Of a stretch of DNA of 40,161 nucleotides, positions 1-40,161 are shown one piece after another. Within the stretch, counting starts at the first letter, position 1; each line of letters opens with the position of its first letter. The stretch covers positions 29,016 through 69,176 of the forward strand of contig PMAT01000106.1 in NCBI GenBank assembly GCA_003152695.1, read 5' to 3'. The notes below the pieces were generated by a model. That model did no database searches, was not told the origin of the DNA, and saw nothing but the letters and a program-made list of their open reading frames with translations. The position numbers and the translations under genes were made by a program. The DNA is from Acidobacteriaceae bacterium. Lineage in GTDB: Bacteria > Acidobacteriota > Terriglobia > Terriglobales > Acidobacteriaceae.

Positions 1-1215
1 CGCGGCAAGACGCTGGGCATCGTCGGCCTGGGCCGTGTCGGAGTCGAAGTATCGCGCCGCGCTATTGCCTTCGGCATGAAAGTCGTCGGGCACGATCCGT
101 ACGTGGCGCCCAGTTTGGCGCAGCAATTGAACATTACTCTGGGATCGCTCGATGAGGTCTTCGCTCAGTCCGACTACATCACGTTGCACGTCGGTCTCAC
201 CCCGCAGACCCAGGGCATGATCAATGCCGATTCCATTCGCAAGATGAAGAAGGGCGTGCGCCTGATCAATTGCGCTCGCGGCGAGTTGCTGAATGAACCC
301 GCTGTCATCGAAGCTCTGCAGTCGGGACAACTGGGTGGCGCTGCGCTGGATGTTTACAGCCATGAGCCGCTCAAAGACTCTCCCCTGGCTACTCTGCCGA
401 ACGTCATCCTGACACCGCACATCGCGGGTTCCACCCGCGAGGCGTCGGAGGCGGTCGGGGTGCAGATCGCGCTGCAAGTCCGCGAATACCTGCTGAAGGG
501 TGTCATCCAAAATGCCGTCAACGTGCCCTCGATCGGCGAAGAAGAGTACCAGCAGATGTTGCCGTACATCTTGCTTGGCGAGCGTTTGGGCGCGTTCCTG
601 GCGCAATCCAGCGAAGGCGGCGTGGAAGAGATGGGCCTGAGCTACAGCGGCGACATCGCCGAGTGGAAGACGGCGCTCATCCGCAATGCGGCCGTGGCCG
701 GCGCCCTGAACCAAATCGCTCACGCTCATGAGCGGGCGAACCTGGTGAATGCGGCGTCGATCGCCGAGGAGCGCGGCATCCGCATCACCGAGCGCAAGAA
801 AGCGCGCGACGCGGGCGGGGCTGCCTCCAACGTGCTGCGCATGACCTTCAAGACCGGTCAGCAGGAAAACACGGTGGCCGGTTGCGTTCAGCCCAGCGGC
901 CTGCCAAGACTGCTGGAAATCGACGGCATCGACGTGGAGGCGCCGCTGGAAGGCACCTTTATCTACCTGCGCAATCTCGACGTGCCCGGCGTTGTGGGCC
1001 GCGTCGGAACGGTGCTTGGGCAGCACAATGTCAACATCGCCAACTTCTCGCTCGGCCGCCGGCAGAGTGGGCAGGAAGCGTCGGCAGTAGCAGTGGTGCA
1101 GGTGGACGGCGAAATCAGCGACAAGGTGCTCGACGCCTTGCGCTGCATCGAGACCATTCTTCTGGCCAAAGCGATTCACTTCGCCGCTCCGCAACCGAAA
1201 GCGGTCTCGGCCTGA
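1..1215 (+). CDS. serA: D-3-phosphoglycerate dehydrogenase, 5'-truncated
   Basis: This enzyme makes the first committed step of serine synthesis, oxidising 3-phosphoglycerate to 3-phosphohydroxypyruvate with NAD. The open frame runs in from the window edge, so the start is outside; about 404 codons are present. The first residues hold the Rossmann dinucleotide motif GIVGLGRVG. The family's catalytic residues are visible: Arg in NCARGE, Glu in DVYSHEP and His in TPHIAGST. A middle domain follows, and the C-terminus (about the last 90 residues) is an ACT domain (RNLDVPGVVGRVGTVL), as in long-form SerA that can be regulated by serine. An intrinsic terminator follows the stop, so transcription probably ends here. 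The identity is secure; what is missing is the N-terminal substrate-binding part. Confidence 0.95.
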   Translation, partial: RGKTLGIVGLGRVGVEVSRRAIAFGMKVVGHDPYVAPSLAQQLNITLGSLDEVFAQSDYITLHVGLTPQTQGMINADSIRKMKKGVRLINCARGELLNEPAVIEALQSGQLGGAALDVYSHEPLKDSPLATLPNVILTPHIAGSTREASEAVGVQIALQVREYLLKGVIQNAVNVPSIGEEEYQQMLPYILLGERLGAFLAQSSEGGVEEMGLSYSGDIAEWKTALIRNAAVAGALNQIAHAHERANLVNAASIAEERGIRITERKKARDAGGAASNVLRMTFKTGQQENTVAGCVQPSGLPRLLEIDGIDVEAPLEGTFIYLRNLDVPGVVGRVGTVLGQHNVNIANFSLGRRQSGQEASAVAVVQVDGEISDKVLDALRCIETILLAKAIHFAAPQPKAVSA

Positions 1216-1230
1216 CGCAGGACAAAGCAA

Positions 1231-1266
1231 AGCCGCGCCGAATGTCCTTTCCGGCGCGGCTCTTTT
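1231..1266 (+). terminator. Intrinsic terminator of serA
   Basis: A perfect 10-bp GC-rich stem (AGCCGCGCCG at 1231-1240 against CGGCGCGGCT at 1252-1261) with an 11-nt loop runs straight into TCTTTT. It lies 15 bp after the serA stop. Confidence 0.85.
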
Positions 1267-1355
1267 CAAAACAGCGCAATGTCTGGTACGGGCTCTCGGG
1301 CTTGCGTTCGCAAGGAAGCTAGTTCGTCGTGACTATTGGTCTGAAAGGCGGCTAA

Positions 1356-1805
1356 ATGCGTAAGCGTGTGCTTTCCCTATGTTGTTGTGCTCTCTTCCTC
1401 GCGCCGTTGGTGTCAGCTGCACAGACCCCCAGCTCAAGAGAGCAGGGGGCTGGCGAAGGCCTCCCGCCCATTGTTGTCTTGGGCTTGGAAGCATACAAGA
1501 GCAGTGGTCCAGAAGAAGCCGTTCAAGCCTGGATTAAGGGTAGCGCGATAGATGGAAGTAAGGACGCGCTCAGCCAGGCAAGCCTCTTGCGGCAAATTCA
1601 AGATCACTACGGCACATATCGAACGTTTGAGATCGTAAGCACCAAAGACCTTTCGCCCAAAACGCGAGTGATTTACCTGGTCCTGGACTTCGAGAAAGGG
1701 CCGCTCTTCGCCAAGTTTGTTGTTTACCGATCAGGTCAAGCCTGGATTCTGGCGTACTTCAACTTCAACACAAAAGAAGAACTTGCCTTTCCCAGTTGCC
1801 CATGA
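1356..1805 (+). CDS. Small secreted protein of unknown function
   Basis: The 149-residue protein begins with a clear signal peptide (MRKRVLSLCCCALFLAPLVSAAQT, written in parts: charged MRKR, hydrophobic core, cleavage near VSA-AQ). The mature part is a small mixed alpha/beta domain of about 125 residues that ends in hydrophobic strands (VIYLVLDFEKGP, FAKFVVYR, WILAYFNF), like a small export-associated fold, but I recognise no family. A Shine-Dalgarno-like GAAAGGCGG sits 5-6 bp before the ATG at 1356, which supports this start. It stands alone between the serA terminator and the convergent ATP synthase operon. Function unknown. Confidence 0.65.
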   Translation: MRKRVLSLCCCALFLAPLVSAAQTPSSREQGAGEGLPPIVVLGLEAYKSSGPEEAVQAWIKGSAIDGSKDALSQASLLRQIQDHYGTYRTFEIVSTKDLSPKTRVIYLVLDFEKGPLFAKFVVYRSGQAWILAYFNFNTKEELAFPSCP

Positions 1806-1874
1806 AAGAGCCCAAGGGCAAAGCCGCGCTGGGAAGGAACTCCTGGCGCGCCAAAACGAATGTGAAGTGATGCG

Positions 1875-2300
1875 CTAGTGCGCGGCTGCGGTCTGTCCGG
1901 CGCGGGCCGCGACGGCCAGGCGAACTTCGGCGCGCCGCAGCGCATAGAGCGTCGCGTCGTAGTCGAGATCAGCGGCGGCCTGACGTAGAGCTTCCTCGGC
2001 CCGGGCCTTGGCCTCCTGGGCGCGCTTGACGTCAATGTTCTCGGCGCGCTCGGCAGCGTCGGCAAGGATCGTCACCTTGTCCGGCAAGACTTCCGCGAAG
2101 CCCCACGCGACCGCGAGATATTGCGTGGTTGTGCCCACCCGATAGCTGATCTCACCAATTTGCAGCTCGGTTATCAGCGGCGCGTGTCCCGGCAGAATAC
2201 CGAGTTCCCCGTTCTTGCCGGGTATCTGGACCTGGTCGCAGTCCTCGCGGACGAGGAGCCGATCGGGAGTCACGATTTGTAAGTGCAGCGTGTCAGCCAT
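1875..2300 (-). CDS. atpC: F1 ATP synthase epsilon subunit
   Basis: This is the epsilon subunit of the F1 central stalk, which binds gamma and can inhibit ATP hydrolysis through its C-terminal helices. The 141 residues show the usual N-terminal beta sandwich (LQIVTPDRLLV, PGKNGELGILPGHAPLIT, WGFAEVLPDKVTILADAAE) followed by an Ala/Arg-rich two-helix C-terminal part (about residues 88-135). It starts 6 bp after the atpD stop and is the last gene of the operon. No clean terminator is visible in the 69 bp between its stop and the convergent small secreted gene. Confidence 0.95.
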   Translation of the reverse strand: MADTLHLQIVTPDRLLVREDCDQVQIPGKNGELGILPGHAPLITELQIGEISYRVGTTTQYLAVAWGFAEVLPDKVTILADAAERAENIDVKRAQEAKARAEEALRQAAADLDYDATLYALRRAEVRLAVAARAGQTAAAH

Positions 2301-2306
2301 GGCAGA

Positions 2307-3758
<1,452 letters not shown>

Positions 3759-3760
3759 TC

Positions 3761-3904
3761 AGTGCTTAGTGGCTAGTGGTCAGTGGCTAGTTAACCCCGT
3801 TCCACCAACATCCCACATTGTGGGACGCCACTTGAAATACGCATAAATCTCAGCGCCCGCAGCAGCGGGTTTGACTATCCACTAGCCACTAATCACCAGC
3901 CACT
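3761..3904. repeat. Inverted heptamer arrays around a 15-bp palindrome (locus A)
   Basis: The left arm (3761-3795) is five exact 7-bp units (AGTGCTT, AGTGGCT, AGTGGTC, AGTTAAC types). The right arm (3873-3904), read on the minus strand, has AGTGGCT (twice), GGTGATT and AGTGGAT in exact 7-bp phase. The core holds TCCCACATTGTGGGA. The element fills the atpG-atpD gap. Confidence 0.8.
3811..3825. promoter_or_regulatory. 15-bp palindrome in the atpG-atpD gap
   Basis: TCCCACATTGTGGGA, the reverse complement of 29703-29717. A further conserved 16-bp block lies at 3838-3853 (13 of 16 bases shared with 29718-29733). On the minus strand the block and palindrome are upstream of atpD, as at the second locus. 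Confidence 0.55.
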
Positions 3905-3907
3905 GCG

Positions 3908-4942
3908 TTACAACGCAGCTGCGCCGCTCACAATCTCGATAATCTCTTTGGTGATCGCGGCCTGGCGTGCACGGTTCATGGTGAGCGTCAGGGAATCGAT
4001 CACGTCGTTGGCGTTGTTGCTCGCCGAATCCATTGCCGTCATGCGGGCGGCATGCTCGGCGGCCACGGACTCGAGCATACCTTCAAAGATTTCGAAGGCT
4101 ACGTAACGCGGCAGCAATCCGGCAAAAAGCTCCTCAGGTGACTGCTCGTAAATGTAATCCACCGGAGCAGTAGCAAATTTGGTAGCTTCTTTTTCAAACT
4201 CCGTCGGCTCCGGCTCCTTCAAGCTGACGCCCGCCGTGCGGGCCGCTTCCGCCATGCGCTGCCGGTCTCCCAATTCAAACTCCTCGGTCAGAGCGACTTC
4301 ACGACGGCCCAATTCCTGCACCGGAAGAATTCGTTGTGCGATCAGGCGCTGTGAGATCACCGACTTGAACTCGTTGAAGATCAAGTAAACCGAATCGATC
4401 CGCTCATCCCGATAAGCCTTGGCAATATGGTCAGCAATTTCGGACACGGCCTCGTAATCCACTTTAGCTAGCAGGTTCAAGTGCTCGCCGATGACTTGGA
4501 CTTGCCCCTTGCGCTCCTCGCCAGCCTTCCCGACGGGATAGCGCCGGCGCAAAAAGTCTCGCCCCTTACGCCCAACGGCCACGATGTCGATGTTCTTGTC
4601 TTTGAAATGGTCCAGGAACCCCAAGGCCGCTTTCAGGACGTTAGAATTGAACGCGCCCGCCAAGCCTCGATCTCCGGTCACCAGGACGAGCAGGACGTTC
4701 TTTTCGGGACGAATGGCCAACAGTGGATTCCACGGCTCGCCGGTGGCTGGATTTACCAGTTCGGCCCGGCCCACAGTCGAGGCCAACACGTTTGCCAGCA
4801 TGTGCGCGTAAGCGCGAGACGCTAACGCCCGCTCTTGCGCACGGCGCAACTTAGCCGCCGAAACCATTTTCATGGCCTTGGTGATCTGCCGCGTGTTCTT
4901 CACGCTGCGAATACGCCGTCGGATGTCGCGTACGTTCGCCAT
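3908..4942 (-). CDS. atpG: F1 ATP synthase gamma subunit, with an internal insertion
   Basis: Gamma is the rotating shaft of F1. The N-terminal helix (MANVRDIRRRIRSVKNTRQITKAM in part) and the C-terminal helix (NRARQAAITKEIIEIVSGA) are canonical. At 344 residues it is some 50 longer than the common length of about 290. The excess lies after the segment QRLIAQRILPV, as a charged stretch of roughly residues 215-260 (EFELGDRQRMAEAARTAGV, EPEPTEFEKEATKF) before YIYEQSPEELFAGLLPRYV. It lies 6 bp after atpA, consistent with translational coupling. Confidence 0.96.
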   Translation of the reverse strand: MANVRDIRRRIRSVKNTRQITKAMKMVSAAKLRRAQERALASRAYAHMLANVLASTVGRAELVNPATGEPWNPLLAIRPEKNVLLVLVTGDRGLAGAFNSNVLKAALGFLDHFKDKNIDIVAVGRKGRDFLRRRYPVGKAGEERKGQVQVIGEHLNLLAKVDYEAVSEIADHIAKAYRDERIDSVYLIFNEFKSVISQRLIAQRILPVQELGRREVALTEEFELGDRQRMAEAARTAGVSLKEPEPTEFEKEATKFATAPVDYIYEQSPEELFAGLLPRYVAFEIFEGMLESVAAEHAARMTAMDSASNNANDVIDSLTLTMNRARQAAITKEIIEIVSGAAAL

Positions 4943-4948
4943 TTGCTT

Positions 4949-6490
4949 TTACGCGCTCGCCTTCGCTACCGCCTGACGCTCGCTGGCAAAACGCTCCTTG
5001 AATTCCTTGATGACCTTGGTCAGGGCCGCGCGCAGATCGTCATCGAGGATCTTCTTCTCTTCGATTGCCTCCAGCACTCCAGGATTTGTAGTCTCCACGT
5101 AGGCATACAGGCCTTTTTCGAACTCGCCCAATTGATCGACCGGCATGTCGTCGAGCAGGCCCTGCGTGCCGGCGTAGATGATGAGAATTTGCTTGGAGAA
5201 TGGCAGCGGCTGATACTGGCCCTGCTTCAGGATCTCGGTCAGACGGCCACCACGAGCGAGTTGCGCTTGCGTTGCTTTGTCGAGATCGCTGCCGAACTGC
5301 GAGAAGGCCGCCAGTTCGCGATACTGCGCCAGGTCTAATCGCAACGTGCCGGCAACCTGCCGCATGGCCTTGATCTGTGCGTTGCCGCCGACGCGGCTGA
5401 CCGACAAGCCGACGTTCACAGCCGGTCGTACGCCGGAGTTGAACAGATCGGTCTCGAGATAAATCTGGCCGTCGGTGATGGAGATGACGTTGGTCGGAAT
5501 GTAGGCGGAAACGTCGCCCGCCTGGGTTTCGATGATGGGCAAAGCGGTCAGCGAGCCGCCGCCAAGTTCATTGCTGAGTTTCGCGGCGCGCTCCAGCAGA
5601 CGCGAGTGAAGATAGAACACGTCGCCCGGGTAGGCCTCGCGTCCAGGCGGCCGGCGCAGCAGCAGCGAGATTTCGCGATAGGCGACAGCGTGCTTCGACA
5701 GATCGTCGTAAATGCACAGCGCGTGCTTTCCGTTATCGCGAAAGTACTCACCGATGGCGCAGGCGGCGTAGGGCGCGATGTACTGCATGGGAGCGGGATC
5801 GGAAGCCGACGCCGAAACCACGATGGTGTATTCCATCGCCCCGAAATCTTCCAGCGTCTTCACCACGTGCGCGACCGAGGAGCGCTTCTGACCGATGGCG
5901 CAGTAGATACAGATGAGGTCACGGCCCTTGCTGTTGATGATGGTGTCGAGCGCGACCGCGGTTTTGCCAGTCTGGCGGTCGCCGATAATGAGTTCGCGCT
6001 GACCGCGCCCGATGGGAATCATCGAGTCGATGGCCTTCAGCCCGGTGGCCATAGGTTCTTTCACCGGCTGGCGGTCGATCACGCCGGGCGCCAGCCGTTC
6101 AACCGGAATGTACTTGTCGGTATTGACCGGGCCCTTGTCGTCAATGGGCACGCCCAGGCCGTTGACCACGCGGCCAATCATGGCATCGCCCACCGGCACA
6201 CTCATGATGCGGCCCGTGCGCTTGACTTCGTCGCCCTCTTCCACCGCCGTATATTCGCCCAGCAGCACCACGCCGACCTGGTCTTCTTCCAGGTTCATGG
6301 CCAGGCCCGCAACATTGTGAGGGAAGGACAGCAGTTCGCCCGCCATGACCTTGTCCAGGCCATAGACGCGGGCAATGCCGTCGCCAATGGACATCACGGT
6401 GCCGACTTCATCGACGGCGATCTTGGTTTCGTAGTTTTCGATCTGCTCGCGGATGAGCTTGGTGATCTCGTCTGCTTTGATCTGCGCCAT
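4949..6490 (-). CDS. atpA: F1 ATP synthase alpha subunit
   Basis: This is the regulatory, non-catalytic nucleotide-binding subunit of the F1 hexamer. It has 513 residues and is of normal length. The P-loop GDRQTGKT is at residues 170-177. The beta-barrel N-terminal domain (about residues 25-95) and the alpha-family signature region around [14 protein letters not shown] are present. Its ATG is preceded by a GGAACGGA Shine-Dalgarno-like sequence in a 43-bp gap after atpH. It is the central gene of the b'-b-delta-alpha-gamma-beta-epsilon cluster. Confidence 0.98.
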
Positions 6491-6533
6491 AGAATTCCGT
6501 TCCAGTATTGCTGATAAATTTTGTGGGCCGCGA

Positions 6534-7073
6534 TTACGTGGTGCTGAGATCCTGCTTCATCTTCTCCAGTTGACCACGCACCGAGCCGTCGTAAATCGTG
6601 CTGCCCACGCGTACCACAACTCCACCCAGAAGCTCGGGGTCAGAGGAGTAGGTCGCGCGAACTTTCTTGCCGGTCAAGCGCTCCAACTGCGATTCCAACT
6701 GGCGCTGCCCGTCCGCGGAAAGCGGGCGCGAGCTGGAGATTTCCGCCTCCGCCAATCCCAACTGGGCATTCAGTTCGCTGTCAAACTGTTTGGCCACGTC
6801 GTCCAACATCGCAATCCGGCGGTGATCGATGAGGATCGCGATGAAATTGCGGATCGGCTTGGCCGCGCCAATCTGCCGAACCACGGCATCCAGCACTGCC
6901 CGTTTCTGCTCCGCCGAAACGGCTGGCGATTCCCACACCCGGCGCAGGTCGTTGCTCTCGTGGACGGCGTTCACGATGGCATTCAGTTGTTGCCGAGCGA
7001 TGTCGGGATCGGTCTTCCGCTCGAGGACAACCTCTACCAGGGCGCGGGCGTATCGGCTGGCAATGGCGGCCAT
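6534..7073 (-). CDS. atpH: F1 ATP synthase delta subunit
   Basis: Delta (OSCP-type) joins the peripheral stalk to the top of F1. The 179 residues have the typical six-helix N-terminal domain ([14 protein letters not shown] at the start) and a C-terminal domain ending with the family pattern [25 protein letters not shown]. It starts 2 bp after the atpF stop, so the two are probably translationally coupled. Product and position agree with bacterial atp operons. Confidence 0.95.
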
Positions 7074-7075
7074 AC

Positions 7076-7837
7076 TTACTTGCCGTCCTTTCCCAGTTGC
7101 CCCACGAACTCACGCAGCAACGCCTGATCGGTGGTGTCGTCCACTTTAATGTTGCGCGATGCCAGATCAACCGCCAGGGTGGCGGCGTAGGTCTTCAATT
7201 CGCGGCGGGCATTGCGCGCGATGGCGCCGACCTCGGTCTCAACCGACTCCAATATTTTGCGCTTGTCTTCCTCGGCGGCCTGGAGAATGCGCTGTTCTTC
7301 GGCCGCAGCCTCCCGTTCCGCCGAGCCACGAATCTCCGCCACCTCGGTGTCCAGCTTTGCCAGTCGGACTTCGATATCGCTCAAACGCCGCGCCGCTTCG
7401 GCACTTGCGGCCTGCGCCTCGCGTATCCCCTTCTGAATGGCTGCGGTGCGATCGCGGAACATCTTGGGCACAGACGAACGAAAAAGGAAGACAAAGAACA
7501 AGACGACCAGAACAAAATTGAGGAACCAGTAAACCAAGTAGCTGGCGTGCGGGCTGAGTCCCACGAGATGGCCCATCCACACGACCGACTTGGAGTACTT
7601 GAATTGCGTATTTTCTTCCTTCTCCCCAGCCTCGCCGCTGGCCGCGCCGTTCAGTTCTTCGCTGGTCACGGTGTCGGGATTCTGAGAGGCTGGCGGCTGC
7701 TGTACCGAGGCGCCTTGCACCTGGTTGGCGGAGGCAGAGGAAGAAGAGGATCCAGCCGGCTGCTGCGCGGCGAGGACGCCTAACGCAAGGACTACGAACA
7801 GAAAACCCAGGGTCGCGAGGCGGGTTGCAGGCTTCAT
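7076..7837 (-). CDS. atpF: F0 ATP synthase b subunit with N-terminal export-like extension
   Basis: Subunit b forms the peripheral stator stalk: one membrane helix and a long cytoplasmic coiled coil. Counted from the ATG at 7837, residues 1-24 look like a signal peptide (KPATRL, then a long hydrophobic run ending VLAAQQ). Residues 25-80 are a Ser/Gln/Ala-rich low-complexity stretch. The usual membrane helix is at about 101-119 and the Ala/Glu/Arg coiled coil at 125-235. The family is normally near 160 residues with only a few residues before the membrane helix, so about 85 residues are extra. The ATG overlaps the stop of the upstream b' gene (TGATG); a GTG one codon earlier is the alternative start. 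Confidence 0.9.
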   Translation of the reverse strand: MKPATRLATLGFLFVVLALGVLAAQQPAGSSSSSASANQVQGASVQQPPASQNPDTVTSEELNGAASGEAGEKEENTQFKYSKSVVWMGHLVGLSPHASYLVYWFLNFVLVVLFFVFLFRSSVPKMFRDRTAAIQKGIREAQAASAEAARRLSDIEVRLAKLDTEVAEIRGSAEREAAAEEQRILQAAEEDKRKILESVETEVGAIARNARRELKTYAATLAVDLASRNIKVDDTTDQALLREFVGQLGKDGK

Positions 7838-8310
7838 CACGCTTGACCGCCTGCCACGGGAGCCATACCCGCAGGCCGCAGGATGGTGCGGATGATCTCT
7901 GCCGCCAGCCGCTCGGTTTCCGCCTGTAATCCTCCTCGGGCGGCAGCCATGTCCTGCTCCATGGCGGCTCGAGCTTCACGAACTTGTTGTTGTGCCCGGG
8001 TGCGGGCTTGCAGAACGGCATCGGCACGAGCTTGCTGGGCCTGCTGCCGACGGGCCTCCTGGGCTTTGAAGATGACCAGGCGCGCCTCTCGCAGGCGCTG
8101 CTCGTACTCCTGAGTGCGGGCCTCGGCGGATGCTATGTCGGCGCGCGCCTTCACCAACGCCCCCTCGGTGCGCTGGCGGCGCTCTTCCAGCACGCGCTTC
8201 AGCGGCTGGTGGAGCAGCACGCTGTATATTGCGTACAATGACAGCAGAATTACTATGGTCGGAACGGCTCCGAGCAGTAATTCGCCTACCTGTTTGAGGA
8301 TCAGATCCAT
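7837..8310 (-). CDS. atpF': F0 ATP synthase b'-type subunit
   Basis: This second b-like stator protein of 157 residues has a membrane helix at about residues 15-33 (GAVPTIVILLSLYAIYSVLL in part) followed by PLKRVLEERRQRTEG and a long Ala/Arg/Gln coiled coil. Having two different b genes in a row is the b/b' arrangement known from cyanobacteria, alphaproteobacteria and some other phyla, in which one copy of each makes the stalk. It is the first gene of the operon. The a and c genes that often precede it are not in the 144 bp upstream, nor elsewhere in the window. Naming b versus b' is by order and length only. Confidence 0.9.
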   Translation of the reverse strand: MDLILKQVGELLLGAVPTIVILLSLYAIYSVLLHQPLKRVLEERRQRTEGALVKARADIASAEARTQEYEQRLREARLVIFKAQEARRQQAQQARADAVLQARTRAQQQVREARAAMEQDMAAARGGLQAETERLAAEIIRTILRPAGMAPVAGGQA

Positions 8311-8454
8311 TCTGGTTCGTGAATGCCTAATGCTGAAGACGCGATGAGGGCGCTAGGGTATAAGTGGAACTATTCAAACTAACAGAGCGTCAGACCGGGT
8401 GTCAACGAAGGCAGGGCATCGCTGGCGGCTCAATTTGAGTGCAACACGAGCCGC

Positions 8455-9552
8455 TTAAAGCCGGGGAGTATTTACAAAGCAGCTTATCCCTCGTGCCTGA
8501 AGACCGACTTTACTCACGATGCAGCCACCCTGAAACGGCTCCGGGGGAACCCCTGTTCCCAGCGCTACTTCCGGCCCGTCAGGTACACCTGCTCCCGCGT
8601 AGCGTTGGGCCAGCAGTTGCACTTGCTCGGGACCGCTCAGTACTTCGGACGATTTCGGGGGCGCAAAACGTCCCGAGAAAAAGTAGGTAGTCACTACGCC
8701 GACCGCGAAAAAGGGATGGATGACCGCCAGCGGCGCAAGCGGAATGGCGTACTTCTTGCTCTTCAAGAGTGACTCGACCACGCCGTGCGGCGTATGGCTG
8801 CGCTCCACGCTTCCCGGCACCTGCGGAATCACCGCGGTTGTCAGGTCCAGCCTCTCGTGATGTTTGGCGTATCTCGCCAGCGACTTGGCCAGTTGCTTGG
8901 GAGTCGTGATTCCCAAGTCCGCGGTCACGCTCCTGCGCGTGGCCCCGGGATGATAGAAGTTGACAATATCGCGGGAGAAGTCGGCACAATTGCGGTAGAA
9001 CAAATTGAAGTGTGACCGGTTATTTCTGGAGTTGAGAGTAGCGATGAGCTTCTCATCCTGTTCCGCCGTAGTCTCAAAATGAAAGACATAGATTTGCCGG
9101 TCAAATGCGGCCCCCACCAACTGCGTCCAATCCGCCGTCGGCATGCCGCCATCAGCAGAGTCCGCAACGATGTTCCGCAGGTGGACACGCCGGTATTCAT
9201 CTCTCAGCGAGCGGACCGTTTCCTGGCTGGCGAAGACCGGTACATCCTCAATACGATCCACCGCATAGAGGTATGGAAGAAGAGGTATGGCAAGCCAGTC
9301 GCGGCCGGCGACGTGGCGATACCGGCCAATGACAACCCCTAATTCTCCCGGATTGCAGCGGCGCAACTCTGTGGGCGTGGTAGCGCAGACCTGGGGCAGG
9401 TAGATGGCAGCGTGTCCGGTAGGGACGGCGCCCCCGAACGGACCGTAGGGCTCTTCTACGAGCAATGCCGCACCGGCGTGTGCCAGCAGCGGATGGATGA
9501 GCCCGCCTAGCAGCAACATCGAAATTAAGAGCTTCTTCACTGCTCTTTCCAT
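8455..9552 (-). CDS. Secreted protein, possible permuted papain-like (NlpC/P60-LRAT type) enzyme
   Basis: Counted from the ATG at 9552, the protein has 365 residues with a signal peptide (MERAVKK, hydrophobic core, cleavage near AHA-GA). Two motifs stand out: a TGHAAIYLPQV segment with His47 and an LFYRNCADFSRD segment with Cys189. A His strand before an NC-x-x-F helix is the order seen in circularly permuted papain-fold enzymes such as LRAT-like and YiiX-like proteins, so a peptidase, amidase or acyl-transfer activity is possible. A hydrophobic segment at about residues 275-300 may be a membrane anchor. Alternative in-frame starts are ATG 9579 and TTG 9603; 9552 gives the best signal peptide. 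The gene is monocistronic and its family is inferred, not certain. Confidence 0.6.
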   Translation of the reverse strand: MERAVKKLLISMLLLGGLIHPLLAHAGAALLVEEPYGPFGGAVPTGHAAIYLPQVCATTPTELRRCNPGELGVVIGRYRHVAGRDWLAIPLLPYLYAVDRIEDVPVFASQETVRSLRDEYRRVHLRNIVADSADGGMPTADWTQLVGAAFDRQIYVFHFETTAEQDEKLIATLNSRNNRSHFNLFYRNCADFSRDIVNFYHPGATRRSVTADLGITTPKQLAKSLARYAKHHERLDLTTAVIPQVPGSVERSHTPHGVVESLLKSKKYAIPLAPLAVIHPFFAVGVVTTYFFSGRFAPPKSSEVLSGPEQVQLLAQRYAGAGVPDGPEVALGTGVPPEPFQGGCIVSKVGLQARGISCFVNTPRL

Positions 9553-9939
9553 CCCACGTTCGGTTTTCGGAACCCCCATGATAAAAACACGACTGCGCGA
9601 CAAGAGTTAGTCAAATTCCTGTGAGTTTCCGACGCCGCTGTCGAAGAATTATTCGAGAATACCATCTCTAAGGGGAAAGTTGTGGCGAAGGTCGCGCGCT
9701 ACAGATTGATTATGTCGATTACCATCGCAGGGGCTAGATTTTTCGTCCCGCAAGCGAAACCCGGGCGTAAAGGGTGTGAGGATGCAACTGCCCCCGCCCT
9801 AGCCAAAACCTGGCTAGAACGGGGCACCCCATGTCTGAATAGGTTCGTCAACAGGAGCTTTGGCCCGGCCGCCCGCCCTGGGATGACAGCATGAAGGAAC
9901 TGATGGCTGGTAGTTGACAGATGACGGCGGTCAGTTTCG
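9553..9939. other. Gene-free stretch with a stem-loop
   Basis: No convincing gene is seen in these 387 bp; the only longer open frame (9682-9894) has no family look. The stretch holds a stem-loop at 9790-9825 and, near 9904-9920, a weak row of 7-bp units related to the heptamer arrays described elsewhere in the window. Confidence 0.5.
9790..9825. repeat. Stem-loop, candidate dispersed repeat
   Basis: GCCCC (9790-9794) and TAGCCA (9800-9805) pair with TGGCTA (9811-9816) and GGGGC (9821-9825), leaving a 5-nt AAACC loop and one small internal loop. There is no T-tract on either side, so it is not a standard terminator. It may be a mobile palindromic repeat; only one copy is present here. Confidence 0.45.
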
Positions 9940-12696
9940 CTATTGCAACAACCCCCGCAACACGTACTGCAAAATTCCGCCGTGCTGGTAGTACTGCACT
10001 TCCTGCGGCGTATCGATGCGCACCGTGGCGTCGAATTCCGTCACCGTGCCGTCGTTCTTAGTGGCGCGTACCTTCACGGTCTTGCCGGGCGCGAAGTTCT
10101 TCAGAGCATCGGTCAAGCCGACGATGTCGAACGACTCTTCGCCGGTCAGGCCGCTGGTTTCGGCGGTCTCGTCGTCGAGATACTGCAGCGGCAGGATGCC
10201 CATGCCCACCAGGTTCGAGCGATGGATGCGTTCGAAGCTCTCGGCCAGCACGGCGCGCACGCCGAGCAATCTCGGCCCCTTCGCCGCCCAGTCGCGCGAC
10301 GAGCCTGAACCGTACTCCTTGCCCGCAAGGATCATCAGCGGAGTGCCGTCGGCGCGGTACTTCTCCGACGCTTCGAAGATGAACATTTCCTTGCCATCGG
10401 GAAGGTGACGGGTGTAAGCGCCCTCGCGCTCGGCCGTGAGCTTGTTGCGCAGGCGCACGTTGGCGAAGGTGCCGCGCATCATGACTTCGTGATTGCCGCG
10501 GCGCGATCCGTAGGAGTTGAAGTCGCCCACGGTGACGCCATGCGCGATGAGGTACTGTCCCGCCGGGCTGTTGGGCTTGATGGAGCCAGCGGGCGAGATG
10601 TGGTCGGTGGTGACGCTGTTCCCGAGATAGCAGAGCACGCGCGCGCCGGAAATATCTTTCACCGGCGCAGGCGTCTTCGGCATGTTGTCGAAGTAGGGAG
10701 GATTCTTCACGTAGGTTGAGCTGTCCTGCCACGCAAAGGTCTCTCCCTCGGGCACATGCAGACTGCGCCAGCGTTCATCGCCCTCGAAGACTTTGCTGTA
10801 AGCGTTCTGGAACATGTCGCCGGTGACGTACTGCGCGAGCACGTCGTTCACTTCCTTCGATGTCGGCCAGATGTCCTTCAGGTAAACAGGTGTGCGTTTG
10901 CCGTTCGTGCTATAGCCGAGCGGCTCGTTGTACATGTCAATGTCGGCGCGGCCGGCCAGCGCGAAGGCCACCACCAGCGGCGGCGACATCAGGTAGTTGG
11001 CGCGAACTTCCGAGTTGATACGGCCTTCGAAGTTGCGGTTGCCGCTGAGCACCGACGCTACCACCAGGTCTTTCTCCGTGATGACATTCGATACTTCCTG
11101 CGGCAGCGGGCCCGAATTGCCGATGCAGGTTGTGCAACCGTAGCCGACGAGGTGGAACTTCAGCTTCTCGAGGTAGGGCATCAAGCCGGAGCGCGTGAGG
11201 TAATCCGTGACCACCATCGATCCCGGCGCGAGCGAGGTCTTCACCCAGGACGGCACCGACAGCCCTTTCTCGACGGCCTTCTTGGCCAGCAGTCCCGCGG
11301 CGACCAGCACCGATGGATTCGAGGTGTTGGTGCAACTGGTGATGGCCGCGATGACGACGCTGCCGTGGGTGAGCGCCTGGTTCAGAACAACGTGCTCCTC
11401 CACGGTGTCTGTCTGCGAGTCGATTCCGGCTGAATGTCCGCCTTCACCTTCCCAACGCTCGGCCTGCTTCGGAGGCACGGTTTGGCCGGGCTTCAGCAAA
11501 CTGGGCAACGCCTGCTCGAACGACTTCGCAGCCGCCGACAGCGCAATACGGTCTTGCGGACGCTTGGGTCCGGCGATGCTGGGCTCAACCGTTGCGAGGT
11601 CGAAATCCAGCACATCGGTGTATTCCGCCTCGGGCGTGTCGGCAGTGTGGAACAGTCCCTGCTCCTTGAAGTAGGCCTCGACGATGCTGACGTGCTCGGC
11701 GGTCCGTCCGCTGAGGCGGAGATAGCGCAGTGTCTCTTCGTCCACCGGGAAGATGCCGCAGGTCGCGCCGTATTCCGGGCCCATGTTCGCGATGGTGGCG
11801 CGATCGGCGAGCGGCAGGTTGTGCAGACCGGGGCCAAAGAATTCCACGAACTTGCCGACGACACCTTTCTTGCGCAGCATCTCAGTCACGGTGAGGACGA
11901 GGTCGGTTGCCGTCGAGCCTTCGCGCAATTGGTTCTTCAAGCGCACGCCGATGACCTGCGGGATCAGCATGGACACCGACTGCCCCAGCATCGCGGCCTC
12001 GGCCTCGATTCCTCCGACGCCCCAGCCGAGAACGCCGAGACCATTGATCATGGTGGTGTGCGAGTCGGTGCCAACCAGCGTGTCGGGATAAGCCAGCGGC
12101 TTGCCGGACTCGCCGTTCGCTCCGACGAAGACGACGCGCGCCAGGTATTCGAGATTGATCTGGTGCACGATGCCGGTGTCGGGCGGCACGATGGCGAAGT
12201 TCTTGAATGCGGTCTGTCCCCAGCGCAGAAAGGCATAGCGCTCCTTGTTACGCTGGAATTCCAGTTCGGCGTTGAGCTGAAACGCCTGCGGGGTGCCGAA
12301 CTCATCCACCTGCACCGAGTGGTCGATTACCAGCTCCGCCGGTTGCAGCGGATTGATCAGCTTGGGATCGCCGCCCAGGGCCTTCATGGCATCGCGCATC
12401 GCGGCCAGGTCAACCACCGCGGGCACGCCGGTGAAATCCTGCAAAAGCACGCGGCTCGGCATGAACGCAATTTCCTGCACCGGGACGGTCTTGCCCGTCC
12501 ATGAAGCGAGCGCGCGCACGTCGTCGGCCTTCACCGACTTGCCGTCTTCGCGGCGGAGCAGGTTCTCCAACAGAATGCGGAGCGAGTAAGGCAGGTGCGC
12601 GACCGCGCAGCCCTGCTTTTCCAGCGCGTCAAGGCGATAGATTTCAAATTCCCGCTTGCCCACGCAGAGGACGGAACGACTGCTAAAACTGTTCAT
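9940..12696 (-). CDS. acnA: Aconitate hydratase A
   Basis: Aconitase isomerises citrate and isocitrate through cis-aconitate in the TCA cycle. From the ATG at 12696 the protein has 918 residues, normal for the AcnA/IRP group. The 4Fe-4S cysteines are seen in SCTNTSNP (about residue 453) and GCTTCIGNSGPLP (about 519 and 522). The swivel domain carries NSVTTDHISPAG and GSGSSRDWAAKGP, with the substrate-binding Ser-Arg pair. The frame stays open 49 codons further upstream, but MNSFSSRSVL matches the family N-terminus and an AGAAGGGA sequence lies 10 bp before this ATG. It lies 100 bp after the outer-membrane barrel gene and may be transcribed separately. Confidence 0.97.
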   Translation of the reverse strand: MNSFSSRSVLCVGKREFEIYRLDALEKQGCAVAHLPYSLRILLENLLRREDGKSVKADDVRALASWTGKTVPVQEIAFMPSRVLLQDFTGVPAVVDLAAMRDAMKALGGDPKLINPLQPAELVIDHSVQVDEFGTPQAFQLNAELEFQRNKERYAFLRWGQTAFKNFAIVPPDTGIVHQINLEYLARVVFVGANGESGKPLAYPDTLVGTDSHTTMINGLGVLGWGVGGIEAEAAMLGQSVSMLIPQVIGVRLKNQLREGSTATDLVLTVTEMLRKKGVVGKFVEFFGPGLHNLPLADRATIANMGPEYGATCGIFPVDEETLRYLRLSGRTAEHVSIVEAYFKEQGLFHTADTPEAEYTDVLDFDLATVEPSIAGPKRPQDRIALSAAAKSFEQALPSLLKPGQTVPPKQAERWEGEGGHSAGIDSQTDTVEEHVVLNQALTHGSVVIAAITSCTNTSNPSVLVAAGLLAKKAVEKGLSVPSWVKTSLAPGSMVVTDYLTRSGLMPYLEKLKFHLVGYGCTTCIGNSGPLPQEVSNVITEKDLVVASVLSGNRNFEGRINSEVRANYLMSPPLVVAFALAGRADIDMYNEPLGYSTNGKRTPVYLKDIWPTSKEVNDVLAQYVTGDMFQNAYSKVFEGDERWRSLHVPEGETFAWQDSSTYVKNPPYFDNMPKTPAPVKDISGARVLCYLGNSVTTDHISPAGSIKPNSPAGQYLIAHGVTVGDFNSYGSRRGNHEVMMRGTFANVRLRNKLTAEREGAYTRHLPDGKEMFIFEASEKYRADGTPLMILAGKEYGSGSSRDWAAKGPRLLGVRAVLAESFERIHRSNLVGMGILPLQYLDDETAETSGLTGEESFDIVGLTDALKNFAPGKTVKVRATKNDGTVTEFDATVRIDTPQEVQYYQHGGILQYVLRGLLQ

Positions 12697-12796
12697 GGAT
12701 GATTCCCTTCTTATTAGAGGAGCGATGACTGGGCACAGGTTCTTAGAAAGCGAAACTATTATCTTAAACTGCCGAGGTGGGAAGTGGATAGGGCCA

Positions 12797-13624
12797 TCAG
12801 TGCAGATTGACCTTGTGCGGCAGCAGGTAGGTGAATCCGGCAAACGCTTCCCAACGCGTGGACGTACTGGTTAGTCCGCGATTGAAACCGCCATCAAGCA
12901 CCAGATTTTTTCGCACGTTGTAGTTCAGCGCCCATAAGTTCCCGACGGTATTGCTGCGCAGGAAAGGCTGAGTGAAATGCCAAATCTCTCCGGAGATTCC
13001 GAGTTTCTTGTACAGCGAGTGTGACACCGAGAGCGTCTGCCCAAACTGGGCCCGGCGAACCGCACCGTCGACGACTTCATTGAAGAGATAGTTGGTGTCG
13101 TAGTGGAAGCCCTTCACGTCTGCACTGACCAGCAGGATCGCTGAGTTTCGGAAGCTGCCGATGTCAAGATCAGGCGCATCTCCACTGTAAACTCGGCCGA
13201 AGTAACTCATCGCAATCGTCGGATTAACGCCTTCCCCGTGATGGATAACACCCTGGATCCCGAGGTCCACGTCTCCCGAGCCGTTCGTGGGTCCATCGGA
13301 GGCGTGGGAGTGCGCATACGGCTCTGCCGCGACCAACAGTTCAATCCAGCGCGATACGGAAAGCTTTATTACCTCGTTGAGATTCTGCTGCGAGGACACG
13401 TCGGGTGAGTTCCACGCTGCCAGAACTCCGGTCTCAAATTGAAAATAGCCAACCGGAGTGAGGGTTGCGGGGTTGGAGACGGTGGGTCTGGCAGGATTGG
13501 CCACGGCATCGTCCGGAGCTGCGTTTGCTGGCGGATTGCCGGACGGCTCCTGCTGCTGTGCTGCAGCCACCAGCGCAGCGGCCAGAAACAACGCCAGTAG
13601 CAGGAACGAGAAGCCGCGAATCAT
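12797..13624 (-). CDS. Outer-membrane beta-barrel protein, possible metal-uptake channel
   Basis: The protein starts with a signal peptide (IRGFSFLLLALFLAAALVAAAQQQ in part), then a Pro/Asn/Ala-rich linker to about residue 50. About 220 residues of alternating amphipathic strands follow (VGYFQFETGVLAAW, KLSVSRWIELLVAAEP, WEAFAGFTYLLPHK), a pattern like the transporter-like barrels grouped with MetA-pathway phenol degradation proteins. It lies 19 bp after the universal stress protein gene and is the third gene after mntH, so a role in passing manganese or other divalent metals across the outer membrane is a reasonable inference. There is no direct motif for metal binding. A TTG at 13639 is an alternative start. 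Confidence 0.7.
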   Translation of the reverse strand: MIRGFSFLLLALFLAAALVAAAQQQEPSGNPPANAAPDDAVANPARPTVSNPATLTPVGYFQFETGVLAAWNSPDVSSQQNLNEVIKLSVSRWIELLVAAEPYAHSHASDGPTNGSGDVDLGIQGVIHHGEGVNPTIAMSYFGRVYSGDAPDLDIGSFRNSAILLVSADVKGFHYDTNYLFNEVVDGAVRRAQFGQTLSVSHSLYKKLGISGEIWHFTQPFLRSNTVGNLWALNYNVRKNLVLDGGFNRGLTSTSTRWEAFAGFTYLLPHKVNLH

Positions 13625-13643
13625 CGCTCTTGCGTCCAACGGT

Positions 13644-14060
13644 TCATTTCGCCTTGAGGAGAAGGACAGGCACGCTGACGCTATGCCGGACTTGGGTGGC
13701 TGTGGTGCCCAGAAACAGGTCGGCCAGGAAGCGGTGCCCGTGGGTGCTCATGGCCACCAGATCGCAGCCCTTGCGCTGTACCCACTTGATGATTTCCTTG
13801 ACCGGCTCGCCGTATGCCAGTTCCGCTTCTGTAGGAATGCCGATGGCCTGAAACTCCGCCCGCACTTTCTCCAAATACGCAGTGTCTTCCGCGATTTCCG
13901 GACTGATCGCGTCCGGGCCATAGGTCCGGGCCGCCCATCCGTCAGCCACATGCAACAACACCAAACGACTGTGCGCCAGCTTGGCGAGCTGTTTGACGTG
14001 TTCGATGATCGCGCGGTCCGTCGGAGTGCCGTCCAACGTCACGAGAATGGTGTCGTACAT
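13644..14060 (-). CDS. Universal stress protein (UspA family)
   Basis: The 138 residues form one Usp domain: N-terminal strand YDTILVTLDGT, strand RLVLLHVADG, strand DLVAMSTHGH and the C-terminal nucleotide-loop region HGHRFLADLFLGTTATQVRHSVSVPVLLL. The ATP-binding pattern G-2x-G-9x-G(S/T) is only partly kept (GHRF instead of GxxG), so ATP binding is uncertain. It lies between mntH (27 bp upstream) and the barrel gene (19 bp downstream) on the same strand, consistent with cotranscription. Usp proteins next to transporters are common, and a role tied to metal or redox stress is inferred from context only. Confidence 0.9.
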   Translation of the reverse strand: MYDTILVTLDGTPTDRAIIEHVKQLAKLAHSRLVLLHVADGWAARTYGPDAISPEIAEDTAYLEKVRAEFQAIGIPTEAELAYGEPVKEIIKWVQRKGCDLVAMSTHGHRFLADLFLGTTATQVRHSVSVPVLLLKAK

Positions 14061-14087
14061 GGTCGTCCCGTTTATCTCGTCGCCGGA

Positions 14088-15518
14088 TTACGTGCCGGCA
14101 ATGACTTGCCACGCAGCTTTCAGCGATTCGGGCAAGCTGTAAACGTCCATCGCGGTGATCAGAATAGCACTGCCCCAACCCGCCAGCAGTAGAAACCAAC
14201 CGTTCCTCCAATTCCCCATTCGCTTGCGGGAACTGGTGAACTGCAGGAGCGGAAACATGGCGAACGGAAGCTGCAACGCCAGCACCACTTGACTGAGGAT
14301 CAGCAGATCGGTAACGCTGCTGTCGCCTCGCAGGCCGATGATAAAGACTGCCGGCAGAATGGCGAGGGTGCGGGTGATGAGCCGCCGCACCCACGGTTTG
14401 ATTCGCCAATGCATGAAGCCTTCCATCACGACTTGCCCGGCGAGCGTGCCGGTGATGGTGCTGCTCTGGCCGCTGGCCAGCAGAGCCACGGCAAATAGCG
14501 TGCTCGCGAAAGCCGTCCCCAACAACGGCGCCAGCGTCAAATACGCGACCCGAATCCAATCACTGTTAGCTCCGAACTTGACTACCTGGCCGCCGGTCAT
14601 GGTCACGCTTTCCTTGCCAAAAAACACCATCGCCGCCAAGACCAGGATGGCCGCGTTGACGAAGAAGGCGATGGTCAGCGCCACCGTTGAGTCGATGGTG
14701 TTGAAGCGGACCGCGCGCCGCATGGACAGTTCGTCCTTCTGCAGCTTGCGGCTCTGCACCAGGGCCGAGTGCAAGTACAGATTGTGGGGCATCACGGTCG
14801 CGCCGATGATGCCGACGGCGACGTACAACATCCCCGCCTGGCGAAAGTGCGGCGAAATCAGCGCCCGTCCCATTTCCAGGAAGCTGGGCTGGGTTTGCGG
14901 CAGAACGAAAATCTCGATGAAGTAGCACACCCCGATGGTGGCGATCAGCAGGACGACGATGGCCTCGATGGTGCGCATCCCAAACTGCTGCATGGCCAGC
15001 AGCAGCAGCACGTCCAGCCCGGTGATGATGACCGCCCAGAGCAGCGGGATATGGAACATCAGGTTGAGGGCCACCGCACTGCCCAGCACCTCCGCCAAGT
15101 CACACGCGCCAATCGCGACCTCACTCATCAGCCAATTGGGCCAGCGCGTCCACGTGGGATACCAGTCACGGCAGCACTGCGCGAGGTCCTTCCCGGTCAC
15201 CACGCCCAGGCGGGCGGAGATGACCTGCATAAAGATGGCCATCAGGCTGGCCAGCCCGACCACCCACAAAAGGCCGTACTTAAACTGAGCGCCGCCTTGC
15301 AGGTCCGTCCCCCAGTTACCGGGGTCCATATAGCCGACGCTGACCAGAATCGCGGGCCCGACGAAAGCCCGCCACTGCTGCCAGAAACCGGCCTCATGGT
15401 GCGGCACCGCGACGGTGCTGTGCATCCCCTCCAGCGACACATGGTTGCCAAGGGCGTCTCCGGTTTCATCCGGCCGTACATTCTGCGGGCTAGGCGGTGC
15501 CTGTGGTTTCGTGTTCAA
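14088..15518 (-). CDS. mntH: Nramp-family manganese/divalent metal transporter
   Basis: This is a proton-coupled Mn(II)/Fe(II) importer of the inner membrane. The 476 residues hold the two Nramp hallmarks: DPGN in helix 1 (GYMDPGNWGTDL) and MPHN in helix 6 (VMPHNLYLHSALVQSR), plus about eleven hydrophobic helices. A hydrophilic N-terminal tail of about 50 residues precedes helix 1. The start is a TTG at 15518 with GGTGAG just upstream; the first ATG would be 31 codons later. An operator-like inverted repeat at 15592-15612, shared with the regulator promoter, lies 74 bp before the start. This supports control by the adjacent MntR-like protein. Confidence 0.93.
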   Translation of the reverse strand: MNTKPQAPPSPQNVRPDETGDALGNHVSLEGMHSTVAVPHHEAGFWQQWRAFVGPAILVSVGYMDPGNWGTDLQGGAQFKYGLLWVVGLASLMAIFMQVISARLGVVTGKDLAQCCRDWYPTWTRWPNWLMSEVAIGACDLAEVLGSAVALNLMFHIPLLWAVIITGLDVLLLLAMQQFGMRTIEAIVVLLIATIGVCYFIEIFVLPQTQPSFLEMGRALISPHFRQAGMLYVAVGIIGATVMPHNLYLHSALVQSRKLQKDELSMRRAVRFNTIDSTVALTIAFFVNAAILVLAAMVFFGKESVTMTGGQVVKFGANSDWIRVAYLTLAPLLGTAFASTLFAVALLASGQSSTITGTLAGQVVMEGFMHWRIKPWVRRLITRTLAILPAVFIIGLRGDSSVTDLLILSQVVLALQLPFAMFPLLQFTSSRKRMGNWRNGWFLLLAGWGSAILITAMDVYSLPESLKAAWQVIAGT

Positions 15519-15591
15519 AGCTCACCGAGCAAGAAAGCGGCGACGACACTCAGTCGCCATGAATTCCACATCATTAGCCGAAGTATACAGG

Positions 15592-15612
15592 ATTTACTAA
15601 ACTACGGTTAAT
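15592..15612 (-). promoter_or_regulatory. Candidate MntR operator upstream of mntH
   Basis: Read on the minus strand, this 21-bp site matches the one at 16308-16328 at 15 of 21 positions, including ATTAAC at one end. The centre is TTAAC-N4-GTTTA, an imperfect inverted repeat. It overlaps the regulator's stop codon (15608-15610) and lies 74 bp before the mntH start. Function is inferred from the sharing. Confidence 0.6.
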
Positions 15613-16294
15613 TCTTTTTTGGACCGGAGGAACTACTGCCACTTGCCGGTGCAACCCACACTTTTTCCGCGGCGCTGCGGCCTAGTGATACCTTGCCTGC
15701 CGTGGTGACCAGGCTCAGGGTGTCATCATAGTTCCGGAGATGGATCGCAATCTCTGCTCCGGGCCGAATGCCAAGCTTCTCCAGAAATTCTCCCAGCCTG
15801 CGGTCGCGCTCATAAACGCTTTGCACCGCATAACGGCCGCCAAGCTGCGATTCGGAGAGCAGCAGCAGGCCACGCTTACGCTTTCTACGTGGAGATTCCG
15901 GAGTGGGCGAATTGCCGTGCGGACAAGGCCCCCCGCGTCCCAATTTGCGCGTGAGCATGGCCTCGAAGTCGCTGGAGACAGCATGTTCCAGGCGCTCCGC
16001 TTCGTCGTGCACCTTGTACCACGCCATGCCGAAGATCTCGTGCAGCATGCGTTCTATGAGGTGATGGCGTACGGCCAGTCGCCGCGCGATCTTCCGTCCC
16101 TCTGCCGTGAGTTGTACCCGCCCGTCGCTGCGCACGCGGACCAAGCCGTCGCGCTTGAGCCGCCGCAAGGCCATGGTGACCGCCGGGGCGGAAACCGAAA
16201 GCCAGTGCGCCAGGCGGGCCGAGATGACCTGTTCGCCTTCGCCCTCCGCCTCCAGGATGGCCTTGAGATAATCTTCTTTGGAAACCGTGATCAT
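15608..16294 (-). CDS. mntR: DtxR/MntR-type metal-dependent transcriptional regulator
   Basis: The N-terminal winged helix (about residues 1-65, starting MITVSKEDYLKAILEAEGEG) and the dimerisation/metal domain (RHHLIERMLHEIFGM and DEAERLEHAVS, with the E-x-x-E-H ligands) fit the DtxR family. Asp8 matches MntR rather than the Met of DtxR/IdeR, which favours manganese, although the usual partner Glu11 is Lys here. A CPHGN segment at about residue 123 is typical of the three-domain members. A basic insert (RRKRKRG) follows, then an SH3-like FeoA-type C-terminal domain to residue 228. It precedes mntH on the same strand, and an operator-like repeat sits 14 bp before its start, suggesting self-control. 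Confidence 0.88.
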   Translation of the reverse strand: MITVSKEDYLKAILEAEGEGEQVISARLAHWLSVSAPAVTMALRRLKRDGLVRVRSDGRVQLTAEGRKIARRLAVRHHLIERMLHEIFGMAWYKVHDEAERLEHAVSSDFEAMLTRKLGRGGPCPHGNSPTPESPRRKRKRGLLLLSESQLGGRYAVQSVYERDRRLGEFLEKLGIRPGAEIAIHLRNYDDTLSLVTTAGKVSLGRSAAEKVWVAPASGSSSSGPKKN

Positions 16295-16307
16295 AGGACT
16301 TGTTAAG

Positions 16308-16328
16308 CCTTAGTTAACGACAGTTAAT
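16308..16328 (-). promoter_or_regulatory. Candidate MntR operator upstream of mntR
   Basis: On the minus strand the site contains the perfect inverted repeat TTAAC-TGTC-GTTAA and shares 15 of 21 bases with the site before mntH (15592-15612). It lies 14-34 bp before the regulator's ATG, where binding would block the promoter or start region. Confidence 0.6.
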
Positions 16329-16371
16329 AGAGGATTGCAAGGGCGGTAGATGGCCCATTCGCCCCGGAGTT

Positions 16372-16468
16372 GTCATTACGAGCGAAGCGAGGAATCCGCT
16401 TTGGCTAACGCTGGAACTGTTCGGAGAAACAGCAGATCCCTCACGGCCTGAAGGCCGTTCGTGATGAC
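16372..16468. repeat. Inverted pair of REP-like sequences
   Basis: One arm begins GTCATTACGAGCGAAGCGAG at 16372. The other, read on the minus strand from 16468, begins GTCATCACGAACGGCCTTC and ends GAGGGATC. The arms flank a short centre. They resemble the GTCATCCTGA...GGACCC repeats seen three more times in this window. The element fills most of the space between the mntR promoter and purD. Confidence 0.6.
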
Positions 16469-16588
16469 GACTTGAAATCACCGGACATTCGGGACAAGTT
16501 TGACATCGGGCGCACTGCACCCCTACTCTTTTCTTTCGCTTCGCAAATGGTCTTATCAAACGCAAGGGTAGCCGCGAAGCGTTGTCAA

Positions 16589-17875
16589 ATGAAGGTACTC
16601 GTCCTCGGCAGCGGTGGTCGCGAACACGCGATCGTATGGAAGCTGCGGCAGTCGCCGCGGGTCACCAAGCTTTATTGCGCTCCCGGCAACGGCGGTATTG
16701 CAGCCGACGCCGAATGTGTCGCCGTGGATCTCAAGAGCCTGGATTCACTGGAGCAGCTCGCGGGCCGACTCAGTCCCGACGTGACCGTGGTCGGCCCCGA
16801 GCTGCCGCTGACACTCGGCGTAGTGGACGAGTTTCAGAGGCGCGGCTGGCCGGTCTTCGGGCCGACTCGCGCCGCCGCGCAGTTGGAGTCCAGCAAGAGC
16901 TTCGCCAAGGAGTTCATGCAGCGCCACCGTATCCCCACGGCCAAATACTCGGTGTGCACCAACAACGAAGAGGTTCTCGAGGCCCTTAAATTATTTCATG
17001 CTCCGGTCGTGGTGAAGGCCGACGGTCTCGCCGCGGGCAAGGGCGTGGTCATCGCGCAGAGCAAAGACGAGGCGCAGCGCACCGCCGAAGACATGCTCAG
17101 CGGCAAAATGCTGGGCGAAGCCGGATTGCGCGTGGTGCTGGAGGAGTGTCTGGAGGGCGAGGAACTGTCGTTCCTGGTGATGAGCGACGGCGAGCGGGTG
17201 GTTCCGCTGGTGGCCGCGCAGGACCACAAGCGCGTGTTCGACAACGATCAGGGCCCGAACACCGGCGGCATGGGCGCTTATTCGACCGACCAGATGGTCG
17301 ATGCCCAGATGCGCGACTGGCTGGTGACCCACATCGCGCGCCCGGTCGTCGCCGGCATGAGGGCTGAGGGCGCGGAATACAAAGGCATCCTCTATTGCGG
17401 CATCATGATGACGGCGCGCGGGCCCATGGTGTTGGAGTTCAATTGCCGCTTCGGCGATCCGGAGACCCAGCCCATCATCATGCGCATGGAAAGCGACCTG
17501 CTCGAGGCGATTGAGGCGTCGATCGAAGGACGCGTCAGCGAAGGCGATTTTCGCTGGACCCATGATCCGGCGGTCTGCGTCGTGATAGCGTCCGGCGGCT
17601 ATCCCGGCGGGTTCGAGGCGGGCAAGCTCATCAGCGGGATTGACGAAGCGGAGCGGATCTACGGAGTGAAAGTTTTTCATGCCGGCACCAACCGGCGTGA
17701 TGGCGCCTATTACACTTCGGGAGGCCGCGTGCTCGGCGTGACCGCGCGCGGCAAAGACCTGCCGGATGCGGTGGAGCGCGCCTACGATGCGGTCATGAAG
17801 ATCCGCTTCGACGGCATGCACTATCGCAAGGACATCGCAGCGCGTGGGCTGAAACATTTGCGGGCGGGAAAATAA
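16589..17875 (+). CDS. purD: Phosphoribosylamine-glycine ligase (GAR synthetase)
   Basis: PurD joins phosphoribosylamine and glycine with ATP, the second step of purine synthesis. From the ATG at 16589 (MKVLVLGSGGREHAI, the exact family N-terminus) the protein has 428 residues. ATP-grasp features are present: VVVKADGLAAGKGVVIA, the QDHKRVFDNDQGPNTGGMGAY signature in part, and LEFNCRFGDPETQ with metal-binding Glu and Asn. The frame is open 39 codons further upstream, but that part is non-coding in look. It is followed after 5 bp by purE, so the two form an operon. Confidence 0.97.
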   Translation: MKVLVLGSGGREHAIVWKLRQSPRVTKLYCAPGNGGIAADAECVAVDLKSLDSLEQLAGRLSPDVTVVGPELPLTLGVVDEFQRRGWPVFGPTRAAAQLESSKSFAKEFMQRHRIPTAKYSVCTNNEEVLEALKLFHAPVVVKADGLAAGKGVVIAQSKDEAQRTAEDMLSGKMLGEAGLRVVLEECLEGEELSFLVMSDGERVVPLVAAQDHKRVFDNDQGPNTGGMGAYSTDQMVDAQMRDWLVTHIARPVVAGMRAEGAEYKGILYCGIMMTARGPMVLEFNCRFGDPETQPIIMRMESDLLEAIEASIEGRVSEGDFRWTHDPAVCVVIASGGYPGGFEAGKLISGIDEAERIYGVKVFHAGTNRRDGAYYTSGGRVLGVTARGKDLPDAVERAYDAVMKIRFDGMHYRKDIAARGLKHLRAGK

Positions 17876-17880
17876 TCACC

Positions 17881-18387
17881 ATGGACAAGCATCCTCTCGT
17901 CTCCATCGTCATGGGCAGCGACTCCGACCTCGAGATCATGAACGAGGCGGCGAAGGCGCTCGCCGAGTTTGGCATTCCATACGAAATCGACATCACCTCG
18001 GCACACCGTTCGCCGGCGCGCACCAGCGAGTATTCGCGCGGGCTGAAGGCGCGCGGCGTGAAGGTGGTAATTGCCGGCGCGGGCGGGGCCGCCCATCTTG
18101 CAGGCGTCATCGCCGCTGAAACTACGCTGCCGGTGATTGCGGTGCCGATCCCTTCGACCGTGTTGCTGGGACTCGACTCCCTGCTGGCGATGGTGCAGAT
18201 GCCGGCGGGAATTCCCGTCGCGACCGTCGCCATTGGCAAGCCGGGCGCGACCAACGCCGGAATTCTCGCCGCGCAGATGATTGGACTGTACGACGAAGAA
18301 GTGGCCAGGAAACTTGAAGCCCACAAGAAGAAGCTGGCGAAGGGCGTGGAAGCCAAATCGCGCAAGCTGAAAGAGAGCAAAAAGTAG
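17881..18387 (+). CDS. purE: N5-carboxyaminoimidazole ribonucleotide mutase
   Basis: PurE makes CAIR in purine synthesis. The 168 residues hold the family motifs GSDSDLE near the N-terminus, SAHRSP, and AGAGGAAHLAGVIAAET, followed by PVIAVPIPS and the MPAGIPVATVAIG segment. The length and sequence fit the class I bacterial form, which needs N5-CAIR from PurK; no purK is in this window, so it must be elsewhere if this class assignment is right. The C-terminal tail of about 25 residues is Lys-rich (HKKKLAKGVEAKSRKLKESKK). It starts 5 bp after purD, in the same operon. Confidence 0.96.
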   Translation: MDKHPLVSIVMGSDSDLEIMNEAAKALAEFGIPYEIDITSAHRSPARTSEYSRGLKARGVKVVIAGAGGAAHLAGVIAAETTLPVIAVPIPSTVLLGLDSLLAMVQMPAGIPVATVAIGKPGATNAGILAAQMIGLYDEEVARKLEAHKKKLAKGVEAKSRKLKESKK

Positions 18388-18414
18388 CGAGCAAAGTCTA
18401 AGGACTGTCCCCGC

Positions 18415-19296
18415 TTACAGTTCCAGCGTCTTCAAGTACTGCCGAAATTCGGCGCCCAGATCGTCGCGCTTGAGCGCAAACTCCACTGTCGCTTTCAGGA
18501 AGCCCAGCTTGTCGCCGGTATCGTGTCGCTTGCCTTCGAAGGTGTATCCGTAAATCTTTTCCTTCTTGAGCAACTGTTTCAGGCCGTCGGTGAGTTGCAA
18601 CTCGCCGCCCGCACCGAGCGGAGTTGAATCCAGCATTTCGAAGATTGCGGGCGTCAGAATGTACCGTCCGATAATCGCCAGGTTCGAAGGGGCGTCTTCC
18701 ACCTTCGGCTTCTCCACCAGGTTTTGCACTTCGAAAAGACGGCCATTCCATTTTCCTGGAACCGGCTTGGCATCGAGCACGCCGTACGAAGAGATGGCCT
18801 TGCCTTCAATGACCTGCGTCGCCAGCACGGAACATCCGGTCTCGTTGTAGATTTCGATCATCTGCTTCAGGCACGGGACCTGGGCGTCGATGATGTCGTC
18901 GGCCAGGATCACCGCGAACGGTTCGTCGCCAACCAACTCGCGCGCCATCAAGACCGCGTGACCCAGGCCCATGGCTTCTTTCTGGCGGACGTAGGCGATG
19001 TGGATCATCTCTGAAATCTGGCGCACGATGGCCAGCAGATCGGTCTTGCCGCGCTCCTCCAGCATCTTCTCCAACTCGTAACTGACGTCGAAGTGGTCTT
19101 CGATGGCGCTCTTGCCGCGTCCGGTCACGATGATGATCTGGTCGCAGCCGGAAGCCAGCGCTTCTTCGACGCCGTACTGAATGATGGGCTTGTCCACCAG
19201 CGGCATCATCTCCTTAGGCTGGGCCTTGGTGGCGGGCAGGAATCGCGTGCCCAGTCCTGCTGCCGGAAAAACCACCTTGCAAACCTGTTTTTTCAT
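18415..19296 (-). CDS. galU: UTP-glucose-1-phosphate uridylyltransferase
   Basis: GalU makes UDP-glucose from UTP and glucose 1-phosphate for cell-envelope and exopolysaccharide synthesis. Starting at the ATG 19296 (GAGGA 3 bp upstream) the protein has 293 residues. Family motifs seen are FPAAGLGTRFLPATKAQPKEM, the nucleotide-binding loop, then VDKPIIQYGVEEAL, EAMGLGHAVLMAREL, FAVILADDI and VEKP. The upstream in-frame codons to 19338 lack a ribosome site. It lies 34 bp after mfd and converges with purE, 27 bp away, with no clear terminator between. Confidence 0.96.
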   Translation of the reverse strand: MKKQVCKVVFPAAGLGTRFLPATKAQPKEMMPLVDKPIIQYGVEEALASGCDQIIIVTGRGKSAIEDHFDVSYELEKMLEERGKTDLLAIVRQISEMIHIAYVRQKEAMGLGHAVLMARELVGDEPFAVILADDIIDAQVPCLKQMIEIYNETGCSVLATQVIEGKAISSYGVLDAKPVPGKWNGRLFEVQNLVEKPKVEDAPSNLAIIGRYILTPAIFEMLDSTPLGAGGELQLTDGLKQLLKKEKIYGYTFEGKRHDTGDKLGFLKATVEFALKRDDLGAEFRQYLKTLEL

Positions 19297-19330
19297 GTAT
19301 CCTCGTGCGGTGAAATGAACAGCTAAATTA

Positions 19331-22300
19331 TCACGCAACTGCCTGCTGCTCTCCCGCCAATTGTTCGAGCAACGATTTCAGCCGCGCCAGCACCTGTTCC
19401 GGCTGCTTCTCTTTCAGCGCGAACTTCAGCACGCCCGCCGGCGTGAACTGGCTTCCCGGTTCTCCGGCAACGAATCGGGCCAAGCGTTCCGGATCGACCG
19501 AGGCGCTCTCCGTAAAGCGGATGCTGACGGCCTCGCGGCGGCGCTCAATCTGCGCCACACCGATACGCTGCGAAAGCAATTTTAGAGTTGCATACTCCAG
19601 CAGGCTGCGAACCGGCGGAGGCGGTGCGCCGTAACGATCGCCCAACTCGCCAGCGACATCCTCCAGTTGCGCCGGTGTCTCCACGCCGGCGACGCGCTTG
19701 TACATGCGCAGCCGTTGATTCTCTTCTGGGATGTAATCGGACGGAATGCGGATGTTCAGCCCCAGGTTCAACTGCGTTTCGGCGGTCTCCGGCTGCACCT
19801 CACCCTTCAGCTCGCGCACGGTGCGCTCCAGCATGGTGGTGTAAAGCTCGAAACCGACCGCTTCGATGTGGCCGCTCTGTTGGCCGCCCAGCAGATTTCC
19901 CGCGCCACGCAATTCCAGATCGAGGGCCGCGATTTTGAATCCTGCGCCCAGATCGCTGAATTCCTTGAGCGCCGCCAGCCTGCGTCTCGCCAGATCGCTG
20001 AGTTCGCGGTCGGGGGGAATGAGCAGATAGGCGTACGCCCGGCGGTCCGAGCGGCCAACGCGTCCGCGCAACTGGTACAACTCCGACAACCCGTGCCGAT
20101 CGGCGCGATTGATGATGATGGTGTTGCACAGCGGAATGTCGAGGCCATTCTCGATGATGGTGGTCGCAACCAGAATGTCGGCTTCGTGCCGCATGAAGGC
20201 GAGCATGACGCGCTCCAGTTCGCTCTCCGCCATCTGGCCGTGGCCGATCAGGATGCGCGCCTGCGGCGCCATCTCGCGCAGCTTGTCGGCGATCTCATAG
20301 ATGCTTTCCACGCGATTGTGCACAAAGTAAACTTGCCCGCCGCGCTCCAACTCCTTCTCGATCGCCGAGCGGAGCAGCTTTTCGTCCCACGCCGCCACCA
20401 CGGTCTGGATCGCCATGCGGTCTTTGGGCGGCGTCTCGATCACGCTCATGTCGCGTAGCCCCAGCAGCGACATGTGCAAGGTGCGCGGAATGGGCGTGGC
20501 CGACATGGTGAGCACGTCCACCTCTTTGCGAAGCTGCTTCAGCCGCTCCTTGTGGCGGACGCCGAAGCGCTGTTCTTCGTCCACGATAACCAGCCCGAGA
20601 TCGCTGAACTTGACGTCCTTCGACAGCACCCGATGAGTGCCGATGACGATGTCCACCTGGCCCGCCTCGACTTTGGCGATGGTTTCCTTCTGCTGCTTAG
20701 CGGTGCGGAAGCGGCTGAGCATGTCGATCTTGATGGGAAAGGCTGCGAAGCGCTGCCGGAAGGTGTTGTAGTGCTGGAAGGCGAGCACCGTGGTCGGCGC
20801 CAACACCGCGACCTGGCGATTGTCGCTGACCGCTTTGAACGCCGCGCGCATCCCGACTTCGGTCTTGCCGTAACCCACATCGCCGCAGAGCAGGCGGTCC
20901 ATGGGCGTGGCCAACTCCATGTCGCGCTTAACGTCAACAATCGCGTTCATCTGATCTTCGGTTTCGTTGAACTCGAAGGTGCCCTCGAACTCCCGCTGCC
21001 ACTCGCTGTCGGCGGCAAACCCATGTCCCTCGGCGGTCTTGCGCACTGCGTAAAGTTTCAGCAGCTCCTCGGCCATGTCTTGCATGGCCTTCTTTACCCG
21101 CGCCTTGGTCTTTTGCCACTGCTGCGTGCCCAGCCGATTCAGTACGGGTTTCACGCCTTCGGAGGAGCGGTACTTCTGCACCAAGTCCAGCCGGGTGAGC
21201 GGCACATACAGGCGCGCTCCCTCGGCATATTCCAGGACCATGAATTCCACGGTGCCGCCGTCTTCCTGGGGGATCTCTTTTAGTCCTTGGTACTGGCCAA
21301 TGCCATGCTCGACGTGCACCACATAATCGCCGATGGCCAGATCGCGAAAATCGGAGAGGAAGGCCGAGACTTTGGACTTCTGCCGTTGCGGATGGGCCAG
21401 CGAAACTTCCGGCTCGTCGAACAGATCGCGCGCCCCGAAGAGAACCAGGTTCGCCTCAGGCAGGGCGACTCCTTCGGGCACATATGCCTTCACGATGGTT
21501 GTGGCCTCTACCTCTTCCGCGAAGTACGAAGACTCGTCCACATACACTTCGCTGCCCGGCTTGGGGGTGCGGCTGCCGATGCGGAACGACAAGTTGTACT
21601 CGTTGAAGACGCCGGCCAGGCGTTCGACCTCGCCGGTGCTGGAGACGGCAAAGAGGACACGCTTGCCTTCCCGCGCGAGGCGCCCGACTTCCTCGGTCAT
21701 GGCAGCGACCGAGCCGTGAAAGCGCGTGGTCGGTTGGGTTTGCAGCGTGAGATGTTCTTCGTCGTCGGCGCCCTCGATCCCTAGTTGTTCGACGGCGATG
21801 GTAGCCGCGTACTGCAAGCGCTCGTGCCATTGTTCCGGTGTGAGATACAGATCTTCTGGACGAACCAGATTGCCGATGAGGCTGCGTTCGTGGGCCTCGG
21901 TCACTTTCATCCACCAGGCATCGTGCGCGACATTGAGGGCGTCGGGTTCGTCGAGAACGATGGTCGCGCCCGGCAGTAGATCATCGAAGAAGTGCTCTTT
22001 CGAACCGGCCGCCGGGGCGTAAAGTTCCCAGCCGGGAAACACGGCAACGCCAGTCGCGCGGACCGCCTCCTCAATCACTTCTTCGTCTCCCGCCAGCCGG
22101 GCGCCGGAAAGCCGGGCATTGATCGCGGCCAGCGTCTCTTCCTCCACGGGCGTTTCCGTCAGGGGAAGCAGAATGGCTTCTTCGGTCACCGCCGCCGAGC
22201 GCTGGGTGCCAGGATCGAACTTGCGGATTGACTCCACTTCATCGCCGAAAAGCTCGATGCGGACCGGACGGTCCATCTCCGGCGAATATACGTCGAGCAG

Positions 22301-22870
22301 GCCGCCGCGGTGGGCGAACTCGCCCGGCATCTCGACCACGTCCACCTGGTTGTAGCCCACGATTCGCAGGTGCTCGACGAGACGCTCGGGATCGATCATC
22401 TCGCCTCGTCGCACCACCTTGGCCAGATCGGCGTAAAATTCGGCGCTGCGTAAACGCATCGCTGTCGCGGCCGGCGGCGTAATGACTACGCTGGCGGCTC
22501 CGGTAGCAATCTTCCATAAAGCGGTTGCGCGGGCCTCCTGAATTTCAGGATGAGGCGACAGGTTCTCGAACGGCAACACGTCGTAGGCGGGCAAGCCGAT
22601 CACCGCGTCCGGCGCGACTGCGCCCGTCAGATCGCCCAAGGAGCGCACGACCGGCAGCAATTCATCCACCGCGCGGTTGTCAGAAACGATGACGATGACG
22701 GGCCGCGAAGTAGCGCGATGCAACAGCGTGTAGAAGAGGGCCTTGGCCGTCGGAGTGAGTCCAGAAACACGAGTCCGCCCCGCGCCACCCTTTACCCGGG
22801 TTACCGCACGCCCAAAGGCGGAAGACTTTTCCACGTCCGCGAAGAGTTCGCGAACGAACGGGAGGATCAT
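19331..22870 (-). CDS. mfd: Transcription-repair coupling factor
   Basis: Mfd removes stalled RNA polymerase at DNA lesions and recruits UvrA. The 1179 residues show the full domain order: UvrB-like N-terminal part; an RNA-polymerase-interacting CarD-like domain (IGDYVVHVEHGIGQYQGL, about 510-530); a RecG-like helicase core with P-loop GDVGYGKTE (about 660); DEEQ Walker B (VIVDEEQRFGV, about 764) and the ATATTIIENGLDIPLCNTI region with the arginine-finger module GRVGRSDRRAYAY; and the C-terminal TRCF domain (LGLNIRIPSDYIPEENQRLRMYKR in part). The ATG at 22870 gives MILPFVREL. Upstream lies a heptamer/REP composite repeat. Confidence 0.98.
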   Translation of the reverse strand: MILPFVRELFADVEKSSAFGRAVTRVKGGAGRTRVSGLTPTAKALFYTLLHRATSRPVIVIVSDNRAVDELLPVVRSLGDLTGAVAPDAVIGLPAYDVLPFENLSPHPEIQEARATALWKIATGAASVVITPPAATAMRLRSAEFYADLAKVVRRGEMIDPERLVEHLRIVGYNQVDVVEMPGEFAHRGGLLDVYSPEMDRPVRIELFGDEVESIRKFDPGTQRSAAVTEEAILLPLTETPVEEETLAAINARLSGARLAGDEEVIEEAVRATGVAVFPGWELYAPAAGSKEHFFDDLLPGATIVLDEPDALNVAHDAWWMKVTEAHERSLIGNLVRPEDLYLTPEQWHERLQYAATIAVEQLGIEGADDEEHLTLQTQPTTRFHGSVAAMTEEVGRLAREGKRVLFAVSSTGEVERLAGVFNEYNLSFRIGSRTPKPGSEVYVDESSYFAEEVEATTIVKAYVPEGVALPEANLVLFGARDLFDEPEVSLAHPQRQKSKVSAFLSDFRDLAIGDYVVHVEHGIGQYQGLKEIPQEDGGTVEFMVLEYAEGARLYVPLTRLDLVQKYRSSEGVKPVLNRLGTQQWQKTKARVKKAMQDMAEELLKLYAVRKTAEGHGFAADSEWQREFEGTFEFNETEDQMNAIVDVKRDMELATPMDRLLCGDVGYGKTEVGMRAAFKAVSDNRQVAVLAPTTVLAFQHYNTFRQRFAAFPIKIDMLSRFRTAKQQKETIAKVEAGQVDIVIGTHRVLSKDVKFSDLGLVIVDEEQRFGVRHKERLKQLRKEVDVLTMSATPIPRTLHMSLLGLRDMSVIETPPKDRMAIQTVVAAWDEKLLRSAIEKELERGGQVYFVHNRVESIYEIADKLREMAPQARILIGHGQMAESELERVMLAFMRHEADILVATTIIENGLDIPLCNTIIINRADRHGLSELYQLRGRVGRSDRRAYAYLLIPPDRELSDLARRRLAALKEFSDLGAGFKIAALDLELRGAGNLLGGQQSGHIEAVGFELYTTMLERTVRELKGEVQPETAETQLNLGLNIRIPSDYIPEENQRLRMYKRVAGVETPAQLEDVAGELGDRYGAPPPPVRSLLEYATLKLLSQRIGVAQIERRREAVSIRFTESASVDPERLARFVAGEPGSQFTPAGVLKFALKEKQPEQVLARLKSLLEQLAGEQQAVA

Positions 22871-22898
22871 TGCCTGACTAGTTTAGCAGCGAATGAGG

Positions 22899-23043
22899 AG
22901 TCAGTTGCCAGTAGCCAGTTGCAAAAACCTGCCGCTGGAAATTGCGTGGGCAGCATAGGGGTCCTTCGACTCGCCCGCCGTGCGGGCTCGTTCAGGATGA
23001 CAGAGCCTATATAGCAAACTGGCAACTGACTACTGGCTACTGC
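22899..23043. repeat. Inverted heptamer arrays around a REP-like core (locus B)
   Basis: The left arm (22903-22923) is three 7-bp units (AGTTGCC, AGTAGCC, AGTTGCA). The right arm (23014-23042), read on the minus strand, is four units (AGTAGCC, AGTAGTC, AGTTGCC, AGTTTGC). Between them, 22957-23001 is a REP-like palindrome (GGGGTCCTTCGAC...TTCAGGATGAC). It lies between the divergent-free ends of mfd (5' side) and the porin gene (3' side). Confidence 0.75.
22957..23001. repeat. REP-like palindrome
   Basis: Starts AGGGGTCCTTCGACTCGCCC and ends GCTCGTTCAGGATGAC, with an internal CCCGC/GCGGG stem. Related copies are at 31118-31151, 37592-37621 and 37762-37814. Confidence 0.7.
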
Positions 23044-23047
23044 TTCG

Positions 23048-24499
23048 TCAGAATTCCAAGTGCAGCCGCAGCCCGGGCACGGTCACTGGCCCGCGGACGC
23101 GGTTATATCCGGGATCGTTGATGTGTTGCAGGTCGAAGGCGAAGAACGCACCGCGCCAGATATGCGTGGTGTAGAAAGCTTCCTCGATGGTTTCGCGGCC
23201 ATAGGTGAGGCCGCCATCCCCCAGAAGAAATCCCAGGCCGCCGTCGGCCAGATATTGCTGATGCGCTTTCGAGATGCCGCTGGAGACGAACGCCACTCCC
23301 GCGCGGTCGAGGCTGCGATGCCAGCGCGTTCCCTTCGCATACGCGCCCAATTCCGCACCTTCGTTATCTTCCGTGTAGGCAAACGACTCGTGTTGTCCTT
23401 CGTTCCATCCCCAGCGGCCGAACGCCCAAATGTCGCTCGACACCTTCTGCTCGAAATTCAATCCGAAGCCATACTTGATTGTTCCTTGCTTGCGAGTGAC
23501 GGTGACGTCGGGCGTGGGTGTGACATGGTCCAGATAAAGCGTCACCGCCTGCTCGTAATCGCCCATGTTGGCGTGATTGACGTAGTTCAGAATGCGGATG
23601 GTCGTGTCTTTGTTCTTCAGCAGCTTCGGCCGCAGTTCCAGTTCAATGTTCTCGGCGCGAGCACGGGCCACATCGGCATCGAGTGCGGGGCCGTTTGCGA
23701 TCTTCGGCATCAACGTCTCCGCAAAGCGCAGGCCCCAGTTGCGGTCTTCATAGTCGAAAATGGCGCCGACGGTGTAGCCGCGGGTATCGGCCGCGTAATC
23801 ATAGGCGCCATTGTTGCCGATGACCCAGTTCAGAAACTGGTAGTGGCTGTCAGTGCCGCCGACGTTCAGGTCGAAGAAGTCGGCCAGAGAAAACTTTCCG
23901 AAGCGCATTTCCAATCGCCGCACCGGGACTTGGGTTGGAAGTGACAACGCGGTGCGCTCCACTTCGATCTTTTCCTTCGACAGCGGAACGACCTGCTCCA
24001 TCATCAGCCGCGCAATATACGGCGCGGTCCCGATGGAAGGATTACGCACCACGTCAAGATTGGTGAAGCCGGCCAACCCCAAGGCGCCACTGATCCCGCC
24101 CCAACCCGCCTCCTCGACGTCGAGATAAGCCATGGTGTTGGGGTTGAACTCGTAGCCGCTGAAGAAGGTCAGCACCCGCGAGGTCGCAGTCTCGGCCTTG
24201 TTGTGGAGACTATTGGTGCCACTGTAAAGCGCGTAGAAGTCGCCGTGCGCCTGGAAGACGATGTTTGCCTGCCCGGAAAACCACCACTTCGAGGTCTGCG
24301 AGTGCTCGAAGAAAGTTGCCTTGGGATCGGGGGCTGGCGCTTCCGGCGCACCGGCGGTCGAGCCATCCTGCGCGAAACAGCTTGCGAGCATGGCCGTCAG
24401 TACCAAGCCAAGCATCGCCAGTCTCCGACGGATACCCTGGGGAAGCCAGCGGCTTTCTGTCGGAGGCCGAAATGGTCGAACTGGAAGATGATCGCGCAT
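23048..24499 (-). CDS. Carbohydrate-selective porin (OprB family)
   Basis: The protein begins with a basic stretch and a hydrophobic export signal (RRRLAMLGLVLTAMLASCFAQ in part), then about 440 residues of amphipathic strands ending in LRLHLEF, with the C-terminal Phe used for outer-membrane insertion. Segments such as WWFSGQANIVFQAHGDF, RFGKFSLADFFDLN, WGLRFAETL, DIWAFGRWGW and YTTHIWRGAFFAFDLQHINDPGYN are typical of OprB-like porins that carry sugars or other small solutes. The start is unsure: ATG 24499 has GGAG only 2 bp upstream, GTG 24517 is further out, and ATG 24415 has GGAG at a good 7-bp distance but loses the basic n-region. Confidence 0.85.
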   Translation of the reverse strand: MRDHLPVRPFRPPTESRWLPQGIRRRLAMLGLVLTAMLASCFAQDGSTAGAPEAPAPDPKATFFEHSQTSKWWFSGQANIVFQAHGDFYALYSGTNSLHNKAETATSRVLTFFSGYEFNPNTMAYLDVEEAGWGGISGALGLAGFTNLDVVRNPSIGTAPYIARLMMEQVVPLSKEKIEVERTALSLPTQVPVRRLEMRFGKFSLADFFDLNVGGTDSHYQFLNWVIGNNGAYDYAADTRGYTVGAIFDYEDRNWGLRFAETLMPKIANGPALDADVARARAENIELELRPKLLKNKDTTIRILNYVNHANMGDYEQAVTLYLDHVTPTPDVTVTRKQGTIKYGFGLNFEQKVSSDIWAFGRWGWNEGQHESFAYTEDNEGAELGAYAKGTRWHRSLDRAGVAFVSSGISKAHQQYLADGGLGFLLGDGGLTYGRETIEEAFYTTHIWRGAFFAFDLQHINDPGYNRVRGPVTVPGLRLHLEF

Positions 24500-24504
24500 G
24501 GCTC

Positions 24505-24747
24505 CTATTCCCCGCACATTGTAAGGGACCGCGTCGGTCCCCCTTCGCGAGCGAATCTTGAAGTTTTACACTTCTCTATTACAGCAGGGTTACAGACTTC
24601 CGAGAGGCCGGGCGTTCCGACCGTCTGATTCTCGTCCGGCCTGTGAAGCGACCAACTTGATGCTAGTGGCTTGAACTGATCTCCCGTCGCGACCCAATTG
24701 AGCCGGAGGATGCGTCCGGATTCGTTCAGGACATGGTTGTTGAGCAT
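24505..24747 (-). CDS. Possible small protein or leader upstream of the porin gene
   Basis: An 80-codon frame starts at an ATG with a strong AGGGAGG 6 bp upstream and stops 5 bp before the porin start, its stop codon overlapping the porin's GGAG. The N-terminal half (MLNNHVLNESGRILRLNWVA) looks protein-like; the C-terminal half is less convincing. No family is recognised. It could be a genuine small gene, a translated leader of the porin gene, or chance. Confidence 0.35.
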   Translation of the reverse strand: MLNNHVLNESGRILRLNWVATGDQFKPLASSWSLHRPDENQTVGTPGLSEVCNPAVIEKCKTSRFAREGGPTRSLTMCGE

Positions 24748-24950
24748 GGCGTCCTCCCTTCGGACCTGGCAGTGTGGGCAGGAGCGTCCATGGAGGGGTC
24801 ACTCTCGCGCACTTCACGGTTGTGATCGCGTGAGGCGTGCAAGAGCCGACGTGAATTGTTACGCTGGCAGCACTACTGGCGGCGATCGGAGATTTGCAAA
24901 TTACTCGGAGGTTCTGGGCGATTCATATTCCTCGCTAGTCGGAATCTAAT

Positions 24951-24979
24951 TTGTCGTCCTGGTCTACTTATAGCATACT
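24951..24979 (+). promoter_or_regulatory. Candidate promoter of the CsoR/RcnR-type gene
   Basis: A -35-like TTGTCG (24951-24956) and a -10-like CATACT (24974-24979) are 17 bp apart. The -10 overlaps the operator-like repeat at 24975-24991, as expected for a self-repressed gene. Confidence 0.45.
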
Positions 24980-24991
24980 AGGGTAGGGTAT
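24975..24991 (+). promoter_or_regulatory. Candidate CsoR/RcnR-family operator
   Basis: ATACTAGGGTAGGGTAT has ATAC and GTAT ends around a G-rich centre, the style of sites bound by the RcnR/FrmR side of this family. It ends 24 bp before the repressor's start codon. Confidence 0.5.
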
Positions 24992-25015
24992 GTGTCAAGC
25001 AAAAAGGAGCCTGCC

Positions 25016-25282
25016 GTGAAAAAAGCTGACCACCAACGTGCAAAGCTGCTGAATCGGGTGAAGAGGATCAAAGGCCAGGTGGAGGCCGTAGAACGCGCCT
25101 TGTCCGACGATCAGGAAGAATGTGCCGACACTCTCCAACTTCTGGCTGCCTGCCGCGGGGCGATCAACGGACTCATGGGAGAGGTCTTGGAGGGCCACAT
25201 CAAAGATCATATCGCCGGCGGGAAACCCTCCCGTGAGGTGACCGACGACTTGATCGAGATCGTGCGAGCGTACTTGAAATGA
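25016..25282 (+). CDS. CsoR/RcnR/FrmR-family metal- or formaldehyde-sensing repressor
   Basis: The 88-residue all-helical protein closely follows the RcnR/FrmR branch: LLNRVKRIKGQVEAVERAL, EECADTLQLLAACRGAINGLMGEVLEGHIKDHI and a C-terminal IEIVRAYLK. The likely sensor residues are Cys36, His61 and His65, the same spacing as Cys35, His60 and His64 of the nickel/cobalt sensor RcnR; an N-terminal His6 is near but not at the RcnR His3 position. The start is GTG 25016 with AAGGAG 7 bp upstream; the open frame extends to GTG 24992. No exporter, aldehyde dehydrogenase or other usual target is adjacent, so the ligand is unresolved. Confidence 0.88.
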   Translation: MKKADHQRAKLLNRVKRIKGQVEAVERALSDDQEECADTLQLLAACRGAINGLMGEVLEGHIKDHIAGGKPSREVTDDLIEIVRAYLK

Positions 25283-25326
25283 TCGAGTCTGGCACCAAGT
25301 CACTGGGAGTCTGCCAAAACCGCGGT

Positions 25327-25355
25327 TTGACAGCCCCTAGGGCCGCTTCTAGAAT
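25327..25355 (+). promoter_or_regulatory. Consensus sigma-70-type promoter before the tRNA gene
   Basis: A perfect TTGACA (25327-25332), a 17-bp spacer and TAGAAT (25350-25355). The -35 overlaps the perfect 12-bp palindrome AAACCGCGGTTT (25317-25328). Transcription would start near 25362, about 130 nt before the mature tRNA, so a long leader or a separate small RNA is possible. Confidence 0.7.
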
Positions 25356-25493
25356 CGAGAGTGGGCTGGACGCGGTCACGTCCGGCCTTTCCTGTGATCG
25401 AGCGCAGTAAGCGTTTTTGCGCGCTCAGGCGCGCAGCAGGTTCTCTGCTCGCGTCCTCTGCGGCCCCACGCGGCGGGTCGCGTCCGACCGTTT

Positions 25494-25570
25494 GGCGGTG
25501 TAGCTCAGGTGGTTAGAGCGACGGTCTCATAATCCGTAGGTCGTAGGTTCGAGTCCTACCGCCGCCACCA
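25494..25570 (+). tRNA. tRNA with anticodon CAU, probably elongator tRNA-Met
   Basis: The 77-nt sequence folds as a full cloverleaf. The 7-bp acceptor stem GGCGGTG pairs with CGCCGCC with one mismatch-tolerant pair. The D arm is GCTC...GAGC, the anticodon stem ACGGT/TCCGT has loop CTCATAA (anticodon CAT), and the T arm is GTAGG-TTCGAGT-CCTAC. The CCA end is encoded (25568-25570). The paired acceptor end excludes initiator tRNA. Elongator Met is most likely; tRNA-Ile2, whose CAU is modified to lysidine, cannot be excluded by eye. Confidence 0.93.
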
Positions 25571-25688
25571 ATCCAACCAACCACTTCAGCCCAGCACTTG
25601 ATCTCCTGCCTCGCTCTCATCCCATTCGCCCGAGGCTCCGGAGAAGTTGCGCGACCAAGGAAAAATGTTTTGGAGATAGAATAGCTCC

Positions 25689-25925
25689 ATGAGCCCAGAC
25701 GTTTCCGACCTTCTGAAAAAGGCGCTCGCTCTTCCCCCCGAAGCGCGAGCCGCGTTGGCCGATTGTCTTCTCGAAAGCCTTGATGACACTGTGGACGAGG
25801 GAGTAGAGAAAGAATGGAACAAAGAGATCGCACTCCGGATATCGGAATTGGATTCCGGCAAGGTGAAACCCATTCCCTGGGCGGAAGCTCGTCGTCAGAT
25901 CTCAGACATCCTCAATGGCCGCTAA
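25689..25925 (+). CDS. Antitoxin, putative addiction-module component
   Basis: The 78 residues match the small acidic antitoxins of the 'putative addiction module component' group: LLKKALALPPEARAALADCLLESLDD, then EKEWNKEIALRISELDSGKVKPIPWAEARRQI. They end 11 bp inside the next gene, a ParE-type toxin, the standard coupled layout. GGAG (25672-25675) lies 13 bp before the ATG and could pair with CTCC (25685-25688) right next to it, which would lower translation. Antitoxins of this kind bind both the toxin and their own promoter; that is family knowledge, not seen here. Confidence 0.88.
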   Translation: MSPDVSDLLKKALALPPEARAALADCLLESLDDTVDEGVEKEWNKEIALRISELDSGKVKPIPWAEARRQISDILNGR

Positions 25926-26214
25926 GAGACTCGATATCCACCCCGCAGCACTTGCAGAATTCAAAGCAGCTCTAACCTGGTACCTGGAGCGGAGCGAAAC
26001 GGCAGCCCTCAATTTCGTCGCCGAACTGGATCGGGCTGTCGACTTGGTGACCAAGTCACCACGACGATGGCCGGTCGGTGAGTACGCAACGCGGAAACTC
26101 GTACTGAATCGATTTCCATTTGCCATCATCTACCGCGAAAAAGACGTATCTGTCCAGGTGCTGGCCATTGCACACGGACACAGGCGACCGGGATACTGGA
26201 GAGAACGGCTTTGA
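25915..26214 (+). CDS. RelE/ParE-family toxin
   Basis: The 99-residue basic protein has the ParE/RelE fold pattern: LDIHPAALAEFKAALTWYLERS, a helix FVAELDRAVDLVTKSPRRWPV, then strands YATRKLVLNRFPFAIIYREKD and VQVLAIAHGHRRPGYWRER. The Arg in KLVLNRFPF, the IIYR strand and the C-terminal HGHRRPGYW are typical. Family members poison gyrase (ParE) or cut mRNA at the ribosome (RelE); which applies here is not clear. It overlaps its antitoxin by 11 bp. The pair sits just after a tRNA gene, a common site for acquired modules. Confidence 0.9.
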   Translation: MAAKRLDIHPAALAEFKAALTWYLERSETAALNFVAELDRAVDLVTKSPRRWPVGEYATRKLVLNRFPFAIIYREKDVSVQVLAIAHGHRRPGYWRERL

Positions 26215-26360
26215 CATTAGGCTGCGACTGCCGAACAACGATCATGGCGATTCGGTCCCGGCCCCATCCCATTCTTCCCGTCAATTGACCCCAATTTCGG
26301 TGTAGCATGTATGCCAAGCTTTCAGGTCGTGGGGACCACCGTTTCAGCCGGAGCCGTGCC

Positions 26361-27854
26361 ATGAATGTTCTCCTTCTTTCCATGCCCGACTCGTTCGAGC
26401 ACATGCCGACGGTCGCGGTACGGATGCCCAATGGCGCGCTGTGTTCGCTGGCGGGAAACATCGATGCGCACCACCGAGTGGCAGCGGCCGACCTGATCCT
26501 GGTGCAGCACACGGTGCGCGAAACGGTGGAGCGGCTGGTGCGCGAAATCCAGCCGGACGCGGTCGGCCTCTCCGTTATGACCTTCCAGCGCAAGACGGCG
26601 CTGCGCATCATTCAACTGGTGCGTGCGTTGCGGCCCGGCGTTCGCGTCGTCGTGGGCGGCTATGATCCCAGCCTCGCGCCCCAAGCCTATATGGAAGCCG
26701 GATGCGGCATCGATTACATTGTCCGCGGCGAAGGCGAGATTACTTTCCGCGAGCTGCTGCGCTCGCTCGAAAGCGGCGAGGGCTTGGCTGCGATTCAGGG
26801 ATTGTCGTATCACGCAGAGGATGGCTGGCATCAGAATCCTCCGCGGCCCGTGCACACCCTCGAGGGCGATGAAATCCGTTTACCCAAGCGCGACGCGCGC
26901 GTGCTTAGCGGCTACACCATGCTTGGCCGCGGCGTGGATGTGGTGGAGACCTCGCGCGGATGCACCTTCGATTGCGGCTTCTGCTCGATCATCGAGATGC
27001 GCGGCCGCAACTTTCACACCTACTCGTTCGAGCGCGTGCTGGCCGACATTCGCGACGCCCGGGAGCACGGTGCCCGCTCCATTTTCATTGTGGACGACAA
27101 CATCAGCCTTAACATCCGCCGCTTTGAAGCGCTATGCCGCGCCATTATTGATGCGGGTTTGAACGACATCGATTACACCGTGCAGGCGATGACGTCGCCC
27201 ATTGCCATGCATGGAGAGACGCTGGCGCCGCTGATGCGCCAGGCCGGGTTTCGCTACGTTTTTCTCGGCATCGAGAACATCCTCGAAGACGATCTCCACT
27301 TCCTGAAAGCGGCGGCCAAGAATGAGTTCCGCGAAGACGGACGCACCACGGGCAATGCGACCCTTCGGGCGATTGAGCATTTGCACCGAAACAAGATGTA
27401 TGTGGTCGGCGGCCTGATCGTCGGTAATCCCGATGACACGCGCGAATCCATCCGCGTCAATCTGGAGTTTGCCAGCAAGTATGTGGACTGGCCCTACATC
27501 CAGCATCCGACTCCGTATCCGGGCACGCCGATGACGAAAGATTTTCGCGCGCGCAATTTGATCGTCATCGACAACATGGAGGAGTACGACGGCACCACCG
27601 CCGTGGTGGCCACGCAGCATTTGCAACCCGAGGAAATCGAGTACGAGCGATGGCGCGCCGAGCGCTGGATGAAGACCCGTCACATGCCCGCGGTGATGGC
27701 GCATGAACCGCTGTTCGTGTTGCGCAACTGGTGGAAGATGCTGGCGCACACCTTCCGCGGAACTTCCATCAAGTCGCTGCTCGGCCTGGAAAGCGACAAG
27801 ACAGTTTTTCAACGCTATCGAAATCGGCGCAGCGCTGAGCGAGTGTACCTGTAG
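26361..27854 (+). CDS. Radical SAM protein with N-terminal cobalamin-binding-like domain
   Basis: From the ATG at 26361 (GGAG 8 bp upstream) the protein has 497 residues. Residues 1-135 form a Rossmann-like B12-binding-type domain (MNVLLLSMPD, PDAVGLSVMTF, VRVVVGGYDPSLAP, DYIVRGEGE), though no clear DxHxxG cobalamin ligand is seen. The iron-sulfur motif CTFDCGFCS has Cys201, Cys205 and Cys208, followed by the TIM-barrel part (SIFIVDDNISLN, FRYVFLGIEN, VVGGLIVGNPDD). The layout is that of class B radical SAM methylases and of BchE/HpnP-like enzymes. Substrate unknown. It lies 105 bp before the CHAD-domain gene on the same strand. Confidence 0.85.
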   Translation: MNVLLLSMPDSFEHMPTVAVRMPNGALCSLAGNIDAHHRVAAADLILVQHTVRETVERLVREIQPDAVGLSVMTFQRKTALRIIQLVRALRPGVRVVVGGYDPSLAPQAYMEAGCGIDYIVRGEGEITFRELLRSLESGEGLAAIQGLSYHAEDGWHQNPPRPVHTLEGDEIRLPKRDARVLSGYTMLGRGVDVVETSRGCTFDCGFCSIIEMRGRNFHTYSFERVLADIRDAREHGARSIFIVDDNISLNIRRFEALCRAIIDAGLNDIDYTVQAMTSPIAMHGETLAPLMRQAGFRYVFLGIENILEDDLHFLKAAAKNEFREDGRTTGNATLRAIEHLHRNKMYVVGGLIVGNPDDTRESIRVNLEFASKYVDWPYIQHPTPYPGTPMTKDFRARNLIVIDNMEEYDGTTAVVATQHLQPEEIEYERWRAERWMKTRHMPAVMAHEPLFVLRNWWKMLAHTFRGTSIKSLLGLESDKTVFQRYRNRRSAERVYL

Positions 27855-27959
27855 GCCCGCAAATTCCCGAGCCGATGCGCTTCTCCTGACACCCCCACCC
27901 ATTTCTGCTGCCCCACACGCGGAATCGCTGTAGAGTAAAGGCAAACAGGATTCACTCTC

Positions 27960-29465
27960 ATGCCGCCGGGTCCTCGCACACACGACAGCAAAGCTGGGCT
28001 CGCCTATTGGGCGCAGCGCACGCTGGGGGAGTGTGACAACGCCAGCCATGAATTTGCTGCCGATCCCGTGCACGATCTGCGGGTCGCGATTCGCCGTTGC
28101 CGCTCGATGGCCGACGGCTTCCTGTCCGTCGATCCCGATCCGGCGTGGAAGGAGATGAAGAAGCTGGGCAAGGCCCTGTTCAGCAGCCTGGGCGATCTGC
28201 GCGATGTGCAGGTCATGTTGGAATGGGTCACCCGTCTTTCGGCGCCTGACGATCCGGTCCGCCCGCTGCTGCTCGAAACCCTGGGCCAGAAGGAGAACCA
28301 GCTCAAAGCTGCCGCGCAAGAGGCGCTGCACAACTTCGACCGCAAGCGCTGGACTGCGCTGAATGCGCGGCTGGCGAAACGGGCTGGCCGCGTTCCCGTG
28401 GAGGGGCTGGTGTTTCAACATCTCGCGCTGGAGCGCTGGATGGACGCGCACGCGTTACACCGGCAGGCGCTGCGAAACCGCACGCAAGTCGGCTATCACC
28501 AGTTGCGCATCGGCATCAAGCGCTTCCGCTACACCTGCGAAAATTTCCTTCCGCTGCGCCATAAGAAATGGGCCAGGGACCTGCGCGAGCTGCAGGACGC
28601 TCTCGGCGAGGTGCATGACTTCGATGTGCTGAAGGCGACGATCAGGGCGCATCCCTGCATTACGGATGAAGATCGCGAGCGCTGGAACCAGAGGATCGCC
28701 GAGGAGCGGCAGCAGCGGCTGGATTTGTATCGCCAGAAAATGTTGGGCAAGAATTCACTCTGGCGGGTGTGGCGCGCGGAACTGCCCAGCGGTCCCTCGT
28801 TGCAACAGGCCGCCCTGGAAAAGCTGCGGACCTGGGCTTCTTTCCTGGATCCTGACGCGAACCACTCGGCGCATGTGACCCGGCTGGCGCTGCAACTTTA
28901 CGACGGCCTGGCGAAGCAGGGGGCCGTGATTGCTGACGCAGAGGACCGCCGTATCCTGAAGGCGGCCGCCATGCTGCATGAGGTGGGACGAAGCCGCGGG
29001 CCCGATGGCCATCGCAAGCGCGCTTATTCCATGATTCGCCGGCTCCAGCCTCCCCTGGGATGGAGCGCCGAGGAACTGCAGTGCGTCGCCGTGATTGCCC
29101 GCTATCATGGCGGGGCATTGCCGCAAACCAGCAACTCTGCGTTTGTGGGACTCACGCCAAAACGGCGCAGGGCGCTGTTGCCCATCGCGGGCATTCTGAG
29201 ACTGGCGGACGCTTTCGATTTCTCGCACGACCGGCAGATCGACCGGGTCGCGGTGGAACGACGCGACGGAATGCTGATTGTTTACGGGCGGGGCCTGCAA
29301 GAAATCAGCCCGGTGGCGGAACGCCTGGCGCGCGCGCGATACTTGTTGGAAACGACCTGCGCGTGTCCGATTATGGTCCGCCCTCAGGCCATCAAAGCGG
29401 CGGCCGCATCTTCCGTTGCGGGACACGCGCGCAAAGTAGCCGCCGGTTCGCGCTCAGGCGCTTAA
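27960..29465 (+). CDS. CHAD domain fused to a PPX-type C-terminal HD-like domain
   Basis: Residues 1-270 form a CHAD domain with its two basic repeats, each with the H-x-x-R-x-x-x-(R/K)-x-x-R pattern: VHDLRVAIRRCRS (37-49) and YHQLRIGIKRFRY (179-191). CHAD domains bind polyphosphate. Residues 285-480 resemble the C-terminal HD-like domain of exopolyphosphatase/GppA: NHSAHVTRLAL, LKAAAMLHEVGRSRG (His340-Glu341), GHRKRAYSMI, IARYHGG and LLPIAGILRLADAFD. The N-terminal phosphatase domain of PPX is absent. A polyphosphate-linked role is inferred. An Ala/Gly/Arg-rich tail ends the protein. Converges with the small gene at 29473, 7 bp away. Confidence 0.88.
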   Translation: MPPGPRTHDSKAGLAYWAQRTLGECDNASHEFAADPVHDLRVAIRRCRSMADGFLSVDPDPAWKEMKKLGKALFSSLGDLRDVQVMLEWVTRLSAPDDPVRPLLLETLGQKENQLKAAAQEALHNFDRKRWTALNARLAKRAGRVPVEGLVFQHLALERWMDAHALHRQALRNRTQVGYHQLRIGIKRFRYTCENFLPLRHKKWARDLRELQDALGEVHDFDVLKATIRAHPCITDEDRERWNQRIAEERQQRLDLYRQKMLGKNSLWRVWRAELPSGPSLQQAALEKLRTWASFLDPDANHSAHVTRLALQLYDGLAKQGAVIADAEDRRILKAAAMLHEVGRSRGPDGHRKRAYSMIRRLQPPLGWSAEELQCVAVIARYHGGALPQTSNSAFVGLTPKRRRALLPIAGILRLADAFDFSHDRQIDRVAVERRDGMLIVYGRGLQEISPVAERLARARYLLETTCACPIMVRPQAIKAAAASSVAGHARKVAAGSRSGA

Positions 29466-29472
29466 TTCTGAA

Positions 29473-29694
29473 TCAGGCAACCGATTTCTTCTTGTAAGGA
29501 TCTCCAACCACCACAAAAGGATATTTGCGGAGCGCCTGCACATCGCCGGCGGCGGCGTAGCCCTCAACTTCTGCCATCAGATTCGCAACTTCGTCCGGAG
29601 GCATGTTCTTGGTCGCCCGCCAAAACTTATCCGGGAAAAACCAAATACGTTCTCGAGGGTTGGCCTCTTTAGGATTGTCGGAATTTGGTATCAT
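29473..29694 (-). CDS. Small hypothetical protein with a palindrome at its ribosome site
   Basis: The ATG at 29694 has GGGAGGAG directly upstream, giving a 73-residue soluble protein (MIPNSDNPKEANPRERIWFF, then PDEVANLMAEVEGYAAAGD, ending DPYKKKSVA). It looks like a helical small protein with an acidic middle and basic end; no family is recognised. A 15-bp palindrome (29703-29717) runs into its Shine-Dalgarno sequence, so control at this point is likely. The frame is open upstream to 29817, but that part lacks a ribosome site. Confidence 0.6.
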   Translation of the reverse strand: MIPNSDNPKEANPRERIWFFPDKFWRATKNMPPDEVANLMAEVEGYAAAGDVQALRKYPFVVVGDPYKKKSVA

Positions 29695-29702
29695 AATTCT
29701 CC

Positions 29703-29717
29703 TCCCACAATGTGGGA
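29703..29717. promoter_or_regulatory. 15-bp palindrome at a ribosome-binding site
   Basis: TCCCACAATGTGGGA, the reverse complement of the site at 3811-3825. It abuts the GGAG of the gene starting at 29694. In RNA a 6-bp stem could form close to the Shine-Dalgarno sequence. The 16 bp that follow (29718-29733) match 13 of 16 bases at 3838-3853. Confidence 0.55.
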
Positions 29718-29901
29718 TATGCAGAAATCTCGGTGAGTTTAGAAAGGTGAGTGCCCTGGGTCGACCGATTACTGAATTCCAATTATGAACCGCGGCTGTC
29801 CGCTTGTAAACCGCCAAGGGAGAGCATTTGGGCTTCGCATTCCATTTTAGGATTTGTAATCATCTCGCACCTGCTAACTGCAACAAATTAAAGGAGGCGA
29901 T

Positions 29902-29921
29902 TCTTTCGTGCGCACGAAAGA
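29902..29921. promoter_or_regulatory. 20-bp perfect palindrome, candidate operator
   Basis: TCTTTCGTGCGCACGAAAGA is identical on both strands. It follows AAAGGAGG (29890-29897) and covers the GTG that would start a 50-codon frame ending at 30060. It could be a protein-binding site; no target gene is obvious. Confidence 0.45.
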
Positions 29922-30144
29922 GGCGGTGCGCCCAAGAACTTTAGCGGATGATTCTCTCGAGGCAGTCGCACTTTTTCCACAGCGGCGCTCATTGGGCCAT
30001 AGTCCTCAGGCGGCTGAGGTTCACGGCACCGCGGCTATTTGCCGGTGTCAGACATTGTAGGACATGGCGAATCGGCAGTGCGAAATGCGGCGCCACGTTC
30101 GAAAATGCCTGCACGCCATCAACGGGACGGCAATCAGACGAGAA

Positions 30145-31011
30145 TCAATAATCCAGTTCGGCTGGGCGCCCGGTAAGCCGCTCGATGCGCTTGGCGATGG
30201 GCGGATGGGTCGAGAACAGACTCGCGAAGGTGACGCCGCTGAGCAGCGGCGCGACGATGAACAGATGCGCATTCGACGGCGAAGCCTGCATGGGGATGCG
30301 CTTGGAATAAGCATCCAGCTTTTTCAGCGCGCTAGCCAGAGCATAGGGATTACCGGTGATCTGCGCGCCGGTGGCGTCGGCCTGGTATTCCCGCGATCGC
30401 GAAACCGCAAGCTGAATGAGAGTAGCTGCGATCGGCGCGAGGATCAACATCAGCAGACCAACCAAGCCGCCGCCTCCGCGATCGCGATCGTCGCGCCCGC
30501 CCATGCCCCCGAAGAGCGAAGCCCAATAGCCCATGCGCGCCAGCATGGTGATGGCGCCCGCCAGAGTTGCGGCGATCGAGCTGATGAGAATGTCGCGGTT
30601 CTTCACGTGTCCCAACTCATGCGCCAGCACGCCTTCCAGTTCCTCGTCGCTGAGCAGACTCAAAATCCCTTCCGTCATCGCCACCGACGCGTATTGGGGA
30701 TTGCGTCCGGTGGCGAAGGCGTTGGGTGAATCGGTGGGGATCACGTACATCTTCGGCATGGGGATGCCGATCTTTTGCGTCAGCCGTTCGACGACCTGGT
30801 AAGCGCGCGGCAGTTGTTCGCGGGTGACAGGCTGCGCGCGGTACATGGCCAGCGCGATCTTGTCACTGTAGAAATAGGAAACGAAATTCATGACGACGGC
30901 CAGCCCGAGGGCGAGTTCCATGCCTCGCTGGCCGCCGAAGATTTCCCCCATCAACAACAGGAAAAGCGTCAATGCGGTCAGCAGTAATGCGGTCTTAAAG
31001 GTGTTTCCCAT
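30145..31011 (-). CDS. htpX: HtpX-type membrane zinc metalloprotease
   Basis: HtpX degrades damaged or misfolded membrane proteins at the inner membrane. The 288 residues contain N-terminal membrane helices (about 7-22 and 30-47), the M48 zinc motif HELGH at 131-135, two further hydrophobic segments (about 142-160 and 182-203) and the third zinc ligand Glu208 in [13 protein letters not shown]. The C-terminal [14 protein letters not shown] is also typical. A Gly/Asp/Arg-rich loop ([15 protein letters not shown]) lies between helices. Upstream is a heptamer/REP composite repeat; the gene is monocistronic. Confidence 0.96.
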
Positions 31012-31063
31012 ATCTAACAGAATAGATGATGGCGGCGGCGGCCGGTTGCGGAATTCGGTTCCC

Positions 31064-31217
31064 AGTGAACCAGTAGCCAGCGTCAGTTGCCAGTTGTCAG
31101 CGGGCTACAGCACCTTTGTCATCCTGAACGAGCGCAGTGTCGAAGGACCCTTTGTTACCCGCACACCTTCTATCGGCAGGTTTTTCCAACTGGCAACCGG
31201 CCACTGGCAACTGTACT
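31064..31217. repeat. Inverted heptamer arrays around a REP-like core (locus C)
   Basis: The left arm (31064-31105) has units such as AGTAGCC, AGTTGCC and AGTTGTC, with one 8-bp and one 6-bp spacing. The right arm (31186-31217), read on the minus strand, has AGTTGCC, AGTGGCC and GGTTGCC. The core at 31118-31151 is a REP-like palindrome. The layout is the same as at 22899-23043. It lies between htpX and the next plus-strand gene. Confidence 0.75.
31118..31151. repeat. REP-like palindrome
   Basis: Begins GTCATCCTGAACGAGCGC and ends GTCGAAGGACCC; the same family as 22957-23001 but in the opposite orientation. Confidence 0.7.
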
Positions 31218-31225
31218 ATTTCCCC

Positions 31226-31756
31226 ATGCCTGAGTTACACGTTCTCCACCACCGGCCACACGAAGAACTCATACTCATTGGCTTCCGTGTGGACGGCGGT
31301 CATGATGGCCCGCAGTTTTACACCTTGCTGGCAGTGGGCGGCGATGATGAACGCCCGCTCACATGCGACGGGCGCATCGTATTCTTCGCTCATCCCGGAT
31401 TGGCGGCGAAGGCGCTGGCGCTCGATCCCAGCATGGCGAGACTTGGCCCTCCGCCGCAAGCCATCGAAACGTTTTGCGATATCGCGGAAGCCCTGTATCG
31501 GGTGAATTCGCAAGCAGCCGATCCCGACGGCGTGGTCCTGGATTGCCTGCTGGTCTTTGACGACTTGGTGCGCGCCACCAAGCTGCACATGCCGGACCGC
31601 TATCAGGGCATCTTGACCGAGTTGGCGGCGCGCCTGACGGAAGGCGCGCCACTGGGAAATATTTTTACCAACCCGTCGCTGCGCGAGCACGTAGAAGATG
31701 CCTTGCTGTGGTGCGTGGGCGCGATAGCGGTGAAGGCCCGGATGCTGAGCGAGTGA
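31226..31756 (+). CDS. Conserved-looking hypothetical protein
   Basis: The 176-residue soluble protein starts MPELHVLHHRPHEELILIG. It has a strand-rich N-terminal half (FRVDGGHDGPQFYTLLAVGG, RIVFFAHPGLAAKAL) and a helical C-terminal half (IETFCDIAEALYRV, LVFDDLVRATKLH, GILTELAARL, ALLWCVGAIAVKARML). No family is recognised. The frame stays open far upstream but that part crosses the repeat element, so the ATG at 31226 is the sensible start, although no good Shine-Dalgarno is seen. Its stop overlaps the GTG of the next gene (GTGA), so the two are probably translated together. Confidence 0.7.
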   Translation: MPELHVLHHRPHEELILIGFRVDGGHDGPQFYTLLAVGGDDERPLTCDGRIVFFAHPGLAAKALALDPSMARLGPPPQAIETFCDIAEALYRVNSQAADPDGVVLDCLLVFDDLVRATKLHMPDRYQGILTELAARLTEGAPLGNIFTNPSLREHVEDALLWCVGAIAVKARMLSE

Positions 31757-33360
31757 GCATTACCGCGGCGCGTGCTTCTTCCGTTCTGTCTTGCGCCATC
31801 CTGCTGGGCGGGATCATCACCATTGCAGTAACGGTGAACATGGTGATCATGAGCTACTCGAGCCTTCCTTATGCGGATGGATGGACGCAGGTTGCCGTAG
31901 TTGCAAACGGCGAGAATCCGCTCTCTCCCGCCTGGTTATGGCGGCAGCACAACGAATACCGATTAGTCATCCCGAAAGTATTTCTGGCCGCGGACCTGCG
32001 GCTGTTTCAGGCCCGGCAAGTGTTTCTGCTGGCAAGCATTCTAGTAATTCAATTCCTGCATTTGCTGTTGCTGGCTTGGAGTATGCGAGTGCTCGGCGGC
32101 TGGCAGGGAGCCGTGTGGCGCACAGGTGTCGGCTCGGCTGCATTCTGTCTGTTTTGCCCATCCCAATGGGAGAATTTCGTGTGGGGCTTTCAGGTCTGTT
32201 TCGTGCTTCCGGGTTTGCTTGCCACACTCTCGTTTATCGGCCTGTTGCTCTACTGGACTGATTCACACCAACAACCCAACAAACGGCCATCTTCGGTATT
32301 CCTCCTCTTATCGATCATATCGGCACTAGGAGCCACTTTCTCACTGGCCAACGGAAATCTCCTCTGGCCATTGCTGGTGGCGGCTGCACTCTTGCTCCGG
32401 CTGCGTCTTGCAGCGGTGCTGAGTTTCACCGTGACAGGACTAATCAGCACCGCGCTGTATTTGCATAGCTATGTCCGTCCGTCGTACCACGCGAACCCAA
32501 TTACCTCCATGGAAACGCCGGTCAAATTCTTGCAGTATCTGACAGCCTATGTCGGGAGCTCCTGGATAGGCATGCATCATATGCGTTTGGTGGAGTTGAT
32601 TGGCCTTGCTGGCTTGGCCATTGCGGTGATTGTGCTCCTGCGCACACCGTTTTATGTCAGCACCTACCGTCCTTTCTCAATTCAACTGGTTCTCACAATT
32701 GCCTTCTGCGTGGGGACCGCCTTCATTACGGCAGCAGGCAGGTTGAATTTCGGCGTCGAGCAGGCGTTTTCTTCGCGCTATCAGACAATCGCTCTGCTTT
32801 TCTGGTTTTGTCTGGGCTTGCTGCTGCTGGAACATGTGTTTTCGCCCGAAGCAAGGCGGTTTTGCATTCTTCTGGTACAGATTTGCATGCTGGCGATCCT
32901 GGCAAGGGCGGCGTTGGTGGCACGTCGTCCGATCGGAGACGCACGACAGCATGGTTTCATGCTGGACGCTGCGGCAACTTCGCTGGTGACGGGTGTCTAT
33001 GACCCAGCACAGTTGCAGCAGGCTTATCCCAGCGTGGGCCCAATCCTTCTTGCCGGCCCTTACATGAAGAAACATCACTTATCGGTGTTCTCAGGCAGCC
33101 TTCCTTCTTTGTTGGGCAGACCACTGGATGACGTATTCCAAGTGGTGTCGTCCGATAACTGCACAGGAAGGTTGGAATCGGTCGTGCCGCTCTCAGCTTT
33201 CGGAACGCGCGGGGTTCGAGTTGCAGGCTGGGCCTGGGACCGCAAACATCGCCAGCCACCCTGGCAAATCGCCGCCACCGCGGGCGGAACGATTGCAGGC
33301 TTGGCCACGGTAGGCGAATGGCGTCCGGTGACCCGCGCAGCCAAGCCAATCCCTGGATGA
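31753..33360 (+). CDS. Polytopic membrane protein, C-terminus apparently frameshifted
   Basis: From the GTG at 31753, which overlaps the upstream stop, the protein has 535 residues. About ten hydrophobic helices cover residues 5-410 (for example SVLSCAILLGGIITIAVTV, VFLLASILVIQFLHLLLL, LLFWFCLGLLLLEHVF), with short loops such as PSQWENFVWGFQ. The layout resembles lipid-linked-sugar glycosyltransferases or uncharacterised membrane proteins, but no catalytic motif is clear. The last 130 residues are outside the membrane and include GVRVAGWAWDRKHRQPP, like a small beta domain. The frame then stops (AKPIPG) while the protein-like sequence seems to go on in another frame. Confidence 0.72.
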   Translation: MSITAARASSVLSCAILLGGIITIAVTVNMVIMSYSSLPYADGWTQVAVVANGENPLSPAWLWRQHNEYRLVIPKVFLAADLRLFQARQVFLLASILVIQFLHLLLLAWSMRVLGGWQGAVWRTGVGSAAFCLFCPSQWENFVWGFQVCFVLPGLLATLSFIGLLLYWTDSHQQPNKRPSSVFLLLSIISALGATFSLANGNLLWPLLVAAALLLRLRLAAVLSFTVTGLISTALYLHSYVRPSYHANPITSMETPVKFLQYLTAYVGSSWIGMHHMRLVELIGLAGLAIAVIVLLRTPFYVSTYRPFSIQLVLTIAFCVGTAFITAAGRLNFGVEQAFSSRYQTIALLFWFCLGLLLLEHVFSPEARRFCILLVQICMLAILARAALVARRPIGDARQHGFMLDAAATSLVTGVYDPAQLQQAYPSVGPILLAGPYMKKHHLSVFSGSLPSLLGRPLDDVFQVVSSDNCTGRLESVVPLSAFGTRGVRVAGWAWDRKHRQPPWQIAATAGGTIAGLATVGEWRPVTRAAKPIPG

Positions 33361-33538
33361 AAACCAGCTACGTTGGATTTATGGGATATGTGCAGGAAGA
33401 ACCGCTGTCCCCTCCGGTGATGCTCTATGCCATCCTGCCTGGCAAGCCGGCGTCAGCCTGCTATTTCGCGACGATGGAACAATCGCAAACGCGATCAGGA
33501 AATCCGCCTGCGACGCGCGTCGCTCCGGCAATCCGATT

Positions 33539-34792
33539 TCACTCCGAGGTGAAGTAGTCCACCGTGATGGGATTCTCGAACAGCGAATAATCGCGGGTCA
33601 CCACGGTGATGCCGCTGTCGGTGACGTGGTACTTCTGGCGATCGGCCTCGGTGTCGTAGCCGATGACCGTTCCCTCGGGGATGTCCACATCGCGATCGAT
33701 GATGGCCTTGCGGATGCGGCAGTGCCGGCCGACGTTCACATGGGAAAAAAGAATGCTGGTATCAATCTCCGAGTAGGAGTTCACGCGCACGTCGGGCGAG
33801 AGCACGGTGTTGCGCACTGAGCCGCCAGAGATGATGCAGCCCATGGAAACGATGGAGTCGTGCGCTTCCCCGGTGCGGCCGGGATCGCTGAACACGAACT
33901 TGGCCGGGGGATACTGCCTCATGTGGGTGCGAATCGGCCAGGCCGCGTCATACACATTGAAGACCGGCGCCACCGAGACCAGGTCCATGTTGGCCTCGTA
34001 ATAGGCTTCCAGGGTCCCCACATCGCGCCAGTACAACGCCTCTTTGCGGTTCTCGTCGATGAAATTGAAGGAGTAAACCTTGTAGTCATCCACCATGCGG
34101 GGCAGAATGTTGTGCCCGAAATCGTGGCGCGAAGTCGCGTCTTCGGCGTCTCTCAGCAGCGCCGGAATGAGCACATCGGTGTTGAACAGGTAAATGCCCA
34201 TCGAGGCCGAAACCATGCGCGGGTCGTAGGGTGAGCGCAGATCGGTTTGCTCGGGCTTTTCCTGGAAGCCGACGACCCGGCCGGTGCGATCAATCTCGAC
34301 CACACCAAACAGCTTGGTCTCTGCCGGATCGACCAGGATGGTGGCCAGGGTGACGTCGGCGCCCGAATCCTTGTGCTGGCGCAGCATCAGGTCGTAATTC
34401 ATCTTGTAGATGTGATCGCCCGACAGGACCAGCACGAAGCGCGGCTGCTCGGAGCCGATGGAGTAGAGATTCTGATACACCGCGTCGGCCGTGCCCATGT
34501 ACCAGTTCTCGCTGACCCGTTTCATGGGCGGCAGGATCTCGATGAACTCTCCCAGTTCGCGTCCCACAATGTTGCCCCAGCCTTCACGGATGTGCCGGTT
34601 CAGAGACAGGGCTTTGTACTGGGTCAGGATGTAGACTTTTCGCAGATCGGAGTTGATGCAGTTGGAGAGCGTAATGTCGATGATGCGGTAAATGCCGCCG
34701 AAGGTGACCGCCGGCTTGGCGCGATCGCGCGTCAGCGGATACAAACGCTCGCCGGCTCCTCCCGCCAGTAAGACTCCGAGGGTGTCTCTCAT
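33539..34792 (-). CDS. glgC: Glucose-1-phosphate adenylyltransferase
   Basis: GlgC makes ADP-glucose from glucose 1-phosphate and ATP, the control point of bacterial glycogen synthesis. The 417 residues show the nucleotidyl-transfer loop LLAGGAGERLYPLTRDRAKPAV, the family GGIYRIIDITLSNCINSDLRK segment in part, LSGDHIYKMNYDLML, VVGFQEKP and, in the C-terminal left-handed beta helix, SPDVRVNSYSEID and GRHCRIRKAIIDRDVDIPEG. The ATG at 34792 gives MRDTLGVLLAGG. No other glycogen gene is adjacent. Converges with the frameshifted membrane-protein gene, whose second frame would overlap its 3' end. Confidence 0.96.
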   Translation of the reverse strand: MRDTLGVLLAGGAGERLYPLTRDRAKPAVTFGGIYRIIDITLSNCINSDLRKVYILTQYKALSLNRHIREGWGNIVGRELGEFIEILPPMKRVSENWYMGTADAVYQNLYSIGSEQPRFVLVLSGDHIYKMNYDLMLRQHKDSGADVTLATILVDPAETKLFGVVEIDRTGRVVGFQEKPEQTDLRSPYDPRMVSASMGIYLFNTDVLIPALLRDAEDATSRHDFGHNILPRMVDDYKVYSFNFIDENRKEALYWRDVGTLEAYYEANMDLVSVAPVFNVYDAAWPIRTHMRQYPPAKFVFSDPGRTGEAHDSIVSMGCIISGGSVRNTVLSPDVRVNSYSEIDTSILFSHVNVGRHCRIRKAIIDRDVDIPEGTVIGYDTEADRQKYHVTDSGITVVTRDYSLFENPITVDYFTSE

Positions 34793-34956
34793 CCTGATGG
34801 TTTCCGATTACAAATTTCCCCAATGGGCGTAAGAATCCGCGCTTGCTGGAGGACTGACGGCGCGCCTTGGCGGCGTGTGCCGGCCCACAGGCGAAGTCGA
34901 ATGTTAGCACACCCCACGCAGGCGGGGCGCGTCAGGCCGGACGCCAGGCTGCGAGG

Positions 34957-35247
34957 CTACTTCTCCTCATCGACCCTGATGCGAAGGGACTTTAGAAACT
35001 TCACATCCTGCGACGTCACCTGAAAATCGGCGGCTGAACGCCGGTCGTTGACCAGTGTCGGCTCGGCGGCTTCGTCGCGCTCGTTGAGTCCTATGGTCGC
35101 CTCGAGTACGAGGAATACATCGTATCCCCCGGCTTTAATACGAGTGATGACCTCCGCGATTTGTTCGGAATCGGAAAGCGAGTTGTTGATCGCTTCCCCC
35201 AGTTGTTCCATCAGGCTTTTTAGTCGTTTATCCACGATTGCACCCAA
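34957..35247 (-). CDS. Small hypothetical protein
   Basis: The frame gives up to 96 residues: KRLKSLMEQLGEAINNSLSD, EQIAEVITRIKAGGYDVFLVLEAT, ending VTSQDVKFLKSLRIRVDEEK. It looks like a soluble, mostly helical acidic protein; no family is recognised, though its regular composition and strand pattern suggest a real gene. The start is unclear: TTG 35247, GTG 35235 and ATG 35211 are all in frame, none with a strong Shine-Dalgarno. It lies 164 bp upstream of glgC on the same strand and is divergent from the small membrane protein gene at 35461. Confidence 0.65.
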   Translation of the reverse strand: MGAIVDKRLKSLMEQLGEAINNSLSDSEQIAEVITRIKAGGYDVFLVLEATIGLNERDEAAEPTLVNDRRSAADFQVTSQDVKFLKSLRIRVDEEK

Positions 35248-35460
35248 GCTGGCTGGCGACCGGACCTCGCAATGTTTTTCGGCGATAGTGCTGAAAGTCT
35301 CGACCCACCCACGCTACCAGCTTAATACGTTGGATGCTGTCTGTGTGGGCCGAGTTTTGTGATTATGGCGCGCTGTTGCGCCGCAAGGAGAGCCATTCCC
35401 CGCGATAGTCCGCTGATAGAATGAGGGGTCAGGCGACAGCGTTGAGCGAAAGGTAAAAGC

Positions 35461-35790
35461 GTGCCATCCCACAATTTCGGCACCCAGGGCCGGGCGTTTC
35501 TGCGGGTTGCGGGCCGCAAGACTGGGGAGAATCGTTGGATACGGGCCTTTTACCGGGGAAGCAGCGTCACCCTCGGCAGCGTAGGCCGGTTGCTGCATGT
35601 GCTCTGGCTGGAGGTAGCGGGACTATTTTTCCTGGTGCTTGCGGTGGTTGGGGGCGGAGCTGCCATACGCGAATACCATCGTTACGCTCATGGCGCCACT
35701 GGAGTCGGCAAGCCGCTCTTGGCAGCCGCATTCGCGCTGGCTTTCTTGTACTTCGGCGTGAGTTCGTTCGCCCGGTCGCGAAGAAGATAG
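35461..35790 (+). CDS. Small membrane protein of unknown function
   Basis: The GTG at 35461, preceded by GCGAAAGGT, begins a 109-residue protein. A basic N-terminal part (RAFLRVAGRKTGENRWIRAFYRG) is followed by two hydrophobic helices (about residues 47-64, VAGLFFLVLAVVGGGAA, and 84-101, LLAAAFALAFLYFGVSSF) and a basic end, ARSRRR. No family is recognised. Its stop codon TAG lies at the very start of the heptamer array at 35789, with mutA following beyond the array. Confidence 0.6.
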   Translation: MPSHNFGTQGRAFLRVAGRKTGENRWIRAFYRGSSVTLGSVGRLLHVLWLEVAGLFFLVLAVVGGGAAIREYHRYAHGATGVGKPLLAAAFALAFLYFGVSSFARSRRR

Positions 35791-35914
35791 TTTTGAGTTT
35801 CGAGTTTCGAGTTGACGTTGAGTGTTCTCGCATCGTTGCCTTTAACTTCTCGCTCCTACTGGAAACCGGAAACTTCAGACTGAGATTAGACGGTTCGACT
35901 GGAAACTGGAAACT
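35789..35914. repeat. Inverted heptamer arrays (locus D)
   Basis: The left arm (35789-35827) has 7-bp units AGTTTTG, AGTTTCG (twice) and AGTTGAC. The right arm (35858-35914), read on the minus strand, has AGTTTCC (three times) and GGTTTCC with some longer spacings. The arms flank about 30 bp. The element fills the gap between the small membrane protein gene and mutA and ends 3 bp before the mutA start. Confidence 0.7.
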
Positions 35915-35917
35915 GAG

Positions 35918-37543
35918 ATGCCCGAAAACAAACATAAAGGGCCGGTGGCTACCAAGCTGGCGCCCGCGCAAGAAACCTCCTCCCACATCAGCGTTCATCC
36001 GCTGTACACGCCAGCCGACTTGGAGGCTTGGGATTACGACCGCGATCTCAATTTCCCCGGGCAGTTCCCCTATACCCGCGGCGTGCAAGCCACGATGTAT
36101 CGCGGTCGGCTGTGGACCATGCGGCAGTACGCCGGCATGGGCGACGCCGAAGAATCGAACCGCCGCTACAAGTACCTGCTGAGCAACGGCACCACCGGAT
36201 TGAGCGTGGCCTTCGACCTGCCGACGCAGATCGGGCTCGACTCCGACAACCCCCTCGCTACGGGAGAGGTGGGAAAGGTCGGCGTTGCCATCGATTCCAT
36301 CGAGGACATGATGCGGCTCTTCGACGGCATCAATCTGGAGAAGATCTCTACGTCGATGACGATCAACGCCACCGCATCCATTTTGCTGGCGCTTTACATC
36401 GTGACGGCACGGCGCACCGGCCGCGATGTGCGCAAGCTTTCCGGCACAGTGCAAAACGACGTGCTGAAGGAATACATCGCGCGCGGCACTTATATTTATC
36501 CGCCCGCGCAGGCCATGCGCATCATCACCGACATTTTTTCCTACGCCCACGAGAATGTGCCCGAGTGGAACACGATTTCCATTTCCGGTTACCACATGCG
36601 CGAAGCCGGATGCACGGCGGTGCAGGAAGTGGCCTTCACCCTGGCCAATGGCATCAGTTATGTGCAGGCGGCCATTGATGCGGGACTGGGCGTGGACGAC
36701 TTTGCGCCGCGCCTGTCGTTCTTCTTCAATGCGCACAGCAATTTTCTGGAGGAAGTGGCGAAGTTCCGCGCTGCCCGCCGCATGTGGGCACGCATCATGC
36801 GCGACCATTTCGGCGCCAAGAACCCGAAATCGCTGATGCTGCGTTTCCACACGCAAACGGCAGGCTCGACGCTGACCGCGCAGCAGCCTGAGAACAACAT
36901 CGTCCGCACCGCATTGCAAGCCATGGCAGCGGTCCTGGGCGGGACGCAATCGCTGCACACCAACTCGTTTGACGAAGCTCTGGCGTTGCCCACCGAACAG
37001 TCGGCGCGCATCGCCCTCCGGACCCAGCAGATCGTCGCCTACGAATCAGGCGCGGCGCAGACCGTCGATCCGCTGGCGGGTTCGTACTACATCGAATCGC
37101 TGACCAACCAGATCGAAACCCAGGCGCGCGAATACCTCGACAAGATCGACGCCATGGGCGGCACCTTGAAGGCGATTGAGCGCGGATTCATTCAGCAGGA
37201 AATCCAAAACGCCGCGTACGAGTATCAGCGGTCTGTGGACCGGCTGCAGGCAATCGTCGTAGGCGTCAATGCCTTCGAACAGGAGAAAGAAAAGCCGATT
37301 CCGCTGCTACACATGGACGAGTCTCTGGAACGCAGGCAGGTGGAGCGTTTGCGGGCCGTGCGCGCCAAGCGCGATCCGGCGAAATGGCAGGCGGCGCTGA
37401 GGAAGGTGGAAGACACGGCGCGGGGCACCGGCAACTTGATGCCGCCGATTGTGGAAGCGGTCGAGGCCAACGCCACGGTCGGCGAAATCTCCGATGCCAT
37501 GCGCCACGTGTACGGCGAGTATCACGAGACGGTGGTGATTTAA
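35918..37543 (+). CDS. mutA: Methylmalonyl-CoA mutase large subunit, catalytic domain only
   Basis: This is the TIM-barrel part of a B12-dependent acyl-CoA mutase that interconverts methylmalonyl-CoA and succinyl-CoA. The 541 residues end without the C-terminal cobalamin-binding domain, so a separate small subunit is expected; it is not in the window. Arg64 and Tyr71 ([14 protein letters not shown]) and Arg189 ([11 protein letters not shown]) align, with a constant offset of 18, to Arg82, Tyr89 and Arg207 of the Propionibacterium enzyme. Isobutyryl-CoA mutases have Phe and Gln at the last two. That favours methylmalonyl-CoA as substrate. Other family segments are [15 protein letters not shown] and [30 protein letters not shown] in part. 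The leader is the heptamer element. Confidence 0.95.
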
Positions 37544-37544
37544 G

Positions 37545-37572
37545 AGCCACTATTCGCTGTTCGCTCTTCGCT
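37545..37572. repeat. Single heptamer array (locus E)
   Basis: Read on the minus strand the 28 bp are four exact 7-bp units (AGCGAAG, AGCGAAC, AGCGAAT, AGTGGCT). It begins right after the mutA stop, with no opposing arm seen; a REP-like repeat follows at 37592. Confidence 0.65.
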
Positions 37573-37591
37573 TTAGGTAATTTTCTGGAGT

Positions 37592-37621
37592 GTCATCCTG
37601 AGCGCAGCGAGGGACCCCTAT
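37592..37621. repeat. REP-like palindrome, left copy
   Basis: Begins GTCATCCTGAGCGCAGCGAG and ends GGACCCCTA. It is in inverted orientation to the copy at 37762-37814, the two flanking a gene fragment. Confidence 0.7.
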
Positions 37622-37659
37622 GGCTGGTGAAAAGCATGCGTACTGAGCGTCCGCATCGG

Positions 37660-37764
37660 TATTCGGTTTAGATTCTCGGCGCGCTGTACATCGGCATCAC
37701 CAGCAATCTGCAGTTTCGAGTGCGTCACCACAAAGAGCACACGTTAGCTTTTGGGCAGCCGTAG
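37660..37764 (+). pseudogene. Fragment of a GIY-YIG nuclease gene
   Basis: In one frame from 37660 the translation is YSV-stop-ILGALYIGITSNLQ, then FRVRHHKEHTLAFGQP and stop at 37762-37764. The LYIGITSNLQ-x-R-V-x-x-HK-x-H pattern is the start of the small GIY-YIG nuclease family (usually about 90-100 residues with a YVYIL start). The in-frame TAG stands where the family usually has a Tyr codon. The rest of the gene is missing, cut at the beginning of the right REP-like copy. About a third of a gene remains, so it is not functional. Confidence 0.65.
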
Positions 37765-37814
37765 GGGTCCTTCGACTCCTCGGTCGCCACGGCGACCTCC
37801 TCGCTCAGGATGAC
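37762..37814. repeat. REP-like palindrome, right copy
   Basis: Begins TAGGGGTCCTTCGACTCCTC and ends CGCTCAGGATGAC, with an internal GGTCGCC/GGCGACC stem. It is the inverted partner of 37592-37621. Confidence 0.7.
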
Positions 37815-37830
37815 CCCTCGGATCCCCGGA

Positions 37831-37858
37831 AAAAGGCCGGCGTCCGAAGGCGCCGGCC
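37831..37858 (-). terminator. Intrinsic terminator of the Ig-repeat gene
   Basis: Perfect 8-bp stem GGCCGGCG/CGCCGGCC (37835-37842 with 37851-37858) with an 8-nt loop. On the minus strand it is followed by TTTTT (37834-37830), 32 bp past the stop of the gene. Confidence 0.8.
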
Positions 37859-37890
37859 AGGAGTTCAAGGCGATTCGAATCTACAAAACC

Positions 37891-40161
37891 TCAGTGCCCA
37901 AACACCAGCACTCTCGCGTCTGTCTTGGGCTCCAGCACGAGCCACTTGGTGGGCGAGATCACGTAAACAACGCCGGGAGCCCGGTCGCCTTGGGCCTCTG
38001 CCGTGCCCCGGCCATTGGACGCGATCGAGTAGTTAACGACGCCGCCAAACCATTGATCAAGCCCACCAGCTCCGCTGGAATCTCCATTCAACGTGAGCGT
38101 ACCGAGGCCGTCCGCCGGTCCTACATCCACCTCGTTACTTGCATTTACATAATCCAGCGGAGCGAGTGAGCCCGCGGCATACGTTCCGGAGATCGATGCG
38201 TTCGAGAACGGGCCGCCGCTTTGCGGCTCCCACCAACCAAAGTCCGGACTGTTGCCGGCACTTACCCAGAAAGCCTTGTTCTGGCTGATCAGGAAGCCGG
38301 CCGGAGGATTGCCGCCTCCACTGAAGGTTAGCGCTCCGTTGGCAGCCACCGTGTAGGGTGCCTGCCCTGGCGGCTTCTGGGTTATGGTGCCGGCGTCGTC
38401 GTAATCCTCGGCAAGAATATTGCAGGTGCCGTTACCATCGCAGCTAACGATGGCGGCATCCGATCTGTCGTCCCCGCCGCCACCGACTGACTGAAAATAG
38501 GTAACCGACAGCCCGTTCAACGAGCCGTTGTTGAACGGCCCACTTTGGCGTAGCACCGTGCCCGCCTGCGGATGCTGGGAATCACTTTGTTCCATCAGCA
38601 TCTCGCCGGTCGAGACCACGTAGCCTGCCTGCGGGGTGGTGTCATGACCAACATATATTGTGGCTGTAGCGCGGCCGCTTTGTGGGTCTACCGCTGACAT
38701 CGTGCCAGTGAAGGGGGCGGTCTCATAAGTCCCGCCCTCGTTGCAATCGGTTGTTCCGTTGGTGATGTTCCCAGCCGTAAGCGTGAATTCGCTCACGCAG
38801 ACCGTGCGTACTCCGGCATAGTTGGCTCCCGCCCCACCGTACACCCAGCTACCGTTGAGAGCGCTCAGCGAGAATGCGCTGGAGTTGGCTTTGCGCAAAA
38901 CCCCGGAGCCGCGGCTGCCCTGGCCGGTAGTGTCGTCGTAGCGGATGATTCGTCCGTTGGCAGACGAGTCAAGCACAAACGCAAACGTGACCGGTCCGAA
39001 CGACTGCCCCTGAATCGTGAGTGTGTTCAAACCGTTGGCCGCAATAAAATACGTGCCGCTGACGGTGGCGTTGAATGGCTGGCCGGTCACCGAGTTGCCA
39101 TCCACAACGCCGCTGGTAATGTGGCTGTTGCCATCGGAGATGAAGCTGCCCGCCAGCGTCCACTGACTGCTGGAGTTGAAGCCGTTCAGGTAGAACGCAT
39201 AGTGCCCGCTGAGAGCGCCGGGATTGCCGCCGCCTCCCGGACTGATGACGATGCTGAGTGGCGCGCCGGCGGTCACTGGCGGGGTTTCCGCGTCAGCCAC
39301 CTGCACGGTGAAGTTCGAAGTACCGACCGTGGTCGGCGTGCCTGTAATTGCTCCGGTGCTCGCGTTCAAATGCAAACCATCCGGCAACGTGCCGCTGGTG
39401 ATGCTCCAGGTGTAGGGATAAACTCCGCCGATGGCGGTCACGGTCGCGCTGTAGGGGAGGCCCGCCGTGCCCGATGGCAACGAGGTCGTCGTGATGCTCA
39501 ACGGCACCGCCGGGGCAATCGTAATGCTCAGGGGCGCGCTCGCGGTCGCCAACTGGAAGTCCGTCACCTGCACCGTGAAGTTGGAGACCCCCGCCCCGCT
39601 GGGCGTGCCGGTGATGGCGCCGCTGTTCGCGTCCAAATGCAAACCCACCGGCAAGCTGCCGGCCGTGATGCTCCACGTATATGGAGTGACTCCGCCGTCA
39701 GCCGCCAGCATCGCGTTGTAGCCGGTGTTCTGCGTGCCCGAGGGCAGCGACGTGGTCAGCACCGTCAACTGCGTCAGGGTCGCGTTCACCGTGATGCTGA
39801 GCGGCGCCGACGCGGTGGCCGGCGGCGATTGCGAGTCCGCAACCTGTAGCGTGAACGGATACGTTCCGACCGTCGTGGGCGTGCCCGAAATTACCCAGTT
39901 CGGAGGCACACCCACCAGATTCAATCCCGGCGGCAAGTTGCCTGAGGTTACGCTCCAGGTGTACGGCGGTACCCCGCCGCTGGCGCCCAAGCTCACACTG
40001 TATTGGTAGTTCAGGGTGCCCGAAGGCAACGACGTGGTGGTGATGTTCAAAGATCCAATGGGCGCAAAGTAGCTGAAGATGTCCAGCACCAGGTCGGCGG
40101 GATTTTGTACGTAGGCATCGATGGAGCCATTCAGCGTGGGCACAATCGCCATGTTGGAAGT
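37891..40161 (-). CDS. Putative-Ig repeat surface/secreted protein, 5'-truncated
   Basis: The frame is open to the window edge (TSN precedes the first ATG at 40152), so the start is probably outside. After a short region ending NPADLVLDIFSYFAP there are three putative-Ig (He_PIG-type) repeats of about 85-90 residues, each with the pattern TTSLPSGT, then GGVxPYTWS, LPxGL, GTP and FTVQVxD. Next comes a Gly-rich hinge (SPGGGGNPG). The C-terminal 450 residues are beta-rich, with repeated units of the style LSGHYAFYLNGFNS, LNGSWVYGGAG and FNNGSLNGLSVTYF, ending WLVLEPKTDARVLVFGH. Such proteins are common outside acidobacterial cells; an adhesion or matrix role is only a guess. Confidence 0.85.
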   Translation of the reverse strand, partial: TSNMAIVPTLNGSIDAYVQNPADLVLDIFSYFAPIGSLNITTTSLPSGTLNYQYSVSLGASGGVPPYTWSVTSGNLPPGLNLVGVPPNWVISGTPTTVGTYPFTLQVADSQSPPATASAPLSITVNATLTQLTVLTTSLPSGTQNTGYNAMLAADGGVTPYTWSITAGSLPVGLHLDANSGAITGTPSGAGVSNFTVQVTDFQLATASAPLSITIAPAVPLSITTTSLPSGTAGLPYSATVTAIGGVYPYTWSITSGTLPDGLHLNASTGAITGTPTTVGTSNFTVQVADAETPPVTAGAPLSIVISPGGGGNPGALSGHYAFYLNGFNSSSQWTLAGSFISDGNSHITSGVVDGNSVTGQPFNATVSGTYFIAANGLNTLTIQGQSFGPVTFAFVLDSSANGRIIRYDDTTGQGSRGSGVLRKANSSAFSLSALNGSWVYGGAGANYAGVRTVCVSEFTLTAGNITNGTTDCNEGGTYETAPFTGTMSAVDPQSGRATATIYVGHDTTPQAGYVVSTGEMLMEQSDSQHPQAGTVLRQSGPFNNGSLNGLSVTYFQSVGGGGDDRSDAAIVSCDGNGTCNILAEDYDDAGTITQKPPGQAPYTVAANGALTFSGGGNPPAGFLISQNKAFWVSAGNSPDFGWWEPQSGGPFSNASISGTYAAGSLAPLDYVNASNEVDVGPADGLGTLTLNGDSSGAGGLDQWFGGVVNYSIASNGRGTAEAQGDRAPGVVYVISPTKWLVLEPKTDARVLVFGH

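Follow-up and report, generated by a model that had tools for sequence, protein, structure and literature searches.

Facing arrays of heptanucleotide repeats at intercistronic positions in an Acidobacteriaceae genome and its relatives

Repeat elements at four intergenic loci

The DNA analysed here, which we call the window, is a stretch of 40,161 nucleotides from an Acidobacteriaceae bacterium, taken from contig C4 (positions 29016–69176) of a 4.50 Mb genome in 141 contigs (G000). By its AtpG protein the closest named records (best identity 64%) carry the label Acidobacteria, in many cases Terriglobia or Terriglobales. At four places in it, starting at 3761, 22899, 31064 and 35789, the initial annotation had described 7 bp units standing in two opposite arms, and an array scan finds arms at each of the four. 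The first element lies between two minus-strand genes which, from their translations, we take to be atpD (2307–3752) and atpG (3908–4942). Its left arm (3754–3795, plus strand) and right arm (3870–3904, minus strand), both of the AGTGGCT type, enclose a core at 3796–3869, and the end of the right arm adjoins the atpG stop codon. For the whole element (3760–3905) the predicted fold has a minimum free energy (MFE) z-score of −5.2.

At the second locus a left arm of three units (22896–22923, plus strand, CAGTTGC/CAGTAGC type) faces a right arm of four (23014–23041, minus strand; units counted by eye), the end of which adjoins the stop codon of an open reading frame at 23048–24517 on the minus strand. 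The core between them (22924–23013) is recognisable in two relatives, G002 and G006. Part of this core, at about 22950–23004, is a dispersed repeat of some 50 bp (GGGTCCTTCGA...AGGATGAC) that is also found elsewhere in the genome (L310–L321 and others); about 30 of the 48 matches obtained in a sequence search are confined to this part of the core.

The element at 31064 is the most degenerate of the four, with a left arm (31085–31105, plus strand) whose side retains two clean units, a core at 31106–31184 and a right heptamer arm at 31185–31212 on the minus strand. Aligned in reverse orientation with the element at 22899 it is 72% identical over 134 bp. The call of the gene finder at this locus is at odds with our own reading of the flanking genes as divergent. 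At the fourth locus the left arm (35789–35816, plus strand, AGTTTCG type), which the array scan starts one unit earlier at 35782, is overlapped by the stop codon TAG (35788–35790) of the open reading frame at 35461–35790. The right side is split into two short minus-strand arrays of the AGTTTCC type, an inner one at 35854–35881 and an outer one at 35894–35914 that ends 3 bp short of the ATG at 35918.

Enrichment of heptamers across genomes

A genome-wide scan confirms what was noted in the window, since the heptamers stand far above controls read backwards: the four-unit AGTNNYY pattern AGTNNYYAGTNNYYAGTNNYYAGT has 93 exact matches in the 4.50 Mb genome and 2 when read backwards. The sevenfold phase is likewise borne out, as seven is the sole strongly enriched period besides multiples of the codon. 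At a score of at least 11 we find 40 arrays of period 7, and 0, 4, 4, 0 and 1 at periods 5, 8, 10, 11 and 13 respectively, in a 440 kb sample made up of the window, C89:1–200000, C100:1–120000 and C132:1–80000, the last three being long contigs picked from hit lists, as were C8, C27, C68, C84 and C55 for other parts of the work.

When one matrix of seven positions is fitted to 126 period-7 arrays from 14 genomes, phase and strand being left free, the best solution out of 60 starts is YAGYNNY. The corresponding pattern, YAGYNNYYAGYNNYYAGYNNYYAGY, has 301 matches in G000 and 3 backwards. It has at least one match in 107 of 150 genomes searched (G000 included), with wide differences between genera, and zero matches in the other 43. 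In a set of 50 genomes, reached by way of named loci, the pattern is present in 33; the 17 that are match-free include two of Archangium (L298, L304), one of Gracilibacter (L300), one of Nitrospirae (L303) and several of Acidobacteria. Geobacter argillaceus (L299, G196) has 3 matches versus 25 in the backwards control. This control is also high in G015 (74 backwards versus 48 real matches), G126 (128 versus 279), G154 (123 versus 128) and G164 (97 versus 158), and for this reason we reject a purely sequence-defined motif. As the backwards pattern, YGAYYNN, is frequent in these four genomes and in G196, further heptamer families are suggested, and it is probable that other heptamer types exist in the genomes in which the backwards control is high.

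The counts of placement given below rest on a looser weight-matrix scan, which in the 838 kb sampled from G000 yields 142 arrays and, backwards, 31, and over 14 genomes a total of 171 and 74 respectively, so that the weak arrays among them are partly due to chance. For G126, of which 120 kb were scanned in this way, there are more backwards (23) than real arrays (17), and these arrays are retained in the pooled counts. Almost all of the arrays in the G000 sample (135/142) lie outside called genes, and several unit types occur side by side in this one genome.

Polarity and placement relative to genes

Where consecutive intergenic arrays are separated by less than 250 bp, they predominantly face each other. 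There are 31 inward, 2 outward and 11 same-direction neighbours in the 838 kb of G000, and 45, 1 and 10 respectively over 14 genomes, a set that overlaps the G000 sample; the inverted layout first described at the window loci is thus genome-wide. The YAG strand is directed away from the nearest gene in 79 of 92 arrays in G000 and in 107 of 118 over the 14 genomes. Where arrays so oriented are on the stop side they lie within 10 bp of the stop codon in 39 of 43 cases (53/60 over the 14 genomes). Placement on the start side is looser, with 14 of 36 arrays (21/47) within 10 bp of a start as called by our home-made codon-usage gene finder, which overlooks short genes and may set starts wrongly.

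The kind of gap between genes also matters. Over the 14 genomes, where the stretches taken from relatives mostly surround the atp locus, which is an array site in its own right, or known hits in the case of G119, G126 and G059, an array is present in 4/69 divergent gaps of 90–500 bp, compared with 55/291 co-directional and 14/50 convergent ones (divergent versus the rest, p=0.003). The divergent deficit is weaker in G000 taken by itself, where the counts are 7/65, 46/213 and 7/45 respectively.

Matching and predicted folding of the arms

The initial annotation suggested that the two arms of a locus evolve together. In G000 the identity between arms, taken in the best 7 bp register, is 0.713 within loci versus 0.567 between loci, and it is 0.665 versus 0.42 when only the two positions of the unit that vary most are compared (permutation maximum 0.625, n=200; 14 loci). 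Sharing of unit type beyond chance is thus upheld, but this does not extend to all pairs: over 14 genomes 43 of 54 arm pairs have an identity of at least 0.6 and 11 fall below it, some of the latter appearing by eye to be nested or hybrid. Nor is the order of units more than weakly matched. The order match is 0.667 versus 0.648 after shuffling, a value reached in 0 of 300 shuffles, for 111 pairs that include orthologous loci and so are not independent; for the 31 pairs of G000 alone the observed match is equalled or exceeded in 41 of 300 shuffles and so is not significant. Because of this weak match in unit order, strict unit-by-unit complementarity of the arms is rejected.

The suggestion that the arms could form an imperfect hairpin agrees with RNA folding of 32 two-arm elements, for which the median MFE z-score is −3.8 and 23 elements fall below −2. 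If pairing were required of the transcribed strand, G-U mismatches should outnumber A-C mismatches, although a C-to-T bias of the coding strand would mimic this. A first set shows such an excess (44:24, p=0.02), but significance is lost when the set is enlarged (51:38, p=0.20) and is not reached in G000 (24:13, p=0.10).

Variation between related genomes

The element at 22899 is present in G002 and G006 within surroundings that are 93% and 91% identical to those in G000. Counted by eye, its left arm has 3 units in G000, 7 in G002 and 5 in G006, and its right arm 4, 5 and 3 respectively, so that array copy number differs between sister species in steps of 7 bp.

In the atpG–atpD spacer heptamers are found in all nine members of the genus examined, and the unit types, assigned by eye, differ between them. 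Both arms are AGTGGCT-like in G000 and G007 and of the CAGCYNT type in G001, G002 and G004; G003, G006 and G008 have hybrids in which an AGGGGCT-like arm is combined with a TAGCTCT-like arm, and in G005 AGTTTC occurs with TAGC. A similar situation is seen by eye in the spacer between the genes for ribosomal proteins S3 and L16, where G000, G001, G005, G006 and G008 have AGTTGYC-like arms and G002 has an AGTGGMT element, the entire element having been replaced between similar outermost units. Sister species thus keep the layout at orthologous spacers but have one unit type in place of another. In a tree of atpG, G000 groups with G003, but the atpG–atpD spacer of G003 resembles that of G006 and G008 (the G007 sequence is fragmentary); the histories of gene and spacer disagree, and recombination within or near the spacer is possible.

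A wider survey of the atpG–atpD spacer parsed 32 of 50 cases, the other 18 being dropped as the boundary was not recognised. Beyond the genus some spacers contain such an element, some are only 8–26 bp long (G019, G023, G024, G025, G027 and G054), and there are longer ones, for example in G015, G026, G028 and G034, in which no heptamers are evident by eye. By eye, the distant acidobacterium L295 has facing GGGATTY arrays in this spacer, a unit near the GGGNATC of Xanthomonas, and in L270, another genome of the Terriglobia, the facing arrays appear to have a unit of roughly 10 bp (CACGAATGAA-like). The script-parsed spacers of L251, L252 and L259 are 298–700 bp in length and may hold small extra reading frames.

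Concentration in the ribosomal protein operon

The segment C55:36001–55700 is a ribosomal protein operon as judged by Pfam matches to L3, L4, S3, L5, L6, SecY, Adk and RpoA. It contains 24 arrays in 19.7 kb versus 118 in the 818 kb sampled elsewhere in G000, and 15 of its 24 co-directional gaps have an array versus 46 of 381 elsewhere, an enrichment that is biased because this segment was picked for its dense hits. For the relatives we used 20 regions selected by orthology of L4. Six of these (G001, G002, G005, G006, G014 and G036) have 20–29 arrays per 20 kb, with backwards controls of 1–6; G008 has 8 arrays in 6 kb, and thirteen regions have 3–15. Compared with other stretches of the same genome, the operon has 28 versus 2.5 arrays per 20 kb in G006, 27 versus 3.7 in G002, 20 versus 2 in G005 and 23 versus 2 in G014; the excess is smaller in G033 (10 versus 2.8) and absent in G012 (9 versus 9) and G029 (5 versus 4). 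Beyond these seven genomes a background is available for two, from 5 kb in G001 and 10 kb in G008.

The second densest place sampled is at 46–51 kb of C84, behind pheS–pheT among genes for zapA, lgt and a pseudouridine synthase. With the ribosomal protein operon left out, codon adaptation is higher in co-directional gene pairs that have an array between them than in those that do not (0.671 versus 0.642; 46 versus 335 pairs, p=3e-4).

Interpretation

We propose, with a probability of roughly 0.45, that these are transcribed intercistronic stem-loop elements, REP-like in position, which are kept by 7 bp slippage and by exchange between loci. Each element consists of two facing YAGYNNY arrays around a variable core and extends from just behind a stop codon toward the start of the next gene; co-directional gaps contain most of them, and their density is highest in the ribosomal protein operon. 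The model builds on the anatomy, polarity and placement seen above, on the type shared in most arm pairs, on the 7 bp copy steps and on the replacement of unit types. Slippage by 7 bp would make the arrays grow and shrink, and short recombination events would exchange unit types between loci. From the position of the elements inside apparent operons we infer that they are transcribed; their arms would then pair in the polycistronic mRNA into an imperfect stem, which may act as REPs do by separating cistrons and shielding the 3′ end of the upstream message. Many unit sequences could serve, because in the proposed model the arms need only match in type. A role as an intrinsic (Rho-independent) terminator is rejected, as the elements sit inside apparent operons and lack a T tract: TTTT occurs within 12 nt downstream at 2 of 22 co-directional two-arm loci and at 1 of 22 in the upstream control.

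Several results count against a stem-loop, namely the hybrids in G003, G006 and G008, the 11 arm pairs of low identity, the weak unit order and the non-significant G-U test, as well as the weaker divergent deficit in G000, the loose start side, the backwards controls, the 43 match-free genomes, the sparse operons of other relatives and the operons of G012 and G029 that are no denser than elsewhere. It is because of the hybrids, the weak match in unit order and the failed strand test that neutral or self-maintaining repeats are the main and a close rival, to which we give somewhat less credence than to the stem-loop. Here hairpin-templated strand switching and 7 bp slippage would generate repeats that spread by exchange and accumulate in tolerant spacers without a selected function, their enrichment in expressed operons arising from transcription-associated mutation. 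The 7 bp copy-number steps, the whole-element replacement in G002 at the S3–L16 spacer (judged by eye) and the many relatives without arrays agree with this, but it does not readily account for YAGYNNY being common to several genera when the remaining positions of the unit are free to vary, for the strict polarity, or for heptamers kept at atpG–atpD in 9/9 genus members despite the change of unit.

A candidate protein that would recognise YAG at intervals of 7 nt in RNA or DNA (CTR on the opposite strand), with facing arrays bringing about a looped complex, is in our judgement improbable. The near-constant A and G beside variable NN positions and the facing of sites at variable spacing are as expected for such a platform, and IHF/HU sites have been proposed for similar paired tandem repeats of Geobacter (Aklujkar 2009, PMC2700814), but the atpG–atpD spacer of L295 has, by eye, the identical layout with GGGATTY units that fall outside the motif. 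Less probable still, and very much so, is a non-autonomous mobile element (a MITE or REP/BIME) with the arrays as its terminal inverted repeats. The shared arms and core of the pair at 22899 and 31064, with their 72% identity, speak for it, and the placement near stop codons recalls REPs. However, this pair is the sole alignment longer than 65 bp among 31 inward elements of the 838 kb G000 sample (five other pairs align over 46–65 bp among the alignments of 45 bp and more), so the conserved body expected of a mobile element, which the initial annotation had also considered, is not supported, and the same holds for a MITE with many conserved copies. The Y1 transposase domain (Y1_Tnp, PF01797) is found in 126 of the 150 genomes searched and at E<=0.001 not in G000; the array-rich G037 and G076 also lack it, whereas G010, G124 and G136 have it together with zero array matches. 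As transposase presence and arrays dissociate across genomes in this way, we reject dependence on a RAYT as a present-day requirement.

Returning to the stem-loop reading, a broader proposal, which we regard as doubtful though less so than a binding platform, is that facing heptamer arrays form one widespread intercistronic class, to be recognised not by sequence but by a geometry in which units recur every 7 bp, arms point inward and match in type, and the element extends from stop to start. From one lineage to another the unit would change (YAGYNNY, GGGATTY and the published GGGAATC) but the element would keep its position; such elements would be most common in strongly expressed operons, those for ribosomal proteins among them, and would act on the polycistronic mRNA. 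Since the facing layout occurs in Acidobacteria without G-tracts, these bacteria separate geometry from quadruplex formation, and if the class is real the quadruplexes invoked for Xanthomonas would be incidental. That several genomes crowd these elements into their ribosomal protein operons would matter for the processing and translation of those mRNAs. As unit type has changed at orthologous spacers of sister species, models of slippage, exchange and pairing become testable.

Comparison with known repeat systems

Heptamers are familiar from the STRR sequences of heterocystous cyanobacteria and from the tRNA-Leu intron of Nostoc. We found no report of arrays such as these in Acidobacteria in a literature search that covered subscription journals thinly, and the comparisons below draw on parts of each source cited. 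Tandem heptamers are the most abundant intergenic repeats detected by Mori (2018, PMC6344855) over a wide range of prokaryotes, with no clear functional clue given in the part of the paper considered here. The view that no inverted two-arm form is known is wrong, as convergent heptamer pairs occur in Xanthomonas (Rehm 2015, PMC4692102) and paired repeats on opposite strands in Geobacter (Aklujkar 2009, PMC2700814).

The latter, in Geobacter metallireducens, are tandem repeats of 7–9 nt that are mostly paired, with units GTTGCTYN, TCTCCGTS[Y] and the heptamer MTYCTGA; classes 1 and 2 lie on opposite strands at variable distance and are interpreted as IHF/HU sites and putative sites of a global regulator (PMC2700814). 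They differ from the arrays described here in their units and in being described, in the portion of that paper used here, for one genome. REP/BIME sequences (PMC3733652) and the stem-loops found after stop codons (Petrillo 2006, PMC1590033) are extragenic, located just behind stops, and more frequent in convergent than in divergent spacers; judged against the parts of these sources covered, our arrays are unlike REP/BIME in having neither a fixed palindrome nor a GTAG-tagged family.

The TAACTGA direct repeats of Beggiatoaceae, cyanobacteria and Bacteroidetes (MacGregor 2015, PMC4679880) are an exact unit situated mainly right before start codons, also inside ribosomal protein operons, with translation genes over-represented behind them. 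Their reverse complement fits YAGYNNY and they mostly read toward the start codon, which is the direction of our start-side arms; unlike our arrays they are nearly all direct rather than facing, with one inverted among 170 sets in the part of the report compared. TAACTGA dimers are absent from the 838 kb of G000.

The closest likeness is to the repeats of Xanthomonas (Rehm 2015, PMC4692102), the relevant parts of which describe mostly intergenic tandem heptamers, GGGAATC/GGGNATC in Xanthomonas and GGGGAYT in Nostoc, with 70 close convergent pairs in Xcc, 75 in Xac and few in Nostoc. They lie near stops on the coding strand and near starts on the non-coding strand, are rare between divergent ORFs and are mostly on transcripts (24/183 not assigned); length varies between species, the single or pair type is usually preserved, and 83% stay in place. 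The acidobacterial arrays share with them the intergenic tandem heptamers, the close convergent pairs, the placement at stops and starts and the scarcity between divergent genes. The Xanthomonas unit is G-rich and is interpreted as quadruplex-forming, a reading that we reject for the acidobacterial arrays, as 0 of 142 in the 838 kb of G000 have the four GGG or CCC tracts needed; the same sample has 0 GGGAATC dimers. Unlike the Xanthomonas heptamers described in these parts of the paper, the arrays thus have no G-tract quadruplex unit, occur as several types in one genome and, at orthologous spacers, change unit type between sister species. In these three respects they add to the known heptamers considered here.
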